A stretch of DNA of 64,000 nt, from contig NZ_QCYM01000001.1 in assembly GCF_003075075.1 (NCBI RefSeq), positions 248,001-312,000 on the forward strand, written 5' to 3'. Of the stretch, positions 1-64,000 are shown piece by piece. The notes under the pieces were generated by a model. That model ran no database searches, had not been told where the DNA came from, and worked only from the letters and a program-made list of their open reading frames with translations. This stretch comes from Labrenzia sp. 011. GTDB taxonomy: Bacteria > Pseudomonadota > Alphaproteobacteria > Rhizobiales > Stappiaceae. The translations under genes and the position numbers were made by a program. How positions within the stretch are numbered: the stretch's first letter is position 1; each line of letters begins with the position of its first letter.

Positions 1-890
1 CGCAGGGTGTCCAGGCTGGAGATATCGGTCCTGAACGTCGTCTCCGACGAAACGCTCTTCGCGCCCCGGCCGGGCTCGACCGGGCGCGTGTCTTCCCCCC
101 TGGAAAGCCTGGCAAGACGCAGACCGATCGAACCGTAGCGGCGCGCAAGGTCCGCGGCCTCCATGGTCTGCAGTTGGCCGATGGTGCGGATGCCGTCTCT
201 CTCAAGCTTTTGCTGGAAGACCTTGCCGACACCCCAGATACGGCCAACCGGCATCGCCGCGAGCACCGTGCGGGCTTCCGCTGCGCCGATCACCGAGAAA
301 CCGCGCGGCTTTTCCATGTCCGAGGCCAGTTTCGCCAGGAACTTGTTCGGGGCCAGCCCGACGGACGTGCTGATGCCGATGTCCCTTTCCACCTCCCGCA
401 CGAAACGGGCGAGTGTTTCCGCCGCTGTCGCATGATGCAGGCGTTGCGTTCCCGTGAGGTCGAGAAAGGCCTCGTCGATGGACAGAGGCTCGACCAGGGG
501 CGTCAATGCACGCATGCGTTCGCGGATTTCCTTGCCGACCCGGGCGTATTTCTCCATGTCCGGCCTGATGACCACGGCATCCGGGCAGGCTTCCAGCGCC
601 TTGAACATCGGCATTGCGGAGCGCACGCCATAGATGCGGGCGATGTAACAGCAGGTCGACACGACCCCGCGCTGACCACCGCCGACAATCACCGGCTGGT
701 CGTGCAGTTCCGGATTGTCACGCTTTTCGATGGCCGCGTAAAAGGCGTCGCAGTCGATATGGGCGATCGACAGCGTGTCCAGTTCCGCATGCCTGACAAG
801 CCGCGGACTGCCGCAGGATGGACATCGGGACGAGGACGTCCCGATGCGGATGCCGCAATCCCGGCAAAGGGCTGGATTTTCCGGAACCAT
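1..890 (-). CDS. dinB: DNA polymerase IV (Y-family), 5' part only
   Basis: Error-prone translesion DNA polymerase. About 296 codons are visible; the C-terminal little-finger part lies beyond the left edge. The palm motif [18 protein letters not shown] and the second acidic motif [12 protein letters not shown] carry the metal-binding acidic residues, and the helix-hairpin-helix stretch [10 protein letters not shown] follows. Before the palm there is a short zinc-ribbon-like extension with two CxxC pairs (CRDC and CPSC), which I recall from rhizobial DinB proteins. I chose the ATG at 890; a GTG at 899 is in frame and possible, and neither has a strong ribosome site. The upstream HAD gene ends at 942 in the same frame, so the start cannot lie much further up. 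Probably co-transcribed with the HAD and DUF3572 genes. Confidence 0.93.
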
Positions 891-941
891 GTGGGTCACG
901 ACGAGGTCTGCGCGGCAGCTGAGTGCTCCGCTTGTGGCAAG

Positions 942-1610
942 TTACCGGTTCAGGATACCGCCGATGAAGGCCGCAGTCTCCTGCCAATCGCCGGTGACAA
1001 GATCAATATGGGCCTCCTGACGCAGGGATCGCCGGAAGCGCGCGTCGGCGACAAACTGGATCTGGGTGGCCGAAGGCAGCGAGGCATGCACCGAACTGTG
1101 GTTGGTCGGACTGTCGTCGATGAACACGAAGGGGCCGGGCCGTCCGGCGGCGAGCGCCGCGACCGCGCCGCCCTTCGGGCCGGAATTGGCAAGCACGGGA
1201 TAGGGGATGCCCATGCCCGCCAGCAGTGTTTCGCGCAGCGGCTTGTTGTGGCCGCCGGGCAGATTGGTCAGCAGAACGATCTCCCAGTCTCTGGCAAGGC
1301 CGCGCAGGGCGGCATCGGCGCCAGGCACCATTTCCTGCATGTGACAGGCTTCGTCGAAAAAGTCCCGCAGGTGCCGGCGCACGTCGTCGGCGGAAAGCAC
1401 AGGCCCGCCGTTGCTTCCGGCGATGTTCCCCGTCAGACGGTATTCGTATTTCACGAAGACGAGGTCGCGTGCCTGCAGATAGGTTTCCAGATGGCTGATG
1501 AATTGCAGGATCACCTCGTCGACATCGCAGATGATCAGCGGTCTTTGCGTGCGCTGCAGGGCGCGGATCTGGCTGAGGACCTCGGGCAGAACCGGCGTCG
1601 GTTCAGGCAT
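942..1610 (-). CDS. HAD-family hydrolase
   Basis: Predicted 222-residue cytoplasmic HAD-superfamily hydrolase, probably a phosphatase of unknown substrate. Motif I is ICDVDEVIL near residues 27-35, with the nucleophile Asp and the +2 Asp present. Motif II is VLLTN, the conserved Lys is in SGPKGG, and motif III is FVFIDDSP. The cap is a small helical insert after motif I. The start overlaps the end of the DUF3572 gene by 8 bases, which suggests translational coupling. Its presence between DUF3572 and dinB differs from the order I remember in rhizobia, so it may be an insertion specific to this lineage. Substrate cannot be inferred. Confidence 0.88.
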   Translation of the reverse strand: MPEPTPVLPEVLSQIRALQRTQRPLIICDVDEVILQFISHLETYLQARDLVFVKYEYRLTGNIAGSNGGPVLSADDVRRHLRDFFDEACHMQEMVPGADAALRGLARDWEIVLLTNLPGGHNKPLRETLLAGMGIPYPVLANSGPKGGAVAALAAGRPGPFVFIDDSPTNHSSVHASLPSATQIQFVADARFRRSLRQEAHIDLVTGDWQETAAFIGGILNR

Positions 1611-1902
1611 CGTCGTACTGTCCCCCGGAAAGGGTGTAGCGTGCCGCTGCGATCATCGTCGGCCGGACACCGGCATTTTCGCAGAACGCCAGCAGAAGCG
1701 ACTCGTCCGCCATGTAGAATTCGAGCACTCCCATCAGAAACCCCGGTTCCTCGGCGGCTTCCCGAATCATTTCCGGCCCGATTCCGGAAAAGGCGAGGAA
1801 ACGTCCGATCTGCTCCGGATCCTGGCTGAGCTGCAGAAGCGCTTCCGTGGCAATCCCTTGCGCTTCTTCAACGGACAATGACTTGGACTGCATATTTTTC
1901 AT
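1603..1902 (-). CDS. DUF3572 family protein
   Basis: Small 99-residue protein matching the DUF3572 family of alphaproteobacteria; no biochemical function is known to me. It is mostly helical and acidic, with the family-like stretch LAFSGIGPEMIREAAEEPGF in the middle. It sits divergently from divK, as in many Hyphomicrobiales genomes. An AAAGG-type ribosome site lies ahead of the ATG. It heads a likely DUF3572-HAD-dinB transcription unit. Confidence 0.85.
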   Translation of the reverse strand: MKNMQSKSLSVEEAQGIATEALLQLSQDPEQIGRFLAFSGIGPEMIREAAEEPGFLMGVLEFYMADESLLLAFCENAGVRPTMIAAARYTLSGGQYDDA

Positions 1903-1935
1903 TGTGTTTTTTTGCCTTTCTGAAACGATTCCGGG

Positions 1936-1950
1936 TTAGAACGAACCTAA
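1936..1950. promoter_or_regulatory. TTAG-N7-CTAA site between DUF3572 and divK
   Basis: In the 137-base divergent region there is a TTAG, seven bases, CTAA arrangement. It differs by two bases from the CtrA full-site pattern TTAA-N7-TTAA and is itself an inverted repeat. divK is a cell-cycle gene often linked to CtrA control, so the match is suggestive only. Confidence 0.3.
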
Positions 1951-2039
1951 TGCAGGCCGGGGAAGGGTTCTACCGCGGACAATAAAACGCTGCGGTAACA
2001 AATTGGGACCGGCACTCAGCCGGATGAAGGGCCGGAAAT

Positions 2040-2411
2040 ATGGCAAAAACCGTGTTGATCGTAGAAGACAACGAGCTGAACATGAAGTTGTTTCATGATC
2101 TGCTCGAAGCACACGGTTACAATACCTTGCAGACCCGGACCGGTATCGAGGCTCTTGAACTGGCCCGTGAAAACCGGCCGGACCTGATCCTGATGGACAT
2201 TCAGTTGCCGGAGGTCTCCGGCCTCGAGGTCACCAAGTGGATCAAGGAAGACGAGAATATTTCGTCAATTCCCGTCATTGCCGTTACCGCCTTCGCCATG
2301 AAGGGGGATGAAGAGCGGATCCGCCAGGGTGGATGCGAGGCCTATATTTCCAAACCGATTTCCGTCGCGAAATTTCTGGAGACCGTGCGCGGCTATCTGG
2401 GCGAGGCGTGA
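2040..2411 (+). CDS. divK: Single-domain response regulator DivK
   Basis: A 123-residue receiver-only protein. The acidic pocket VEDNE, the phospho-acceptor Asp in [13 protein letters not shown] (about residue 53), the Thr in [11 protein letters not shown] and the Lys in YISKPI are all present. Length and sequence match DivK, which in Caulobacter and relatives sits in the PleC/DivJ/DivL network that controls CtrA activity at division. The start is supported by an AAGGGCCGGAAA stretch upstream. In many relatives divK is followed directly by the diguanylate cyclase pleD; here no such gene follows. Confidence 0.93.
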
Positions 2412-2932
2412 CGCCGGATTACCCGCTACGACGTTTCCGGTGAAGAACTCCCCAAGGTTTCGGCCAATCCGACGGTGTTGCTTGTCCCTTGTTCGCCGGT
2501 GAAACAAAGTGTCGAGGCCGCGGAGCCGGACATATTAAGGTTACAAATTTACTAAAAACCATTGCGGCTGTGTATATTTTACGGAAGATGTTGCAATCGG
2601 GTTACAATCGAGTAGTGTAACCGCTGGTCGGGGATTTCCTCGATGGTTTGGTGACGGTAGCGTAATGAGCTGTCGTGACGATCCGGAAATTAAAGATACC
2701 CCTCGGAGTGCTCAGGTCCGCCGCATCTCCTGGGTCCGTGGGGCAGGTCGGCAGGGAACCGGCCGATGAGTGGCCTCCTCGAATGCCGTGTTCCCGCCGA
2801 CCACTATTTTCTCCGCAAATCCGATCGAATTGAGTCAGATAGCCCGGCCTCCGGGCCGTCATGCTGGCTGTCCCGATCTCCGCTCGAGCTCCGGCACGTG
2901 TCGCGGTTTCGCTCTTCCCGTGGGCGAGGCAA
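2412..2932. other. Long non-coding gap after divK
   Basis: I see no convincing gene in these bases. Short open frames exist but show neither a ribosome site nor a recognisable protein. The part from 2530 to 2690 is clearly AT-richer than its surroundings and holds the GGTTACA repeats listed separately. This is the place where pleD is found in many related genomes. Confidence 0.6.
2539..2622. repeat. Three GGTTACA/TGTAACC boxes
   Basis: GGTTACA occurs at 2539-2545 and again at 2600-2606. Its exact reverse complement TGTAACC lies at 2616-2622, giving a 7-base inverted repeat with a 9-base spacer beside a direct copy 61 bases away. The region is AT-rich. It could be a regulator binding region, but no gene start follows on the plus strand. 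Confidence 0.45.
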
Positions 2933-2960
2933 CAAAAAACCCGCCGGGAAAGGCGGGTTT
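2933..2960 (-). terminator. Rho-independent terminator of rpmG
   Basis: Arms AAACCCGCC (2937-2945) and GGCGGGTTT (2952-2960) form a perfect 9-base stem with a 6-base loop. On the minus strand the stem is followed by a run of T. It lies just after the rpmG stop codon at 2986. Confidence 0.9.
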
Positions 2961-2985
2961 CTGCGTAATAGCCGGAAAACCGGAT

Positions 2986-3153
2986 TTACTTGATCTTGGC
3001 TTCCTTGAACTCGACGTGCTTCTTGGCAATCGGGTCATATTTCTTCTTGACCATTTTTTCGGTCATCGTGCGGGAGTTCTTCTTGGTGACATAGAAGAAG
3101 CCGGTGTCCGCCGTGGAGAGGAGCTTGATTTTGATTGTTGTCGCCTTGGCCAT
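2986..3153 (-). CDS. rpmG: 50S ribosomal protein L33
   Basis: A 55-residue ribosomal protein L33 of the large subunit. The sequence begins [20 protein letters not shown] and ends in a basic tail. It lacks the CxxC pairs, so it is the zinc-free form. The open frame extends further upstream, but the conserved start is the ATG at 3153, with an AAGG ribosome site close by. A strong terminator follows at 2933-2960. The gene stands in its usual place next to divK and the NUDIX-DUF983-rnr-topA block. Confidence 0.96.
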
Positions 3154-3340
3154 GGCCTTGGATCCTGTTCCTTGTTGTCGGGCATAGGGTTCTTGTGGCC
3201 AGATGGCTGGCGATGAAACTGCCCCAATGTCTGAAATCTGCGCGGAAATTACCCATCGCTGCGCGAAAGTCAAGCACTTGCATCGCTTCGGCGTCATTTT
3301 GACGGGGGTTACGGTCGCCGGTCCGGTGGAAACGGCAAGC

Positions 3341-4087
3341 TCAGAGAAACTCCCTCACGAAGCCGCCGTTGCGAAAGAAGTAGTAGGGGACGGGTGTGGC
3401 CGGAGACAGGTCCGGATCCGCCTCCAGACGCTCCTCAAGGTCGGCAAGGATACGTGTGGTGATCATCGGCAGTTCCTTGCGGCGCGCCTCGTCCAGCGTG
3501 AGCCAGGCGCAGTCCTCCAGTTCTCCTGAAGGGCCCTTGCCGTCCGGCAGCTGACCGGCGATGGCGTCTGCCCACACGCACAGGAAACGCGTATCGAAGC
3601 GGCGTGGGCGCTGCGGCGGCGTGATCGCCCGGGCGATCATGCGCATGCCGCCGAGATCGGGCTGAATGCCCCGTTCCGCAAAGGCCTCGAATCCCCGTCC
3701 CAGACGCAGGGAGGTGTCCGGACTTTTCCTGCCGATGAAAAGGCCGGCTTCCTCGTAGGTCTCGCGGATGGCTGCCAGGGCCAGGGCGCGCACGCGGGCC
3801 GCCGACTTGACGTTCTTCAGATCCGCAGAGAGTTTCGCCTCGACGTCCGGATGATAGGGGCCGACGTTGGCGATCCTGGAATCCGAAGGATCGACGCGCC
3901 CGCCGGGAAAAACGAATTTGCCCGGCATGAAGGCATGGCGCATGTGCCGCCGTCCCATGAGGAGCCGCACGCCGCCGTTGTCGCTGCGATCGAGAATGAG
4001 TAGCGTCGCGGCGTCGCGTGGCCGGATATAGGGATGATTGCCCGCCTGTTCGTCCTTCGCCAGACGCTGCTCGAATGACCCGCTCAT
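3341..4087 (-). CDS. NUDIX hydrolase (NUDT19-like)
   Basis: A 248-residue NUDIX hydrolase that probably cleaves a nucleoside-diphosphate-linked substrate. The box is split: [14 protein letters not shown] carries the first glycine, and after an insert of about 45 residues the core [13 protein letters not shown] supplies the REx2EE metal ligands. Such an insert is typical of the NUDT19/RP2p-like branch, some members of which act on acyl-CoA; the substrate here is unknown. The ATG at 4087 overlaps the stop of the DUF983 gene as ATGA, which fixes the start against a longer open frame. It is the last gene of the block running down from pyrB. Confidence 0.92.
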
Positions 4088-4566
4088 GAAAGCCTTTCGA
4101 CAGTGGCGGGCGCAGGTGCGGGTACGAACGGCAGGTCGTCTTCGGCATCGGGGTCGAAGCCATGCATGTAGAGCGCCCATTGCAGTCCCACCAGCGCGCC
4201 CTTGATCGGACGCATGAGGGAGAGGGCCAGCAGGATCGTCAGCGGCACCCACAGGCTCATGTGGATCCACAGGGCGGGATGCCAGAGAACCTCCACCGCC
4301 AGAAGCGCCGGGATGATGATGTGGCCGACGATGGTGATGGTGAAATAGGGCGGGGCGTCGTCAGCGCGGTGATGGTGGAATTCCTGACCGCAGCTGGAAC
4401 AGGCATGATTGGTCGCCAGGAATCCGTCAAAAACCTTGCCGTTGCCGCAGTTCATGCATTTGTTGGCCGCGCCGCGCAGCATGGCGGTCAGCACCGGACG
4501 ATGCGGCTTGGCCTGTGCCGGAGCGGCAGCATCCTGGTTTCCATGTGTCTCATAACGAACCGTCAC
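4084..4566 (-). CDS. DUF983 membrane protein
   Basis: A 160-residue protein of the DUF983 family. Near residues 37-62 two CxxC pairs (CMNC and CSSC) form a probable zinc ribbon. Two transmembrane helices follow, at about 78-95 and 103-122. The function of the family is not established. Both ends overlap neighbours by ATGA junctions, rnr upstream and the NUDIX gene downstream, so translation is probably coupled along the operon. Confidence 0.9.
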   Translation of the reverse strand: MTVRYETHGNQDAAAPAQAKPHRPVLTAMLRGAANKCMNCGNGKVFDGFLATNHACSSCGQEFHHHRADDAPPYFTITIVGHIIIPALLAVEVLWHPALWIHMSLWVPLTILLALSLMRPIKGALVGLQWALYMHGFDPDAEDDLPFVPAPAPATVERLS

Positions 4567-6881
4567 GAAGACCTCCTTCGGTTCTTTTTGGCTGGCGAGG
4601 TCTTCGTCCGGCCGCCTTTCGGCGGTCCGCGCCGGGCTTTTGGGGCTGCTTTCCGGATTTGTTTGCCGTCGATGCGACCGTGGCTGACCATTTCGAATGT
4701 CAGCGATCCGGCAAACGGCGCGGCATCAACGAGCCTGACCTCTACCTGATCTCCAAGTTGGTAGGTCTCGCCGGTTTTGTCACCTATCAGCGCGTGCGAC
4801 CCTTCGTCATAGCGGTAATAGTCGGCCCCGATCGTCGAGGCAGGCACGAAGCCGTCCGCGCCGGTGTCCTGCAGGCGCACGAACAGCCCGGATTTCACCA
4901 CTCCGGCGACCCGGCCCTGGAAGGTGGCCCCTATCTGATCGCTCATCCACAAGGCGATCAGACGGTCGATCGTGTCCCGCTCGGCCAGCATGGCGCGACG
5001 TTCGGCCGCGGAGATTTCGGCGCCGATCACATCGAGTTTGCTTTCGATGCCGTCCGGCAACCCGTCATTCCCCAGGCCGAGGGCGGTAATCAGGCCGCGA
5101 TGGACCAGAAGGTCGGCATAGCGTCGGATCGGTGAGGTGAAATGCGCGTAGCGGCGCAGGTTCAGTCCGAAATGGCCGATGTTCTGGGGCGCGTATTCCG
5201 CCTGGGCCTGACTGCGCAGCACCACCTCGTTGACAAGATGTGCATGTGGCGTGTCCTTCACCCGGGACAGGATGCTGTTGAAGGCGGAGGGACGCAGGCC
5301 GCCGGAGGAGGGCAGCTTCATGTTCAGCGTCGAGAGAAATTCCTTGAGCGCTTCCAGTTTCTCGGGCGTGGAGGCGTCGTGAACCCGGTAGAGCAGGGCG
5401 GTCTTCTGCTTCTCCAGTGTCTCCGCGGCCGAAACATTGGCCTGGATCATGAACTCCTCGATCAGCTTGTGCGCGTCCATGCGTTCGGGCACGAAGACGT
5501 GATCGACGGTGCCGTCCTCTTTCAGCTTGATCTTTCGTTCAGGCAGGTCGAGATCCAGCGGTTCGCGATCCTGCCGGCCCTTCTTCAGCACCTCATACGC
5601 CGCCCACAGCGGCTTCAGGACACCTTCCAGAAGGGTTTCGGTCTTTTCGTCGGGAACGCCGTCAATGGCCTTTTGCGCCTGCAGATAGGACAGCCTGGCG
5701 GCGGAGCGCATCAGCACGCGGTGGAAACTGTGGCTGATCTTCCGGCCGGTCTTGTCGAAGACCATCCGAACACCGATCGCCGGTCGGTCTTCCTTTTCCC
5801 TGAGAGAGCACAGCTGGTTGGAGATCCGCTCCGGCAGCATGGGGATCACCCGGTCTGGGAAATAGACCGAATTGCCGCGCAGGCTGGCTTCCCGGTCCAT
5901 GGGCGAGCCCGGCGTCACGTAGCAGGCGACATCGGCGATGGCGACATAGACAATATGGCCGCCTTCGTTCTCCCCGGATGTATCCGGCTCCGCAAAGACG
6001 GCGTCGTCGTGGTCCTTCGCATCCGGCGGATCGATGGTGACAAGCGGGATCTTTCTCCAGTCTTCGCGCTTGCCGAGCTTTTCGATCGGCCTGGCCGCCT
6101 CGGCCTGGGCCTCGACGCTGGCGGGAAAGACATGGGGGATGCCATGGGACTGCAGGGCGATTTCGGAGATCGCCTTTTCCGATTTCATGGCGCCGAAGCG
6201 CTCGACAATCGAGGCCACAGGATGGCCGTAGCGGCCGGAGCGCGTCACCTGAACAGCGACCAGGTCGCCGTCGTCCGCTTCCTTCAGGTCGCCCGGATCG
6301 ATATCCAGTTCACGCTGCTTGCGGTCGATGGGCTCCAGGTAGGGCGGACGGTCTCCGTCCCGTTTCCGCAGAATGCCGAGGATCGCTCCCTGGCGTTTTT
6401 CCAGCACCTTGATGACCCGCGCGGCGTATTCGGCTTCCCCGCCGGTCTCCGCTTCGGTCAGGCGGATCAGCGCCCGGTCGCCCACGCCCGGCTGCGTCGC
6501 CTTGGTCTTGCCGGTCAGGATGAGGATCTTCGGCGGATCGCCGGCCTCAGCGTCCCAGTCCGCAGGAACGCCGAGCAGTTCACCGTCCCGGTCCCGGGCA
6601 ACAATATTGGCCACGAACACCGGCGGCATGTCGCCGGGCCGGATCATGCGCTTGTTGCGTTTCTCAAGCAGTCCCTCTTCGGACAGATCCTTGAGCATTT
6701 TCTTGAGGTGAATGCGGGCGCCGCCGATGATACCGAAATGCCGGGCGATCTCCCGCTTGCCCGCGCGCCCCGGATTGTCCGCGACGAACGCCAGAATATC
6801 CTCGCGGGAGGGCATCTCGCCGGGCACCTTGGCGTGTTTGCGGCCTGTGTGTTTGCGTGTGTTGATCCGTTTTGGGCTCAA
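4563..6881 (-). CDS. rnr: Ribonuclease R
   Basis: A 772-residue 3'-to-5' exoribonuclease of the RNase II/R family, acting in turnover of structured RNA. In order it has an N-terminal winged-helix/HTH segment (about 25-80), cold-shock-like domains, and the RNB catalytic domain with the acidic motif IDPPDAKDHDDAV and the signature HFTSPIRRYADLLVHR. A C-terminal S1 domain (about 645-730) and a Lys/Arg-rich tail follow, as usual for RNase R rather than RNase II. Its ATG overlaps the topA stop codon (ATGA at 6878-6881). Confidence 0.97.
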   Translation of the reverse strand: MSPKRINTRKHTGRKHAKVPGEMPSREDILAFVADNPGRAGKREIARHFGIIGGARIHLKKMLKDLSEEGLLEKRNKRMIRPGDMPPVFVANIVARDRDGELLGVPADWDAEAGDPPKILILTGKTKATQPGVGDRALIRLTEAETGGEAEYAARVIKVLEKRQGAILGILRKRDGDRPPYLEPIDRKQRELDIDPGDLKEADDGDLVAVQVTRSGRYGHPVASIVERFGAMKSEKAISEIALQSHGIPHVFPASVEAQAEAARPIEKLGKREDWRKIPLVTIDPPDAKDHDDAVFAEPDTSGENEGGHIVYVAIADVACYVTPGSPMDREASLRGNSVYFPDRVIPMLPERISNQLCSLREKEDRPAIGVRMVFDKTGRKISHSFHRVLMRSAARLSYLQAQKAIDGVPDEKTETLLEGVLKPLWAAYEVLKKGRQDREPLDLDLPERKIKLKEDGTVDHVFVPERMDAHKLIEEFMIQANVSAAETLEKQKTALLYRVHDASTPEKLEALKEFLSTLNMKLPSSGGLRPSAFNSILSRVKDTPHAHLVNEVVLRSQAQAEYAPQNIGHFGLNLRRYAHFTSPIRRYADLLVHRGLITALGLGNDGLPDGIESKLDVIGAEISAAERRAMLAERDTIDRLIALWMSDQIGATFQGRVAGVVKSGLFVRLQDTGADGFVPASTIGADYYRYDEGSHALIGDKTGETYQLGDQVEVRLVDAAPFAGSLTFEMVSHGRIDGKQIRKAAPKARRGPPKGGRTKTSPAKKNRRRSS

Positions 6882-9574
6882 GACGCATCATCCCAGGGGA
6901 CTTCGGTGGAGGAGTCGTCGACGGCTGTCTTGGCCGTCTTTTTGGTCGCGGTCTTCTTGGCAGCGGGTTTCTTCGCCGCGGTTTTTTTCGCAGCCGGTTT
7001 CTTGGCAGCGGCTTTCTTGGCTGCCGGCTTCTTCGCCGCGGTCTTGCCCTTGCCGCCCTTGGCCGCCTTGGCGGCGATCAGTTCCAGCGCCTGTTCCAGC
7101 GTCACCGCCTTCGGATCGCTGTCCTTGGGCAGGGTCGCGTTGATCTTGCCGTGTTTGACATAGGGACCGTACCGTCCGTCATAGACGTTGATCGGGCCGC
7201 CGTCCGGGTGTTCGCCAAGTTCCTTCAGCGGCGTTGCCGCCGACCGGCCTCCGGTCTTGGCGCGTTTTTCTGCCAGGGCATCCACAGCGCGGTTGATGCC
7301 GACGGAGAAGACCTCATCGACCGAGGAGAGATTGGCATAGGTGCCCTCGTGCAGCACGAAGGGACCGTAGCGACCGATGCCGGCGCTGATCATCTTGCCG
7401 TCTTCGGGATGCGGGCCGACCTCGCGAGGCAGCGAAAGAAGCTGCAGCGCCTTGTCCAGATCCATATCCGGCGCGGACCAGCCGCGCGGCAGGGAGGCGC
7501 GTTTCGGCTTGGCTTCCTCGCCCAGTTGCACATAAGGGCCGAAGCGGCCGGTGCGCAGGGAGACGTCGAGCCCGGTCGCCGGATCCTGTCCGAGCACCTT
7601 CGGGCCTTCATCACCTTCTCCGTCTTCGCCGTTCGGCTTGCCGAGCTGGCGCGTGTAGCTGCATTCCGGATAATTGGAACAGCCGATGAAGGCGCCCCAG
7701 CGGCTGACCTTCAGGGACAGCTGCCCGCTGTCGCAGCTCGGGCATTTGCGCGGATCGGAACCGTCCTCCTTGGCGGGGAAGATATGCGGGCCGAGCAGTT
7801 CGTTCAGGGAGTCGATGACCTGGGAAACGCGCAGGTCCTTGATGTCGTCGACGGCGCCCGAAAATCCCTTCCAGAAGTCGCGCAGGACCTCCACCCAGGA
7901 CAATTCACCGGCGGAAATCTTGTCGAGCTGTTCTTCAAGGCTCGCCGTGAAGTCGAATTCCACATAGCGGTGAAAGAAGCTTTCCAGGAAGGCGGTGACG
8001 ATCCGTCCCTTGTCCATCGGAACGAGCTGCTTCTTTTCCAGTTCGACATAGTCCCGGTCGCGCAGGGTCTGCAGCGTGGAGGCATAGGTGGAAGGCCGGC
8101 CGATGCCGAGTTCTTCCATCTTCTTCACCAGGCTGGCCTCCGTGTAGCGCGGCGGCGGTGTGGTGAAATGCTGGGCCGCCTCGATCGCCTTCGTCGTGCC
8201 GTCGACGGAGGCAGCTGTCAGCGCGGCGCCTTCGTCCACCGCCGGCAGACGCTTGGATCCTTCGTCCTCGTCGTCGTCACGCCCTTCCTGATAGAGCGCC
8301 AGAAAACCGTCGAAGCGGATGACCGAGCCAGTTGCGCGCAGGTTGGCGCGTTTGCCGGAACCGTCGGCCAGAATCTCGATGGTCGTGCGTTCCAGAATGG
8401 CGGATTCCATCTGTGACGCCATGGTGCGCTTCCAGATCAGTTCGTAAAGCTTTGCCTGATCTGGATCGAGGAAACGGGCCACATCCTTGGGGCGGCGGGA
8501 CAGGTCGGTCGGACGGATCGCCTCGTGCGCTTCCTGGGCGTTTTTCGCCTTGGTGGAATAGATGCGCGGCTTTTCGGGAACGTATTTTTCACCGAAGTCC
8601 TGACCGATGACGGCCCGGGCGGCGTCCACGGCCTCGCCGGCGATCTGCACCCCGTCGGTTCGCATATAGGTGATGAGACCGGATGTCTCCCCGCCGATGG
8701 ACACGCCTTCATAGAGTTTCTGCGCCACCTGCATGGCACGCGAGGCGGCAAAGCCGAGCTTGCGGGAGGCTTCCTGCTGAAGGGTGGAAGTGGTGAACGG
8801 GGCGGCAGGATTGCGCCTGGCGGGTTTGGAGGCCACGCTGTCGACCTTGAAGCTGGCGCTTTCCAGCATGGTCCGGATCGCGGTGGCGTCCGTCTCGTTT
8901 GAGATGTCGAGCCGGCCAAGCTTCTTGCCGTCAAAGCCGGTGACACCGGCCTGGAACATGTCGCCGGACGGGGTCTTCATGTTGGCGAGGATCGACCAGT
9001 ATTCCTGCGGGCGGAACACCTCGATCTCCATTTCCCGGTCGCAGATCAGCCGCAGGGCGACCGACTGCACACGGCCGGCCGAGCGGGCACCGGGCAGCTT
9101 GCGCCAAAGCACCGGCGAAAGGGTGAAGCCCACCAGATAATCGAGTGCGCGGCGCGCCAGATAGGCATCGACCAGCGGCACATCGAGCTCGCGCGGGTTG
9201 GCCATGGCCTCCAGGATCGACTTCTTGGTAATCGCGTTGAAGACCACGCGCTCAATCTGCTTGCCCTTCAGGACCCGCTTTTTCTGCAGGACTTCCAGAA
9301 CGTGCCACGATATCGCTTCCCCTTCGCGGTCGGGGTCGGTCGCGAGAATGAGGCGATCGGCATCCTTGACGGCGTTGGCAATCTCCGTAAGTCGTTTCTG
9401 CGACTTGCTGTCGACCTGCCAGCTCATGGCAAAGTCTTCGTCCGGCTTTACGGACCCGTCCTTGGGCGGCAGATCGCGCACGTGGCCGTAGGAAGCCAGA
9501 ACCGTGTAATCGGATCCGAGATATTTGTTGATCGTCTTGGCTTTCGCCGGCGATTCCACGATGACGACGTTCAT
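6878..9574 (-). CDS. topA: DNA topoisomerase I
   Basis: An 898-residue type IA topoisomerase that relaxes negative supercoils. The N-terminal Toprim domain has Glu7 in VIVESPAKAKTI and the acidic triad in ATDPDREGE (79-87). The catalytic tyrosine is Y303 in SGLITYMRTDG. One Cys4 zinc finger lies at C611/C614/C632/C638, followed by three degenerate GRxGPxV repeat units. The tail from about residue 845 is a repetitive Lys/Ala region of AAKKPAAKK-like units, histone-H1-like, suited to non-specific DNA binding. The gene overlaps rnr by four bases. Confidence 0.97.
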   Translation of the reverse strand: MNVVIVESPAKAKTINKYLGSDYTVLASYGHVRDLPPKDGSVKPDEDFAMSWQVDSKSQKRLTEIANAVKDADRLILATDPDREGEAISWHVLEVLQKKRVLKGKQIERVVFNAITKKSILEAMANPRELDVPLVDAYLARRALDYLVGFTLSPVLWRKLPGARSAGRVQSVALRLICDREMEIEVFRPQEYWSILANMKTPSGDMFQAGVTGFDGKKLGRLDISNETDATAIRTMLESASFKVDSVASKPARRNPAAPFTTSTLQQEASRKLGFAASRAMQVAQKLYEGVSIGGETSGLITYMRTDGVQIAGEAVDAARAVIGQDFGEKYVPEKPRIYSTKAKNAQEAHEAIRPTDLSRRPKDVARFLDPDQAKLYELIWKRTMASQMESAILERTTIEILADGSGKRANLRATGSVIRFDGFLALYQEGRDDDEDEGSKRLPAVDEGAALTAASVDGTTKAIEAAQHFTTPPPRYTEASLVKKMEELGIGRPSTYASTLQTLRDRDYVELEKKQLVPMDKGRIVTAFLESFFHRYVEFDFTASLEEQLDKISAGELSWVEVLRDFWKGFSGAVDDIKDLRVSQVIDSLNELLGPHIFPAKEDGSDPRKCPSCDSGQLSLKVSRWGAFIGCSNYPECSYTRQLGKPNGEDGEGDEGPKVLGQDPATGLDVSLRTGRFGPYVQLGEEAKPKRASLPRGWSAPDMDLDKALQLLSLPREVGPHPEDGKMISAGIGRYGPFVLHEGTYANLSSVDEVFSVGINRAVDALAEKRAKTGGRSAATPLKELGEHPDGGPINVYDGRYGPYVKHGKINATLPKDSDPKAVTLEQALELIAAKAAKGGKGKTAAKKPAAKKAAAKKPAAKKTAAKKPAAKKTATKKTAKTAVDDSSTEVPWDDAS

Positions 9575-9750
9575 TATTACCCGAATTATTTTTGCCGGAA
9601 ACGGGACGTCCGCCCGGTGGAGAACATTATATTTATGGCGAGACGATCACGGATCGCACGCCGTGTGTCAAATGGACCTTTGCACCTTCCCGGTCAACCC
9701 ATCCGCCCCGGATAGGGGTTATCCACTGAGTTTCAAGACAATTAGGGCGC
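9575..9750. promoter_or_regulatory. Probable promoter region of topA
   Basis: These 176 bases separate topA from dprA, while the genes on either side are packed with overlaps. They are richer in A and T near 9580-9640 and probably carry a topA promoter. I cannot single out the boxes with confidence. Confidence 0.35.
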
Positions 9751-10887
9751 TCACAGAAGGGCGGAGATTTTGTTGCCGCGATGGCGTTCTATCCTGCCTG
9801 CAAGCTCCAGTTCCAGCAAAATCACGTTGATTGAACGGGTGTCCGCATCAAGGAAACGGATGAGTTCATCAAGGTCTACCGGTGCCGGCCCCAGGGCCGA
9901 CAGCACGTTCTGCCGAAATGTCTCGTCGGGGTCCGGCGGGGGCGCCGGTGCGTTCCGGTCCTCCTCCAGAAGACGCTGCTGGAGAGGACGTACGGAGTTC
10001 AGGCGTCCGGAAAGACCTTCCAGAACGTCTCTGGCGGAGGTGGCCAGGGTTGCGCCCTGGCGAATCAGGCCGTTGGCCCCTTCCGAACGCGGATCGAGCG
10101 GAGACCCCGGGACGGCAAATATCTCCCGGTTCTGCTCAAGGGCGTAGCGGGCTGTATGAAGGGATCCGGAGGCCTTGGCCGCCTCGATGACGACGACCCC
10201 CAGGGACACGCCGGATATCAGTCTGTTGCGTCTGGGAAAGTCCCGTCCGCGCGGTTTCCATCCAAGCGGCATTTCGCTGATCACCGCGCCGCCCCTGTCG
10301 AGGATCGCCGCCTGCAGCCGGTCGTGCTCTGGCGGGTAAAGGATGTCGATGCCACCGGCGAAAACGGCCACGGTTCCGGTCGTCAGTGCGGCCTCATGCG
10401 CCGCCCCGTCGATACCTCTGGCCAGTCCGGACACGATCACGAAACCCTGTTCGCCGAGATCGCGCGCGAATTGCGCCGCCAGCTTTCTCCCCGAAAGGGA
10501 GGCGTTGCGGGCGCCCACGATGCCGAGCATTCCCGGGTTCGCCAGGATCGGGCCGCCGCGCACCGAAATCATCGGGGGAGGGCCGTCGATATGCCGCAGA
10601 TGCGGCGGGTAGCCGGCTTCGCCGAAGGCGACGAGCTCCGCGCCCCGCTGCCGGTGCGCATCCAGTTCCGCTTCCGCGTCGTCCACTGAACACAGCCGGT
10701 AGCTTTTCTTGCCGCCGCGCTTCGAAAGTTCCGGCAGCAGCTCCAGCGCCCGCTCGGCCGAGCCGGCATGGTCGAGAAGGTCGAAGAATGTCGCCGGGCC
10801 GATATTCTCGGACCGTATCAGGCGCAGCCAGGAGAGGCGCTGGGCGTCGGAGAGGCGCCGCGTATCATACGGAGCCGGCTTGTTCAC
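9751..10887 (-). CDS. dprA: DNA-processing protein DprA
   Basis: A 378-residue DprA/Smf protein that loads RecA on incoming single-stranded DNA during transformation. An N-terminal SAM/HhH-like part is followed by the Rossmann-like core with [40 protein letters not shown] and [11 protein letters not shown]-terminal winged-helix part (about 310-378) ends the protein. The start overlaps the plsY stop by ATGA. Competence genes other than dprA are absent here; dprA is widely kept in non-competent bacteria, so it is no proof of transformability. Confidence 0.95.
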
Positions 10888-11543
10888 TTGCCTCGCGCAT
10901 CCGGCGCGGATGCGTCCTCCGGAGTGGATCTGGAACCGATCCTGCTTTCCCGGCCGCGCAGGAGACGGCCGATATTCTCATGATGCTTTGCCCACAGAAG
11001 GACACCCAGAAGCACGAACATTTCCGCCATCTGGAACTGGTGGAAGGCAAAATAGAGCAGGACGGGTGTCGCAAGGCTCGCCGTCAGGGCGGAGAGAGAG
11101 GAATAGCGGAAGAGAAAGGCCATCGAGATCCAGATCGCGGCCGCAAGCAGGAACATGGGCCAGTAGAGGCCGAGCAGGACACCCAGATAGGTCGCGAATC
11201 CCTTGCCACCCCGGAATTTCAGCCAGACCGGAAACAGATGGCCGAGAAAGGCGCCAAGACCGGCGATCAGGGCCATTTCCTGGCCGTACATTTGCCCTAC
11301 GATCACAACCGCGACGGTCCCCTTCAGGGCATCGCCCACAAGTGTCGCCGCGGCCAGGGATTTGCGCCCCGTGCGCAAGACATTGGTCGTGCCGATATTG
11401 CCCGAGCCGATCTTGCGGATGTCGCCGAGGCCGGCCATGCGGGTGAAGATCAGCCCGAACGGAATGGACCCGAGCAGGTAGCCGAAGGCGAGAGCTGCGA
11501 GATAATATGGCCAGGCGAAGGCCCAGCTGATCGGATCAGGCAC
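10884..11543 (-). CDS. plsY: Glycerol-3-phosphate acyltransferase PlsY
   Basis: A 219-residue polytopic inner-membrane enzyme that moves an acyl group from acyl-phosphate to glycerol-3-phosphate, the first step of phospholipid synthesis. The family motifs are present: [10 protein letters not shown] near the N-terminus, [13 protein letters not shown], and [17 protein letters not shown] set the start at the GTG at 11543 because a strong GGGGGGA ribosome site lies 6 bases before it and the conserved sequence begins there; the open frame runs further up without similarity. dprA follows with an ATGA overlap. Confidence 0.95.
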
Positions 11544-11709
11544 GCAGTTTCCCCCCGTGAATGCGTATCGTCTCGACGCCGTGCAAAGGCACGGCAACGG
11601 CACCCATGCCGTGTGCACCTGGTGCCTGAGGCAATGTAACGCCATGAAATGTCGGATCAAGTCCGGCAATGAGGAAACCGGTGTGCGGCGGGTGCTCAGG
11701 CGTGGTCAT
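11536..11709 (-). CDS. Possible 57-codon ORF between pyrC and plsY (doubtful)
   Basis: An ATG at 11709 inside the end of pyrC opens a frame that ends in TGA overlapping the plsY start. It has no clear ribosome site. Part of it coincides with a palindrome (11653-11666) that recurs elsewhere in the window, so the frame may be a by-product of a small repeat. I do not recognise the peptide. At most it may couple translation from pyrC to plsY. Confidence 0.15.
11653..11666. repeat. REP-like palindrome, copy 1
   Basis: CGGATCAAGTCCGG between pyrC and plsY. The same 14-mer occurs at 41294-41307. The arms can pair around a short loop, as in small dispersed palindromic repeats of alphaproteobacterial genomes. 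Confidence 0.45.
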
Positions 11710-12997
11710 AGACCGTTTTGCCTGCCACGACCGTGCGGAGTACGCGCCCCGAAAAGCGGGCATCCACAAAGGGAGAGTTCTTGGAGCGGGACCGGATCGC
11801 GCTTTTTTCCAGCACCCAGGGCCGCTCCGGATCGAAGACGGTGATATCCGCCGGGGCCCCCTTGGCAAGGCGCCCGGTTTCCAGACCCAGCCTGTCGGCG
11901 GGACGGCTGGTCATGGCGCCGAGCAGGGTGACCAGATCGACATCGCCGGAATGGTGGAGCCGGAGCGCGGCGGCCAGCAGGGTTTCCAGACCGATCGCCC
12001 CGTCTTCGGCTTCCGCCCAGGGATGGCGCTTGGTCTCCACATCCTGCGGATCGTGGTTGGAGCAGATGATGTCGATGGTTCCGTCGGCCACGGCCGCGGC
12101 CATCGCCAGCCGGTCGTCCTCGTCGCGCAGGGGCGGCGACATCTTGAAGAAGGTGCGATATGCGCCGATGTCGTTCTCGTTGTGGGTCAGATGATTGATC
12201 GAGACCCCGGCGGTGATGTCGAGACCCCGGCTTTTGCCGGTCCGGATGACGTCGGCGCTGTCCGAGGTGGACACCAGATTTGCGTGGTATTTGCCTCCGG
12301 ACATGCCGACAAGGCGCAGGTCGCGTTCCAGCATGATGATTTCGGCTTCGCGCGAGACGCCGGAAAGACCTTTCCAGCTCGCGTTGAGGCCGGCGTTCAT
12401 CACTCCGCCGGCAAGATCGGGATCCTCGGTGTGATGTATGACCAGAGCATCGAAGTCGCGGGCGTAGGTCATCATGCGGCGCATCACCTGCGCATTCTTG
12501 ACCGACTTGTGGCCGTTGGTGAAGGCAATTGCCCCCGCTTCCTGCAGAAGGCCGATCTCGGCCATTTCCTCGCCTCTCAGGCCCTTGGTGAGGGCCGCCA
12601 AGGGCAGGACGTTGACGCTGGCCGTGTCGCGTGCCCGGCGCAGGATGAAGTCCACAAGTGCGGGATCGTCGATCACCGGATCCGTATCCGGCATGATGCA
12701 GATGGTTGTGACGCCGCCTGCGGCCGCGGCCTGGGAGGCGCTCGCCAGGGTTTCCCGGTGTTCCGCGCCCGGTTCTCCGACCGAGACGCACATGTCGATC
12801 AGGCCCGGACAGGCGACGGCGCCCTTGCAGTCGATGATGTCCGCCCCGTAGGGAGCGCCCTGGTTGGCGGCTTCCGGCCCGGCGGCCAGGATGGTGCGGT
12901 CGGCAACGATGATGGAGCCGGGCGCGTCCAGCCCGCGCGCCGGGTCGATGACCCTGGCGTTGGACAGAACCAGAGGTTTGGGTGTGTCGTAAGCCAC
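11696..12997 (-). CDS. pyrC: Dihydroorotase-like protein, probably non-catalytic (PyrC')
   Basis: A 433-residue amidohydrolase-fold protein of the dihydroorotase family, directly downstream of pyrB (12-base gap). Active enzymes carry HxH after the first strand; here that site reads [13 protein letters not shown], with C70 and S72 in place of both histidines. The later aspartate motif, DHAPH-like in active enzymes, reads SNHDPQ (313-318), so the catalytic Asp is Asn. Zinc chemistry is therefore unlikely. By analogy with the inactive pDHO subunits known from Pseudomonas, it probably holds PyrB in its oligomer. A true dihydroorotase must be encoded elsewhere. Confidence 0.9.
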
Positions 12998-13009
12998 GGA
13001 AAAAGTCCT

Positions 13010-13975
13010 CTAGTTGTTCGGCAGGTTGGCGGCAAGCGCCTCCAGCACGGCCATGCGCACCGCCACGCCCATTTCCACCTGTTCGCGGATGAGGCTCTGT
13101 GGACCGTCCGCGATGGATGCGTCGATCTCCACACCGCGGTTCATGGGGCCGGGATGCATCACCAGCGCATCGTCCTTCGCATAGGCGAGTTTTTCCGCGT
13201 CGAGACCGTAGTAGCGGTAATATTCACGCACCGACGGCACGAAGGCACCGTTCATGCGTTCGCGCTGCAGGCGCAGCATCATGACGATGTCCGCGCCCTC
13301 AAGGCCGTCGCGCATGGAATTGAAGACTTCCACGCCCATCTTTGCGATACCGGAAGGCAGCAGGGTGGACGGAGCCACGACACGCACCCGCGCTCCGAGC
13401 GCGTTTAGAAGAATGATGTTGGAACGCGCCACCCTGGAATGGGCAATGTCGCCGCAGATCGCCACGGTCAGACGGGCGATCTTGCCCTTGTGGCGGCGGA
13501 TGGTCAGGGCGTCGAGCAGGGCCTGGGTGGGATGTTCATGCGGCCCGTCGCCGGCATTGACCACCGAGCAGCCGACCTTGCGGGCAAGCAGGTGCACCGC
13601 GCCTGCCGCATGATGGCGGACCACCAGCAGGTCGGGATGCATGGCGTTCAGGGTCGCCGCCGTGTCGATCAGCGTTTCGCCCTTTTTGACCGAGGACTGC
13701 GACACGGCCATGTTCATCACATCCGCGCCCAGCCGTTTTCCGGCCAGTTCGAAGGAGCTTTGGGTGCGGGTGGAGTTCTCGAAGAAGAGATTGATCTGGG
13801 TGCGCCCCTGCAGGACAAGCCTGCGCTTGTGAATCTGGCGGGAAACCTCGACGGCTTCTTCCGCACGGTCCAGAAGGCCCAGAATTTCGTGGGGGTGAAG
13901 ACCCTCTATGCCCAGCAGGTGACGATGGGGATAAGGGTTGTCTCGATGGGTGTCTTTCGCGGTCATCGAGGTCAT
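13010..13975 (-). CDS. pyrB: Aspartate carbamoyltransferase catalytic subunit
   Basis: A 321-residue enzyme joining carbamoyl phosphate and aspartate in pyrimidine synthesis. The carbamoyl-phosphate loop [20 protein letters not shown], the SSVKKGET segment, [24 protein letters not shown] and the late HPGPMNRG motif are all intact. The reading frame extends upstream to 14113, but conserved sequence begins around the ATGs at 13975 and 13966; I use 13975. It leads the pyrB-pyrC-plsY-dprA-topA-rnr series, all on the minus strand. Confidence 0.96.
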
Positions 13976-14099
13976 GCCTATAGGGGGAATCGCCTCCGTG
14001 CACAAGACACGAATTTTCCGCGCGGCCCCGCGCTGCACGGCTGTCCACACGCTTGCTGAATATTTGAACGGATGGACAAAAAATAGGGTTCTGCCCGGA

Positions 14100-15026
14100 T
14101 CAGGTGAACACAAGCATGGCCAGGGGAATTGTCACAGTCGCCGCAAGGGTTTGCAGCGTTATGATTTCCCCCATCAGTTTCGCGTCGCCGCCCATCTGCC
14201 TGGCCAGCAGATAGGCGTTGCTGGCACAGGGGACCGAGCTGGCAATGATGACCACCGCAAGGGCGTCGCCGGTGACGCCGAACAGCGAGGCGAAGCCGAA
14301 GGCGAGAAGCGGCATGAGCAGGGGGCGCAGAAAGGTGCCCATGGTGAGCGCCGGACCCGGCCGGCGCAACGAGCGCAGATCGAGACCGGCTCCCACGCAG
14401 ATGATCCCGATCGGCAGCGCCGCGCGCGAGAAGATTTCCAGCGTGTCGTCAACGACGAAGGGCAGGGTGATCCCGCCGAGGTTGAAGACGAGACCCGCCC
14501 CGATGGAGAGCATGAACGGATTTGTGTAGAGATCCTTCAGGATTTTCTTCGCGCTGGGCGTGGTCGTGCCGGCAAAATGCGACAGCACGAGAACGCTTGC
14601 CACGTTCAGCGGCGGGATCATGAAAACCATGGCCACGGCGAGCATGGCAAGGCCCGCTTCCCCGGCAACATTGTCGGCGATTGCGAGGGCGATCATTCCG
14701 TTCCAGCGCAGGGTGCCCTGAAATATGGATGTGAACCGATACGGGGCGATGCCCCAGATACGTTCGACGACGGGGCGGGCGGCAAGCAGGGCAAGGCCCA
14801 TCAGCGTGATCGACGCCAGCAGGCTGAGGCCCATGTCGAGGGTGGGAAAGCTGTTGAAGTCGGCCTGGGCAATGATCCGGAACAGGACGGTGGGAAACAG
14901 TACGAAATAGGCGAGCCTCTCGATACCGCGCCATTGGTCGCCGGTGATCAGCCCGGTCCGGGCGATCATGTATCCGGAGGCAATCACGAGGATGACCGGT
15001 ATCAGGGCGGCAAGTGTTGTCAGCAT
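14100..15026 (-). CDS. AEC-family transporter
   Basis: A 308-residue membrane protein of the auxin efflux carrier (AEC) family, with about ten hydrophobic helices in two halves. It has family-like stretches at the N-terminus ([17 protein letters not shown]) and in the second half ([15 protein letters not shown] and [18 protein letters not shown]). Bacterial AEC proteins move organic anions such as malate or malonate; the substrate here cannot be told. It ends about 120 bases before pyrB on the same strand and is probably a separate unit. Confidence 0.9.
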
Positions 15027-15102
15027 GGAGAACTATTTGCGTTGGATGGATCTGCAGTCCCCGGATTCGGCAGACGTCCGGGTCAGGCGTTTGTTGGATG
15101 GT

Positions 15103-15588
15103 TCAGCGTCCCAGCCCCATGAAACCGAGCCGGTCGAGAAAGCCCTGCAGGATATAGGCGGCAGCCATCTTGTCGACCACTTCCGCCCGTCTGGCACGGC
15201 TTGAATCGGCTTCCAGAAGGGTTCTGGTCACGGCTGCTGTCGACAGGCGCTCATCCCAGTAGGTGAGCGGCAGCTCCGTTTTCGGGGCCAGGTTCCGGGC
15301 GAAGGCCCGGGTTGCCTGGGCACGTGGCCCTTCGCTGCCGTCCATGTTGAACGGCATGCCCAGAACGATGCCACCGATCTTGTGCTTTGTGCAGATCTCC
15401 AGCAGCTTTTCCGCGTCCTGGGTGAATTTCTTCCGCCGGATCGTTTCCAGGGGCGAGGCGATGCCGCGTCCCAGGTCGGACAGGGCCAGGCCGATGGTCT
15501 TCGTGCCCAGATCCAGTCCGATCAGCCGGGTGTTGTCCGGGATGGCGGCTAGGAAGTCTTCCAGCGAAAGTGAGGAGTCATTTGCCAT
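15103..15588 (-). CDS. ruvX: Putative Holliday junction resolvase RuvX (YqgF)
   Basis: A 161-residue protein of the YqgF/RuvX family with an RNase H fold. The first acidic motif is [17 protein letters not shown], the second strand motif is [13 protein letters not shown], and the late motif is [10 protein letters not shown] with a final conserved Asp in [17 protein letters not shown]. The family has been linked to 16S rRNA 5'-end processing and to Holliday junction cleavage. No operon partner is evident. Confidence 0.94.
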
Positions 15589-15645
15589 GGGGAGGCTTTA
15601 TCAGGACTGCCGCATTTGATCCAGCGTGAATGCGCCTGCTGGCGT

Positions 15646-18057
15646 TTACACCCTGGAGGCTGCGGATTCCGGTTTCAGATAGGGATGGCCCGAGCTGCTT
15701 TTCTGCAGGTCCAGCCAGGGCATCAGGTCCTCGAGCCGCAACCCGCCGGTGAAATACCAGCCCTGCAGGCCATTTGCGCCCAGACGTGTTGCGAATGCGG
15801 CCTGATCCTCCGTTTCGATGCCTTCCGCGACGGTCTTGCATCCCAGTTTCGTCGCCATGTCGATGGTGGATGCGAGAATTGTGCGGATCCGCGGATCCAC
15901 GCTTGCCCCTGCGATCAGCGAGTAATCGAGTTTCAGGTAACCGACCGGCAGGCCGGCCAGACGGGTGAGGTTCGAGTAGCCTGTGCCGAAATCGTCGATC
16001 GACACCTTGTATCCGAGTTCGTTTAGGCGCTTGAAGGTCGAAAGCGCTCCCTGTTCCGAAGTGAACATGGCATCTTCCGTCACCTCGATCTCCAGCTGCC
16101 CGCTCTCGAAACCCACCCTGGAGCGGATCGCTTCGAGCGTATCGACGAAGTCGGGGGAAATGAAATGATGAGAGCCGATGTTGACGGACATCCAGAGATC
16201 ATGCCCCTGTGCCACGAGCCGTGCATGGTCGCTCATCGCCTGTCCGATGACCCATTCGCCCAGCCGGTTCATCGCATGGGAAGCCCCAAGCTGGGGAATC
16301 CAGTAATCGGGGAGAAGGCAACCGAATTCCGGATGGTTCCAGCGAAGGAGCGCCTCGACATTGACCACCTTGCGACGCGCCGTGCAGATCCGCGGCTGAT
16401 AAACCAGGTACAGCCGGCCGTTTTCGATCGCTGAAATGACGTCCCGCCGGATTTCCGCCGCCGACTGCCTGTCGGTCGACGGTGAATAGATATGCGTCCG
16501 GTTCTTGCCGGCGCGCTTGGCATGGTACATGGCGATGTCCGCACGTTTCGACACCTCTTCCAGCTGCCGGCCATGCTGCGGAAACCGGGCGCAGCCGACA
16601 CTGGCCGATGGCGAAATGCCGAGGTCGGCGTCGGGTGCCGAAAGGGCGGCAAGAATGGCGTCCAGAAAGACCTGGATTTTTTGCTCGGACACGAGCCCCT
16701 GGATCAGCATGATAAATTCGTCACCACCGACCCGGGCAACCAGGGGAGGCGCAAACTGACTGCCTGGTGCCGCGTCATCCAGCTGCACCCCGTCGGCCAC
16801 TTTCAGGAGCCTTCGTGCGCAGGCCTTCAGATGCAGGTCACCGGCATGATGTCCATGCAGATCATTGACCTCCTTGAAGTTGTCCAGATCGATCAGCACG
16901 ACGATCCCGCCACGCTCCGGATCCTGGGCCTCCTTCAGGATGGGATCGGCAACGGACTGAAGGTGGTCGCGGTTCGGCAGCCCGGTGACATGATCGCTGT
17001 AGGCAAGCCTTTCAATCTGTTCACCAGCAGACGTCATGCGGTCAACCATTGCATTGTAGCCGTCGCAGAAGTCGGCGATCTCCGTAAAGCGGATCATGCG
17101 GCTGCCTGTTTCGACCGGGGTCAGCTTCTGGTCCCGGGCACTGGTGTGGGTCGCCCGCGCCAGATCCTCGAGGGGTCTCGACAGGGATCGTGCCAGGACC
17201 ATTCCGATTGCAATCGTCGCCAGAGCGGCGCCCGTGATGATGAGCAGAAGAGACGACTGGTTCTTCGCGATCTTTTCGTAGATTTCAGAGACCGGCTGGG
17301 CCACCATCACACCCCATCCGGGACCGGCTACCGAGGTGAAACCTGCGATCATCTCCCTGTTGATGGCAGGAGAGTAGAATTCCTCGATGCCGGTTTCTCC
17401 GTTCATCATGCGTCTGACGGTCGGAATCTCCGCGATGTTCATCCGGGTTTCGACCCATTCCTGCCTGGGGTGGGCGATCACTGTGCCCGAGCTGTCGACG
17501 ATGACCGTATGGCCATTCTCGCCGAAAATGATGTTTTTGCTGAGGTTCTTGAAATAGTTCGGCGAGATTTCGCCGATTGCATAGTGGTGCTCCAGCTCCC
17601 GCACCAGGAAAAGGCAGATCCGATTGTCCGTCGATGCCGTGACATTTGTGAAAACCGGGCTGTCCCGCCGGGCGATCTTTTTCAGATCGGCAAACAGTGC
17701 TGGCGGTATCTGGACAAGGGCCTTGGTGCCGGGTGTCCAGACGCCGCCGTCAATCCTGCCATCGGACTTGTCGACGATGGAAACGCAGCACATGTCGAAC
17801 TGGGTCAGAAGGCCGGACAGTTCCCCGGGGCTTCTGCCCTGGACCAGGCTCGAACTCACTGTCTCGAAAGCGGTGACGATGTTGCGCTGGTAGCGATCGA
17901 GCGCGAAGCCCGTCTCGCGGGCTAGAAGCAGGTGCCTGTCCTTGACCTCGGCAAATTCCCGCGAGACCGCGTCGCGATAGGACCAGATGCTGAATATGAG
18001 GGTCGGCAGCAAGGTCGCAATGAGCAAAAAGAAGACAAGATAACTACGGATCTTCAA
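15646..18057 (-). CDS. Cache-HAMP-GGDEF-EAL signalling protein
   Basis: An 803-residue inner-membrane c-di-GMP enzyme. TM1 spans about 6-27, a periplasmic Cache-like sensor 35-255, TM2 269-291, and HAMP 290-345. The GGDEF domain follows (GGDEF at 444-448), then the EAL domain (E568-A-L, IEVTED, SIDDFGTGYSNL, K709 in LKLD, AEGIET). The GGDEF motif is intact but there is no RxxD inhibitory site five residues before it. The EAL metal and base residues are kept, so both synthesis and hydrolysis are possible. I place the start at a TTG at 18057 because GAGAGGA lies 7 bases upstream; a further TTG at 18108 has no such site, and the first in-frame ATG lies well inside the protein. Confidence 0.9.
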   Translation of the reverse strand: MKIRSYLVFFLLIATLLPTLIFSIWSYRDAVSREFAEVKDRHLLLARETGFALDRYQRNIVTAFETVSSSLVQGRSPGELSGLLTQFDMCCVSIVDKSDGRIDGGVWTPGTKALVQIPPALFADLKKIARRDSPVFTNVTASTDNRICLFLVRELEHHYAIGEISPNYFKNLSKNIIFGENGHTVIVDSSGTVIAHPRQEWVETRMNIAEIPTVRRMMNGETGIEEFYSPAINREMIAGFTSVAGPGWGVMVAQPVSEIYEKIAKNQSSLLLIITGAALATIAIGMVLARSLSRPLEDLARATHTSARDQKLTPVETGSRMIRFTEIADFCDGYNAMVDRMTSAGEQIERLAYSDHVTGLPNRDHLQSVADPILKEAQDPERGGIVVLIDLDNFKEVNDLHGHHAGDLHLKACARRLLKVADGVQLDDAAPGSQFAPPLVARVGGDEFIMLIQGLVSEQKIQVFLDAILAALSAPDADLGISPSASVGCARFPQHGRQLEEVSKRADIAMYHAKRAGKNRTHIYSPSTDRQSAAEIRRDVISAIENGRLYLVYQPRICTARRKVVNVEALLRWNHPEFGCLLPDYWIPQLGASHAMNRLGEWVIGQAMSDHARLVAQGHDLWMSVNIGSHHFISPDFVDTLEAIRSRVGFESGQLEIEVTEDAMFTSEQGALSTFKRLNELGYKVSIDDFGTGYSNLTRLAGLPVGYLKLDYSLIAGASVDPRIRTILASTIDMATKLGCKTVAEGIETEDQAAFATRLGANGLQGWYFTGGLRLEDLMPWLDLQKSSSGHPYLKPESAASRV

Positions 18058-18295
18058 TCTGATATCCTCTCGCCGACCATCCCGGATACAGAAGTTGCCA
18101 TCTTGCAATTTCAGGCGGTGTGTTTTCTAGTTTACATGGCGGTCATGCCGGCGCCAGATGCGGCAAGTCCTTGAAGTCGTTTCGTGAGAGCCTAGCAAAA
18201 ACACCCGAATGATGACATCGCAAAACTTCGAACGGTCATTTGCCGGGGGAACCCGGTCGGCAGCCGCCAGGTCTGAACAGAGGTGACGTGAACAA

Positions 18296-19000
18296 ATGAA
18301 ACTCACATGGTACGGCCATTCCGCCTTCAAGATCGAGATCGAGGGCGCGTCCATCCTGATGGATCCGTTCCTGACGGGAAACCCGTCGTTTCCGGACAGC
18401 CTGAGCGTCGATCGAGTGGCGGACGGGGTGACACATGTCATCCTGACCCACGGACACGATGATCACATTGGCGATTCCATCGATATCCTGAAGAAAACCG
18501 GCGCACAGCTGACTGCGAATTTCGAGATCTGCATGTGGGCGAGCCGTCAGGGCATCGAGAATTTCAGTCCCATGAACACCGGCGGCAAGGTGGATGCGGG
18601 ACCTTTCAGGGTCGCGCTGACGCGGGCGGATCATTCTTCCTCCATGCAGACCGACGGGGAGGCGATCTACCTGGGCAATCCGCATGGCGTGATTGTCGAG
18701 GCGCCCGGCGAGAAGGTGCTCTATCATATGGGAGACACCGACATCTTTTCCGACATGGCCCTGATCAACGAGATCTACCGGCCGCGGATCGGCCTGGTTC
18801 CCATCGGAGACCGGTTCACCATGGGGGCCGCAACGGCGGCAATGGCCTGCAGCCGGTATTTCGACTTCGAGGCGATCCTGCCCTGCCATTTCGGCACCTT
18901 TCCGGTTCTCGACCAGACGTCGGACGCATTTGTCCGGGCGCTTGGCGAGGCTTCCGGCACGGTGAAGACGATTGCCCCCGGAGACAGTATCGACGTATGA
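18296..19000 (+). CDS. UPF0173 metal-dependent hydrolase
   Basis: A 234-residue metallo-beta-lactamase-fold protein of the UPF0173 family. The metal motif ILTHGHDDHIGDS is intact, and further ligands lie in LTRADHSSS, MGDTDIFSD and LPCHFGTFP. Natural substrates of the family are not known. A GAGGTGA ribosome site precedes the ATG. The gene is divergent from the Cache-GGDEF-EAL gene and is followed by the cupin gene. Confidence 0.92.
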   Translation: MKLTWYGHSAFKIEIEGASILMDPFLTGNPSFPDSLSVDRVADGVTHVILTHGHDDHIGDSIDILKKTGAQLTANFEICMWASRQGIENFSPMNTGGKVDAGPFRVALTRADHSSSMQTDGEAIYLGNPHGVIVEAPGEKVLYHMGDTDIFSDMALINEIYRPRIGLVPIGDRFTMGAATAAMACSRYFDFEAILPCHFGTFPVLDQTSDAFVRALGEASGTVKTIAPGDSIDV

Positions 19001-19062
19001 GAGTGGACCGCCCGGAAGGCTTGCGGGCTTTCCGGGCACAAGCCAATTCGGAAGAGACCATC

Positions 19063-19611
19063 ATGTCCTGGACCAGATTACCCATCTGCCTTGGTTTTGC
19101 ACTGCTGCTTGCGGGGGCATCCGCGACGGCGGCCGACAAGTCGATCACGCCCGACGGCAAGCCGGCTCCCTCCCAGCCTTCGGCCAAACCCGGTTCCAGG
19201 GCGGCACGCGATGCGGAGGCGGCGGCGAAGACCCCTTACGACAAGACGGAGGACGTGTTCTCCGGCAACGAGACCATTGCCGGAGAAAAGATCGCCTTTC
19301 CGCAGAACGATCCCTCCGTCAAGGCGATGATCGTCACGATGGAGCCGGGCGAAGTCACCCAATGGCACCAGCATCACGCGCCTCTTTTCGCCTATGTGCT
19401 GGAAGGCGAGGTCACCGTGACCTACGAGGCGATCGGCAAGAAGGTCTACCGGGAAGGCGAAGGCATTCTGGATGCCATGGATGTGACCCACCGGGGAGAA
19501 AACACGGGGACGGTGCCCGCGCGCATTCTCACCGTTTTCCTGCTCGGTGACGGAGGCAAACCGGTGGTTCTGGAAGATGCGCCGGGTACGGATAAAGCCA
19601 AGGTGGAATAA
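19063..19611 (+). CDS. Secreted cupin-domain protein
   Basis: A 182-residue protein with a Sec signal peptide (MSWTRLPICLGFALLLAGAS) and one cupin domain. The cupin metal motifs are visible as WHQHHAPLFAYVLEGE and THRGENTGTVPAR. Between signal and cupin lies a Pro/Ser/Ala-rich linker. I chose the ATG at 19063 because the signal peptide begins there and GGAAGAG precedes it; an earlier ATG at 18997 overlaps the previous stop as ATGA and would mask the signal. Possibly co-transcribed with the UPF0173 gene. Function unknown. Confidence 0.85.
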   Translation: MSWTRLPICLGFALLLAGASATAADKSITPDGKPAPSQPSAKPGSRAARDAEAAAKTPYDKTEDVFSGNETIAGEKIAFPQNDPSVKAMIVTMEPGEVTQWHQHHAPLFAYVLEGEVTVTYEAIGKKVYREGEGILDAMDVTHRGENTGTVPARILTVFLLGDGGKPVVLEDAPGTDKAKVE

Positions 19612-19845
19612 GCACTTCCGGCCAGAAATGGTGCCGTGTGAATGCGTGGTGCCCGTATTGATTGTGGGCAAGAGGGTAGGAAACACTGTCCTTCGTGACG
19701 TCGGGAACTGGCCAAAAATATATGAAATTCCTTGTTCTCATGAAAAACTGACTTAAGGTTATATTACGGTCGCCAGAAAGGGGCTTCGATCCCGGTCTCA
19801 ATCCTGAGTGGTGTCTGTATGTGACCATAAAGTTGGGAGGTTTTC

Positions 19846-21453
19846 ATGAGCCATTTTCTGCTTCCGCCACGTTTGAGCGCGGCGGTCCTGGGGCTGGTGG
19901 CGGCATTTGCCACTGCCACTGTCCCTGGCACGGCATCCGCGCAAGATACCGAAAAGCCGAATATCCTGGTGATCTGGGGCGATGATATCGGTACCTGGAA
20001 TATCAGCCACAACAACCGTGGCATGATGGGCTACAGGACACCCAACATTGATCGCATTGCCGATGAAGGTGTCGCCTTCACCGATTACTATGCCCAGCAG
20101 AGCTGCACGGCGGGCCGGGCAGCCTTTATCGGCGGCAATGTGCCGGTGCGCACCGGCATGACCAAGGTCGGTCTGCCCGGTGCCGAGCAGGGCTGGCAGG
20201 AAACCGATGTCACCATGGCGGCAGTTCTGAAGTCTCAGGGATATGCCACGGGTCAGTTCGGCAAGAACCATCAGGGCGACCTTGATGAACATCTGCCGAC
20301 CAATCACGGTTTCGACGAGTTCTTCGGCAACCTCTATCATCTCAATGCGGAGGAAGAACCGGAAAACAGGGACTATCCCGGCGACATGGTGCTTGCCAAC
20401 GGCAAGACGTTCAAGGAGCAGTTCGGACCGCGCGGCGTGCTGCACACCTGGGCGAACGAGGACGGAACGCAGCGGATCGAGGATACGGGCGCGCTCACAA
20501 AGAAACGCATGGAAACCGTGGACGACGAGTCCGTCGCCGAGGCCAAGCGCTTCATTCGTGAGGCCGTTGAGGAGGGGACGCCCTTTTTCGTGTGGTGGAA
20601 TGGCACCCGCATGCATTTCCGCACCCATGTGAAGGAAGAGCACGTCGGCATCTCCGGTCCGAGCGGCGACAATTATCACGACGGCATGATCGAACATGAC
20701 ATGCATGTCGGCGAGCTGCTGGATCTGCTCGACGAACTCGGCATCGCCGATAATACGCTCGTGATGTACTCCACCGACAACGGGCCGCATTACAATACCT
20801 GGCCGGATGCCGGCACAACGCCGTTTCGCAGCGAGAAGAATTCCAACTGGGAAGGCGCCTACCGCGTTCCGGCCTTCGTTCGCTGGCCGGGCGTGTTTCA
20901 GTCCGGCGTGACCTTGAACGGCATCGTCGCCCATGAGGACTGGCTGCCGACCTTTGCCGCCGCTGCCGGTGCGCCTGATATCAAGGAGGAACTGAAAGAC
21001 GGCGTCGAGCTGATTGGCAGGACCTACAGGAACTACATCGACGGCTACGACATGAGCGCCTATCTGAAGGGCGAAGCGGAAGACTCTCCCCGTCATGAAT
21101 TCTGGTATGTCAACGACGATGGGCAGATCGTTGCGGCCCGTTACGACGACTGGAAAGTGGTGTTCCTGGAAAATCGCGGCCAGGCGTTCGGTGTCTGGCA
21201 GGAACCTTTCACCGAGTTGCGTGTCCCGGCCATATTCAACTTGCGCCGCGATCCCTTCGAAAAGGCCCAGCATAACGCCAACACCTATTTCGACTGGTTG
21301 CTGGACAGGGTCTTCGTGATTGTCCCGATCCAGGCACTGGCGTCCCAGTTCCTGCAAACCATGCAGGAATATCCGCCGAGCCAGTCACCCGGTTCCTTCA
21401 ACCTGTCGGCGATCGAAGAGAAACTGAGATCCGGAATGGCCGGGAGCAACTGA
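19846..21453 (+). CDS. Secreted type I sulfatase (arylsulfatase)
   Basis: A 535-residue sulfatase with a Sec-type signal peptide ending around the ASA site before QDTEK. The metal-binding aspartates are in VIWGDDIG (D46, D47). The formylglycine site is SCTAGRAAF, with the Cys to be modified at 87 and the conserved Arg at 91. The STDNGP motif supplies a further ligand pair. It has no twin-arginine motif. The substrate is unknown; an aromatic or carbohydrate sulfate ester is possible. It starts after a GGGAGG site and leads a plus-strand cassette whose third gene encodes the maturation enzyme. Confidence 0.95.
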   Translation: MSHFLLPPRLSAAVLGLVAAFATATVPGTASAQDTEKPNILVIWGDDIGTWNISHNNRGMMGYRTPNIDRIADEGVAFTDYYAQQSCTAGRAAFIGGNVPVRTGMTKVGLPGAEQGWQETDVTMAAVLKSQGYATGQFGKNHQGDLDEHLPTNHGFDEFFGNLYHLNAEEEPENRDYPGDMVLANGKTFKEQFGPRGVLHTWANEDGTQRIEDTGALTKKRMETVDDESVAEAKRFIREAVEEGTPFFVWWNGTRMHFRTHVKEEHVGISGPSGDNYHDGMIEHDMHVGELLDLLDELGIADNTLVMYSTDNGPHYNTWPDAGTTPFRSEKNSNWEGAYRVPAFVRWPGVFQSGVTLNGIVAHEDWLPTFAAAAGAPDIKEELKDGVELIGRTYRNYIDGYDMSAYLKGEAEDSPRHEFWYVNDDGQIVAARYDDWKVVFLENRGQAFGVWQEPFTELRVPAIFNLRRDPFEKAQHNANTYFDWLLDRVFVIVPIQALASQFLQTMQEYPPSQSPGSFNLSAIEEKLRSGMAGSN

Positions 21454-21535
21454 TCCGGCAAGGGGCAATCGATACCGGAGGCGTCTGGTCATGGGCCTTG
21501 ACTGCCTCCGGTTCACATCCGGGTGGAGGGAAATG

Positions 21536-22537
21536 ATGTTCAGATTATTCACGGTGGCGGCCGCCATTCTGATGACGACCGCGGCAGGGAAGGTGCTGGC
21601 AGACCCGTTGCCGTCCTGGAAACCCGGAGACTCCAAATCGGCCATTGTCGAATTCGTGGAAACAGTGGCCACACCGGGAGGGGACGGCTACGTCGATCCG
21701 TCGGAGCGAATTGCGGTTTTCGACAATGACGGCACCTTGTGGTCGGAGCAGCCTGCCTATTTTCAGATTTTCTATACGCTCGACAAAGTGAAGGAACTGG
21801 CGAAAGCCGATCCCTCCCTGGTGGAAAACAGTGCCGCCGTGAAGGCAGCTGTGGACGGCAATCTGGAAGCGCTGATGGCAGATGACCACAAGGGTCTTCT
21901 GGAGGTTCTCGCCATGTCCCATTCCGGCATGACGACGGATATGTTCAAATCGTCCGTCGCTGACTGGCTGGAAACCGCCCGGCACCCGGAAACAGGCGTA
22001 CGCTACGATCAAATGATCTATCAACCGATGCTTGAGCTTCTCTCCTATCTCCGCGAGAACGGCTTCAAGACCTATATCGTCTCCGGCGGAGGGATCGATT
22101 TCATCCGGGTTTTTTCGCAAAAGGCCTATGGTATTCCGCCGGAACAGGTTGTCGGGTCCAGTATAAAGGCGGAATTTCAGCTGGATGGTGCTGCCGCTAA
22201 TACGTTGAAACTGCCGGAGCTGTTTTTCTTTGACGACAAGGCGGCCAAGCCGGTTGCCATCAATCACCACATCGGCAGGCGTCCGGTTTTTGCCGCTGGA
22301 AACTCCGACGGGGACCTCCAGATGCTGCAATATGCGACTTACCGCGAAGAAGACGAAGGTTTTGCCCTGATCGTGCATCACACGGACGCGGACCGGGAGT
22401 GGGCCTATGACCGCGAGTCCGATATCGGCCGGTTGGACAAGGCGCTTGACGAGGCCGGAGAGCATGGCTGGACCGTTGTCGACATGAAGGAAGACTGGCG
22501 CACGGTGTTCCCCTTCGAACTTGCAGATGGCAGGTAA
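21536..22537 (+). CDS. Secreted HAD-family phosphatase
   Basis: A 333-residue HAD-superfamily protein with an N-terminal signal peptide (MFRLFTVAAAILMTTAAG). Motif I is AVFDNDGTLW with both aspartates; later motifs are YIVSGGG, FDDKAAKP and AGNSDGDLQML. The class resembles phosphoserine-phosphatase-like HAD enzymes, but secretion points to an exported acid phosphatase. GGAGGG lies 5 bases before the ATG at 21536; an ATG at 21533 is adjacent. It is placed between the sulfatase and the formylglycine enzyme with short spacing, so the three are probably one operon. Confidence 0.9.
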   Translation: MFRLFTVAAAILMTTAAGKVLADPLPSWKPGDSKSAIVEFVETVATPGGDGYVDPSERIAVFDNDGTLWSEQPAYFQIFYTLDKVKELAKADPSLVENSAAVKAAVDGNLEALMADDHKGLLEVLAMSHSGMTTDMFKSSVADWLETARHPETGVRYDQMIYQPMLELLSYLRENGFKTYIVSGGGIDFIRVFSQKAYGIPPEQVVGSSIKAEFQLDGAAANTLKLPELFFFDDKAAKPVAINHHIGRRPVFAAGNSDGDLQMLQYATYREEDEGFALIVHHTDADREWAYDRESDIGRLDKALDEAGEHGWTVVDMKEDWRTVFPFELADGR

Positions 22538-22541
22538 CGGG

Positions 22542-23513
22542 ATGCCGTCTTCATCCGCACTTGTTCTGGTGCTCGCAGGGATCGGCTTTTGCGCGTCCTC
22601 CGCCCTTGCCGATGGTGATTTCGTGCGGATCGAAGGCGGCACGTTCCTGATGGGCTCGCAAAGCCACTATCGGGAAGAGCGCTTTGAGCATGAGGTTACC
22701 GTTGCGCCGTTTCTGATCAGGACGACGGAGGTTACCAATGCCGATTTCGCGGCATTCGTGAAAGCGACGGGCTATGTGACGACGGCCGAGAAGGATCTGG
22801 ACCCCGAGGAGCATCCGGCCTTTTCCGGAGATCTGCTCAAGGCCGGATCGATGGTTTTCGCCCAGCCGTTGCAGCAGGTTGATCTGAACGATTTCCGTCA
22901 CTGGTGGCGGTATGTTCCCGGCGCGGACTGGCGTCATCCGCAAGGTCCGGAAAGTTCCATCGACGGCCTGGAAGACCATCCCGTCGTTCAGGTGTCCCCC
23001 GATGATGCCAGGGCCTATGCGCGCTGGGCCGGCGGACGTCTGCCGACCGAGGCCGAATGGGAATTCGCCGCCCGTGGCGGTCTCGACGGGGCCGACTACA
23101 CCTGGGGCGAGACCTACGATCCTTCACAGGGCTGGAAGGCAAATACCTGGCAGGGCGTTTTTCCGTCGATCGATACCGCCGAAGACGGCTATCACGGTTC
23201 GGCCCCTGCGGGGTCTTTCGAGCCGAACGGATACGGCCTCTACGACATGGCCGGAAATGTCTGGGAGCATGTCGCCGACTGGTGGGTGCCCGGTCACCCG
23301 AACAAGGCCGCGACGGATCCGTCGGGGCCGCCTGTCGAACTTGCCGCGCAATTCGCCCATGAAGCCGTGGGGCCAATGCATGTGGTCAAGGGGGGATCCT
23401 GGCTCTGTGCCCCGTCCTATTGTCTGCGCTATCGCCCGTCCGCCCGCCAGCATGCCGAACGCAGTCTCGGCTCCAACCACATCGGTTTCCGGATCGTGCA
23501 GGATGTGGAATAG
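22542..23513 (+). CDS. Secreted formylglycine-generating enzyme (FGE/SUMF1)
   Basis: A 323-residue FGE-sulfatase domain protein that oxidises the sulfatase active-site Cys to formylglycine. The catalytic, copper-binding pair is present as GGSWLCAPSYC (C289 and C294, the CxxxxC spacing of true FGE), followed by LRYRPSARQ and NHIGFRIV. Other FGE signatures are RLPTEAEWEFAARGG and YDMAGNVWEH. The N-terminus is a signal peptide (MPSSSALVLVLAGIGFC). I chose the ATG at 22542, four bases after the previous stop; TTG 22521 and ATG 22527 are less suited to a signal peptide. Confidence 0.93.
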   Translation: MPSSSALVLVLAGIGFCASSALADGDFVRIEGGTFLMGSQSHYREERFEHEVTVAPFLIRTTEVTNADFAAFVKATGYVTTAEKDLDPEEHPAFSGDLLKAGSMVFAQPLQQVDLNDFRHWWRYVPGADWRHPQGPESSIDGLEDHPVVQVSPDDARAYARWAGGRLPTEAEWEFAARGGLDGADYTWGETYDPSQGWKANTWQGVFPSIDTAEDGYHGSAPAGSFEPNGYGLYDMAGNVWEHVADWWVPGHPNKAATDPSGPPVELAAQFAHEAVGPMHVVKGGSWLCAPSYCLRYRPSARQHAERSLGSNHIGFRIVQDVE

Positions 23514-23638
23514 GGCAGCGCCGGACGGTCCCGTGCCACATATGCGCCTACGCGCAGGCAACGACCTGACGGGTCCATTTCCCGTCACTCGGCCGGGGGA
23601 GCGGAAAACCGGGGTCCTTTCCCGATTGCCGCTGCCGA

Positions 23639-24835
23639 TTACAGCCTGTTGAGCAATGCGGGGGTCGGCCAGGCATCCGCGGGCATGCCGAGCTTCTGCT
23701 GCACCTGCTGAACGGCCGCGCGGGTTCCCGATCCCAGAATGCCGTCGATCTTGCCGACATCGTACCCCATGCTCTTGAGCCTGGTCTGAAGCTGTTTCAT
23801 CTGGGCGTCGTTCAGGCCCGGCTCCGGATTTCCCGCATTGTAGACCGGCGCCCCGGCCAGCCGGGTGGCGAAATAGGCGGCGGTGGTCGTGTAGATGAAC
23901 GACTGGTTCCATTCCAGGTAGATATTGTAATTCGGATAGGCGAGGAAGGCCGGACCCTTGCGTCCCTGCGGCAGCAGCAGGGAGGCCGGCAGGTTGGGGG
24001 AAATCTTGCCCCAGCGCGACTTCACCCCGAGGGATGCCCATTGCGCGCCGGTTCTGGTCTTGCCCAGCCCGGTCGCCGCCCAGTCCAGGTTCTGCGGCAC
24101 GGTCACTTCCTGGAGCCAGGGTTCGCCCCGGCGCCAGCCCAGATGATGAATGAAGGCACCGGCGGTCAGGATCGCGTCGGCGGCGCTTTCCTTCAGCTTG
24201 ACATGACCGTCGCCGTCGCCGTCCTTGCCGAACTTGATGATGTCCTCGGGCAGCATCTGCACCATGCCGATCTCACCGGCCCAGGCACCGGTGGTGCGCT
24301 GCGGATCGAGATCACCATGCTGGACCATTTCGATGGCCGCGATGAGCTGCGGTCGGAAGAGGTGCGGGCGGCGGCAGTCATGGGCGAGTGTCGCCAGCGC
24401 ATTGACCGTGTTGAAGTCTCCCTGAACCGCGCCGAAGTCGGTCTCAAGCGCCCAGAAGGCGGTAATGACGGGCGCGGGCACACCGTATTCCCGCTCGGTG
24501 CGCTGGAAGATGCCGGCGTATTTCTTCATGTTCGCGGCGCCGTTTTTCATGCGGTAGCCGGAAATGACCCGTTTGGAAAAGTCCAGGAAGGTCAGCTTGA
24601 AGACGCCCTGTGCCCGGTCGCGCGAAAGCACCTTCCGGTCGATCTGCGCTCCTGCCAGCGTTTTGTCGGCAGCCCGTGCGGAAAGGCCCTTGGCAACGGC
24701 TTCCTGTTTCACGCCCGCCAGAAACTGGCGGAAATCGCCGCCGCATTGCTGGGCAAGGGCAGGGGAACCGGCAAGGAAAAGACCGGTGAGAGCGGCAGCG
24801 GCAAGCCGGGGGGAAAAAAGCGCGCGGCGGGTCAT
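23639..24835 (-). CDS. Lytic murein transglycosylase, MltB type
   Basis: A 398-residue periplasmic enzyme cleaving the glycan strand of peptidoglycan. It has a signal peptide (MTRRALFSPRLAAAALTGLF), the SLT_2/MltB catalytic domain with Glu in ITAFWALETDFG, and the GEIGMVQMLPEDI and FGKDGDGDGH motifs. A C-terminal PG_binding_1 domain (about 340-398) contains MKQLQTRLKSMGYDVGKIDG. The start is at 24835, where AGGA lies 6 bases upstream; an ATG at 24853 is also in frame. It is convergent with the sulfatase cassette. Confidence 0.93.
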   Translation of the reverse strand: MTRRALFSPRLAAAALTGLFLAGSPALAQQCGGDFRQFLAGVKQEAVAKGLSARAADKTLAGAQIDRKVLSRDRAQGVFKLTFLDFSKRVISGYRMKNGAANMKKYAGIFQRTEREYGVPAPVITAFWALETDFGAVQGDFNTVNALATLAHDCRRPHLFRPQLIAAIEMVQHGDLDPQRTTGAWAGEIGMVQMLPEDIIKFGKDGDGDGHVKLKESAADAILTAGAFIHHLGWRRGEPWLQEVTVPQNLDWAATGLGKTRTGAQWASLGVKSRWGKISPNLPASLLLPQGRKGPAFLAYPNYNIYLEWNQSFIYTTTAAYFATRLAGAPVYNAGNPEPGLNDAQMKQLQTRLKSMGYDVGKIDGILGSGTRAAVQQVQQKLGMPADAWPTPALLNRL

Positions 24836-24980
24836 GAAAAGTCCTGTCGTCATTGAGCCTGTGAAAAGGAAATGCCTTTCCTGAAATCGGCCACAGTTGA
24901 CTTCGCTTCGCCCGCAAGGTCAACCGCACTCGGGTCCTGCAGTGGCGTCTTCCACCATGCGATCGCCTTGCGATGTCCGG

Positions 24981-25460
24981 TTACTGGCAGTTTCCGAAAC
25001 CGGAACCGGCGGTGATGCTTCCGTCGGGGGTTTTTCTCAAGGGGGCATCGACGGTGACCGAGGACCTGCAATCGGCGTTCGGGGCGCCCAGGTTCGGCGA
25101 TGGATAGAGCGGGGCTGCATTCACGCCGGAGGTCTGCTGCTGGCACATCTGGTAGGCCGTGTCATAGAGCGCCTGCCAACCGCCGGGCATGGATCCGAGA
25201 TTGTCCATGACACCGAGCGCGGCGCCGGCACGGGCACCGCGATGCGCTCCCGAAGGGCCTCTCCACGCGCCGCCGGCAACGGCTCCGGTCATGCCGCCGT
25301 CCACCGCATCGCCCACGACATCTCCGCTGCCCATGTGGGTGTTGGCATAGTCGGTGGCATAGGTCACGCAATCGGTGCCATCCGCAAGAGAGGGTAAGCA
25401 CGCTGCTCCCTGGGCGAGGAAGGCGATGACGGTCAGGCCGGTGGTTCCGGGGTAGGGCAT
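24981..25460 (-). CDS. Secreted glycine-zipper-like protein
   Basis: A 159-residue hypothetical protein with a signal peptide from the ATG at 25460, behind a GGAGACGG ribosome site. Residues of about 45-90 form a Gly/Ala-rich stretch with regular small residues (GDVVGDAVDGGMTGAVAGG), like a glycine zipper that inserts into or spans a membrane. Cysteines occur at the start of the mature part and near the C-terminus and may form disulfides. I do not recognise the family. It is not closely linked to its neighbours. Confidence 0.7.
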   Translation of the reverse strand: MPYPGTTGLTVIAFLAQGAACLPSLADGTDCVTYATDYANTHMGSGDVVGDAVDGGMTGAVAGGAWRGPSGAHRGARAGAALGVMDNLGSMPGGWQALYDTAYQMCQQQTSGVNAAPLYPSPNLGAPNADCRSSVTVDAPLRKTPDGSITAGSGFGNCQ

Positions 25461-25594
25461 GGTCCGTCTCCTGCACGCGGGCTCCGGCGCCATCATCACC
25501 GGTCCTTGAAGGCATGGCCGTGCCAAAGGCGGCACGATAACCTGCAAAGAATATCCGGCCGGGCTTAAAAAACCTCTACCCGAGCCGGTCGAAT

Positions 25595-26770
25595 TCAATC
25601 GGCCGGCGTGGTCCTTTCCAGGAATTTCTCGCCGACAAAGCCGGTTTGCCCGTCATGTTGTATGGCGCACCACCACGCTCCGCATTCCCCGACACGGATC
25701 TCCGCACCTGCCGGGAGGACAGCAAGGATTTCCGCGTTCTTGTCCGCCGACTGCCTGAGGTTCACGGCTGAGGCAATGCGGCCGGTCGTTGTAAAGGAGG
25801 GATCGGCACCGGAAGCCTTCGGGGCGGCGGCGTTCGCGGAGCTGTCTTCGGCTTGCGGAACGTCGCGAACCTCCTGAGCCGTCTGCTCTTGCGTGCCGGA
25901 CTCGGCCGTGGCGTCCGGTTGCGCAACGGCTTCGGTGGCAGCGGCGAGAGCCGGGGGATCCTGCGGGCGGTGTTGGACGGTGGCGGCCGGGGCGGCAATC
26001 CGGCGCGGGTCCAGCCGTGCCTGTATCTTGCCTTGCGAGAGGCCGGTTGCGCCGCTTGCCTCTGCCGGTCCGGTCTGTGTTCCGGCCGTCACACCCTGGG
26101 CCGCGAAGGCTTCGCGCAGCTGTTCCTTGGCTCTGGCGATCTGTAGCTCCTCGGCATCGTCCGAACGTGCCGCATCCGCAGGCGCAAGGTCAGGCGTGGT
26201 GTCGGATAGTGCGGGCAGGCTGGACTCGATCAGGCTTTCCAGTGTCGGCTCCACCGCGATGGGCTGTGCCGCACCTTCACGGGAGCTGACCTGCCCGGTG
26301 GCAAACAAACCGGACTTTGCGAGGGCGATCGCGCCACCGCCAAAGACAATGAGCACAAGCGTGCTGGCGATCAGTGTTTTGAGCCTGGGCCCCTGGTGTC
26401 CCGGTGCGGACGAAGGAAGCTCGTCAAGTGTCATGCCCGCGATTTCCTCGTTCGGGGCCGGGGTCTGATCTTCCTCAAGCGAGCGCTCAAAAACCTCCGG
26501 AGTTGCAGTTGCACTGTTTTCCCTGCGGAACGACGGCTTCGGGGCGCGGAGCGTTTCCCGGCCTGTCTCCGCCGCTGCCGCGTGTCTGCGCAGAACCTTT
26601 TCCGCAAGGTCAAGGGGAACCCGGCCTTTGTCGGTTCTGGCACCAGCCGTCGCGGGCGGGCGGATTTCGACCAGCCGCAGATCGCTTCGCGTCGCGGGCA
26701 GAGGGTGTTGTTCCGGATCGTGGCTTGGAAAGGGGTCGCAAGTGGTGGCTGGCGCGGAAAAGGAATACAT
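25595..26770 (-). CDS. Membrane-anchored protein with C-terminal SH3 domain
   Basis: A 391-residue protein with one transmembrane helix (about residues 132-152, TLIASTLVLIVFGGGAIALA). A long low-complexity Ala/Glu/Gln/Pro region follows, and a bacterial SH3 domain (about 330-385) contains VNLRQSADKNAEILAVLPAG and ends with GQTGFVGEKFLE. The layout suggests a cytoplasmic N-terminus and a periplasmic SH3 domain, perhaps binding the cell wall. The ATG at 26770 follows a GGAGGG site; the frame upstream lacks support. Confidence 0.82.
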   Translation of the reverse strand: MYSFSAPATTCDPFPSHDPEQHPLPATRSDLRLVEIRPPATAGARTDKGRVPLDLAEKVLRRHAAAAETGRETLRAPKPSFRRENSATATPEVFERSLEEDQTPAPNEEIAGMTLDELPSSAPGHQGPRLKTLIASTLVLIVFGGGAIALAKSGLFATGQVSSREGAAQPIAVEPTLESLIESSLPALSDTTPDLAPADAARSDDAEELQIARAKEQLREAFAAQGVTAGTQTGPAEASGATGLSQGKIQARLDPRRIAAPAATVQHRPQDPPALAAATEAVAQPDATAESGTQEQTAQEVRDVPQAEDSSANAAAPKASGADPSFTTTGRIASAVNLRQSADKNAEILAVLPAGAEIRVGECGAWWCAIQHDGQTGFVGEKFLERTTPAD

Positions 26771-27103
26771 GTGGCCCTCCTGCTGTATCTGCGTTTCTGG
26801 GCATGCCCGGAGCGGTCGTCTTTTCGACGGAACCATTAATCTCCGTCAATACGCCGGGACACGGGCCGCAATGCGGCAGCTCCAAGGAAATTTTGCGAGA
26901 ATGTGACATGGAGAGGATCCGGATTGCCCCGTTTGCAAAAGCCTAACCAGTCTTTGCCATGATCGGGAGAGAATCATTTGCTGACGGCGCACGCAGACAA
27001 TGGCTGAAGCCCCCGCTTTCGCGAGATCTCGCGGCAGGAAGCTTCCGGAATAGCAGGTCGATCTGGAGCCGCTGCTGCAACTGGAATGAATGGACAAGAC
27101 ACC
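26771..27103. other. Divergent intergenic region, SH3 gene / binding protein gene
   Basis: These 333 bases separate two divergent genes and must hold both promoters. A perfect 14-base palindrome CGCGAGATCTCGCG lies at 27020-27033, 71 bases before the binding-protein start, and could be an operator. I see no gene in the stretch. Confidence 0.4.
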
Positions 27104-28291
27104 ATGAAACGCTGGATCTTCGGACTTTTCACCCAGGCGGGCACTCTGCTGGCCGGTCTGTGTCTGACCTGTCAGATTGGGGTCTCGCAGGAGGTGCAGG
27201 AGCTGAAGATCGGCCTGATGGCCACGTTGTCTGGTCCCGCGGCAGTCTACGGCGAGCATATGCGCGACGGGTTCCTGCTGGCCGTCAAGCAGGCCCATGG
27301 AGCGCTCGGCGGCCTGCCCACCAATGTCCTGGTGGTCGACGACAAGCTTGATCCGGACCATGCCGTCCGGCAGGTGACCAAACTGATCGAGGAAAACGGC
27401 ATCGATATCATGGTCGGCGTCAATTTCTCGAAGGTCATGCTGGCGGTTCATGACCCGGTGGTGCGATCGAAAACCCTCTTCATCGGCACCAATTCCGGCC
27501 CGGCGCCGATTGCCGGACGCAATTGCAGCCGCTACTTCTTTTCCATTGCCTCCCAGGACGACCAGGTGCATGAGACCATGGGCCGGTATGCGAGCCTGAA
27601 GGGTTACCAGCAGGTCGTCACGATTGCCCCAGATTATGAAGCTTCCCGGGATGCGGTGGCCGGATTCCGGCGCCATTTCAAGGGACAGATCGCCCGGGAG
27701 ATGTTCACCCGGATGGGACAGACGGACTTTTCGGAAGAATTCGCACAGATCGAGGAAATCGCACCGGATGCGATCTATGCCTTCATGCCGGGCGGCATGG
27801 GGGTGGAACTCGTCAAGCAGTTTCACGGATCGGGCCTCAAGGGCATCATTCCGTTCCTGTCCGCCCATACGATCAACGCGGTGACCTTGCCCTATACCGG
27901 GGAAATGGCCGAAGGATTGTTTTCCGCCTCCCACTGGGCGCCGAATCTGGACAATCCCGCCAACAAGCGTTTCGTGCGCGATTTCGGCAGGGAATATGAA
28001 TACCAGCCATCGGTTTATGCCGCACAAGGGTATGATGCCGCCAGGCTCATTCACTCCGCGCTCGAACTGACCGGAGGCATCAAGGACCAGGAAGCCCTGG
28101 TCTCCGCCATCGGCGCGGCGCCCTTCGAAAGCGTGAGGGGCGACTTTCGCTTCAACTCCAACCAGTTTCCGATCCAGGACTTCTATCTGGTCGAAGGGGT
28201 GAGGCGCACCAGCAAGCTCTATGAAATGGAAGCGATCGCACGGGTGTTTGACGATGTCGGCGATGCTTATGCAGGCTCCTGCCGGATGTGA
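27104..28291 (+). CDS. Branched-chain amino-acid-type ABC substrate-binding protein, orphan
   Basis: A 395-residue periplasmic binding protein of the Peripla_BP_6 (LivJ) family. It has a signal peptide (MKRWIFGLFTQAGTLLAGLC), then LKIGLMATLSGPAAVYGEHM and the alternating alpha/beta lobes of the type I fold, with GIDIMVGVNFSK and GYQQVVTIAPDYE in typical positions. No permease or ATPase gene is next to it, so it must work with components encoded elsewhere or serve a sensory role. Ligand unknown. The ATG at 27104 is used since the signal peptide starts there; 27086 is an alternative. Confidence 0.88.
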   Translation: MKRWIFGLFTQAGTLLAGLCLTCQIGVSQEVQELKIGLMATLSGPAAVYGEHMRDGFLLAVKQAHGALGGLPTNVLVVDDKLDPDHAVRQVTKLIEENGIDIMVGVNFSKVMLAVHDPVVRSKTLFIGTNSGPAPIAGRNCSRYFFSIASQDDQVHETMGRYASLKGYQQVVTIAPDYEASRDAVAGFRRHFKGQIAREMFTRMGQTDFSEEFAQIEEIAPDAIYAFMPGGMGVELVKQFHGSGLKGIIPFLSAHTINAVTLPYTGEMAEGLFSASHWAPNLDNPANKRFVRDFGREYEYQPSVYAAQGYDAARLIHSALELTGGIKDQEALVSAIGAAPFESVRGDFRFNSNQFPIQDFYLVEGVRRTSKLYEMEAIARVFDDVGDAYAGSCRM

Positions 28292-28393
28292 TGCCGTCAC
28301 GGCACATCGTGCTGTTCCCGAGTTTTGAAACGATCAGTCCGAAACCGGATGTGCCTCTCTTGCATTCCGGACCGGACGGTCCATATCAACATC

Positions 28394-28993
28394 ATGTCCA
28401 ACGCCTTGTCCCCACAGAACCTGCCTGACTCAAGACCTCCCGGCCCGGGGCGGCCGCGCAACTTCGATGAAGCTGTTGCTCTGGAAGCCGCGATGAATAT
28501 CTTCTGGCGGAAGGGGTTCGAGGCAACCTCGCTGGACGACCTGACCAAGGCCATGGGCCTCAGCCGGTCCAGTTTCTACGGTGCCTTCGGAGACAAGCAG
28601 GCCCTGTTCCTGCGGGCGGTGGAGCACTATTCCAGCAACGGAATCCGGAACCTGAGAGACGTCGCGGAAACCGCGGAAGGTAACGCGATCGACGCGATGA
28701 TGCAGGCCATCTCGGATCCGCACGGCGGATCGAAGGGGTGCCTGCTGGTCAACTGCATCACGGAACTCGCGCCGCATGACGAAAAGGTCGCCGAAATCGG
28801 GCGCCGCCATCTGGAAACCATCGAGGAAATTTTCTCGAAGGCAATCGATCCGCACAATCCGGACGCCGTACGCGACCGGGCGCGTGCCTATTCATCGCTT
28901 GCCATCGGAACCCTTGCGCTGCGCAAGGCCGGAATTCCGGCTGAACGCATCGCCGAGACCCTGAAACAGGCCCGAACGATCCTTTCTCCCTGA
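28394..28993 (+). CDS. TetR/AcrR-family regulator
   Basis: A 199-residue repressor-type regulator. The N-terminal helix-turn-helix domain (about 20-70) reads FDEAVALEAAMNIFWRKGFE followed by TSLDDLTKAMGLSRSSFYGA. The ligand domain has the family motif GSKGCLLVNCITELA with two cysteines, which could sense electrophiles. It lies just upstream of an Old Yellow Enzyme gene in the same direction, as nemR lies before nemA in enterobacteria. A perfect inverted repeat between the two is a candidate operator. Confidence 0.9.
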   Translation: MSNALSPQNLPDSRPPGPGRPRNFDEAVALEAAMNIFWRKGFEATSLDDLTKAMGLSRSSFYGAFGDKQALFLRAVEHYSSNGIRNLRDVAETAEGNAIDAMMQAISDPHGGSKGCLLVNCITELAPHDEKVAEIGRRHLETIEEIFSKAIDPHNPDAVRDRARAYSSLAIGTLALRKAGIPAERIAETLKQARTILSP

Positions 28994-29044
28994 GAAGCGT
29001 TCCGGAGCCTGTCTCGTCACCAAACCCGGGCAATCACATGCCCG

Positions 29045-29068
29045 ATTATGGACTGATTGATCCATAAT
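29045..29068. promoter_or_regulatory. Candidate TetR operator before the alkene reductase
   Basis: ATTATGGA (29045-29052) and its exact complement TCCATAAT (29061-29068) form an inverted repeat with 8-base arms and an 8-base spacer. It lies 40 bases before the reductase ATG and just after the TetR gene. Its size fits a TetR dimer site. Confidence 0.65.
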
Positions 29069-29107
29069 TTTGTCAACAGACCCAATGACAGCCGAAAGGA
29101 TTTGTCC

Positions 29108-30214
29108 ATGTCAGACGCAAAATTGTTTTCTCCGGCAAAGGCCGGCGCCATCGAGCTGAAAAATCGCGTGGTCATGGCACCGCTGACCCGCAACCGGGCT
29201 CGCGCCGAAGACGACGCGCCCCATGATTTGCACGTGGAATATTACCGTCAACGGGCCGGGGCAGGGCTGATCGTCACCGAAGGGTCGCAGATCTCCCCCC
29301 AGGGCAAGGGCTACGCCTGGACCCCGGGCATCTATTCCCAGGCCCAGATCGAAGGCTGGAGGAAGGTGACCGACGCTGTTCACGAGCAGGGCGGCAAGAT
29401 CGTCATACAGCTCTGGCATGTCGGCCGGATCTCCCATCCGGTGCTTCAGCCCGGAGGCGTGGATCCGGTCGCGCCCTCTGCAATCGCCGCGAATTCAAAG
29501 ACCTTCGACGGCACACAGTTTATCGCGACCCCGACGCCGCGGGCTCTGGAGGCCGCCGAGATCCCGGCCATCGTCGAGGATTTCGCGAAGGCGACCGAAA
29601 ATGCCCGCAAGGCCGGTTTCGACGGCGTCGAGATTCATGGTGCGAACGGATATCTTGTCGACCAGTTTCTGCGCGACGGGGCCAACAAGCGCGACGATGC
29701 CTACGGCGGTACCGTGGAAAAACGCATGCGTTTCCTCAAGGAAGTTCTGGATGCGGTGACGGGGGCATGGAGCGCCGACCGTGTCGGCATTCGCCTGAGC
29801 CCCTTCTCGAACGCCAACGACATCACCGACAGCAATCCGCAAGAAACATTCTCCCATGCAATCAGGCTGGTGAACACCTATGAGCTGGCCTATCTCCATC
29901 TTGTCGAAGGTCAGACGGGTGGCCCGCGCGACATTCCGCAAGGCTGTGACCTCGCGGCGCTCTATGCGCTCTTCGACGGCGCCAGAATGGGCAACAACGG
30001 CTATGACCGGGCTTCCGCCATCGAGGCCGTCGAAAGCGGCACGCTGGATCTCGTGGCCTTCGGTCGCGCGTTCATAGCCAATCCGGATTTCGTCGAACGG
30101 CTGAAAAGAAACGCGCCTCTCAACGAGCCCGACAGGGATACATTCTACGGCGGCGGCGAGAAGGGTTATACGGATTATCCCACTCTGGCGGAAAGTTCCC
30201 TCGCAGCTCAGTAG
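29108..30214 (+). CDS. nemA: Old Yellow Enzyme-type alkene reductase (NemA-like)
   Basis: A 368-residue FMN-dependent NADH:flavin oxidoreductase reducing activated C=C bonds or nitro compounds such as N-ethylmaleimide. The sequence begins LFSPAKAGAIELKNRVVMAP and continues with the FMN and active-site segments IQLWHVGRISH, VEIHGANGYLVDQFLRDGAN, YGGTVEKRMRF and the late VAFGRAFIANPDF. It is probably controlled by the TetR gene immediately upstream. The ATG at 29108 starts the conserved sequence and an AAAGGA site precedes it. Confidence 0.93.
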   Translation: MSDAKLFSPAKAGAIELKNRVVMAPLTRNRARAEDDAPHDLHVEYYRQRAGAGLIVTEGSQISPQGKGYAWTPGIYSQAQIEGWRKVTDAVHEQGGKIVIQLWHVGRISHPVLQPGGVDPVAPSAIAANSKTFDGTQFIATPTPRALEAAEIPAIVEDFAKATENARKAGFDGVEIHGANGYLVDQFLRDGANKRDDAYGGTVEKRMRFLKEVLDAVTGAWSADRVGIRLSPFSNANDITDSNPQETFSHAIRLVNTYELAYLHLVEGQTGGPRDIPQGCDLAALYALFDGARMGNNGYDRASAIEAVESGTLDLVAFGRAFIANPDFVERLKRNAPLNEPDRDTFYGGGEKGYTDYPTLAESSLAAQ

Positions 30215-30516
30215 GCCCGAACCAGTCCGTTTCAGTCCGCCCGACATCCACCCCTCCGGGGCGGTCTGAAACACGGCCGGTGCAGGCGGGTGTCTGCACC
30301 GGCTGTCGTCGTCCGGCATCCCGCCGGCAAGGCGACTGAGCGCGGAAGTCAACCGTACCGCAGCGTACACTTTTTGCCTATTCAGACCTTTCGTTCTGCC
30401 CCGAAACCTGTCAAACCGGATGGCAGATCAAAACGGGCGCGGACGCATGCTCTGCTTCGGCTGGAAACGGACCGCCGGAGTGTGCGGCATGCCTGCAAAT
30501 CGAGGGAGAAACGACG
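30215..30516. other. Intergenic region nemA / ilvD
   Basis: About 300 bases without a gene. The first third holds the hairpin at 30276-30303; the rest, with an AT-richer patch near 30365-30400, probably holds the ilvD promoter. No leader peptide rich in branched-chain residues is evident. Confidence 0.4.
30276..30303 (+). terminator. Hairpin after the alkene reductase gene
   Basis: GCCGGTGCAG (30276-30285) pairs perfectly with CTGCACCGGC (30294-30303) around an 8-base loop. No T run follows, so it is either a weak terminator or a 3'-end stabiliser. Confidence 0.45.
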
Positions 30517-32361
30517 ATGCCCCCTTATCGTTCCAGAACATCCACCCATGGCCGCAACATGGCCGGCGCGCGCGGCCTGTGGCGTGCGACGGGCATGAAG
30601 GATGGCGATTTCGGCAAGCCGATCATCGCGATCGCCAACTCCTTTACCCAGTTCGTGCCGGGCCATGTACACCTGAAGGACCTCGGTCAGCTCGTGGCCA
30701 GGGAAGTGGAAAAGGCCGGCGGCGTCGCCAAGGAGTTCAACACGATTGCCGTCGATGACGGCATCGCCATGGGCCATGACGGCATGCTCTATTCGCTGCC
30801 GTCTCGTGAAGTGATTTCCGACGCCGTCGAATATATGGTCAACGGCCATTGCGCCGACGCCCTGGTGTGCATTTCCAATTGCGACAAGATCACGCCGGGC
30901 ATGCTGAATGCCGCCATGCGGCTGAACATTCCGGTGGTCTTCGTTTCCGGCGGTCCGATGGAAGCCGGCAAGGTGGTGCTTGAAAACGGCGTTGAAAAGG
31001 CGGTCGACCTGGTCGATGCCATGGTCGCCGCCGCCGACGACCGTATGTCCGCCAACGATGTCCTTACGATGGAACAGAATGCCTGTCCCACCTGCGGATC
31101 GTGCTCGGGCATGTTCACGGCCAATTCCATGAACTGCCTGACAGAGGCGCTGGGGCTGGCCTTGCCGGGCAACGGCTCGACGCTCGCCACCCATGCGGAC
31201 AGGGAGCGCCTGTTCGTCGAGGCCGGCCACCTGATCGTCGATCTGGCCAAACGCTATTACGAGCAGGACGATGAAAGCGTCCTGCCGAGATCGATCGCGA
31301 ACTTCAAGGCGTTTGAAAACGCCATGACCCTCGACATCTCCATGGGCGGGTCCACCAACACCGTCCTGCACCTGCTCGCCGCCTCCTATGAGGGCGAGGT
31401 CGGATTCACCATGGACGACATCGACCGGCTGTCCAGAAAGGTGCCGGTCCTGTGCAAGGTCGCTCCGGCGATCGAGAACGTCCACATGGAAGACATCCAT
31501 CGGGCCGGCGGAATCATGGGCATTCTGGGAGAACTGGACCGGGCAGGGCATCTGCACTCCGATCTGCCGACCGTACATGCCGCGACCATGAAAGAGGCGC
31601 TTGCACGTTGGGACATCCGCCAGACCAACTCCGAAAGCGTGCACACGTTCTTCAAGGCCGCGCCGGGCGGCGTGCCGACGCAGGTCGCCTTCAGCCAGGA
31701 CCGCCGCTGGGACGAACTGGATCTCGACCGCAAGTCCGGGGTCATCCGCGATGCGGACCATGCCTACAGCAAGGATGGCGGTCTGGCCGTGCTCTACGGC
31801 AACATAGCCGAAGACGGCTGCGTGGTGAAAACCGCCGGTGTCGATGACAGCATCCTGACCTTCTCCGGCCCGGCCCGTATCTTCGAGAGCCAGGACACTG
31901 CGGTCTCCGCGATCCTGACGGGCAAGGTCAAGGCCGGCGACGTGGTGTTGATCCGCTACGAAGGCCCGCGCGGCGGTCCGGGTATGCAGGAAATGCTCTA
32001 CCCCACCAGCTATCTGAAATCCAAGGGACTGGGCAAGGCCTGCGCGCTGATCACCGACGGCCGCTTTTCCGGCGGTTCCTCGGGGCTTTCCATCGGCCAT
32101 ATCTCGCCGGAAGCCGCCGAGGGAGGCGCGCTCGGTCTCGTGGAGGAAGGCGATCTGATCGTTATCGACATTCCCAACCGTGTCCTCAAGGTCGATCTCT
32201 CCGACGAGGAACTTGCACGTCGCCGGGCGGCGATGGAGTCAAAGGGGAGCGATGCCTGGAAGCCGGTCGAAAAACGCAAGCGCAAGATAACGACCGCGCT
32301 TCGGGCCTATGCCAAACTGACGACCAGCGCGTCCAAGGGTGCTGTCCGGGTCGTCGATTAG
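30517..32361 (+). CDS. ilvD: Dihydroxy-acid dehydratase
   Basis: A 614-residue iron-sulfur enzyme that dehydrates dihydroxy acids in valine, isoleucine and leucine synthesis. Cluster and metal ligands lie in [12 protein letters not shown] and [18 protein letters not shown], with [12 protein letters not shown] between and [12 protein letters not shown] further on. The length is that of the E. coli-type enzyme. GAGGGAG stands ahead of the ATG. The gene is monocistronic, with its own strong terminator. Confidence 0.97.
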
Positions 32362-32382
32362 GCTATCCGGAATGTCTGGACG

Positions 32383-32412
32383 AAGAGGCGGGCCTGATCC
32401 CGCCTCTTTTTT
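32383..32412 (+). terminator. Rho-independent terminator of ilvD
   Basis: AAGAGGCGGG (32383-32392) and CCCGCCTCTT (32399-32408) make a perfect 10-base stem with a 6-base loop, followed by a run of six T. Confidence 0.95.
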
Positions 32413-32468
32413 ATGGCGACCGTTTCTGGAAACCGTCGCGATCCGGCATGTCCGGAAAATGTTCTCCT

Positions 32469-32506
32469 GATGAATTATTGAGCGCGCACATGCGCGAAAA
32501 TTCATC
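32469..32506. repeat. Nested inverted repeat upstream of the Amt fusion gene
   Basis: Outer arms GATGAATT (32469-32476) and AATTCATC (32499-32506) enclose inner arms CGCGCA (32483-32488) and TGCGCG (32491-32496). The structure lies about 205 bases before the ATG in an AT-rich leader region, after the ilvD terminator. It could be an operator or part of an RNA structure; it has no T run as a terminator would. Confidence 0.5.
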
Positions 32507-32710
32507 TTGTTTGTCTTCATTAAGATCCTGCCAGCTCAAATACAGAAGTTGAAACATGTGGTTGGTGATGTTTGTCCGCGAGTGAAATACTTGTGTGAGT
32601 GCCAAGAAAGTAGGCATAATGAATTCGCGAAAAACATAGTCAAAATTAGCAAGATAGAATTAACCTCTGCGCGAAATCATGTGCCCGGTTCGTATTTGCA
32701 GGGTAATTTT

Positions 32711-35700
32711 ATGATGATGCGGTCGGTTGTCGCTGGAACCGTTTTTGGCGTTGCGGGAATACTTTCCGGAACGGTTCAGGCGTCCGAAGCGGTGGAGACC
32801 GTGACCGGTCATGAAAAGCTCGACATGGTCTGGGTGCTGTTCGCCGCAGGACTGGTCTTGCTGATGCAGGTCGGCTTCATGCTGCTGGAGGCCGGTCTTG
32901 TCCGCTCCAAGAACTCGATCAACGTTGCCCAGAAAAACCTGCTCGACCTGGCGGTCTCCGTCCTGATCTTCGCCGGTTTCGGTTTTGCCTTCGCCTTCGG
33001 AGCGGGAGGCAACGGCTTCGTCGGCTTTGATACCCACCTTCTCGGGCTTTCGGATCTCGATCCCTGGGAGCTTACCGTCTTTGCCTTTCAGGTCATGTTT
33101 TGCGGAACGGCGGCGACCATCATTTCCGGTGCTGTTGCCGAACGCATGCGCCTGTCGGCCTATGTCTGGTGCTCAGTTCTGACCGCAGGCCTGATTTACC
33201 CTGTCTTTGCCCATTGGGCATGGGGGACTGCCCTTTATGCCGACGCAACGGCAGTTCTGGGCAATGCCGGTTTCGTGGATTTTGCCGGGTCAACCGTGGT
33301 GCATGGCACCGGCGCCTGGATTGCCCTCGCCGCCTGCGCATTGCTCGGGCCAAGGATCGGCCGGTTCGGCAAGGACGGCAAGCCGTTCCGAATCCAGGGG
33401 CACAGCGCGGTGCTGGCGACCTCCGGTGCATTGATCCTGTTTGTCGGCTGGCTGGGGTTCAATGGCGGTTCGACGCTCGCCGCATCCTGGGACGTGCCGG
33501 CAATCCTGACCAATACGGTGCTCGCCGCTGCGGCGGGGACAGCGGTCGGCTATTTTCTCGGTCGCTGCAAAGACAAGTATATTCTGCCTGAAAACTCCAT
33601 CTCCGGGCTGCTGGGCGGCCTCGTGGCCGTCACCGCCGGGTGCCACATCCTGACGCCGGCCGGTGCCATGATCGTCGGCGGGCTTGGCGGCACTGTCGCA
33701 ATCCTCGGTGCCGTCTTTGTGGAGCGCATCCTGAAGATCGACGATCCAGTCGGCGCCATCAGCGTTCACGGATTTTCCGGCGTCGTGGGCACGCTGGCCC
33801 TGTCTCTTCTGGCTCCTGTGGAGCTTTTGCCGCTTGGCGCGAGGGGCGCGCAATTCGCCGTTCAGCTCGGTGGTGTGGTTGCCTGTTTTGCCTGGTGTTT
33901 CGGCGGCGGATGGCTTCTTCTGTCGCTTCTCAACCGCCTGCAGCCCATGCGGCTGGATGCCGTGAGTGAAGACCTGGGCCTCAATGAAGCCGAACACGGA
34001 ACCCGCCTCGGGATCGGTCATGTGGAAGACGCGCTCGACCGGCTGATTGCCGGCAAGGCGGATCTTTCCATGCGCCTCGATGTTTCCAGGGGGGACGACT
34101 CGGAGCGGCTGACACGCCTGTTCAATGCGCTCATGGACACGGTCCAGAATGAGGAACAGGCGCAGAACCGCGTGGCGGACGCCAAGCGGACCCGTGAGGA
34201 GGCGGAGCGGCTGTCTGCTCTTGCAAACGCTACCTTCGACGCCATCGTGATCTCTGTCGACGGGCGCATCCTGGATGGCAACAAGACCTTCGAGGATCTC
34301 ATCGGATACGGCATGGACGAGCTGGAAATGCGCGGCCTCTACGAATTCGTGGACAATGAGCTGGCCGGCACCCTGGAAGAGCATCTGGTCCGGGCCGAGA
34401 AGGAGCCGAGGGAAGTGACCCTGATCAACCGGAGCGGTGAGCATGTTCCTGTTGAAATCCGCACGCGGGTCATCTCCTACCGCGGGATCCCGACGCGGGT
34501 GTCCGCGCTTGTGGACCTGCGTGAGCGCAAGAAGGTCGAGGCGCAGATCCTGCATCTGGCCCAGCACGACCCGCTCACCGACCTGCCCAACCGGGTCGTT
34601 TTCAATGCGGAGATGAGGCAGGTGATCGGCAAATGCGCACGGAGCGGCCATACGGCCGCGCTTCTGCTTGTTGATCTGGACAAGTTCAAGGATATCAACG
34701 ACCTGCATGGTCACCCGGTGGGCGACACCGTCATCCGCATCACCGCGGATCGCCTGAGAAAATACAGCCGCAGTTGCGATACCGTTTCCCGCCTGGGCGG
34801 CGATGAATTTGCCATCATCCAGAACAGTATTCAGTTCATCAATCAGGCCGAAGACATGGCCATGCGGCTGGTTCGGGCCCTGTCTGAACCGATCGACTGC
34901 GGCCAGGGGCTCGTTCTCAAGCCAACAGCCAGCATCGGCGTATCGTTGATGAGGGGCGGAGACGACCCGGATCAGGTCATCTCGAACACCGATATTGCCC
35001 TTTACAACGCAAAGAACCGGGGCCGCAACACCTACTGCCTGTTCCAGTCCGGGATGGGGGACGAGGTGCGCCAGCGCCGGGCTCTGGAAAAGGATCTGAC
35101 CGCAGCGCTTTCGGGAGACGAATTCGAGCTGTATTTCCAGCCGCGCATGAATCTTTCCACCTGCAGGATCGACAGCTACGAGGCGCTGATCCGCTGGCAT
35201 CATCCCGAGCGGGGCCTGATCAGTCCGGCCGAGTTCATTCCGGTTGCGGAAGCATCCGGCCAGATCATTTCGATCGGCAAATACGTCCTGTCCGAGGCCC
35301 TGCGTATGGCCTCCACGGCCATCACCGCGTCGAATATCAGTCTGAATGTCAGTCCGGTTCAATTCCGCGACAGGGACTTCGTTGACGACGTTCAGCGGGT
35401 CATCGAGAATTCCGGTGTGCCGCCGGAACGGATCGAACTCGAAATCACCGAAAATACCCTGATCGAAGACGACGCCCGGGCGCTTTCCATTCTCACGCGG
35501 CTCAAGAAAATCGGCGTGAAGATCGCGCTGGATGACTTCGGCGTCGGCTATTCCTCGCTCAGCTATCTGAGCCGGTTTCCTTTCGACTGCATCAAGATCG
35601 ACCGTTCCTTCGTGAGCGAGGCCCGGGGCAATTACGGATCTCTCGCGATCATCGAAACCGTGGTGCGTCTCGGCAAGGCACTCAACATGCGTGTCGTCGC

Positions 35701-35905
35701 CGAGGGCGTGGAAGACACGGAAAAGCTGCTGCTTCTGGCGCAGCATGGCTGTCATGAGGTGCAGGGCTTCCTGATCGGCAGGCCTGCCCCGGTGGACCGG
35801 CTCCTGCGGCAGGTTCCGGCCGAGGTTCAGGAGGCTCTGGACATTCAGAAATTCACTGGTGTGTCGAATTTCGAGCCGGCCACACCCAAGAATCTGGCGA
35901 GCTGA
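32711..35905 (+). CDS. Ammonium transporter fused to PAS-GGDEF-EAL (ammonium-linked c-di-GMP protein)
   Basis: A single 1064-residue protein. Residues 1-25 are a signal-like segment. Residues 36-412 form a complete Amt/Rh channel with about eleven helices; the gate phenylalanines (F126, F130), W171, the twin histidines H198 (GSTVVHGTGAW) and H353 (ISVHGFSGVVG), and the FNGGS motif are all kept. A linker with a coiled-coil look (420-500) leads to a PAS domain (500-605), a GGDEF domain (696-700, with I-site RSCD at 687-690) and an EAL domain (E824-A-L, EITEN, DDFGVGYSSL, KID, AEGVED). Both catalytic sites look intact. No glnK/glnB gene is nearby, unlike normal amtB operons. The ATG at 32711 follows AGGG; the frame upstream is AT-rich and not protein-like. 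Confidence 0.95.
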   Translation: MMMRSVVAGTVFGVAGILSGTVQASEAVETVTGHEKLDMVWVLFAAGLVLLMQVGFMLLEAGLVRSKNSINVAQKNLLDLAVSVLIFAGFGFAFAFGAGGNGFVGFDTHLLGLSDLDPWELTVFAFQVMFCGTAATIISGAVAERMRLSAYVWCSVLTAGLIYPVFAHWAWGTALYADATAVLGNAGFVDFAGSTVVHGTGAWIALAACALLGPRIGRFGKDGKPFRIQGHSAVLATSGALILFVGWLGFNGGSTLAASWDVPAILTNTVLAAAAGTAVGYFLGRCKDKYILPENSISGLLGGLVAVTAGCHILTPAGAMIVGGLGGTVAILGAVFVERILKIDDPVGAISVHGFSGVVGTLALSLLAPVELLPLGARGAQFAVQLGGVVACFAWCFGGGWLLLSLLNRLQPMRLDAVSEDLGLNEAEHGTRLGIGHVEDALDRLIAGKADLSMRLDVSRGDDSERLTRLFNALMDTVQNEEQAQNRVADAKRTREEAERLSALANATFDAIVISVDGRILDGNKTFEDLIGYGMDELEMRGLYEFVDNELAGTLEEHLVRAEKEPREVTLINRSGEHVPVEIRTRVISYRGIPTRVSALVDLRERKKVEAQILHLAQHDPLTDLPNRVVFNAEMRQVIGKCARSGHTAALLLVDLDKFKDINDLHGHPVGDTVIRITADRLRKYSRSCDTVSRLGGDEFAIIQNSIQFINQAEDMAMRLVRALSEPIDCGQGLVLKPTASIGVSLMRGGDDPDQVISNTDIALYNAKNRGRNTYCLFQSGMGDEVRQRRALEKDLTAALSGDEFELYFQPRMNLSTCRIDSYEALIRWHHPERGLISPAEFIPVAEASGQIISIGKYVLSEALRMASTAITASNISLNVSPVQFRDRDFVDDVQRVIENSGVPPERIELEITENTLIEDDARALSILTRLKKIGVKIALDDFGVGYSSLSYLSRFPFDCIKIDRSFVSEARGNYGSLAIIETVVRLGKALNMRVVAEGVEDTEKLLLLAQHGCHEVQGFLIGRPAPVDRLLRQVPAEVQEALDIQKFTGVSNFEPATPKNLAS

Positions 35906-35974
35906 CGTCTCAGGCGGTCGGGTGAGCGAAAACGTGGTGCCCGCCGAATTCCAGAGAACATGCCTGCCGGTGGA

Positions 35975-36913
35975 TCAGTTCACCTGGGTTTCCGGCAGGG
36001 GGATCAGCATGGTCCGCCCCAGCACGTCCGCCGGATCCTGAATTTCGGGCACCTGATTGCAGTCCGTGGCGTCAATCCGTTCTTCCGAACCGGTTTCCTT
36101 CAGATTCGCGCAAATCGGAATGGCCGCCTGGCGGGTCCCCTTCACGGCCTCGGCGATGACATCCTGCATCGACCCGTCAGTCGCCTGCAGGGCCAGCGCC
36201 AGATGTTTGGCGAAGAGCGAGATGGTCCTGTCGGCGGAGTAATTGGCCACCTGGCCGGAGCCGGAGGACGACACGAGGGCCTCGGGCCGTCCCTTGAGGT
36301 CGACCGAATGGCCGTCCAGAAGATGCAGATTGACCGCGTGAGAGTTGTTCGTGTCGAGAATGAGTATGACTTCAGCCGCCGGAATCGTATGGATCATCGC
36401 GGCAAAGGCAGAGGTGGAGATCCAGGTTCCCTCGCTGATCGCCTGACCGGCCGTTTCCGGTCTCTGGCCGGACCAGAGTTCAAGGACATAACCGGACTGA
36501 TCCGTCGCCGGATCCGTATCGTCCTTGCCGAGCGGAACATTGGCGTAAATGATCAGCCGGTCGGAGGGGCCGAGCCGGCTTGCAAGCTCGGTGGCCTTGC
36601 GCTTGAGAGCGGCGGCGCTCGCACCTTCGTTGATGAGCTGATGGGTATTGTCGGGACCCGCATCGACCCTGGGTGCCAGGGATGTCACGACCTTTTCGAG
36701 ACTGTGCTTGCAGACCTCCAGGGATTGCGGATTCCACGGGGGGCAATTGCCGATGCCGAGTATGTGATTTTCCAGGTCCGCTGTTCCCTCGGCCCGCGAA
36801 GAGGAGGGCCAGAGAGCAAGGACAATCAGCAGCCCTGCGGCGTGCAGGGTCCGCAGCAGCTGTGCGTGCCGGCGCGCAAATCCTTTGCGGTTCCGTTGCG
36901 CGTTTCCGCTCAT
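35975..36913 (-). CDS. Secreted caspase-fold-like protein without catalytic residues
   Basis: A 312-residue protein with an N-terminal basic and hydrophobic export segment (about 20-40). The central part resembles the p20 core of C14 caspase-like proteins: DRLIIYANVPLG (118-129) sits where YFSGHG-type His motifs are, EVILILDTNNSHA (181-193) where DACHSG-type Cys motifs are, and EALVSSSGSGQVANY and ISLFAKHLALALQ follow in the usual order. Both His and Cys are replaced, so proteolysis is unlikely. The assignment rests on pattern order, not on a search. It is convergent with the Amt fusion gene. Confidence 0.6.
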   Translation of the reverse strand: MSGNAQRNRKGFARRHAQLLRTLHAAGLLIVLALWPSSSRAEGTADLENHILGIGNCPPWNPQSLEVCKHSLEKVVTSLAPRVDAGPDNTHQLINEGASAAALKRKATELASRLGPSDRLIIYANVPLGKDDTDPATDQSGYVLELWSGQRPETAGQAISEGTWISTSAFAAMIHTIPAAEVILILDTNNSHAVNLHLLDGHSVDLKGRPEALVSSSGSGQVANYSADRTISLFAKHLALALQATDGSMQDVIAEAVKGTRQAAIPICANLKETGSEERIDATDCNQVPEIQDPADVLGRTMLIPLPETQVN

Positions 36914-37198
36914 CCTGTCTCCCCGGGGTGTGTTGTCGAAGTTGTCTCCCGCTAGCAGGATCCACCTACACTATTACTTGTCCCCTGAAATCCGGTTAAA
37001 TGCAGCTTCGATAATCCATAGAACGCCGTCGTGAATTGTTAATCAACTTTATTTTCCGGGAACTTGGCCTTGCGGTCGGGGAGGGGGTAAAAGACCACTC
37101 GTGAGGTCCAGAAAACAGCTGTTGAACTGCCGACTTCGTACGCAGTGACTTCCGGCGGAGGAAGCGGAACGCCGGGAGGCAGGCGGAACGGTTGTACG
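36914..37198. other. Intergenic region before the caspase-like gene
   Basis: Between trpE(G) and the caspase-like gene I see no gene. The part near 36960-37060 is AT-rich and probably holds the promoter of the caspase-like gene on the minus strand. The part nearest trpE(G) holds the paired hairpins listed separately. Confidence 0.4.
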
Positions 37199-37235
37199 CC
37201 CCGCAACGCGGGGGGCCGCGCCTTGAGGCGCGGCC
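37199..37235 (-). terminator. Paired hairpins after trpE(G)
   Basis: GGCCGCGCC (37214-37222) pairs with GGCGCGGCC (37227-37235) around a TTGA loop. Right beside it CCCCGC (37199-37204) pairs with GCGGGG (37208-37213). They follow the trpE(G) stop on the minus strand. There is no clear T run. Confidence 0.5.
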
Positions 37236-37256
37236 GACCCTGTTGGCGGGAGCGAC

Positions 37257-39437
37257 CTAGATGGCCTCCGCCATCCGATGGGTCGAGACCAGCCGGGACA
37301 CGACGTTCTCGATGATCTTGTGACCGGCTTCCTTGTCGAGCGACATGATCGATTCCGGATGGAACTGGACCGCCGCGATCGCTTCCTTCTGGTGTTCGAT
37401 CGCCATGACCACACCATCCTCCGTCTCGGCCGTCACGCGCAGGTCGCCGGGCAGGGTGTCGCGTTTGGCATAGAGGGAGTGATACCGGCCGACGACGACA
37501 GGTGCTTCCAGCCCGTCGAACAGCACGGAACTGTCCGCAATTTTCACCGGCGAAGGTTTGCCGTGCATCGGTATGTCGAGCTGTCCGAGTTCGGCACCGA
37601 AATATTCCGAGAGCGCCTGCAGGCCCAGGCAGACACCGAAGATCGGCAGGGCCCGGGCCCGGGCCCGGCCGATGGTTGCCGTGCAGTCGAAATCCGTCGG
37701 TTTGCCGGGGCCGGGTGACAGGACCACAAGATCCGGGTTGACGTCATGGAAAACATGATCGGCCACGGGCGTGCGGTAGGTGACCACATCGGCGCCGGTC
37801 TGGCGGAAGTAATTGGCAAGCGTGTGCACGAAGCTGTCTTCATGATCCACCAGAAGGATCTTCATGCCCTTGCCGGGTTTGCGCTCCACCTGCTTGTCGA
37901 GCGCCCTGGTGGCCAGACCGGCTTCGCGCACGGCTGCGCGCATGGCTTCCGCCTTGAGTTCGGTTTCCGCTTCCTCGTCTTCTGGAACACTGTCGTAGAG
38001 CAGCGTCGCACCGGCGCGGATCTGGGCCGTGCCGTCCTTGATGCGCACGGTTCTCAGTGTCAGGCCGGTGTTCATGTCGCCGTTGAAGAGAACGGCGCCG
38101 ATGGCGCCGCCATACCAGGCGCGCGGGGATTTTTCGTGATCCTCGATGAACTGCATCGCCCAGCGTTTCGGCGCACCGGTGACCGTGACCGCCCATGTAT
38201 GCGACAGGAACGCGTCGAGGGCATCCATGTCCTCGCGCAGGATCCCCTCGATATGGTCGACAGTGTGGATCAGGCGGGAATACATCTCGATCTGGCGGCG
38301 TCCGATCACCTTGACCGAGCCCGGCACACAGACCCGGCTCTTGTCGTTGCGGTCGACGTCAGAGCACATGGTCAGTTCCGCTTCGTCCTTGGCCGAGTTG
38401 AGAAGCTTGCGGATCTGCGCCTCATCCTCGATGGCATTCTTGCCGCGGCGGATGGTGCCGGAGATTGGGCAGGTTTCCACCCGCCGTCCCCCGGTCACCC
38501 GTACATACATTTCCGGTGACGCGCCGACGAGATACTCATTGTTGCCGAGATTGAAGAAGAAGGAATAGGGGGAGGGATTGATCTGCGACAGGCGCCGGCA
38601 GACGGCGGAAGGCGGATTGGCGCAGGGCTCGTAGAAGGTCTGGCCCGGCACGGTCTCGAACAGGTCGCCGCGGCGGAAATAGTCCTTGGCCTTCTCCACC
38701 AGCTTTGCGTATTCCCCCGGCGCATGGTCGCCGCGTCCCGGATCCGAACTGGCGGGCGCATACGGGTGCACCTCGCCCGTCCGCTCCAGTCCCCGCGTGG
38801 TCTTGCCGTTCACGACAAAGTCATATTCCAGCACATGGGCGCGCTTGCCGTGATGGTCGACAATCAGGATCTCGTCCGGAAGGAACAGCACGACGTCGCG
38901 CTGATCGTCCGGACGCTGCAGTTTCAGGTCGATCTGCTCGAACTGAAAGGCGACATCATAGCCGAAGGTTCCGTAGAGCCCGAGCTGATCGTCGTCGCAG
39001 GCGAACAGCTCCTTCAGGGCGCGCACGATGGAGAAGGTCGAAGGCTGGCGCGAGCGCTCCTCTTCGTTGAAAAGCCGGTCCGGTTTCCTGACCGTCAGAT
39101 TGATCCGTCCATCCGTTGCCTCGAAGGTCTCGATATCCGCATGGAACTTCAGCGCATCGACGATGGCGGGCAGGAGGATCCGGCCACGATCGTTCAGCGT
39201 CCGGATCTCCACCCGTCGGTCGGCGGCTTCCAGAACCAGCGGCGGATTGACGATGGCCATATCCCAGCGGGTGTAGCGTCCTGGATATTCGTAGGACGAG
39301 GCCAGGACCGCGCCGAGTTCGCCGTCCAGCCGGTCGATCCACTCGGACGTTCCGGTTTCGTAGTCGGAAGGGCGTGACGTGCGCAGGATGGTGATCCCGC
39401 CATGGGTTTCAAAGGTCTGGTCTGCCGGCGCCGACAT
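37257..39437 (-). CDS. trpE(G): Fused anthranilate synthase TrpE(G)
   Basis: A 726-residue single-chain anthranilate synthase making anthranilate from chorismate and glutamine. The TrpE part (about 1-510) has the chorismate-binding motifs [45 protein letters not shown] and [21 protein letters not shown]. The glutaminase part (about 530-715) has [11 protein letters not shown], the nucleophile Cys in [10 protein letters not shown], and AVQFHPESI. Such fusion is usual in rhizobia and relatives. The ATG at 39437 has AGAAGA upstream. A Trp-rich leader peptide and paired RNA segments precede it. Confidence 0.97.
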
Positions 39438-39479
39438 GGTTCTTCTGGTCCCGTACTGGTGGCCGCGTTGCGATGGGAT

Positions 39480-39576
39480 GGCGGCCTTATAATGCACCAA
39501 GGCCGCCAGCGGTATCCCGCGGCGGCCTTTGGTTTGATCTGTGATCCATTCAAAGCATGACTGATCGTCGGCCGCC
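39480..39576 (-). promoter_or_regulatory. trpE(G) leader with four alternating complementary segments (attenuator-like)
   Basis: On the minus strand, after the leader peptide stop, GGCGGCC (39576-39570), AAAGGCCGCC (39530-39521), GGCGGCCTT (39507-39499) and AAGGCCGCC (39488-39480) follow one another. Segments 1 and 3 are alike and 2 and 4 are alike, so 1:2, 2:3 and 3:4 pairings exclude each other as in classical attenuators. After segment 4 there is no T run, and the trpE(G) ATG follows about 42 bases later. Confidence 0.7.
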
Positions 39577-39623
39577 TATTTTGCGCCGCGCCACCACCAT
39601 GCTGCTTTCAGGATCATGTTCAT
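39576..39623 (-). CDS. trpL: trp leader peptide with three consecutive Trp codons
   Basis: A 15-residue leader peptide, MNMILKAAWWWRGAK, ending in TAG. Three adjacent TGG codons make its translation sensitive to charged tRNA-Trp. It stands about 140 bases before trpE(G) and is followed by the alternating complementary segments of the leader. There is no Shine-Dalgarno site before either ATG (39623 or 39617). A possible -35 TTGCCA (39659-39654) and a weak -10 TTATCC (39637-39632) would put the transcript start within a few bases of the ATG, that is a leaderless reading frame, as has been reported for Sinorhizobium trpL. Confidence 0.8.
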   Translation of the reverse strand: MNMILKAAWWWRGAK

Positions 39624-39631
39624 GAAAAAAG

Positions 39632-39659
39632 GGATAACGGAACAGGAGAGCGATGGCAA
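39632..39659 (-). promoter_or_regulatory. Possible trpL promoter
   Basis: TTGCCA at 39659-39654 and TTATCC at 39637-39632 with a 16-base spacer. The -10 match is weak, but the place fits a start at the leader AUG. Confidence 0.35.
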
Positions 39660-39838
39660 TGGTCATCTGCCGGCAAATCTTTGCGTCCACTGCGTCGAAA
39701 CGTACCGGCAGGCGGCTTGCGGGGGAGGCGTTGGCGCACTCCGCCGGTCCTCCCGTGCAATTTGCCCTTGCCAACCTGGCCCTCTACCCTTGATGCTGTT
39801 TTGCGGCGCAGCATCGGGAAACGGCAGTGAGGGGCAAA

Positions 39839-41239
39839 ATGGATAAATACGATCTTATTGTGATCGGCAGCGGCCCGGCGGGCCGGCGGGCCGCGATCCA
39901 GGCGGCGAAATTCGGACACAACGTTCTGGTGGTCGAAAAAGGCGGCCGTGTCGGCGGCGTCTCCGTTCATACCGGCACGATCCCGTCCAAGACACTGCGC
40001 GAGACGGTGCTGAATCTCACCGGGTGGCGCGAGAGAGGTTTTTACGGCCGTTCCTACAGGGTGAAAGACGACATAACCGCCGCGGACCTGAGAGCGCGCA
40101 TGCATATTACGCTCGATCACGAAGTGGAGGTTCTGGAACACCAGTTCGCCCGCAACAAGGTCGACACCATGCGCGGCCAGGCCAGATTCACGGATCCGCA
40201 TACCATTGAGGTGGAGGGCGAGATCGGCGAGGTGCTGAAATTTACCGCCGACAAGTTCATCGTCGCCGTCGGCACCAAACCCTTCCGGCCGGACTATGTC
40301 CCCTTCGATGACGAATATGTTCTCGACAGTGACGACATTCTCGATCTGGCAGACCTGCCGCGATCCATCGCGATCATCGGCGCCGGCGTGATTGGTGTCG
40401 AATATGCGTCGATCTTCTCCGCCCTCGATGTCCATGTGACCCTTGTGGAGCCGCGCGATTCCATGCTTGATTTTCTCGACAAGGAGCTCGTCGCCGATTT
40501 TACCCACCAGCTGCGCGACCGCGGCATGGCCCTGCGGTTCGGAGCCAAGGTGGAAAAGATCGAAAAGCATGGCGCCGCCAGATGCGAAATCACGCTGGAA
40601 GGCGGACGCTCTATCCGCTCCAACGTCATTCTGTTTGCCGCCGGCCGGATGGGGGCGACACCCTCACTCAATCTGGAAGCCTGCGGGCTTGTGGTCGATC
40701 ATCGGGGACGGCTGAAGGTGGACCCGATGACCTTCCAGACCGATGTGCCGCATATCTTCGCTGCGGGCGACGTGATCGGCTTCCCGAGCCTCGCCTCCAC
40801 CTCCATGGAGCAGGGGCGGATCGCCGCCTGCCATGCGCTCGGTGAAACAGCCTACGATCCGCCGGAATATTTCCCCTATGGCATTTATGCGGTGCCGGAA
40901 ATATCCACGATCGGCATGACCGAGGAAGAGATCAAGGAGCGCGGCATCCCCTATGAATGTGGCGTCGCCCGCTTTCGGGAGACCTCGCGCGGCCACATCA
41001 TGGGTCTCGACAGCGGCATGCTGAAAATGATCTTCTCGCTCAAGACCCGGCGCCTGCTCGGCTGCCACATCGTCGGGGAGGGGGCGACGGAGCTTGTCCA
41101 TATCGGCCAGGCGGTTCTGAACCTGCGCGGCACGCTGGAATACTTCGTCGAAAACACCTTCAATTACCCGACCCTGGCCGAAGCCTACAAGATCGCCGCC
41201 CTCGACGCCTGGAACCGCATGCCGCCAATGGAGGAGTGA
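39839..41239 (+). CDS. sthA: Soluble NAD(P)+ transhydrogenase
   Basis: A 466-residue flavoprotein moving hydride between NADPH and NAD+. The FAD site is YDLIVIGSGPAGRRAA. The redox-disulfide region reads VHTGTIPSKTLRE, without the two cysteines of lipoamide dehydrogenase, as in SthA. The NAD(P) site is IAIIGAGVIGVEYASIF, and the late FAD motif is IFAAGDVIGFPSLAS. The ATG at 39839 follows GAGGGG; the frame upstream is not used. It is divergent from trpL-trpE(G). Confidence 0.95.
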   Translation: MDKYDLIVIGSGPAGRRAAIQAAKFGHNVLVVEKGGRVGGVSVHTGTIPSKTLRETVLNLTGWRERGFYGRSYRVKDDITAADLRARMHITLDHEVEVLEHQFARNKVDTMRGQARFTDPHTIEVEGEIGEVLKFTADKFIVAVGTKPFRPDYVPFDDEYVLDSDDILDLADLPRSIAIIGAGVIGVEYASIFSALDVHVTLVEPRDSMLDFLDKELVADFTHQLRDRGMALRFGAKVEKIEKHGAARCEITLEGGRSIRSNVILFAAGRMGATPSLNLEACGLVVDHRGRLKVDPMTFQTDVPHIFAAGDVIGFPSLASTSMEQGRIAACHALGETAYDPPEYFPYGIYAVPEISTIGMTEEEIKERGIPYECGVARFRETSRGHIMGLDSGMLKMIFSLKTRRLLGCHIVGEGATELVHIGQAVLNLRGTLEYFVENTFNYPTLAEAYKIAALDAWNRMPPMEE

Positions 41240-41293
41240 AGACTTCTCTGCCTCTGCCGCCCGGCCTCGAGGTGGCTATTGTGCAAGAGGTCC

Positions 41294-41307
41294 CGGATCA
41301 AGTCCGG
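41294..41307. repeat. REP-like palindrome, copy 2
   Basis: CGGATCAAGTCCGG, identical to the copy at 11653-11666. Here the arms extend to CCCGGA and TCCGGG, a better hairpin. It lies between sthA and the amidohydrolase gene. Confidence 0.5.
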
Positions 41308-41490
41308 GGCGGGGCCTTGTCGCCTATAGCGTCCGGATCGGTGCACACTCTGTGGCAGGTGTCATGACTGACGGAGCATCGCATTGTCGTCCTTCCCGAC
41401 CAGCAGCTTCAACTTTTGAAAAATGGCGCAAGCGCCTGCGAACGGGTAGTTTGCAGAAAATTATCTCGAATCCTCTCCCAAGGTCCGCCG

Positions 41491-42912
41491 ATGCCGCAAA
41501 GCCTGCTCCTGAAGAATGCCGATATGCTCGTCACCATGGACGGGGAGCGGCGGGAAATCCCCGGTGGCGGTCTCTACGCGGAGGACGGCATCCTCAGTCA
41601 GGTCGGCCCGTCCGGCGAACTGCCGCAGACCGCCGACAGGGTGATCGACGCTTCCGGACAGATCGTTCTTCCGGGATTCGTCAATACCCATCACCATCTC
41701 AACCAGACGCTGACGCGCAATCTGCCGGCGGCGCAGGACAACAATCTGTTTCCCTGGCTGCAGGCCCATTACCGGGTCTGGGCGAAAACCGGTCCGGAGG
41801 CCTCGCGAACCAGCGCCCTGATCGGTCTGGCGGAACTGGCCCTGTCCGGCTGTACCACCGTCTTCGATCACACCTATCTTTTCCAGAGCGGCAACAAGGT
41901 CGACTACCAGATCGAGGCCGCGCGGGATCTCGGCGTGAGATTTCACGCAAGCCGTGGCTCCATGTCCCTCGGCGAGAGCAAGGGCGGTCTGCCGCCGGAT
42001 GTGTGTGTGGAAGACGAGGATCATATTCTCAGCGACAGCGTCCGCGTGATCGATCGCTATCACGACGCATCGCACGGTGCGATGACGCGCGTTGTCCTGG
42101 CGCCCTGTTCGCCGTTTTCGGTTTCGGAAGATCTGCTTCGGGAAAGCGCGCTGCTGGCGCGCGACAAGAACGTGATGCTTCACACCCATCTGTGCGAAAC
42201 GCTGGACGAGGAGCGTTATACGAAGGAGCGCTTCGGCAAGCGTCCGGTGGAATGGATGCAGGATCTCGGCTGGATGGGGCCGGATGTCTGGTTCGCCCAC
42301 GCGATCCACGTGGATGACGACGAGATCCGTCTCTTTGCCGCGACCGGATGCGGCGCCGCCCATTGCCCGTGTTCGAACATGCGTCTTGCCTCCGGCATCG
42401 CACCGGTGAAGAAATACATGGCCGCCGGGGTCAAGGTCGGTCTCGGCGTCGATGGTTCCGCCAGCAACGACGGCTCCAACATGCTGATGGAGGTCCGCCA
42501 GGCGATGCTTCTGGCGCGGCTCAACCTGGGCCTTCAGCCGGAAACGGACCCGCAAGGCAATGCGCTTCCACCGCTGGCGCACCCTTCGCGATCCCGGGAG
42601 TGGATGACCGCGCGCGAAGCGCTGGAACTGGCAACCCTCGGCGGGGCATCGGTTCTTGGAAGAAATGACGTAGGGTCATTGGAAACAGGCAAGTGTGCGG
42701 ATTTCTTCACCCTTGACCTGAACACGCTCCCTTTCGCCGGCGCTCTTCACGATCCCGTCGCTGCCGTGGTCTTCTGCGCACCGCAGGCGGCGAAAACCAC
42801 GGTCATCAACGGGCGGGTGATCGTGGAAGACGGGCGTATCGTCACGATGGACATGGAGCCGGTGATCCGGGATCATAACCGCATGAGCCTGGAGCTGGCG
42901 GCCGGGGCGTGA
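41491..42912 (+). CDS. 8-oxoguanine deaminase-like amidohydrolase
   Basis: A 473-residue zinc amidohydrolase of the TrzA/AtzB/8-oxoguanine deaminase group, deaminating a purine or similar ring. The metal HxH is in GFVNTHHHLNQTLTRNLPA; HTHLCETLDEERY, WFAHAIHVDDDE and GLGVDGSASNDGSNML supply the other ligands. The stretch after HxH (AAQDNNLFPWLQAHYRVWA) matches my memory of 8-oxoguanine deaminases more than of cytosine or atrazine enzymes. AAGGTCC precedes the ATG at 41491. Confidence 0.88.
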   Translation: MPQSLLLKNADMLVTMDGERREIPGGGLYAEDGILSQVGPSGELPQTADRVIDASGQIVLPGFVNTHHHLNQTLTRNLPAAQDNNLFPWLQAHYRVWAKTGPEASRTSALIGLAELALSGCTTVFDHTYLFQSGNKVDYQIEAARDLGVRFHASRGSMSLGESKGGLPPDVCVEDEDHILSDSVRVIDRYHDASHGAMTRVVLAPCSPFSVSEDLLRESALLARDKNVMLHTHLCETLDEERYTKERFGKRPVEWMQDLGWMGPDVWFAHAIHVDDDEIRLFAATGCGAAHCPCSNMRLASGIAPVKKYMAAGVKVGLGVDGSASNDGSNMLMEVRQAMLLARLNLGLQPETDPQGNALPPLAHPSRSREWMTAREALELATLGGASVLGRNDVGSLETGKCADFFTLDLNTLPFAGALHDPVAAVVFCAPQAAKTTVINGRVIVEDGRIVTMDMEPVIRDHNRMSLELAAGA

Positions 42913-43017
42913 GGCGGGCGGCAAAGGTCTTTCCGAAGCCCGGTCGAGCCGACAGTGTCCGGGCATTGCTGCCGCGTTTATGTCGCCTGCTTCGCCGCCC
43001 GCAAGATCAGCCTCCGG

Positions 43018-43509
43018 CTATCCGAAAACGACACCGGTTGCGCGCCATTCGTCCGGGTGGCGGAGAACGGCGACTTCACGGTCCTCCATCAGCGTGCTCT
43101 TGCCGATCCCGGAGAATTTCTTTCCCTTCACGTCCAGAAGTTCGATCTCGAATTTCAGGGTGGCATCGGGGGGAATGACGCCGGGAGCACCCTGGGAGCC
43201 GTAAGCCATGCCCGGCGGAATGATCAGTTCGCGCTTGCCGCCGACCTGCATGCCTTCAACGCCCTTTTCCCAGCCCGGGATGACCCGGCGCTCGCCAAGG
43301 GTGAAGGAGAAGGGCGTGCCGCGGTCGACACTGCTGTCGAACTTGGTGCCGTCCATCAGCCAGCCGGTGTAATGCACCACCACCGTCTCGCCGACATTGG
43401 CTTCTTCGCCGGTGCCTTTCTCGATGTCGCGGATCTGCAGGTCTTCCTGCGCGGAAGCGGAGACCGCGAGGACGAGAGAGAAGGCTAATGTGAGCAGATG
43501 TCTGAGCAT
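43018..43509 (-). CDS. Periplasmic FKBP-type peptidyl-prolyl isomerase
   Basis: A 163-residue protein with a signal peptide (MLRHLLTLAFSLVLAVSASA) and one FKBP domain assisting protein folding. The FK506-fold residues lie in VHYTGWLMDGTKFDSS, FTLGERRVIPGWEKG, MQVGGKRELIIPPGMAYG and DATLKFEIELLDV. A 30-residue extension follows the domain. An AAGGAA site precedes the ATG. It lies between a convergent amidohydrolase gene and a MarR gene on the same strand. Confidence 0.93.
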   Translation of the reverse strand: MLRHLLTLAFSLVLAVSASAQEDLQIRDIEKGTGEEANVGETVVVHYTGWLMDGTKFDSSVDRGTPFSFTLGERRVIPGWEKGVEGMQVGGKRELIIPPGMAYGSQGAPGVIPPDATLKFEIELLDVKGKKFSGIGKSTLMEDREVAVLRHPDEWRATGVVFG

Positions 43510-43597
43510 GGCGTTCCTTTCTGGTCAGCCAGGGTGTGGCTGTCTTGACGGCAAATTGGGTCACGCAAGTCTTGAAGGCAAGCCCGGCGCAGATGAA

Positions 43598-44173
43598 TCA
43601 AGGGGTCTTTTTCTCTGCCGCCGAGCGGATCAGCTTTTCAAGCAGGCGCGAGAGCTCGCTCTGCTCGTCTTTCGTGAGGCCGTCCACGGCCGCGTGCAGG
43701 GTCTCCACGTAGTCGGGTATCTTTCCCTTGATCAGTCCGAGCCCCTTTTCGGTCAGACAGACCGAGAGGGCGCGACGGTCCTCCGGATGCGGACAGCGTT
43801 CGACCAGTCCGGCTTTTTCCAGCCTGTCGAGCCGTGCGGTCATGCCGCCCGAGCTCATCATGGTGGTGCGGTAGAGTTCGGTCGGCGTCAGCTTGTAGGG
43901 CGGCCCGGAGCGTACAAGCGTCGCCAGCACGTCGAATTCACCGGCTTTCAGGCCGATATCCGCATAGGACGGCACCAGATAATCCCGGGTCATCATATGG
44001 GCCGCTTCATTCAGACGGCCGATCACCACCATCGGCAGCAGTTTTCCGGCAAGCTCGGGCATTTCTTCCAGCCACTGCCGGCGCGCCCGTTCGGCGCGGT
44101 CGAGCAGCAGCTCCGCCGGGTCACCGAAGAGGTGTGGAGTAGGCTTGCCTGGATCTCTGGATTTGATGGTCAT
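43598..44173 (-). CDS. MarR-family regulator
   Basis: A 191-residue winged-helix regulator. The DNA-binding core reads LKAGEFDVLATLVRSGPPYK, then TPTELYRTTMMSSGGMTARL and the wing LVERCPHPEDRRALSVCLTE with the family's DRR motif. It is divergent from an EamA-type transporter gene, and palindromic repeats lie between them, so it probably represses itself and the transporter. Start at the ATG 44173; ATG 44203 is also in frame. Confidence 0.92.
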   Translation of the reverse strand: MTIKSRDPGKPTPHLFGDPAELLLDRAERARRQWLEEMPELAGKLLPMVVIGRLNEAAHMMTRDYLVPSYADIGLKAGEFDVLATLVRSGPPYKLTPTELYRTTMMSSGGMTARLDRLEKAGLVERCPHPEDRRALSVCLTEKGLGLIKGKIPDYVETLHAAVDGLTKDEQSELSRLLEKLIRSAAEKKTP

Positions 44174-44301
44174 GTTCTGGTTCCCGAAAGACCCTGGCTG
44201 CACGCGTCAGGTCGATCTGTTCAAGGTCCGGAAAAGACACGCCATTCCGGTGACCGCGATGAGGAGATGCGTTCCTTCCTTACAAAGAAATTCAACCTGA
44301 C

Positions 44302-44339
44302 TCAAGAATCTTGATATAAAGTATCTTGAAATAAAGATA
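44302..44339. promoter_or_regulatory. Candidate MarR operators between the MarR and EamA genes
   Basis: TCAAGAATCTTGA (44302-44314) is an inverted repeat with 6-base arms, and TATCTT/AAGATA (44322-44339) is a second with matching arms. Read as direct repeats, ATCTTGATATAAAGT and ATCTTGAAATAAAGA follow each other. The region is markedly AT-rich. Confidence 0.65.
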
Positions 44340-44401
44340 TATGTTGCTATCTCTTCCCGAAAGCGGACACAGGCCCTAGGCTGGAAGAAAAGGAACATCC
44401 A

Positions 44402-45379
44402 ATGGCGGACACCACCGGACCCGGGCAGCGGCACGGAACCGTAAGCCCCGGCTCCTTGCCTGCGGGCAATGCCGCGGCGCGATTGCTTGACAGGCCGGTC
44501 TCCCTGTTGCTCGTCGTCGGCGGATTTCTGGCACTCTCCACCATCATCGCCAAGGCGGCGCCGGTCCTGGGCTGGCATCCTCTGGCCTTGCTGCAATGGT
44601 CCATACTGGGCGGTGCGGCGGGCCTTTTTGCCCTGACCCGGATTTCCACCCTCAAGGGCGCGCGAACCGGCGAACCGGTCGATCGCAGGAAATTTGCCGT
44701 CTATCTCGGCTGCAGCGGTCTGCTGTTCGTCGTGCCCAACATGATCGCGGTGGTCGCCGCTTCAAAGGTCGGTGCGGGCTTCGTGTCGCTGAGTTACGCC
44801 TTTCCCTTGGTCCTGACCTACGCAATCGCCGTGCTCCTGCGGCTGGAGCACCTGCAACTGTTGCGGGGAGGCGGGGTTCTGGCCGGTCTTGCCGGCGCGG
44901 TCCTGCTTGCCGTCTCCGGGTCGCACCTGTCCATCGAAGCATCGTGGTGGTCGATCCTCGCGCTGTCCATACCGGTGTTCCTGGCGGCCGGAAACATCTA
45001 CCGGACGCTGAAATGGCCGAAAGGTGCCGGTCCGGCCGATCTGGCCGTGGGGATGATGGCCGTCGGGTTTGTCGCGCTTGTCGTCTTTAATACAGCCATG
45101 GACACGCCGGCCGCTCCGGTCTCCTGGACGAGCGGTGCCATCGGGCTGCTTGTCGCGCAGATCGCGATCTTTACCCTTCAGTACGGCCTGTATTTCCGGC
45201 TGCAGCAAACGGCCGGTCCGGTTTATCTGAGCCAGATCGGATCCGTCGCGGCGGTCACCGGCCTCGGGCTCGGATATCTGATTTTCGGAGAAATCCCCGA
45301 TCTTGCAAGGCTGGGGGCGGTCTTCAGCGTCGGAGCGGGGATCGTGCTGGTGACCATGGGGCGGCCGCGAACGCCCTGA
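44402..45379 (+). CDS. DMT/EamA-family transporter
   Basis: A 325-residue inner-membrane protein with about ten helices, of the drug/metabolite transporter superfamily. The two EamA-like halves are visible, with a Pro and small-residue-rich first repeat (FVSLSYAFPLVLTYAIAVLL) and a second ending FGEIPDLARLGAVFSVGAGI. It is divergent from a MarR regulator, which suggests induction by a compound it exports. AAGGA precedes the ATG. Substrate unknown. Confidence 0.9.
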   Translation: MADTTGPGQRHGTVSPGSLPAGNAAARLLDRPVSLLLVVGGFLALSTIIAKAAPVLGWHPLALLQWSILGGAAGLFALTRISTLKGARTGEPVDRRKFAVYLGCSGLLFVVPNMIAVVAASKVGAGFVSLSYAFPLVLTYAIAVLLRLEHLQLLRGGGVLAGLAGAVLLAVSGSHLSIEASWWSILALSIPVFLAAGNIYRTLKWPKGAGPADLAVGMMAVGFVALVVFNTAMDTPAAPVSWTSGAIGLLVAQIAIFTLQYGLYFRLQQTAGPVYLSQIGSVAAVTGLGLGYLIFGEIPDLARLGAVFSVGAGIVLVTMGRPRTP

Positions 45380-45413
45380 TCTTTCGCTGGCAAGCCCCGT
45401 TCTTCGAGGTCTG

Positions 45414-46307
45414 TCAGCCCCAGAGCCATGCGGCTCCGCGCACGCCGGAGCTGTCGCCGTGAACGGCCTTGCGGATCGGTGTCTCGAAGGTATCGGAGAA
45501 GATGAAGGGCAGCATCGCCGGGGGAAGGTCGTCATAGAGCTCGTCGATATTCGACATGCCGCCGCCGAGCACGAAGACGTCCGGGTCCAGCAGGTTTGCG
45601 CTCATGGCAAGCGATCGGGCGAGGCGACTTACATAGGCGTCATAGACCTCGTTGGCCACCGAGTCGCCGGAGCGTTTCAGCTCCATGATCTCGTGTCCCC
45701 TGAGAAGTTCTCCGGTCCTGTCCTTGTAATCGAGCTGAAAGCCGGTGCCCGAGCACCAGCGGTCGATCACGCCCTTGTGGCCGATCCAGCTGTCCGGTCC
45801 CGGAAATTCCTCTGGTTTCAGCCAGGGAACGGTGATGGCGCCCCATTCACCGCCGATGCCGTTCGCACCCAGATGGGCCTTGCCGTCTATGGCGATGCCC
45901 GATCCGCATCCCGTGCCGACAATGATCGCATGCACCACATGTGCTCCGGCGCCGGCCCCGTCCGTGGCTTCGGAAACCGCCAGACAGTTGGCATCGTTCT
46001 GGATGCGCACCGGCCGGCCGAGAACGTCTTCGAGATCCCGGTCCAGCGGTTTTCCGTTCATCCAGGTGGAATTGGCGTTCTTGACCAGCCCGGTCCTGGG
46101 CGAGAGGGAGCCGGGAATGCCGAGGCCCAGTGTGCCGGTCTGCCCGGTGGCCTGTTCGGCAGTATCGACAAGAGTCTTCACGGCGGTGAGGCAGCCGTCA
46201 TAGTCTCCCTTGGGCGTGCCGACGCGCTGCCGGAAGAGTTCTTCTCCCGCATCCGAAAGCGCGATGATCTCGATTTTCGTACCGCCCCAGTCAATTCCCA
46301 GCCGCAT
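45414..46307 (-). CDS. ROK-family sugar kinase (fructokinase-like) lacking the zinc cysteines
   Basis: A 297-residue ROK kinase. The ATP motif is MRLGIDWGGTKIEI, the sugar site is VRIQNDANCLAVSEATDGAG, and the second phosphate motif is IIVGTGCGSGIAIDGK. HLGANGIGGEWGAI leads to the region where ROK proteins carry CGxxGCxE; here it reads IGHKGVIDRW, so the zinc cysteines are absent. GSGTG-like sequence (CSGTGFQLDY) follows as in Mak fructokinases. The likely reaction is phosphorylation of a hexose such as fructose. GGTGAG lies before the ATG. Confidence 0.88.
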   Translation of the reverse strand: MRLGIDWGGTKIEIIALSDAGEELFRQRVGTPKGDYDGCLTAVKTLVDTAEQATGQTGTLGLGIPGSLSPRTGLVKNANSTWMNGKPLDRDLEDVLGRPVRIQNDANCLAVSEATDGAGAGAHVVHAIIVGTGCGSGIAIDGKAHLGANGIGGEWGAITVPWLKPEEFPGPDSWIGHKGVIDRWCSGTGFQLDYKDRTGELLRGHEIMELKRSGDSVANEVYDAYVSRLARSLAMSANLLDPDVFVLGGGMSNIDELYDDLPPAMLPFIFSDTFETPIRKAVHGDSSGVRGAAWLWG

Positions 46308-46687
46308 GTTATCTCACCTGTTTCGTCAGCTCGAAAGCCGCTGCCTGTCCGTCTTCCAACTCGTCCGGCTGTTTGCCGGAGATTTTGAAGGTTTCAAGTA
46401 TATCCGTCATTTCCGCTTCATTCTGGATGACGTCACCAGAAAACCGGAATTTGGGCGTGCACTGACGGAGTTCATGATCTCTCGCGGCAGGTCCGGGCTG
46501 TCGGCGGGATCGGAGGAGTTTTCGGACATTGACCCTTCAGACTGAATTCGGCAACGACCGGGCCAGCCGGCCCGGGTTTCTCGGTTCGCAACCTAATTGA
46601 CAGAGGTCGGGTTGCGTTTTCAAGACTTTGGTTTGATATATCCCGAACCTTGCCCCGGCAACAGGTGGTGCGGCGGAAGCGGACTGA
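46308..46687. other. Divergent intergenic region ROK kinase / DUF6030-like gene
   Basis: About 380 bases with no supported gene. It must contain the promoters of the two divergent genes. The part at 46600-46640 is AT-rich. No repeats stand out. Confidence 0.4.
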
Positions 46688-47644
46688 ATGACAGGCTGGA
46701 CGGACAGGCTAAGGCAGTGGTTTTCCGGGGATGCGGCAAGGCAGCGCGCTCCGGAGGAAAAACAACGGCCAATCCGCAGAACCGGGGCGAGGACGAAGGC
46801 GCCGCACTGGGCTGTGGAAGAGAGCGATCCAACGGTCGATCCGGGTCCGTTCGCGGTAGCGGAGAAGACGACCGGACATCCCCGAAAACCGCCGTTTGTC
46901 ACTTACTATTACGTCTGGGGCACGCTGGCGCTTTTGCTAATGGGCGCCGCTGCCTTCGTGCTGGTCTGGCGGCCAGCTCAAGGCACGGATACGGAAGTGG
47001 CCGGACCGCGCCCTGGTGACCCGCTCCTGCCGCTGGGCGACCGGGAGCGGAAAGAACTGCTCGATCCCTCCCCGGAACTGGGCGCGACTCTGAAGAGCGG
47101 CTTTCACGGAAAACCTGCGGCGCTCTGCGCCGAACTGCATGGTCTCGGGCTGGAAAACCCGGGCTGGAAAAAAGCGCCTTTCCGGCAGGACCGCTGGCAG
47201 TGCGCCTCCGAACTGGTGCCGCTGACCACGCCCAGTGTCGACTACGGTTCCACGACGCTGTTTTTTCTGCTTCGTGGACCTTCGGAAGACAGGATCGATT
47301 ATCTGCGCCTCAAACTGGTGGTCGAGGACCCGAAACAGAAGCAGATCGGTCTGGACGCGGTCTGGCTGGTCATCGACGCGCTCACCGGCCGTTACGGCTG
47401 GACGGTTCCGGACAGCTTCCGGGAGGCCGTATCCCGGTTCAAGGGTCTCGAGACCATCCATCGCGGTGTCAGACTGTCCGTTGCCCCGGAGGATCCGCAA
47501 CTGACCGGCGATCCGCTGGCCAGCCGGCGGCTCAACATCATCCTGAATTTCGGCGAGCCGGATCTGATCCGGCCCGCCGATCGTTTCGAAAAGGCGCCGC
47601 CGCTCGAAAGCGGCTGGGGGGCTGAGCCGGCCGGAACGCGATGA
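46688..47644 (+). CDS. DUF6030-like membrane-anchored protein
   Basis: A 318-residue protein. Residues 1-70 are hydrophilic and basic, one transmembrane helix spans about 75-95 (YYVWGTLALLLMGAAAFVLV), and the remaining 220 residues form a probable periplasmic domain with two Cys (CAELHGLGLENPGW and WQCASELV) that may pair. The sequence resembles what I remember of the DUF6030 family; the function is unknown. It stands alone. Confidence 0.7.
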   Translation: MTGWTDRLRQWFSGDAARQRAPEEKQRPIRRTGARTKAPHWAVEESDPTVDPGPFAVAEKTTGHPRKPPFVTYYYVWGTLALLLMGAAAFVLVWRPAQGTDTEVAGPRPGDPLLPLGDRERKELLDPSPELGATLKSGFHGKPAALCAELHGLGLENPGWKKAPFRQDRWQCASELVPLTTPSVDYGSTTLFFLLRGPSEDRIDYLRLKLVVEDPKQKQIGLDAVWLVIDALTGRYGWTVPDSFREAVSRFKGLETIHRGVRLSVAPEDPQLTGDPLASRRLNIILNFGEPDLIRPADRFEKAPPLESGWGAEPAGTR

Positions 47645-47648
47645 CCTC

Positions 47649-48575
47649 TCAGCGGTCCGGCAGCGGAATGAATTCTTCCGCGTCGCCCGGCACCGTGTCG
47701 AACCGACCGAGCCGCCAGTCTTCCTTGGCCTGTTCGATCCGCTCCCTGGAGGAGGAAACGAAGTTCCACCAGATGTACCGCTGTCCGTCCATCGGCGCAC
47801 CGCCGAGAACGACGAAGCGGGCCGGTTCCGGCGAGCTGTTCTCCACCACAAGGTGATCGCCCGCCTTGAAGACGAGCAACTGGGCCGGATCGAAGCTCTG
47901 ACCGGCGATGCTGATCTGGCCGCTGACCGTATAAAGCCCGCGTTCCTCCCAGCCCGCGTCGAGCGGAATCTTGGCCCCGGGCTCCAGGGAGACATCGGCA
48001 TAGAACATGTCCGAAGCGGTTTCGACCGGAGCCCTGTGACCGTAGAGCTCGCCGGCGATCAGTTTGACGGAAGCGCCCTTGTCGGACAGTTCCGGCTGAG
48101 CCTGCGAACCGAAATGCTGGAAGGCCGGGGCGCCTTCCTCCAGGTGTTTCGGCAGGGCCACCCAGCTTTGCAGGCCGAACAATGGCCGCTTCTCGAGAAG
48201 ACGTTCCGGCCGTTCGCGTTCGGAATGCACGATGCCCTTGCCTGCGCTCATCCAGTTCAGTGCGCCGGGCGTGATGGCGATCTCGGTTCCGAGACTGTCG
48301 CGGTGATACATTTCCCCTTCGAACAGATAGGTGACCGTCGCCAGACCGATATGCGGGTGCGGGCGCACATCGATGCCGCCGCCGACAAGCAGTTCGGCCG
48401 GACCCATCTGGTCGAAGAAGATGAACGGGCCGACCATGCGGCGCCGCGCGGAGGGCAGGGCCCGGCGAACCGAAAAGCCGCCGAGATCTGATGTGCGCGG
48501 CACGATAATCGTCTCAATCGGATCGCAGCTTGCCGCATTCCCGGGAACGGGGTCAGGTATATTCAACCAGCTCAT
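47649..48575 (-). CDS. Pirin-family protein
   Basis: A 308-residue bicupin of the pirin family, some members of which show quercetinase activity. The metal motif is in RPHPHIGLATVTYLFEGEMY, followed by HRDSLG and GKGIVHSERE. The C-terminal cupin has lost metal ligands as usual. The ATG at 48575 follows AAGGAGAGG. It is convergent with the DUF6030-like gene, only four bases from its stop. Confidence 0.93.
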   Translation of the reverse strand: MSWLNIPDPVPGNAASCDPIETIIVPRTSDLGGFSVRRALPSARRRMVGPFIFFDQMGPAELLVGGGIDVRPHPHIGLATVTYLFEGEMYHRDSLGTEIAITPGALNWMSAGKGIVHSERERPERLLEKRPLFGLQSWVALPKHLEEGAPAFQHFGSQAQPELSDKGASVKLIAGELYGHRAPVETASDMFYADVSLEPGAKIPLDAGWEERGLYTVSGQISIAGQSFDPAQLLVFKAGDHLVVENSSPEPARFVVLGGAPMDGQRYIWWNFVSSSRERIEQAKEDWRLGRFDTVPGDAEEFIPLPDR

Positions 48576-48782
48576 CTGCCTCTCCTTGAGTATCAACGTG
48601 CGTCCGGAAATCAGATAGGGCGCTCCGTGCAACAAAGTCCATTGAACAGTGTGTTTCCATCTCGCCGCTTGATGCGGATTTCATCGGGTGGGCAAGGCAA
48701 ATCCGGATGCGGGATTGACTGAACGGTCCCTTCGGCCGCAAACAGTCCGGCCGACCGGATTTCAGCCCTCTGGATGTTTTCA

Positions 48783-49388
48783 ATGAACCTCGATCCGTTT
48801 TACCCCATCGTCGATAGCTCCGACTGGATCGCGCGGCTGGTGCCGCTCGGCGTCAGGCTGGTTCAACTCCGCATCAAGGACGCGCCGCAAGACAGGCTGC
48901 GCCGTGAAATCGCCGCTTCGAAAGCGGTTTGCGAAGATCATGGCTGCCAGTTGATCGTCAACGACCACTGGCAGCTCGCCATCGAGGAGGGATGCGATTT
49001 TGTTCATCTGGGCCAGGAGGATCTTGCCGAGGCGGACGTCAGGGCCATCCGCAAGGCCGGTCTCCGTCTGGGCGTTTCCACCCATGACGGCGAGGAACTG
49101 GAAACGGCGCTGTCCGTGGAGCCCGACTATGTCGCGCTGGGACCGGTCTATCCGACCGGGTCGAAGGACCTCAAATGGGCGCCGCAGGGTCTGGACAGGA
49201 TTGCTGGCTGGAAACGGCAGATCGGCGGACTGCCGCTGGTTGCCATCGGCGGTCTGACGCTGGAACGGGTATCCGGCGTTTTCGAAAACGGCGCCGATGC
49301 CGCGGCCGTCATTTCCGACGTGACCGGCAATCCGGATCCGGAAGCCCGGACACGGGCATGGCTGTCGCTCACGGCACAATGGCGGTAG
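48783..49388 (+). CDS. thiE: Thiamine phosphate synthase
   Basis: A 201-residue TIM-barrel enzyme coupling the pyrimidine and thiazole parts of thiamine. Motifs are LVQLRIKDAP, LIVNDHWQLAIEEGCDFVHL, GVSTHDGEEL, YVALGPVYPTGSKDLKWAP and PLVAIGGLTLERV. No TPP riboswitch is visible in the 200 bases before it, and no other thi genes are near. I use the ATG at 48783; an ATG at 48774 is in frame. Confidence 0.92.
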   Translation: MNLDPFYPIVDSSDWIARLVPLGVRLVQLRIKDAPQDRLRREIAASKAVCEDHGCQLIVNDHWQLAIEEGCDFVHLGQEDLAEADVRAIRKAGLRLGVSTHDGEELETALSVEPDYVALGPVYPTGSKDLKWAPQGLDRIAGWKRQIGGLPLVAIGGLTLERVSGVFENGADAAAVISDVTGNPDPEARTRAWLSLTAQWR

Positions 49389-49428
49389 GAGCGGATTGAT
49401 CGAACCGCTTTCCGGTTCCGGCAACCCT

Positions 49429-50310
49429 TCACGCGAATATCGCCTTGTCGTGCGCGACCTGATCGCGCAGGAAGTCCTGGACGGCCGCGACATGGCGCAG
49501 GGGGCGGGAGCTTTCATGGGTCACCATCCAGTAGGCCCGGTGAATCCGGATGTCCGGCAGAACCGCAACAAGGCCTTCGTCGCCGCGAGCGATGAAATCG
49601 TGCAGGATGCCGATCCCCGAGCCTGCGCGCACAGCTTCCGTCTGACCGAGGGCGGAAGCGATTTCGAAGCGGGCCGACCAGTCCCGGGTGATTTCCGTGC
49701 CGTAGCTGAGCGAGGGAGAATAGAGAATGTCCTCGACGTAGCCGATCAGATCGTGCTCGATTAAATCGCCTGAATTGCGCGGAGTGCCCCGCCGCTCGAG
49801 ATAACTCCTTGAGGCATAAAGGCCGAGGGCATAGTCCACCAGTTTGCCCGCGACAAGGCGCCCGGTTTCCGGCCGGTCGATGGTCACGGCGATGTCGGCT
49901 TCGCGCCGTGACAGGGAAAAGGAACGGGGCATGGGCACGAGCTGGATGGTCAGGCCGGGATGTTTCGCGGTGAGCTTGCCGAGACGCGGTGCCAGATAGG
50001 CCACGCCGAAGCCATCGGGCGCCCCGATGCGCACCGTGCCGGAAATGCCCGGCGTATCTCCCCCCAGTTCCGCCCGCGCGGCGATGGCTTCCGCTTCCAT
50101 CCGTTCGGCCCGTTCAAAGAAACGGCTGCCGCTGTCGGTCAGGGTGCATCCGGAGGTGGACCGGTCGAACAGGCGGGTGCCGAGACTTTCTTCCAGGGCG
50201 GTGAGCCGCCGGGCAACCGTTGCATGGTTCACCCCCAGCCGCCGCGCCGCCGCGAGTATCTGCCCGGTGCGTGCGATCGCCAGGAATATGCGGATATCGT
50301 CCCAGTTCAC
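49429..50310 (-). CDS. LysR-family regulator
   Basis: A 293-residue LysR-type regulator. The HTH reads FLAIARTGQILAAARRLGVN followed by HATVARRLTALEESLGTRLF, and the effector domain follows from about residue 90. The start is a GTG at 50310 because the conserved MNWDDIRIFL begins there; the frame upstream shows no similarity. It is divergent from the methylmalonate-semialdehyde dehydrogenase gene and may regulate it. The effector is unknown. Confidence 0.9.
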   Translation of the reverse strand: MNWDDIRIFLAIARTGQILAAARRLGVNHATVARRLTALEESLGTRLFDRSTSGCTLTDSGSRFFERAERMEAEAIAARAELGGDTPGISGTVRIGAPDGFGVAYLAPRLGKLTAKHPGLTIQLVPMPRSFSLSRREADIAVTIDRPETGRLVAGKLVDYALGLYASRSYLERRGTPRNSGDLIEHDLIGYVEDILYSPSLSYGTEITRDWSARFEIASALGQTEAVRAGSGIGILHDFIARGDEGLVAVLPDIRIHRAYWMVTHESSRPLRHVAAVQDFLRDQVAHDKAIFA

Positions 50311-50585
50311 CGGATACCACTTTCCCGTCCTGCACCGGCCCTCTCCGCGCAGGCGGTGACCGGGGCTTCCGGACGTTCCGGCCGGCATGACAAGGAGGGG
50401 AATTGGACCTATCGTTCCGGCACTGAAATTCATTCGATGGGTTTCAAATGCCATAACTATAAAAAATGCACAACAGATCCGGAATACTGCGGCTTGTTTA
50501 TCGCAAAAATAAAAGTCAAAAAGACTGCGGATTAAGAGCCAGGAACAGGGCCTGCATGCGGCAGGACGTATGGGAGAAACGCAAA
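50311..50585. promoter_or_regulatory. Divergent promoter region LysR / dehydrogenase
   Basis: A 275-base divergent region with an AT-rich stretch at 50450-50525. It probably holds both promoters and a LysR site. I cannot name an exact site. Confidence 0.4.
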
Positions 50586-52085
50586 ATGCAGAAGATCGGT
50601 CATTTTATCGGCGGCAAGCACGTGGAGGGCACGTCCGGCCGCTTCGCGGATGTCTATAATCCGGCCACCGGCGAGGTCCAGGCCCAGGTCGCGCTCGCCA
50701 GTCAGGCGGAAATGGATGCGGCCGTTGCCAATGCCGCCGCCGCGCAGCCGGCCTGGGCAGCAACCAACCCGCAGCGCCGCGCCCGCGTGATGATGAAATT
50801 CGTCGACCTGCTCAACCGGGACATGGACAAGCTTGCCGAAGCGCTGTCGCGCGAGCACGGCAAGACCCTGCCGGATGCCAAGGGCGACGTGATCCGCGGC
50901 CTGGAAGTCGCCGAATTCTGCATCGGCGCGCCGCATCTGCTCAAGGGCGAGTTCACCGAAGGCGCCGGTCCCGGCATCGACGTATATTCCATGCGCCAGC
51001 CGCTCGGCGTCGTCGCCGGGATCACGCCGTTCAACTTTCCGGCCATGATCCCCATGTGGAAATTCTGCCCGGCGATCGCCTGCGGCAATGCCTTTATCCT
51101 GAAGCCTTCCGAGCGTGATCCCTCCGTGCCGATCATGCTGGCCGAACTGATGATCGAAGCCGGTCTGCCTGCGGGTATCCTGAACGTCGTCAACGGCGAC
51201 AAGGGCTCTGTGGATGCCATCCTCGACGACGAGACCATTCAGGCCGTCGGCTTTGTCGGCTCCACGCCGATTGCGCAGTATGTCTATTCGCGTGCAACCG
51301 CAAACGGCAAGCGGGCACAATGCTTCGGTGGTGCGAAAAACCACATGATCATCATGCCGGACGCCGACATGGATCAGGCCGCCGATGCCCTGATCGGTGC
51401 AGGCTATGGCGCTGCCGGGGAACGTTGCATGGCGGTTTCCGTCGCGGTTCCGGTCGGGGAAAGCACCGCCGACGCCCTGATCGAAAAGCTCGTCCCGAAG
51501 GTCGAGGCGCTCAAGATCGGTCCCTATACGGCCGGAAACGATGTGGACTTCGGTCCGCTGGTCACGAAGGAAGCCCTTGGGCGTGTGAAGGGACTTGTGG
51601 AGCAAGGCGTCAAGGAAGGCGCGAAACTGGTCGTCGACGGCCGTGACTTCTCCCTGCAGGGTTATGAAGACGGGTTCTTCATGGGCGGTTGCCTGTTCGA
51701 CAATGTCACCAAAGAGATGGAGATCTACAAGACCGAGATCTTCGGTCCGGTGCTGTCCGTGATCCGTGCCAAGACCTACGAGGAAGCCCTCGATCTGCCG
51801 ATGAGCCACGAATACGGCAACGGCACGGCGATCTTCACCCGTGACGGCGATACGGCGCGGGACTTTGCTGCGCGCATCAATATCGGCATGGTCGGCATCA
51901 ACGTGCCGATTCCGGTGCCGATCGCCTATCACACGTTCGGCGGCTGGAAGAAATCCGGCTTTGGTGATCTCAATCAGCACGGTCCGGACGGGTTCAAGTT
52001 CTACACCCGCACCAAGACAGTCACCTCCCGCTGGCCTTCCGGCCTGAAGGATGGGGCCGAGTTCTCCATTCCGACGATGAAATAG
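50586..52085 (+). CDS. mmsA: CoA-acylating methylmalonate-semialdehyde dehydrogenase
   Basis: A 499-residue aldehyde-dehydrogenase-family enzyme making propionyl-CoA (or acetyl-CoA) from methylmalonate (or malonate) semialdehyde, in valine or inositol breakdown. The catalytic Cys is in GYGAAGERCMAVSVAV, the NAD segment is VAGITPFNFPAMIPMWKFCP, and GFVGSTPIAQYVYSRA and FGGAKNHMIIMPDAD are typical of the MmsA/IolA group. GGGAGAA precedes the ATG. No other valine or inositol genes adjoin. Confidence 0.95.
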   Translation: MQKIGHFIGGKHVEGTSGRFADVYNPATGEVQAQVALASQAEMDAAVANAAAAQPAWAATNPQRRARVMMKFVDLLNRDMDKLAEALSREHGKTLPDAKGDVIRGLEVAEFCIGAPHLLKGEFTEGAGPGIDVYSMRQPLGVVAGITPFNFPAMIPMWKFCPAIACGNAFILKPSERDPSVPIMLAELMIEAGLPAGILNVVNGDKGSVDAILDDETIQAVGFVGSTPIAQYVYSRATANGKRAQCFGGAKNHMIIMPDADMDQAADALIGAGYGAAGERCMAVSVAVPVGESTADALIEKLVPKVEALKIGPYTAGNDVDFGPLVTKEALGRVKGLVEQGVKEGAKLVVDGRDFSLQGYEDGFFMGGCLFDNVTKEMEIYKTEIFGPVLSVIRAKTYEEALDLPMSHEYGNGTAIFTRDGDTARDFAARINIGMVGINVPIPVPIAYHTFGGWKKSGFGDLNQHGPDGFKFYTRTKTVTSRWPSGLKDGAEFSIPTMK

Positions 52086-52106
52086 ATCGACAGCGGAATT
52101 CATGGG

Positions 52107-52136
52107 AAAAGGCGGTGCGTTTGCGCCGCCTTTTTT
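52107..52136 (+). terminator. Rho-independent terminator of mmsA
   Basis: AAAAGGCGG (52107-52115) pairs with CCGCCTTTT (52126-52134), with further pairs in the loop, and six T follow the GC stem. It lies 22 bases after the mmsA stop. Confidence 0.92.
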
Positions 52137-52277
52137 CTTGCCACGGCCACGGTACCCTGGCGCGTGGAGCGTCGGATGCGGTTCCGTCCCTTATCTTCGG
52201 CAGGGGCGCCGGGATCTGAAAATCCGTTTGCCGGTGGAACTTGAAAAGCGGGCGCGGTAAGACGGGAGAGGGGGGCC

Positions 52278-54119
52278 GTGGCAATGTGCCCCTTGAATTT
52301 GCCGGGGGGGCGCGACATCACAATTCCGATGCTCAAGAGATTATCTTCAGACACGGCGGAGCTGGAAGCAAGGCCCGCGATCGGCCATCCGCTTGAGAGC
52401 GAAGGACGCACCCTGCGCCGGGCCGGCCAGATCCTCGGGGTCTCCGATCTCCTGTGGATCCCGCAGGCGGGCCTGATCTCGGTGGCGCTCGGCGCCATGC
52501 TCGCGGAATTGATCCCGGTCGCCACCGCCTTGCCGCAAACCTCGTCTGTCCATCTCCTTGTGAGTGTCGCGGGCCTGATCTGCCTTGCCGTACTCAGAAC
52601 CGCGCTGCAGAACCATGCCCTCAACAGCGCCCGCCGCACCGCACGGAAAATCCAGAGCCGGGCACGGGCGGATCTGTTGCAGGTAGCCGTGCAGCGTTCT
52701 CCCGCTGCCGATTTCCCGGCATCGGGAGTGTTCGCTGCCCAGATCACCGAGCAGGTTGATCTTCTCGGACCCTATTACCGCAATTATGTCCCGCAAGTCG
52801 TGCGCCTGAAACTGGTGCCGCCGGCGATCGTGCTGGTCACCGCCTGGTTCAGCTGGCTGGCAGCGCTGATCCTGTTGATCTGCGGGCCGCTGATCCCTGT
52901 GTTCATGGCGCTCATCGGCATGAAGGCGAAAGCGGCCAGCGCAGAGCAACAGGAGGAGCTGACCCGGTTGAGCGGCATTCTTCTGGACCGCATCCGGGGT
53001 CTGGAAACCCTGATCCTGTTCGGCGCTGCCGGCCGGACCCAGGAGGACATTCGCGTTGCCGGAGAACGGTTCCGGCAGGGAACCATGCGCGTTCTCAAGA
53101 TCGCCTTCCTGTCGTCCACTGTCCTGGAACTGTTTTCCGCTCTCGGGATCGCCTTCTGCGCCGTCTATGTCGGATTTTCGCTCCTCGGAGACATCGATTT
53201 CGGCACATGGGGCGCCCCGCTGACCTATTCGGCCGGTCTGTTTGTCCTGTTGCTGGCGCCGGAGTTCTTCGCGCCGCTGAGGGCCTATGCGGCGGCTTAC
53301 CACGATCGGGCGGCCGGCATTGCTGCACTGGAGAAGATAGCCGTTCTGAGCGGGCAAATCGGACCGGATGGCTCTGCGCATCCCGAGCACATTTTCAAAG
53401 CGGATTCAGACGTTTTCGCTGCGGAAAGCCTTGCCGTGCCGCCGTCAATCCGGTTCTCCGGCGTGTCTCTTGCGCTGTCGGGACGACCGGTCTTCGCGAA
53501 TATGGACCTTGAGGTGGCGGCGGGAGAAACGGTTTTTCTGACGGGACCGAGCGGCAGCGGCAAGACGACCCTGATGGATTGCCTCCTCGGGTTTCATCAA
53601 CCCTGCGAAGGGGAGATCTGGATCGGTGGACAGAGCGCGCGCATGGTTGCGGGCGCTTTGCGCCGGAACGTGATCTGGCTCAGTCAGGCGCCACGGCTTT
53701 TCCACGGCAGTGTGAAGGCCAATCTGCTCAAGGGAGTGGATCCCGGAACGGCGGTGGACGAGGACGATCTCTGGCAGGCACTGCGTCTGGCCGGCGCGGA
53801 AAGCCTTGTCAGGCGCCTGCCGCGCGGACTGGCGACACCGCTGGGCGAGGACGGTTTCGGCCTGTCGGTCGGCGAAATTCGCCGCGTGGCGCTGGCCCGC
53901 GCCGCCATGCGCCGCACTGCCACGCTGCTCCTTGCCGACGAACCGACCGCAGGTCTCGACGAAGATACCGCCGCCGACGTCATCCGTGGCCTGAAAACGC
54001 TCGCCGCCGGCCGCACGTCGCTGATTGCCTCCCATGACGCGGCCGTCCTGGAGATGCCGGGACGGATCCTTGATCTTGTCACGCTCTCGGCAGGGGCAAG
54101 GGAGGGAGTGGCGCCATGA
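52278..54119 (+). CDS. cydD: Cytochrome bd assembly ABC transporter CydD
   Basis: A 613-residue half transporter, with CydC exporting thiols (glutathione/cysteine) needed for cytochrome bd assembly. Six membrane helices (about 60-320) precede the ATPase domain with Walker A GPSGSGKTT and Walker B LLLADEPTAGLDED. The signature reads LSVGEIRRVALARA, the LSVG form usual in CydD. The start is a GTG at 52278 behind a GGGAGAGGGGGG site; ATGs at 52284 and 52329 are alternatives. It overlaps cydC by ATGA. Confidence 0.94.
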   Translation: MAMCPLNLPGGRDITIPMLKRLSSDTAELEARPAIGHPLESEGRTLRRAGQILGVSDLLWIPQAGLISVALGAMLAELIPVATALPQTSSVHLLVSVAGLICLAVLRTALQNHALNSARRTARKIQSRARADLLQVAVQRSPAADFPASGVFAAQITEQVDLLGPYYRNYVPQVVRLKLVPPAIVLVTAWFSWLAALILLICGPLIPVFMALIGMKAKAASAEQQEELTRLSGILLDRIRGLETLILFGAAGRTQEDIRVAGERFRQGTMRVLKIAFLSSTVLELFSALGIAFCAVYVGFSLLGDIDFGTWGAPLTYSAGLFVLLLAPEFFAPLRAYAAAYHDRAAGIAALEKIAVLSGQIGPDGSAHPEHIFKADSDVFAAESLAVPPSIRFSGVSLALSGRPVFANMDLEVAAGETVFLTGPSGSGKTTLMDCLLGFHQPCEGEIWIGGQSARMVAGALRRNVIWLSQAPRLFHGSVKANLLKGVDPGTAVDEDDLWQALRLAGAESLVRRLPRGLATPLGEDGFGLSVGEIRRVALARAAMRRTATLLLADEPTAGLDEDTAADVIRGLKTLAAGRTSLIASHDAAVLEMPGRILDLVTLSAGAREGVAP

Positions 54120-55783
54120 AGGCCATATGGCAGATCGTTGCCTCCCAGCACAGGCACGCCCGGGTCCATTTCTGGCTCGGAATTCTAGCCGCCATCCTCC
54201 CGGCGACCGCCGGTATCCTGTTGCTCGGGGTCTCCGGGTGGTTCATCACCGCTGCGGCGGTGGCCGGCCTGAGCGGGGCGTTCCTGAATATTTTCGCGCC
54301 GAGCGCGATCATCCGGGCACTTGCCATCATCCGGACTGCGGGAAGATATGGTGAGCGGGTCCTGACCCATGATGCCACATTCCGCTTCCTGACCGCGTTG
54401 CGCAATCAGCTTTTCGCCGCTTTCGTCGCAGGCAGGGATCGCCGCCGCCGGTCGGGCGTTCTTCTCAACCGGCTGACGCTGGATATCACTGCGCTGGACA
54501 CGGTTTACCTGCGGATCGTTGTACCGCTGTGTCTGTGCGTTTTCACCGCCATCGGCCTTTTGTGTGGCTGGAAGATCATATCCCTTCCGGTTTTCGCAAC
54601 CGGTGCCGTGTTTCTGGGGGCCTGGGCCGGACTGGCTCTGATGTCGGTTGTCCGGGCCGATGCCGGGGCCGCGCGCCGCGCCGATGCCGCCTCGGATGCA
54701 ATCAGACTGCGCGCGGCCGATCTGGTTGCCGGCCGCAAGGACCTTGCCATCTATGGCGGCGTGGAGGCTGCGGCGCAGACGGTCCTGTCCGCCGACCACC
54801 GGCTGACTGTGGCAGAGGATGCGGAAGAACGCCGCGCAACCCGCCTGATTTGTCTTTCGGCCTTCATCGGCCAGGTCTTTCTTGCCGTTTCCCTCGCCGT
54901 GGCCATCCGGGGGGCAGGGGACGCGGCCTTCGGTCCGGCGCTGGCCGTCGGCCTGGTGCTGGTTGTCGTCGCTCTGCCGGAGCTGTTTTCCATGGTTCTG
55001 CCCGGATTGGCGCGCCTGCCGCGCACGGCTCTGGCGGCAAAACGGGTGTCTGCGCTGAAATCCGTCCAGGCGGTGCAGAAAAACGAAACATGTGTTGCCG
55101 GGCGCCCGAGGCAGGAGGCCGGCGACCTCCCGGTGCTTCAGTTTGAGAACGTCAGCTTCCGGTACTCGGGCGCGGCGCGGAACGTGCTCGAAGCACTGTC
55201 CTTCGATGTCGGGCAGGGAGAAGTGGTTGCGATCGCCGGGCGCAGCGGCTGCGGCAAAAGTACCGTCGCGGCCCTGGCTTCGCGTCTGCTCCGTCCCGCT
55301 GGCGGCCGCATTCTTCTCGGCGGCCGGGAGATCGGAAGCATCGAGGAGCAGGCGCTGCGCCGGTCGATCTCGGTGCTCAGCCAGCGGGCCTATCTCTTCA
55401 ACGATACGGTGGCCGCCAATCTGCGTATTGCCAGTGAACAAGCAACAGACGCGGACCTCTGGATCGCGCTGGAGCAGGCCGCCCTGGCGGACCGGATCGA
55501 GGAAAGTGCGCATGGTCTCGGCACTGTTCTGGGGGAAGGCGGGCTCGGTCTGTCCGGCGGCGAGCAACGCCGGCTGGCGTTGGCGCGCGCGTTTCTGAGC
55601 CACCCGGATCTTTTCATTCTCGACGAGATGACCGAGGGTCTCGACGATGAGACGGCGCGCGATGTTCTGGCCCGCTTCCTGAAATTCAGGGGAAACGCTT
55701 CGGTTCTGATGATCGCTCACAAGCGGCTTGAGCTTGAAGCCGCGGACCGGATCCTGCATCTGCCCGAGCTGTCATCCGGCTGA
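54116..55783 (+). CDS. cydC: Cytochrome bd assembly ABC transporter CydC
   Basis: A 555-residue partner of CydD. The membrane part begins LGILAAILPATAGILLLGVS and contains the GERVLTHDATFRFLTALR motif. The ATPase domain has Walker A AGRSGCGKST, Q-loop SVLSQRAYLFNDTVAAN, signature LSGGEQRRLALARAF and Walker B LFILDEMTEGLDDE. The start overlaps the cydD stop. About 300 bases separate it from cydA. Confidence 0.94.
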   Translation: MKAIWQIVASQHRHARVHFWLGILAAILPATAGILLLGVSGWFITAAAVAGLSGAFLNIFAPSAIIRALAIIRTAGRYGERVLTHDATFRFLTALRNQLFAAFVAGRDRRRRSGVLLNRLTLDITALDTVYLRIVVPLCLCVFTAIGLLCGWKIISLPVFATGAVFLGAWAGLALMSVVRADAGAARRADAASDAIRLRAADLVAGRKDLAIYGGVEAAAQTVLSADHRLTVAEDAEERRATRLICLSAFIGQVFLAVSLAVAIRGAGDAAFGPALAVGLVLVVVALPELFSMVLPGLARLPRTALAAKRVSALKSVQAVQKNETCVAGRPRQEAGDLPVLQFENVSFRYSGAARNVLEALSFDVGQGEVVAIAGRSGCGKSTVAALASRLLRPAGGRILLGGREIGSIEEQALRRSISVLSQRAYLFNDTVAANLRIASEQATDADLWIALEQAALADRIEESAHGLGTVLGEGGLGLSGGEQRRLALARAFLSHPDLFILDEMTEGLDDETARDVLARFLKFRGNASVLMIAHKRLELEAADRILHLPELSSG

Positions 55784-56083
55784 TAACCTCTGGACACGGC
55801 CTGAAAGGAAACCTGAGGGGAATGCTGGGTGTCGGGAATGTTCCCGGTTTGGGTCACCATCTGTCGCATTGACCTTATGCGGCCGCTGGGTCAACATCGG
55901 TATGTGGAGATTCATGGTGTAAGGTCATGACTTTAGCCGGTTTATCTCTTCGGGTAGCCCTGATGAGGCCGGTCTGGAGCCGGTAGGCCTGTCCGCCGGA
56001 AACCTGTACCGCATGTAAACTTTCACGTCTTGGATGCATGCGCATCGCGCTCAAGTCGGTCATGACTTGAAAAGGGGAAGAAA
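55784..56083 (+). promoter_or_regulatory. Region before cydA with repeated GGTCATGACTT
   Basis: GGTCATGACTT occurs at 55923-55933 and again at 56058-56068. The second copy forms an inverted repeat, CAAGTC (56052-56057) and GACTTG (56064-56069), just before the cydA ribosome site GGGGAAG. I see no FNR-type TTGAT-N4-ATCAA box. The region probably holds a separate cydAB promoter. Confidence 0.5.
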
Positions 56084-57688
56084 ATGGAATTCGACGTTGT
56101 CGACCTGTCCCGGCTGCAATTTGCCATGACGGCGCTTTACCATTTCCTGTTCGTGCCGCTGACGATCGGACTGTCCATTCTGCTCGCAATCATGGAAACG
56201 GTCTATGTGATGACCGGCCGTGAGATGTGGAAGCGCATGGTCAAGTTCTGGGGCACGCTCTTCGGGATCAATTTCGTGCTGGGGGTCGCCACCGGCCTCA
56301 CGATGGAATTCCAGTTCGGCATGAACTGGGCCTATTTCAGTCAGTATGTCGGCGATGTCTTCGGCGCCCCGCTCGCGATCGAGGGCCTGATGGCGTTTTT
56401 CCTCGAGGCAACCTTCGTCGGCCTGTTCTTCTTCGGCTGGGACAAGCTCTCCAGGCGCCAGCATCTGGCGGCCACCTGGGCGGTGGCGATCGGAACCAAC
56501 CTTTCGGCGCTGTGGATCCTGATCGCCAACGGCTGGATGCAGCATCCGGTGGGGTCCGTTTTCAATCCGGACACCATGCGCATGGAGGTCTCCAGCTTCT
56601 ACGACGTGCTGTTCAATCCGGTTGCCCAGGCCAAATTCGTCCATACGGTCTCGGCCGGCTATATCACCGCCGCCATGTTCATGCTGGGCATATCCGCCTG
56701 GTACATGCTTCAGGGCCGGCACGTGCGGATTGCCAAACGGTCGATGGCAGTTGCCTCCGCCTTCGGTTTCGCCGCGGCCCTGTCGGTTGTGGTTCTCGGA
56801 GACGAGAGCGGCTATGAGGCCAACCTGAACCAGAAGATGAAGCTCGCCACCATCGAGGCGATGTGGGAAACCGAACCGGCGCCGGCGTCCTTCAACATCG
56901 TGGCCTGGCCGGACATGGAGAACCGGGACAACGTCTTTGCGATTGAAGTGCCCTATGTGATGGGGCTGATCGCCACCCGGTCGCTCGATACGGTGATCCC
57001 GGGCATCAAGGAGCTGGTCGAGAAATCGAAAGACCGCATCCGGCAGGGCGCCGTCGCCTGGGAGGCCCTGCAGAAGATCCGCAGCGACCCGAAAGGCGTC
57101 GGTGAAGATGTGCGCGCGACCTTCGCCAGGAATGCGTCCTCGCTTGGCTATGCCTATCTGCTGCTGCCCTATACCGACAACCCGATGGAAGCGACGGCCG
57201 AACAGGTGGACGCTGCGGCATGGTCGACCGTGCCCGAGGTCCTGCCGATGTTCTACGCATTCCGGATCATGGTCGCCTGCGGGTTCTTCTTCATCCTGAT
57301 GACGGCGGTCTTTTTCTACTATGCCTCTTCGGGACAACTTGATGCGCTTCGGGAAAAGCGGCGCTGGCTTTTGTATATTGCGGTCTGGTCGATCCCGCTT
57401 CCGTGGATCGCCTGCGAGATGGGCTGGTTTGTCGCCGAATACGGTCGTCAGCCATGGATCATCGAGAGCATGCTGCCGACCGCGGTGGGGGTCTCGAGCC
57501 TCAGCGTGATGGAAGTGCTCCTGACGCTGGCCGGCTTCGTCGCCCTCTACAGCACGCTTCTGGTGATCGAGGTCGCCCTGATGATCAAATACATCAGGAT
57601 CGGCCCGGACGACGAGGCCCCGTCGGACCCCGCGCCTGATACATCCCCGCGTCCGGTTTCCGGCGCAGCCCCGGTTCCTGCGGAGTAA
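56084..57688 (+). CDS. cydA: Cytochrome bd ubiquinol oxidase subunit I
   Basis: A 534-residue heme-bearing subunit of the bd quinol oxidase. Heme ligands are His in ALYHFLFVPLTIGLS, His in KFVHTVSAGYITAAMF and Met in FYAFRIMVACGFF. The quinol site motif is KLATIEAMWETEPAPASFN. The long Q-loop and the stretch PLPWIACEMGWFVAEYGRQP are like the E. coli CydA type rather than the short-loop cyanide-insensitive type. It is followed at 5 bases by cydB. Confidence 0.97.
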   Translation: MEFDVVDLSRLQFAMTALYHFLFVPLTIGLSILLAIMETVYVMTGREMWKRMVKFWGTLFGINFVLGVATGLTMEFQFGMNWAYFSQYVGDVFGAPLAIEGLMAFFLEATFVGLFFFGWDKLSRRQHLAATWAVAIGTNLSALWILIANGWMQHPVGSVFNPDTMRMEVSSFYDVLFNPVAQAKFVHTVSAGYITAAMFMLGISAWYMLQGRHVRIAKRSMAVASAFGFAAALSVVVLGDESGYEANLNQKMKLATIEAMWETEPAPASFNIVAWPDMENRDNVFAIEVPYVMGLIATRSLDTVIPGIKELVEKSKDRIRQGAVAWEALQKIRSDPKGVGEDVRATFARNASSLGYAYLLLPYTDNPMEATAEQVDAAAWSTVPEVLPMFYAFRIMVACGFFFILMTAVFFYYASSGQLDALREKRRWLLYIAVWSIPLPWIACEMGWFVAEYGRQPWIIESMLPTAVGVSSLSVMEVLLTLAGFVALYSTLLVIEVALMIKYIRIGPDDEAPSDPAPDTSPRPVSGAAPVPAE

Positions 57689-57693
57689 AACTC

Positions 57694-58851
57694 ATGGTTC
57701 TTTATGAATTGATCGATTACTCGACGCTGAAAATGATCTGGTGGCTGCTTCTCGGCGTGCTGCTGATCGGTTTTGCTGTCATGGACGGTTTCGACATGGG
57801 GGTCGGCGCATTGCTGCCCTTCATCGCCGAAACCGATATCGAGCGACGTGTCGTGATCAACACCATCGGCGCGACCTGGGAGGGTAACCAGGTCTGGTTC
57901 ATTCTCGGGGGAGGGGCCATCTTCGCGGCCTGGCCGCCGCTCTATGCGATCAGCTTTTCCGGGTTCTACCTGGCGATGTTTGTGGTGCTGGCTGCCATGA
58001 TCCTGCGGCCGGTCGCCTTCAAGTACAGGTCCAAGCGGCCCGATCCGGCCTGGCGGTCCGCCTGGGACTGGGCCCTGTTCACCGGGTCCTTCGTTCCGGC
58101 TCTGGTGTTCGGCGTCGCTGTGGGCAATGTTCTGCTGGGCGTGCCCTACAAGCTCGATCCGGATCTGCGCATGACATATGACGGGTCCTTCTTCGGGCTG
58201 TTCTCGCTTTTCTCGCTGCTGTGCGGCCTGATGTCGGTGTCGATGCTGGTGATGCACGGGTCCGTCTGGCTGGTCATGCGGTCCAGCGGTGTTATTGCGC
58301 AGCGGGCTCGCCGGACGGGCACGGTTGCCGCCGGTTTCGGGATCGTGCTCTTCGCGCTCGGCGGCTATCTGGTGGCCACCGGCTTCGTCGAAGGCTTCCG
58401 GATCACCTCGGAGGTCGATCCGAACATGGCGGCCAATCCGCTTGCCAAGCAGGTGGTGGTTGAAGGGGGCGCGTGGATGCGCAACTTTGCAGCCCATCCG
58501 GTTCTGTGGCTGGCGCCCGCATTGGGATTCATCGGTCTTTTCGGAACGCTGATCCTGCTGCAGACCCGCATGGAAATGCCGATCTTCGCATTCTCCAAAG
58601 CGGCGATCTTCGGCATCATATCCACCGTCGGCGTGTCCATGTTTCCCTTCATCCTGCCATCCTCGATCCAGCCGGAAGCGAGCCTGACGGTATGGGACGC
58701 ATCCTCCACCCACCGGACTCTGTTCAACATGCTGGTGGTAACAGCGATCTTCCTGCCGATCATCCTTGTCTACACCGCATGGGTCTACAAGGTGCTCTGG
58801 GGCAAGGTGGATGAGGAAACAATCGAACGCGACAACCATACGGCTTACTGA
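57694..58851 (+). CDS. cydB: Cytochrome bd ubiquinol oxidase subunit II
   Basis: A 385-residue membrane subunit with about nine helices. It begins with LKMIWWLLLGVLLIGFAVMD and GFDMGVGALLPFIAETDIER, followed by NTIGATWEGNQVWFILGGGA, the classic CydB motifs including the conserved Asp and Trp residues. It forms the oxidase with CydA; CydX follows directly. Confidence 0.97.
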   Translation: MVLYELIDYSTLKMIWWLLLGVLLIGFAVMDGFDMGVGALLPFIAETDIERRVVINTIGATWEGNQVWFILGGGAIFAAWPPLYAISFSGFYLAMFVVLAAMILRPVAFKYRSKRPDPAWRSAWDWALFTGSFVPALVFGVAVGNVLLGVPYKLDPDLRMTYDGSFFGLFSLFSLLCGLMSVSMLVMHGSVWLVMRSSGVIAQRARRTGTVAAGFGIVLFALGGYLVATGFVEGFRITSEVDPNMAANPLAKQVVVEGGAWMRNFAAHPVLWLAPALGFIGLFGTLILLQTRMEMPIFAFSKAAIFGIISTVGVSMFPFILPSSIQPEASLTVWDASSTHRTLFNMLVVTAIFLPIILVYTAWVYKVLWGKVDEETIERDNHTAY

Positions 58852-58863
58852 GGAGACGAACGA

Positions 58864-58983
58864 ATGTGGTATTTTGCCTGGGCGCTCGGTATGCCTCTTG
58901 CCTGTTGCATGGCGATCATGAACGCCATGTGGCTGGAGATGCGGTCCGACGACGCACGCAGGCGGCGGGAAGGTGAGCCCTGA
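58864..58983 (+). CDS. cydX: Small subunit CydX of cytochrome bd
   Basis: A 39-residue single-helix protein beginning MWYFAWALGMPLACCMAIMN and ending in an Arg-rich tail, the pattern of CydX/YbgT, which stabilises the bd oxidase. GAGGAG lies 4 bases before the ATG, 12 bases after the cydB stop. Small genes of this kind are easily missed. Confidence 0.9.
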   Translation: MWYFAWALGMPLACCMAIMNAMWLEMRSDDARRRREGEP

Positions 58984-59025
58984 AACGGGAGCGCGCCGGT
59001 CCTGACCGCGCAATGGTTGAAAAAC

Positions 59026-59056
59026 AAAGCCCCGGATCTGAGGTCCGGGGCTTTTT
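59026..59056 (+). terminator. Terminator of the cyd operon (probably bidirectional)
   Basis: AAAGCCCCGGA (59026-59036) pairs with TCCGGGGCTTT (59044-59054), followed by T. On the minus strand a T-rich tail is also present, so it may serve the converging peroxiredoxin gene. Confidence 0.92.
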
Positions 59057-59157
59057 CGTCGGCAGGTAACTCAATCGCCGCAAGCGGGAGCCTGTCTGCG
59101 CGAGAGGCGCCATGGCCCGCGAGACCTGCCGGTCTGTCACCGGCAGGCCATAGTGCC

Positions 59158-59700
59158 TCAGGCGGCTGCGGACTTCGAGGCGCGCAGGTTTTCCAGGATG
59201 TTCTGCGGCGAGGAGACGCCGTAGGGGTCGCTTTCGCAATTGTCGGAGAAGCCTTCCTCCTCGAACCACTGCTCGACGACGCCGTCGTTGACGACGGCTC
59301 CGTAGCGCCAGGAGCGCATGCCGAAGCCGAGATTGTCCTTCGCGACGAGCATGCCCATCTTGCGGGTGAATTCGCCGGACCCGTCCGGGATCACCTTGAC
59401 GTTCACGACGCCCTGGGCCTTGGCCCAGGCATTCATGACGAAGGCGTCATTGACGGAGATGCAGTAGATCTCGTCGACGCCTTCCGACTTGAACTCCTCA
59501 TGGAGCTTTTCGAAATCCGGCAGCTGAAAGTTGGAGCAGGTCGGTGTGAAGGCACCGGGCAGCGAGAAAAGCACAACCTTCTTGCCCTTGAAATAGTCGT
59601 CCGAAGTCTTGTCTTCCCAGCGGAAGGGGTTCGGGCCTTCGATGGACTCGTCGCGTACGCGGGTGCGGAAGGTAACGGAAGGAACTTTTTTGCCAAGCAT
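59158..59700 (-). CDS. Peroxiredoxin, Prx5 type
   Basis: A 180-residue thiol peroxidase of the Prx5/AhpE-like group reducing peroxides. The peroxidatic Cys is in LFSLPGAFTPTCSNFQLP, and the Arg-bearing motif is DNLGFGMRSWRYGAVV. Other cysteines (YCISVND and DNCESDPYG) could resolve the sulfenic acid. AAGGAG precedes the ATG. It is convergent with the cyd operon, which is functionally fitting for oxygen and peroxide stress. Confidence 0.94.
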   Translation of the reverse strand: MLGKKVPSVTFRTRVRDESIEGPNPFRWEDKTSDDYFKGKKVVLFSLPGAFTPTCSNFQLPDFEKLHEEFKSEGVDEIYCISVNDAFVMNAWAKAQGVVNVKVIPDGSGEFTRKMGMLVAKDNLGFGMRSWRYGAVVNDGVVEQWFEEEGFSDNCESDPYGVSSPQNILENLRASKSAAA

Positions 59701-60112
59701 CGGTCACTCCTTGGAGAGGAAAGTTGAACAGGACTTTCAGGCCGCCGGAAGACGCCTTTGCCGAGGGAGGACACGGGTCGGGCGCCTGCGCCCTGAAGGC
59801 GAAAAGCAGTTTTCCGCCTACCGCATTTGCTGCGCTGCCGCAATCCATTTTGCAATGCAATCTCACACATTCCGCACGCCGCCGATGCGATTGGACGGCG
59901 GCGACAGCCTTTCGTGGCAACAGATCCGTACGATCCGGTCTGTCCCCGGGGCAGCGTTGCGCAAACAGGAAATATGAATGTCCCGCATGAATTGTGGCAA
60001 ATCATTGTATACATGAGCAATTCCGCCGATTAAGTTGGCGGCTCCGGAGCTGCCGTCGCTTGATTTCGGTTTCGGATCGAACAATCGGAATTTTGCGCAA
60101 AACGGGCTTTTT
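59701..60112. other. Divergent intergenic region peroxiredoxin / TRAP genes
   Basis: About 410 bases with no supported gene. It must hold promoters for both directions. The only motif that stands out is TGTATACA at 60006-60013. Confidence 0.4.
60006..60013. promoter_or_regulatory. TGTATACA palindrome before the TRAP operon
   Basis: An 8-base palindrome within TTGTATACAT, resembling the GT-N-AC core sites of GntR/FadR-type regulators. It lies 100 bases before dctQ. No GntR gene is in the window. Confidence 0.35.
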
Positions 60113-60589
60113 ATGCGGAATGTGTTTGTTACCGTGCGGTCGGTCTGCATGGGGCTGGCCGTCATCGTCTTCCTCGGCCAGCTGGGCATGGTGCTGATGC
60201 GCTATCTGCTCGGTGTCGGATTCCTGGAAATACAGGACGCGGTCAACTACGCCTTCGCGGCGCTCGTTGCCCTGTCGGTCGCCGTTTCCTTCGATGCGGA
60301 CAGACATGTGCGTGTGGATGTCCTGCGCCAGAGATGGAGCGCGATCACCAACCGCCGGATCGACCTGCTGGGCGATCTGCTGCTGGCATTACCCGTTTTC
60401 GCTCTCATGGCGTGGTCGGCGTTCCCGCTGGTGAAAAGCTCCTGGGGCATTCTGGAAGGCTCTCCGGAAACGGGGGGGCTGCCGGGCCTGTTCATCGTCA
60501 AGTCCTGCCTGCTGATCCTTCCGCTGCTGATTGTTGTGCTTGTTCTCCACCGCTTTGCCGGTCTCATTCGGCGGATTGCCACCAGATGA
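60113..60589 (+). CDS. dctQ: TRAP transporter small permease DctQ
   Basis: A 158-residue protein with four helices, the small membrane subunit of a sodium-driven TRAP uptake system. DctQ-like features are GQLGMVLMRYLLGVGFLEIQ in the first half and the VSFDADRHVRVDVL segment. The ATG at 60113 starts the first helix region; the frame upstream begins only with a TTG. Its stop overlaps the ATG of dctM. Confidence 0.9.
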   Translation: MRNVFVTVRSVCMGLAVIVFLGQLGMVLMRYLLGVGFLEIQDAVNYAFAALVALSVAVSFDADRHVRVDVLRQRWSAITNRRIDLLGDLLLALPVFALMAWSAFPLVKSSWGILEGSPETGGLPGLFIVKSCLLILPLLIVVLVLHRFAGLIRRIATR

Positions 60590-62142
60590 ACCCTGATCTT
60601 GTCTGGCTTGCCTTCCTGGCTCTGGCCGTTTTCGGCGCCATCCTGTCCGGTGTTCCGGTTCTCCTGGCGATTGCCGGTGCGCCTACACTGATTGCTCTTC
60701 TCGCGGCAGCGGCGGGGGATTTCGATCTGGTCTTCTTCCAGGCCGTGCCTCAGCGGGTCTACGGGGTGATGACCAACCCGCTGCTCCTTGCCGTGCCGCT
60801 TTTCGTGCTCATGGGCCTGCTGCTGGAAAAATCCGGCCAGGCCGAACGCATGCTGAAAAGTCTCACCGCTGCCCTTGGCGGCAATCAGTCGGCTCTGGCC
60901 CTGTCGGTCGTTCTCGTCAGCGCGCTGATTGCCGCCTCTACCGGCATCATCGGCGCGACGATCGTCATGCTCGGAACGATCACGCTGCCGGCGCTGCTGT
61001 CGGCGGGCGTGAACAAGCACATGAGCAGCGGCCTGATCTGCGCCAGCGGCACCCTTGGGCAGATCATCCCGCCGTCCATCGTGTTGATCCTGCTTGGCGA
61101 TCAGGTCTCCAACGCCTATTTCGAAGCGCAGCAGGAAGCGGGGAACTTCGCACCGGATCCCGTTACCGTCGGTGACCTTTTCGCCGGAGCGCTCATTCCC
61201 GGCCTGCTGCTGGTGACGTTCTATGCCGTCTATGTTCTCCTCAAGCTGCGCACCTCGCCCTCCGGGGACCGCACGGCACCTGTACGGAGCGAGATTTCCG
61301 CCGGGCAGCTTTTCCTGAACATCGCTCCGACGCTGGGGCTCATCGTCGCCGTGCTCGGCAGCATTCTGATCGGCATCGCCACGCCTACGGAGGCGGCCAG
61401 TGTCGGTGTCGCCGGAGCCATCCTGATCGCGTCGGCGGGAAGAGGCCCCGCAACCTTCCGCATCGCGTCGACCTGTGCCGTGCTGGTCGTCCTGCTTCTG
61501 GGCCTGCGCCAGGCCGGACTGTTCGGACTGAATTTCTCCGGCGGTCACATAGTCTGGTCGCTCACGACGGTCATCTGCGTCGCGCTGACGGTCTGCGCCT
61601 TCCTGCTGCTGCTCGGCACCATGTTCTCGCTTCTGCGCGGCGGCGTGCTTCTGCCGGCCTTGCGCGAGGCCGTCGCCATCACCGGCATGATCTTCGGCAT
61701 CGTGATTGCCGCCGGGATCCTGTCGCTGGTCTTCCGCGGTTTCGACGGCGACGAACATGTCGCCGAGCTGCTGCAGTCCCTGCCGGGGGGAGCCTACGGC
61801 ATGCTGCTGCTGACCCTGCTGGTGATCTTTCTGCTCGGGTTCATCCTGGAGTTCGTGGAGATCATCTTCATCGTCGTGCCCATCGTCGGACCGATCATCC
61901 TGCAATCGGACATCAGCCCGGTCTGGTTCGCGGTACTGATCGCGCTCAATCTGCAGACGTCGTTCCTGACACCGCCGTTCGGTTTCGCGCTCTTCTATTT
62001 CCGGTCGGTCGCGCCAGCGGAGATCAGGACGTGGGATATCTATGTCGCGGTCATTCCGTTTGTCGCCATTCAATTGCTGGCACTGGCACTTGTCGCCGCA
62101 TTTCCGGCGCTTTCCACCTGGTTGCCCGCCATACTGTTCTGA
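60586..62142 (+). CDS. dctM: TRAP transporter large permease DctM
   Basis: A 518-residue permease with about twelve or more helices. The family motifs are NPLLLAVPLFVLMGLLLE, ASTGIIGATIVMLGTITLP, SSGLICASGTLGQIIPPSI and ATPTEAASVGVAGA; the C-terminal TPPFGFALFYFRSVAP is also typical. It is longer than the usual 430 residues, like the mannitol/chloroaromatic (FcbT3-like) branch. ATGA overlap with dctQ supports the start. Confidence 0.94.
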   Translation: MNPDLVWLAFLALAVFGAILSGVPVLLAIAGAPTLIALLAAAAGDFDLVFFQAVPQRVYGVMTNPLLLAVPLFVLMGLLLEKSGQAERMLKSLTAALGGNQSALALSVVLVSALIAASTGIIGATIVMLGTITLPALLSAGVNKHMSSGLICASGTLGQIIPPSIVLILLGDQVSNAYFEAQQEAGNFAPDPVTVGDLFAGALIPGLLLVTFYAVYVLLKLRTSPSGDRTAPVRSEISAGQLFLNIAPTLGLIVAVLGSILIGIATPTEAASVGVAGAILIASAGRGPATFRIASTCAVLVVLLLGLRQAGLFGLNFSGGHIVWSLTTVICVALTVCAFLLLLGTMFSLLRGGVLLPALREAVAITGMIFGIVIAAGILSLVFRGFDGDEHVAELLQSLPGGAYGMLLLTLLVIFLLGFILEFVEIIFIVVPIVGPIILQSDISPVWFAVLIALNLQTSFLTPPFGFALFYFRSVAPAEIRTWDIYVAVIPFVAIQLLALALVAAFPALSTWLPAILF

Positions 62143-62161
62143 TCAAACTGGGAGAAGAAAA

Positions 62162-63226
62162 ATGAAAAGACGTGACTTTCTGAAGGCGGGCGCCGTTGCC
62201 GCGCCCGCGACCATGCTGGCGGCGCCGGCGATTGCCCAGGGCAAGTTCGAGTGGAAGCTGCCGACGTCCTTTCCGGCCAAGGCGCCGGGGGTCGGCACCA
62301 ATGTGACCACTTTCGCCGCGCGGGTGGCGGCCATGTCCGACGGTCAGCTGACCTTCAAGGTCTATTCGAGCGGCGAACTTGTCCCACCCTTCGGCGTGGA
62401 GGATGCCGTGGAGCAGGGGACCGCTGAGATAGGTCATTCCACGCCTTACTACGCGGCCTCGAAGAACTCGGCCCTGCATTACTTCTCCGCCGTGCCCTTC
62501 GGCATGACGGCGGTGGAAACCACCGCCTGGCTGCGCTATGGCGGCGGCCAGGACCTGTGGGATGGCATCTACGCCGACCGCGGCCTGAAGCCGTTCTATT
62601 CCGGCAGTTCCGGTGTGCAGGCGGCTGGCTGGTTCAAGAACCCGGTCGAGAGCCTGAACGATCTGGCGGGCCTCAACATGCGCATCGCCGGCCTCGGCGG
62701 GGAAGCCATGCGCAAGCTGGGCGTCAATGCCGTTCTGCTGCCGCCCCCGGAAATCTTCCCGGCCTTCCAGTCCGGCGCCATCGATGCGGCCGAATGGGTC
62801 GGCCCCATGCTGGATCAGGCCTTCGGTCTGCAGAAGGTTGCCAAATACTGTTATGTCCCGGCTTTCCACGAGCCGTCCGCGGCACTGGAAATCGTCGTCA
62901 ACCAGGAGGCCTATGACAGCCTGCCGGCCCATCTGCAGGCGATCATCGCCAATGCGGCCGACGCGGCCGCAACCGAGACCACGGCGCAATTCGACTATTA
63001 CAACGCCGTTGCCATGCGCAAACTGAAGGAAGATGGTGTTACCTTTACCGCCTTCCCGGACGATGTCGTCAAGGCCCTGAAAACGGCGGTCGCCGAAGTG
63101 ATGGCCGAAAACGCAGCGGCCAACCCCACTTTCGCCGAAGTGCAGAAAAGCTACGATGCGTTCCTGGACCTGGCCAAGGACTATGCATCCCTGGTGAAGG
63201 CCACGACCTTTACCCAAAGGCTCTGA
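62162..63226 (+). CDS. dctP: TRAP transporter substrate-binding protein DctP
   Basis: A 354-residue periplasmic binding protein with a twin-arginine-like signal (MKRRDFLKAGAVAAPATM). It has the type II binding fold of the DctP family, with FKVYSSGELVPPFGVEDAV and the conserved Arg region LAGLNMRIAGLGGEAMRKLG. The sequence is most like the 2-oxoacid/mannitol-type (TakP/FcbT1) group, so an organic acid ligand is my best guess. GGGAGAAG precedes the ATG. Confidence 0.93.
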   Translation: MKRRDFLKAGAVAAPATMLAAPAIAQGKFEWKLPTSFPAKAPGVGTNVTTFAARVAAMSDGQLTFKVYSSGELVPPFGVEDAVEQGTAEIGHSTPYYAASKNSALHYFSAVPFGMTAVETTAWLRYGGGQDLWDGIYADRGLKPFYSGSSGVQAAGWFKNPVESLNDLAGLNMRIAGLGGEAMRKLGVNAVLLPPPEIFPAFQSGAIDAAEWVGPMLDQAFGLQKVAKYCYVPAFHEPSAALEIVVNQEAYDSLPAHLQAIIANAADAAATETTAQFDYYNAVAMRKLKEDGVTFTAFPDDVVKALKTAVAEVMAENAAANPTFAEVQKSYDAFLDLAKDYASLVKATTFTQRL

Positions 63227-63573
63227 CGCAAGAAACCGGCACGGCCGCGGCTGCCTCGCCCTGCATGAGTCAGGGCAGGGCCGCTGCGGCCGAGCCGCGA
63301 TGGCCCCGCGCAGGACGGCGTTCGGCTGCACGTGCGGTTCCCCTCCCGGGGCATATCGCCACCATGGCCGACCTCCCGGTCGGGCTCGAAGCTTTCTCAA
63401 AAAACACGCCACATGCATGGCCGTTGCTCCGCCGTCGGCACACGTTCCCGGCGGCGATGGCGTCTCGTTGACCTGCATCATGGCCCTTCAAATCCGCAAT
63501 ATTAGTTTGGTCGGACGCACGGTGTCGTGCGCGACGACGCGAAACTTGGAAAGCGAAGCTCTTCAGGAGACCT
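63227..63573. other. Intergenic region dctP / SDR gene
   Basis: About 350 bases without a gene. GCCCTG (63258-63263) and CAGGGC (63271-63276) form a small hairpin after dctP, and GCACG/CGTGC (63517-63530) forms another before the SDR gene. Neither has a T run. A promoter for the SDR gene may lie around 63490-63560. Confidence 0.4.
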
Positions 63574-64000
63574 ATGATGGATTTGAAAGACAAGACAGTT
63601 GTCATTACCGGCGCGGCCCGGGGTTTGGGGCGGGAAATGGCTAGGGAAATTGCTGCGCATGGGGCGAAGCTGGCCTTGCTCGATCTGAACGAGGAAGGTC
63701 TCCAGGAAACCGTTCGCCTCTGCGCCGGGACTCGTGGCCAGGCAAAGGCCTATCCGGTCGATGTCACCGACGAAACGGCGGTGGAAACCGTGTTCGGCGC
63801 CATCAGGAAGGACTTAGGTGCGGTAGAGGCCCTGGTCAACAACGCAGGCATCACCAATGACGACCTTCTGGTGAAGGCCAAGGACGGCAAGATCCTCAGG
63901 AAGATGTCGCTGGCCCACTTCGACAAGGTGATCGACGTGGATCTGAAAGCCGTGTTCCTGTGCGGGCGCGAAGCCGCGGTGCAGATGATCGAAAGCGGAG
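63574..64000 (+). CDS. Short-chain dehydrogenase/reductase, 5' part only
   Basis: About 142 residues are visible, then the window ends. The NAD(P) motif [20 protein letters not shown] and the NNAG motif ([13 protein letters not shown]) identify an SDR enzyme of the FabG-like group. The catalytic YxxxK lies beyond the edge. GGAG precedes two adjacent ATGs (63574 and 63577). Its place after the TRAP genes suggests it oxidises the imported compound. Confidence 0.9.

Follow-up and report, generated by a model that had tools for sequence, protein, structure and literature searches.

The window analysed here, a stretch of 64,000 nucleotides from Labrenzia sp. 011 (a genome of 5.1 Mb in 65 contigs), contains a gene that joins an ammonium-channel (Amt) domain to PAS, GGDEF and EAL domains (Table 1). 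Its frame runs from 32711 to 35905 on the forward strand and encodes 1064 amino acids plus a stop, without a break. The first-pass annotation had described a single frame with a complete Amt domain, a PAS domain and both c-di-GMP domains (GGDEF and EAL), and both the translation and Pfam agree with it, the four domains being matched with E-values from 8.6e-9 to 1.5e-101. The ATG at 32711 has AGGG 7 nt to its 5' side. A TTG in the same frame lies upstream at 32507, and the ATG is favoured because the 20 nearest listed relatives are 1027 to 1080 aa long. In the full-length search, the closest named relative of the chain comes from Roseibium marinum (90% identity).

Table 1. Coordinates of the fused gene and its parts in the window
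Feature	Position	Strand	Basis
Whole gene, Amt-(HAMP-like)-PAS-GGDEF-EAL, 1064 aa	32711..35905	+	Frame translation and Pfam
Probable signal peptide or N-terminal lead, residues 1-25	32711..32785	+	Inferred from sequence
Amt domain, residues 40-431	32828..34003	+	Pfam, E 1.5e-101
Receptor-type ammonium-site residues Q53, E60, N76, D79, T136, S139 (codons)	32867..33127	+	Alignment to Ks-Amt5, ligand list from excerpts of PMC5764959, conservation
GLNxxEHG helix and HAMP-like helix-connector-helix linker, residues 423-502	33977..34216	+	Alignments and model helices
PAS domain, residues 510-603	34238..34519	+	Pfam PF13426 (PAS_9), E 8.6e-9
GGDEF domain, residues 617-773, with I-site and GGDEF motif	34559..35029	+	Pfam PF00990, E 2.4e-41
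EAL domain, residues 794-1025, catalytic set complete	35090..35785	+	Pfam PF00563, E 2.4e-69

The fused chain is neither rare nor an artefact, and the joining of its domains is far beyond chance. The full-length search returned 3247 proteins; the best 120 of these, among which P0002 is the window protein itself, all bear Amt, GGDEF and EAL labels, most bear PAS as well, and their identities range from 52 to 100%. At least 35 of 81 genomes of the window's family hold an Amt in a frame of 1000 aa or more (as judged by frame length), and in the 17 of the other 34 genomes that were checked by tblastn, a match of about 3 kb confirmed the chain. Across the phylum, at least 7 of 398 genomes, the window's included, match over nearly the whole length; in this count two candidates were scored per genome, and chains lengthened by extra PAS domains, which do exist (L092-L097), match in pieces. 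The relatives, where the sources name them, are mostly called 'ammonium transporter', which would suit an ordinary transporter with a non-functional tail, or a join made in assembly. We regard the chance of either as negligible, as the full-length chain recurs in the best 120 of 3247 relatives with both halves conserved, and it occurs at unrelated loci outside the genus.

The genes around the fused gene are biosynthetic, redox or transport genes (by Pfam, with an old yellow enzyme-like and a TetR-like gene recognised by eye), and no conserved partner was found among them: of 17 loci searched for eight neighbours, 7 have at least one, and these 7 belong to the window's genus; none of the eight was found in the other 10 loci, which comprise four of that genus and all six of other genera. 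A gene at 35975-36913 on the reverse strand encodes a 312 aa protein that looks secreted by eye and has no Pfam match; in 6 of the 17 loci, all from the window's genus, a homologue and the sensor gene are convergent. A tblastn search found no glnK in the 64 kb window or in the 17 loci around the fused gene, so the earlier statement that no glnK adjoins it stands; glnK adjoins all five plain amtB loci tested. The window's genome has two Amts; the second is a plain amtB, which lies on a different contig and has glnK immediately upstream. A scan for a nitrogen (-24/-12, sigma-54) promoter upstream of the gene gave no match and was set aside as uninformative, since glnK from the window's genome, used as the control, was negative too. 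Scans for sigma-70 promoters and terminators around the gene gave nothing useful.

Ammonium-site and pore residues of the Amt half

Excerpts of PMC5764959 describe in the sensor Ks-Amt5 a high-affinity intramembrane ammonium site formed by Q24, E31, N47, D50, T51, T109 and T112, and the protein is reported to bind ammonium without translocating it efficiently. The aligned positions of the window Amt are Q53, E60, N76, D79, L80, T136 and S139. Six of the seven ligand positions are therefore kept, one of them as T to S, and T51 is replaced by L80; residues are compared here, and binding is predicted only. Among the aligned relatives of the window chain, the receptor-type site residues are fixed.

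The six positions other than T51/L80 were used as a signature and compared in 129 Amts, which were taken from search hits and not at random. Of the 85 rows that are joined to an output (26 GGDEF-EAL, 9 GGDEF, 16 kinase, 29 chemotaxis, 3 PP2C and 2 cyclase chains, Ks-Amt5 and Sd-Amt1 included), 84 read Q-E-N-D-T-[STA]. None of the 34 plain Amts examined does, and 12 of these, including the window genome's own amtB, read A-E-N-L-S-S. The sole fused Amt outside the signature belongs to a GGDEF-EAL chain, L095, which reads Q-E-N-N-A-S; in this chain the altered site goes together with two altered EAL catalytic positions. It is important to add that the signature is present in 10 of 10 shorter rows (411-527 aa), picked from 39 relatives without an output label, some of them partial and some apparently true stand-alone Amts. 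Because all ten carry it, the signature does not depend on fusion, and its presence does not prove that an Amt works as a receptor.

By these residues, the Amt half is assigned to a receptor type, unlike ordinary transporter Amts. The predicted structure is a monomer model, with a pLDDT of about 50 for residues 1-25. The nearest solved folds are Amt receptors, namely 6eu6, titled 'Sensor Amt Protein', and 8qj3 and 8qj4, titled 'Receptor Sd-Amt1'. The view of the first-pass annotation that the protein is a sensor rather than a bulk transporter is supported by the site residues, by the failure to find glnK, by the nearest folds, and by the signalling outputs of most of the nearest Amt relatives.

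The same annotation had pointed to the twin histidines, gate phenylalanines and pore tryptophan as a sign that ammonium can probably enter the pore. These residues are indeed present (H198/H353, F130/F250 and W171). However, every plain Amt (34 of 34) and every fused one (85 of 85) has equivalents of all five, and a sensor cannot be told from a transporter by them. We have accordingly rejected them as evidence of ammonium entry or sensing, as transporters share them with Ks-Amt5, which does not efficiently translocate. The Ks-Amt5 plugs F27, Y30 and F34 correspond in the window protein to F56, L59 and L63, with the first one alone kept; since Y30 and F34 are not kept, the window Amt may conduct ammonium.

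A transceptor, that is, an Amt that conducts ammonium and signals by flux, being transporter and sensor in one, would fit the full set of pore residues and the partial loss of the plugs. We consider it unlikely. A distinct amtB accompanied by glnK is present in the same genome, the receptor-type site does not vary among relatives, and Ks-Amt5 has the same pore residues without efficient translocation, according to excerpts of PMC5764959. For this last reason flux, which had been named beside occupancy as a possible trigger, is the weaker option. We infer instead that the window chain responds to ammonium, and that the trigger is binding rather than flux.

The linker and the output half

Between Amt and PAS lies a linker of the form GLNxxEHG followed by G..DLs.RL.v..GDE...L...FN..m, which recurs with variation across aligned sensors of differing outputs. 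In the model, helices span residues 417-431, 436-446 and 463-502, so that helix 436-446 is followed by a connector and by helix 463-502, which leads into PAS. Pfam gave no significant HAMP match in the window protein's own linker. HAMP was matched in 8 of 12 homologous linkers (best E 4.4e-9), 7 of the 12 having been chosen because they were already labelled HAMP, and in 4 of 14 whole chains scanned. We call the linker HAMP-like, a name given by homology.

In the output half, the GGDEF motif stands at 696-700, the I-site is R687-x-x-D690, and the EAL catalytic positions are intact, just as the first-pass annotation had stated. Conservation was judged in an alignment of 121 rows, in which the window protein is present twice (P0001 and P0002). 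The GGDEF motif, the metal and substrate positions and the EAL catalytic positions are kept in 119 to 121 of these rows, and K658 is variable. In 30 further GGDEF-EAL sensors (L033 of them from the window's clade; six long chains without GGDEF/EAL were excluded from the count), the GGDEF positions are intact in all 30 and the EAL positions in 28; of the two exceptions, L138 runs off its contig and L095 is degenerate. Both enzymes thus look usable, and the c-di-GMP output with two intact active sites that had been proposed appears well founded; judged from sequence, either activity may dominate.

The I-site is not a family trait, its arginine being found in 81 and its aspartate in 102 of the 121 rows, and the arginine in 22 of 30 GGDEF-EAL chains from elsewhere. 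This bears on the idea of reverse control, in which c-di-GMP or nucleotides acting on the cytosolic half would gate ammonium uptake through the Amt pore. The I-site of the window chain would suit such control, which we nevertheless hold to be very improbable, as the arginine is absent in 40 of 121 rows that keep the catalytic residues, and as this Amt type is also joined to kinases, chemotaxis domains, phosphatases and cyclases, a range that makes better sense if the Amt is the input.

Another arrangement keeps the same receptor and makes the protein an ammonium-controlled phosphodiesterase, with EAL as the real output and a GGDEF that only binds GTP and regulates. The top NCBIfam match of the C-terminal half is the phosphodiesterase DibA, though at 409 of 980 bits it is far under the cut-off, and excerpts of PMC9756655 cite a study in which hybrids mostly keep both activities or EAL only. 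We find this arrangement rather unlikely, yet worth keeping in mind: GGDEF motif, metal and substrate positions are retained in the 121 rows (at least 119 of them) and in the 30 further chains, clear degeneration was seen once, in the EAL of L095, and the solved relative Sd-Amt1 has a GGDEF with no room for an EAL. A receptor that controls both synthesis and breakdown of c-di-GMP remains our preferred reading.

One Amt type and its many outputs

The same type of Amt is joined to other outputs. Among the best 120 listed Amt-domain relatives in the 242-770 aa range, 81 have an output label, which may be GGDEF, HisKA/HATPase, MCPsignal, SpoIIE PP2C or class III cyclase, some of them with HAMP; many of the 39 without a label are partial or come from short contigs. 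A pattern-based scan of species genomes gave at least 80 loci with receptor-type Amts, in cyanobacteria, Chloroflexi, planctomycetes, spirochaetes, Nitrospirae, a verrucomicrobial and a desulfobacterial genus, and proteobacteria including SAR11. The signature is present in 79 of 80 scanned loci, the remaining one being unaligned at those columns. Nine tails were scanned with respect to their domains. Kinases were found in L120, L124, L146 and L153, PP2C in L112 (a cyanobacterium) and L142 (SAR11), a class III cyclase in L184, and Hpt together with HATPase in L125; L133 had PAS alone. Other Amt-domain combinations have been observed before, according to excerpts of PMC5764959 and PMC10433425.

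Several single loci deserve mention. In the window's family, five chains (L006, L008, L009, L017 and L021) combine a receptor-type Amt with MCPsignal by Pfam and are probable ammonium chemoreceptors; in three of the Amt-MCPsignal genomes (G052, G059 and G076), a frame of more than 1000 aa with an Amt is present as well. One of the five, L006:1390-4062, ends in PilZ (E 1.1e-7), a known c-di-GMP binding family. Its genome also seems to hold the GGDEF-EAL sensor, and this chain may be a place where ammonium chemotaxis and c-di-GMP meet. At L184:4204-5046, a class III adenylate/guanylate cyclase domain is joined to a receptor-type Amt. In SAR11, L142 and 22 further loci between L140 and L191 have receptor-type Amts, most of them with a tail of 294-296 aa; three of these loci run off contigs, and the one tail scanned, that of L142, is a SpoIIE-type PP2C phosphatase. 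Finally, at L182:3989-8876 in Colwellia, a stand-alone receptor-type Amt of 430 aa lies 47 bp upstream of a hybrid histidine kinase, which indicates that the output can be a separate gene; the pair is possibly a split version of the fused sensors.

A phylogeny of the Amt domain had been suggested earlier as a check. In the full tree of 129 rows, the split between all fused and all plain Amts is drawn, but with a support of 28, and we do not claim it. In a reduced tree of 95 rows (without 10 short rows, 19 plain Amts of low score and 5 long-branch rows, Ks-Amt5 among them), the 12 remaining plain Amts form one side of a branch at 100/100. On this tree the GGDEF-EAL label requires 6 changes, at least 4 of the changes being forced by well-supported branches. 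A single origin of all GGDEF-EAL fusions was rejected by the AU test (p 8.9e-5; the group was defined once the first tree had been seen), and the output was probably joined, or lost and regained, more than once.

The earlier reading, correct on the object and by and large on its use, had missed the range of outputs, the receptor site and the HAMP-like linker. Taking these together, we tentatively propose, with less than even confidence, that the receptor-type Amt (Q-E-N-D-T-[STA]) might be a general plug-in ammonium receptor of many phyla, repeatedly joined to nearly every major output class and more than once to GGDEF-EAL, and that in the present case ammonium might do more than raise or lower a single activity: it might switch a bifunctional enzyme from synthesis of c-di-GMP to its destruction and back, and a receptor trimer in the membrane would drive an enzyme dimer through the HAMP-like linker.

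Proposed mechanism and known systems

We think it probable that the window chain is an ammonium receptor in which occupancy of the site changes net c-di-GMP synthesis versus breakdown. The proposal builds on the domains, site residues, intact active sites and conserved linker found in the chain; ammonium binding at the site and its coupling to the output are taken by analogy from characterised relatives. External NH4+ would be caught by the Amt domain and held in the intramembrane site of helices 1, 2 and 4 (Q53, E60, N76, D79, T136 and S139). Occupancy would then shift the C-terminal helix, and the shift would be relayed through the HAMP-like helical pair and PAS to GGDEF-EAL, where an altered pairing of GGDEF domains would alter net synthesis versus breakdown. 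In the other state, the EAL domain would lower c-di-GMP. The direction may be a rise of cyclase activity on binding, as the naming of the Sd-Amt1 structures as ON and OFF, the one basis for it, suggests.

Bacteria are generally thought to gauge nitrogen internally, through glutamine, 2-oxoglutarate and PII proteins. If the proposal is true, a receptor that reads external ammonium directly and sets c-di-GMP would couple attachment and motility to a nutrient outside the cell, with no prior uptake. The residue signature is offered as a simple rule to tell receptor-type Amts, which the sources largely lump under 'ammonium transporter', from transporters. It also gives predictions for many organisms, such as the Amt-PP2C chains of SAR11 and a cyanobacterium and the Amt-chemoreceptor chains in relatives of the window's genus.

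Among known systems, plain AmtB with GlnK shares with the window protein the Amt fold, twin histidines, gate and pore tryptophan, but has no receptor signature (34 examined), has glnK beside it (5 tested) and has no output domain. Ks-Amt5 of Kuenenia stuttgartiensis (6eu6) has a histidine kinase output, with neither HAMP nor PAS according to excerpts of PMC5764959, and differs also in its ligand T51 and plugs Y30/F34, which are absent in the window Amt. The cytosolic half has 38% identity to the GGDEF-EAL hybrids PA0575 (5m3c) and MorA (4rnh) and 27% to PA0861 (5xgb, PAS-GGDEF-EAL); unlike the window chain, these three structures are not linked to Amt.

In the open-licence literature, we found no published study of an Amt-GGDEF-EAL chain, which is weak evidence of absence, and no study of Amt-chemotaxis chains. 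The novelty seen in the earlier reading was overestimated: it may hold for the PAS-GGDEF-EAL output, but besides Ks-Amt5 there is Sd-Amt1 of Shewanella denitrificans (8qj3 OFF, 8qj4 ON, and 8qpf), an Amt plus GGDEF with ON and OFF structures. Like the window chain, Sd-Amt1 has the Amt receptor fold (40.9% identity over 389 aligned residues), the site residues Q-E-N-D-T-S and, in the PDB chain, a cytosolic GGDEF, and its PDB title names it a receptor. Unlike the window chain, it is 644-661 residues long, and with its GGDEF at 462-629 an EAL would not fit; in the tree, its Amt falls among a different set of sensors, on a long branch whose place is unsure. Pfluger et al. 2024 are said to have described a HAMP link and a two-ammonium site in Sd-Amt1. 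The receptor group is widespread and recently recognised; an ammonium receptor with c-di-GMP output is already known in kind from Sd-Amt1, and the window chain is a variant of it with PAS and EAL.
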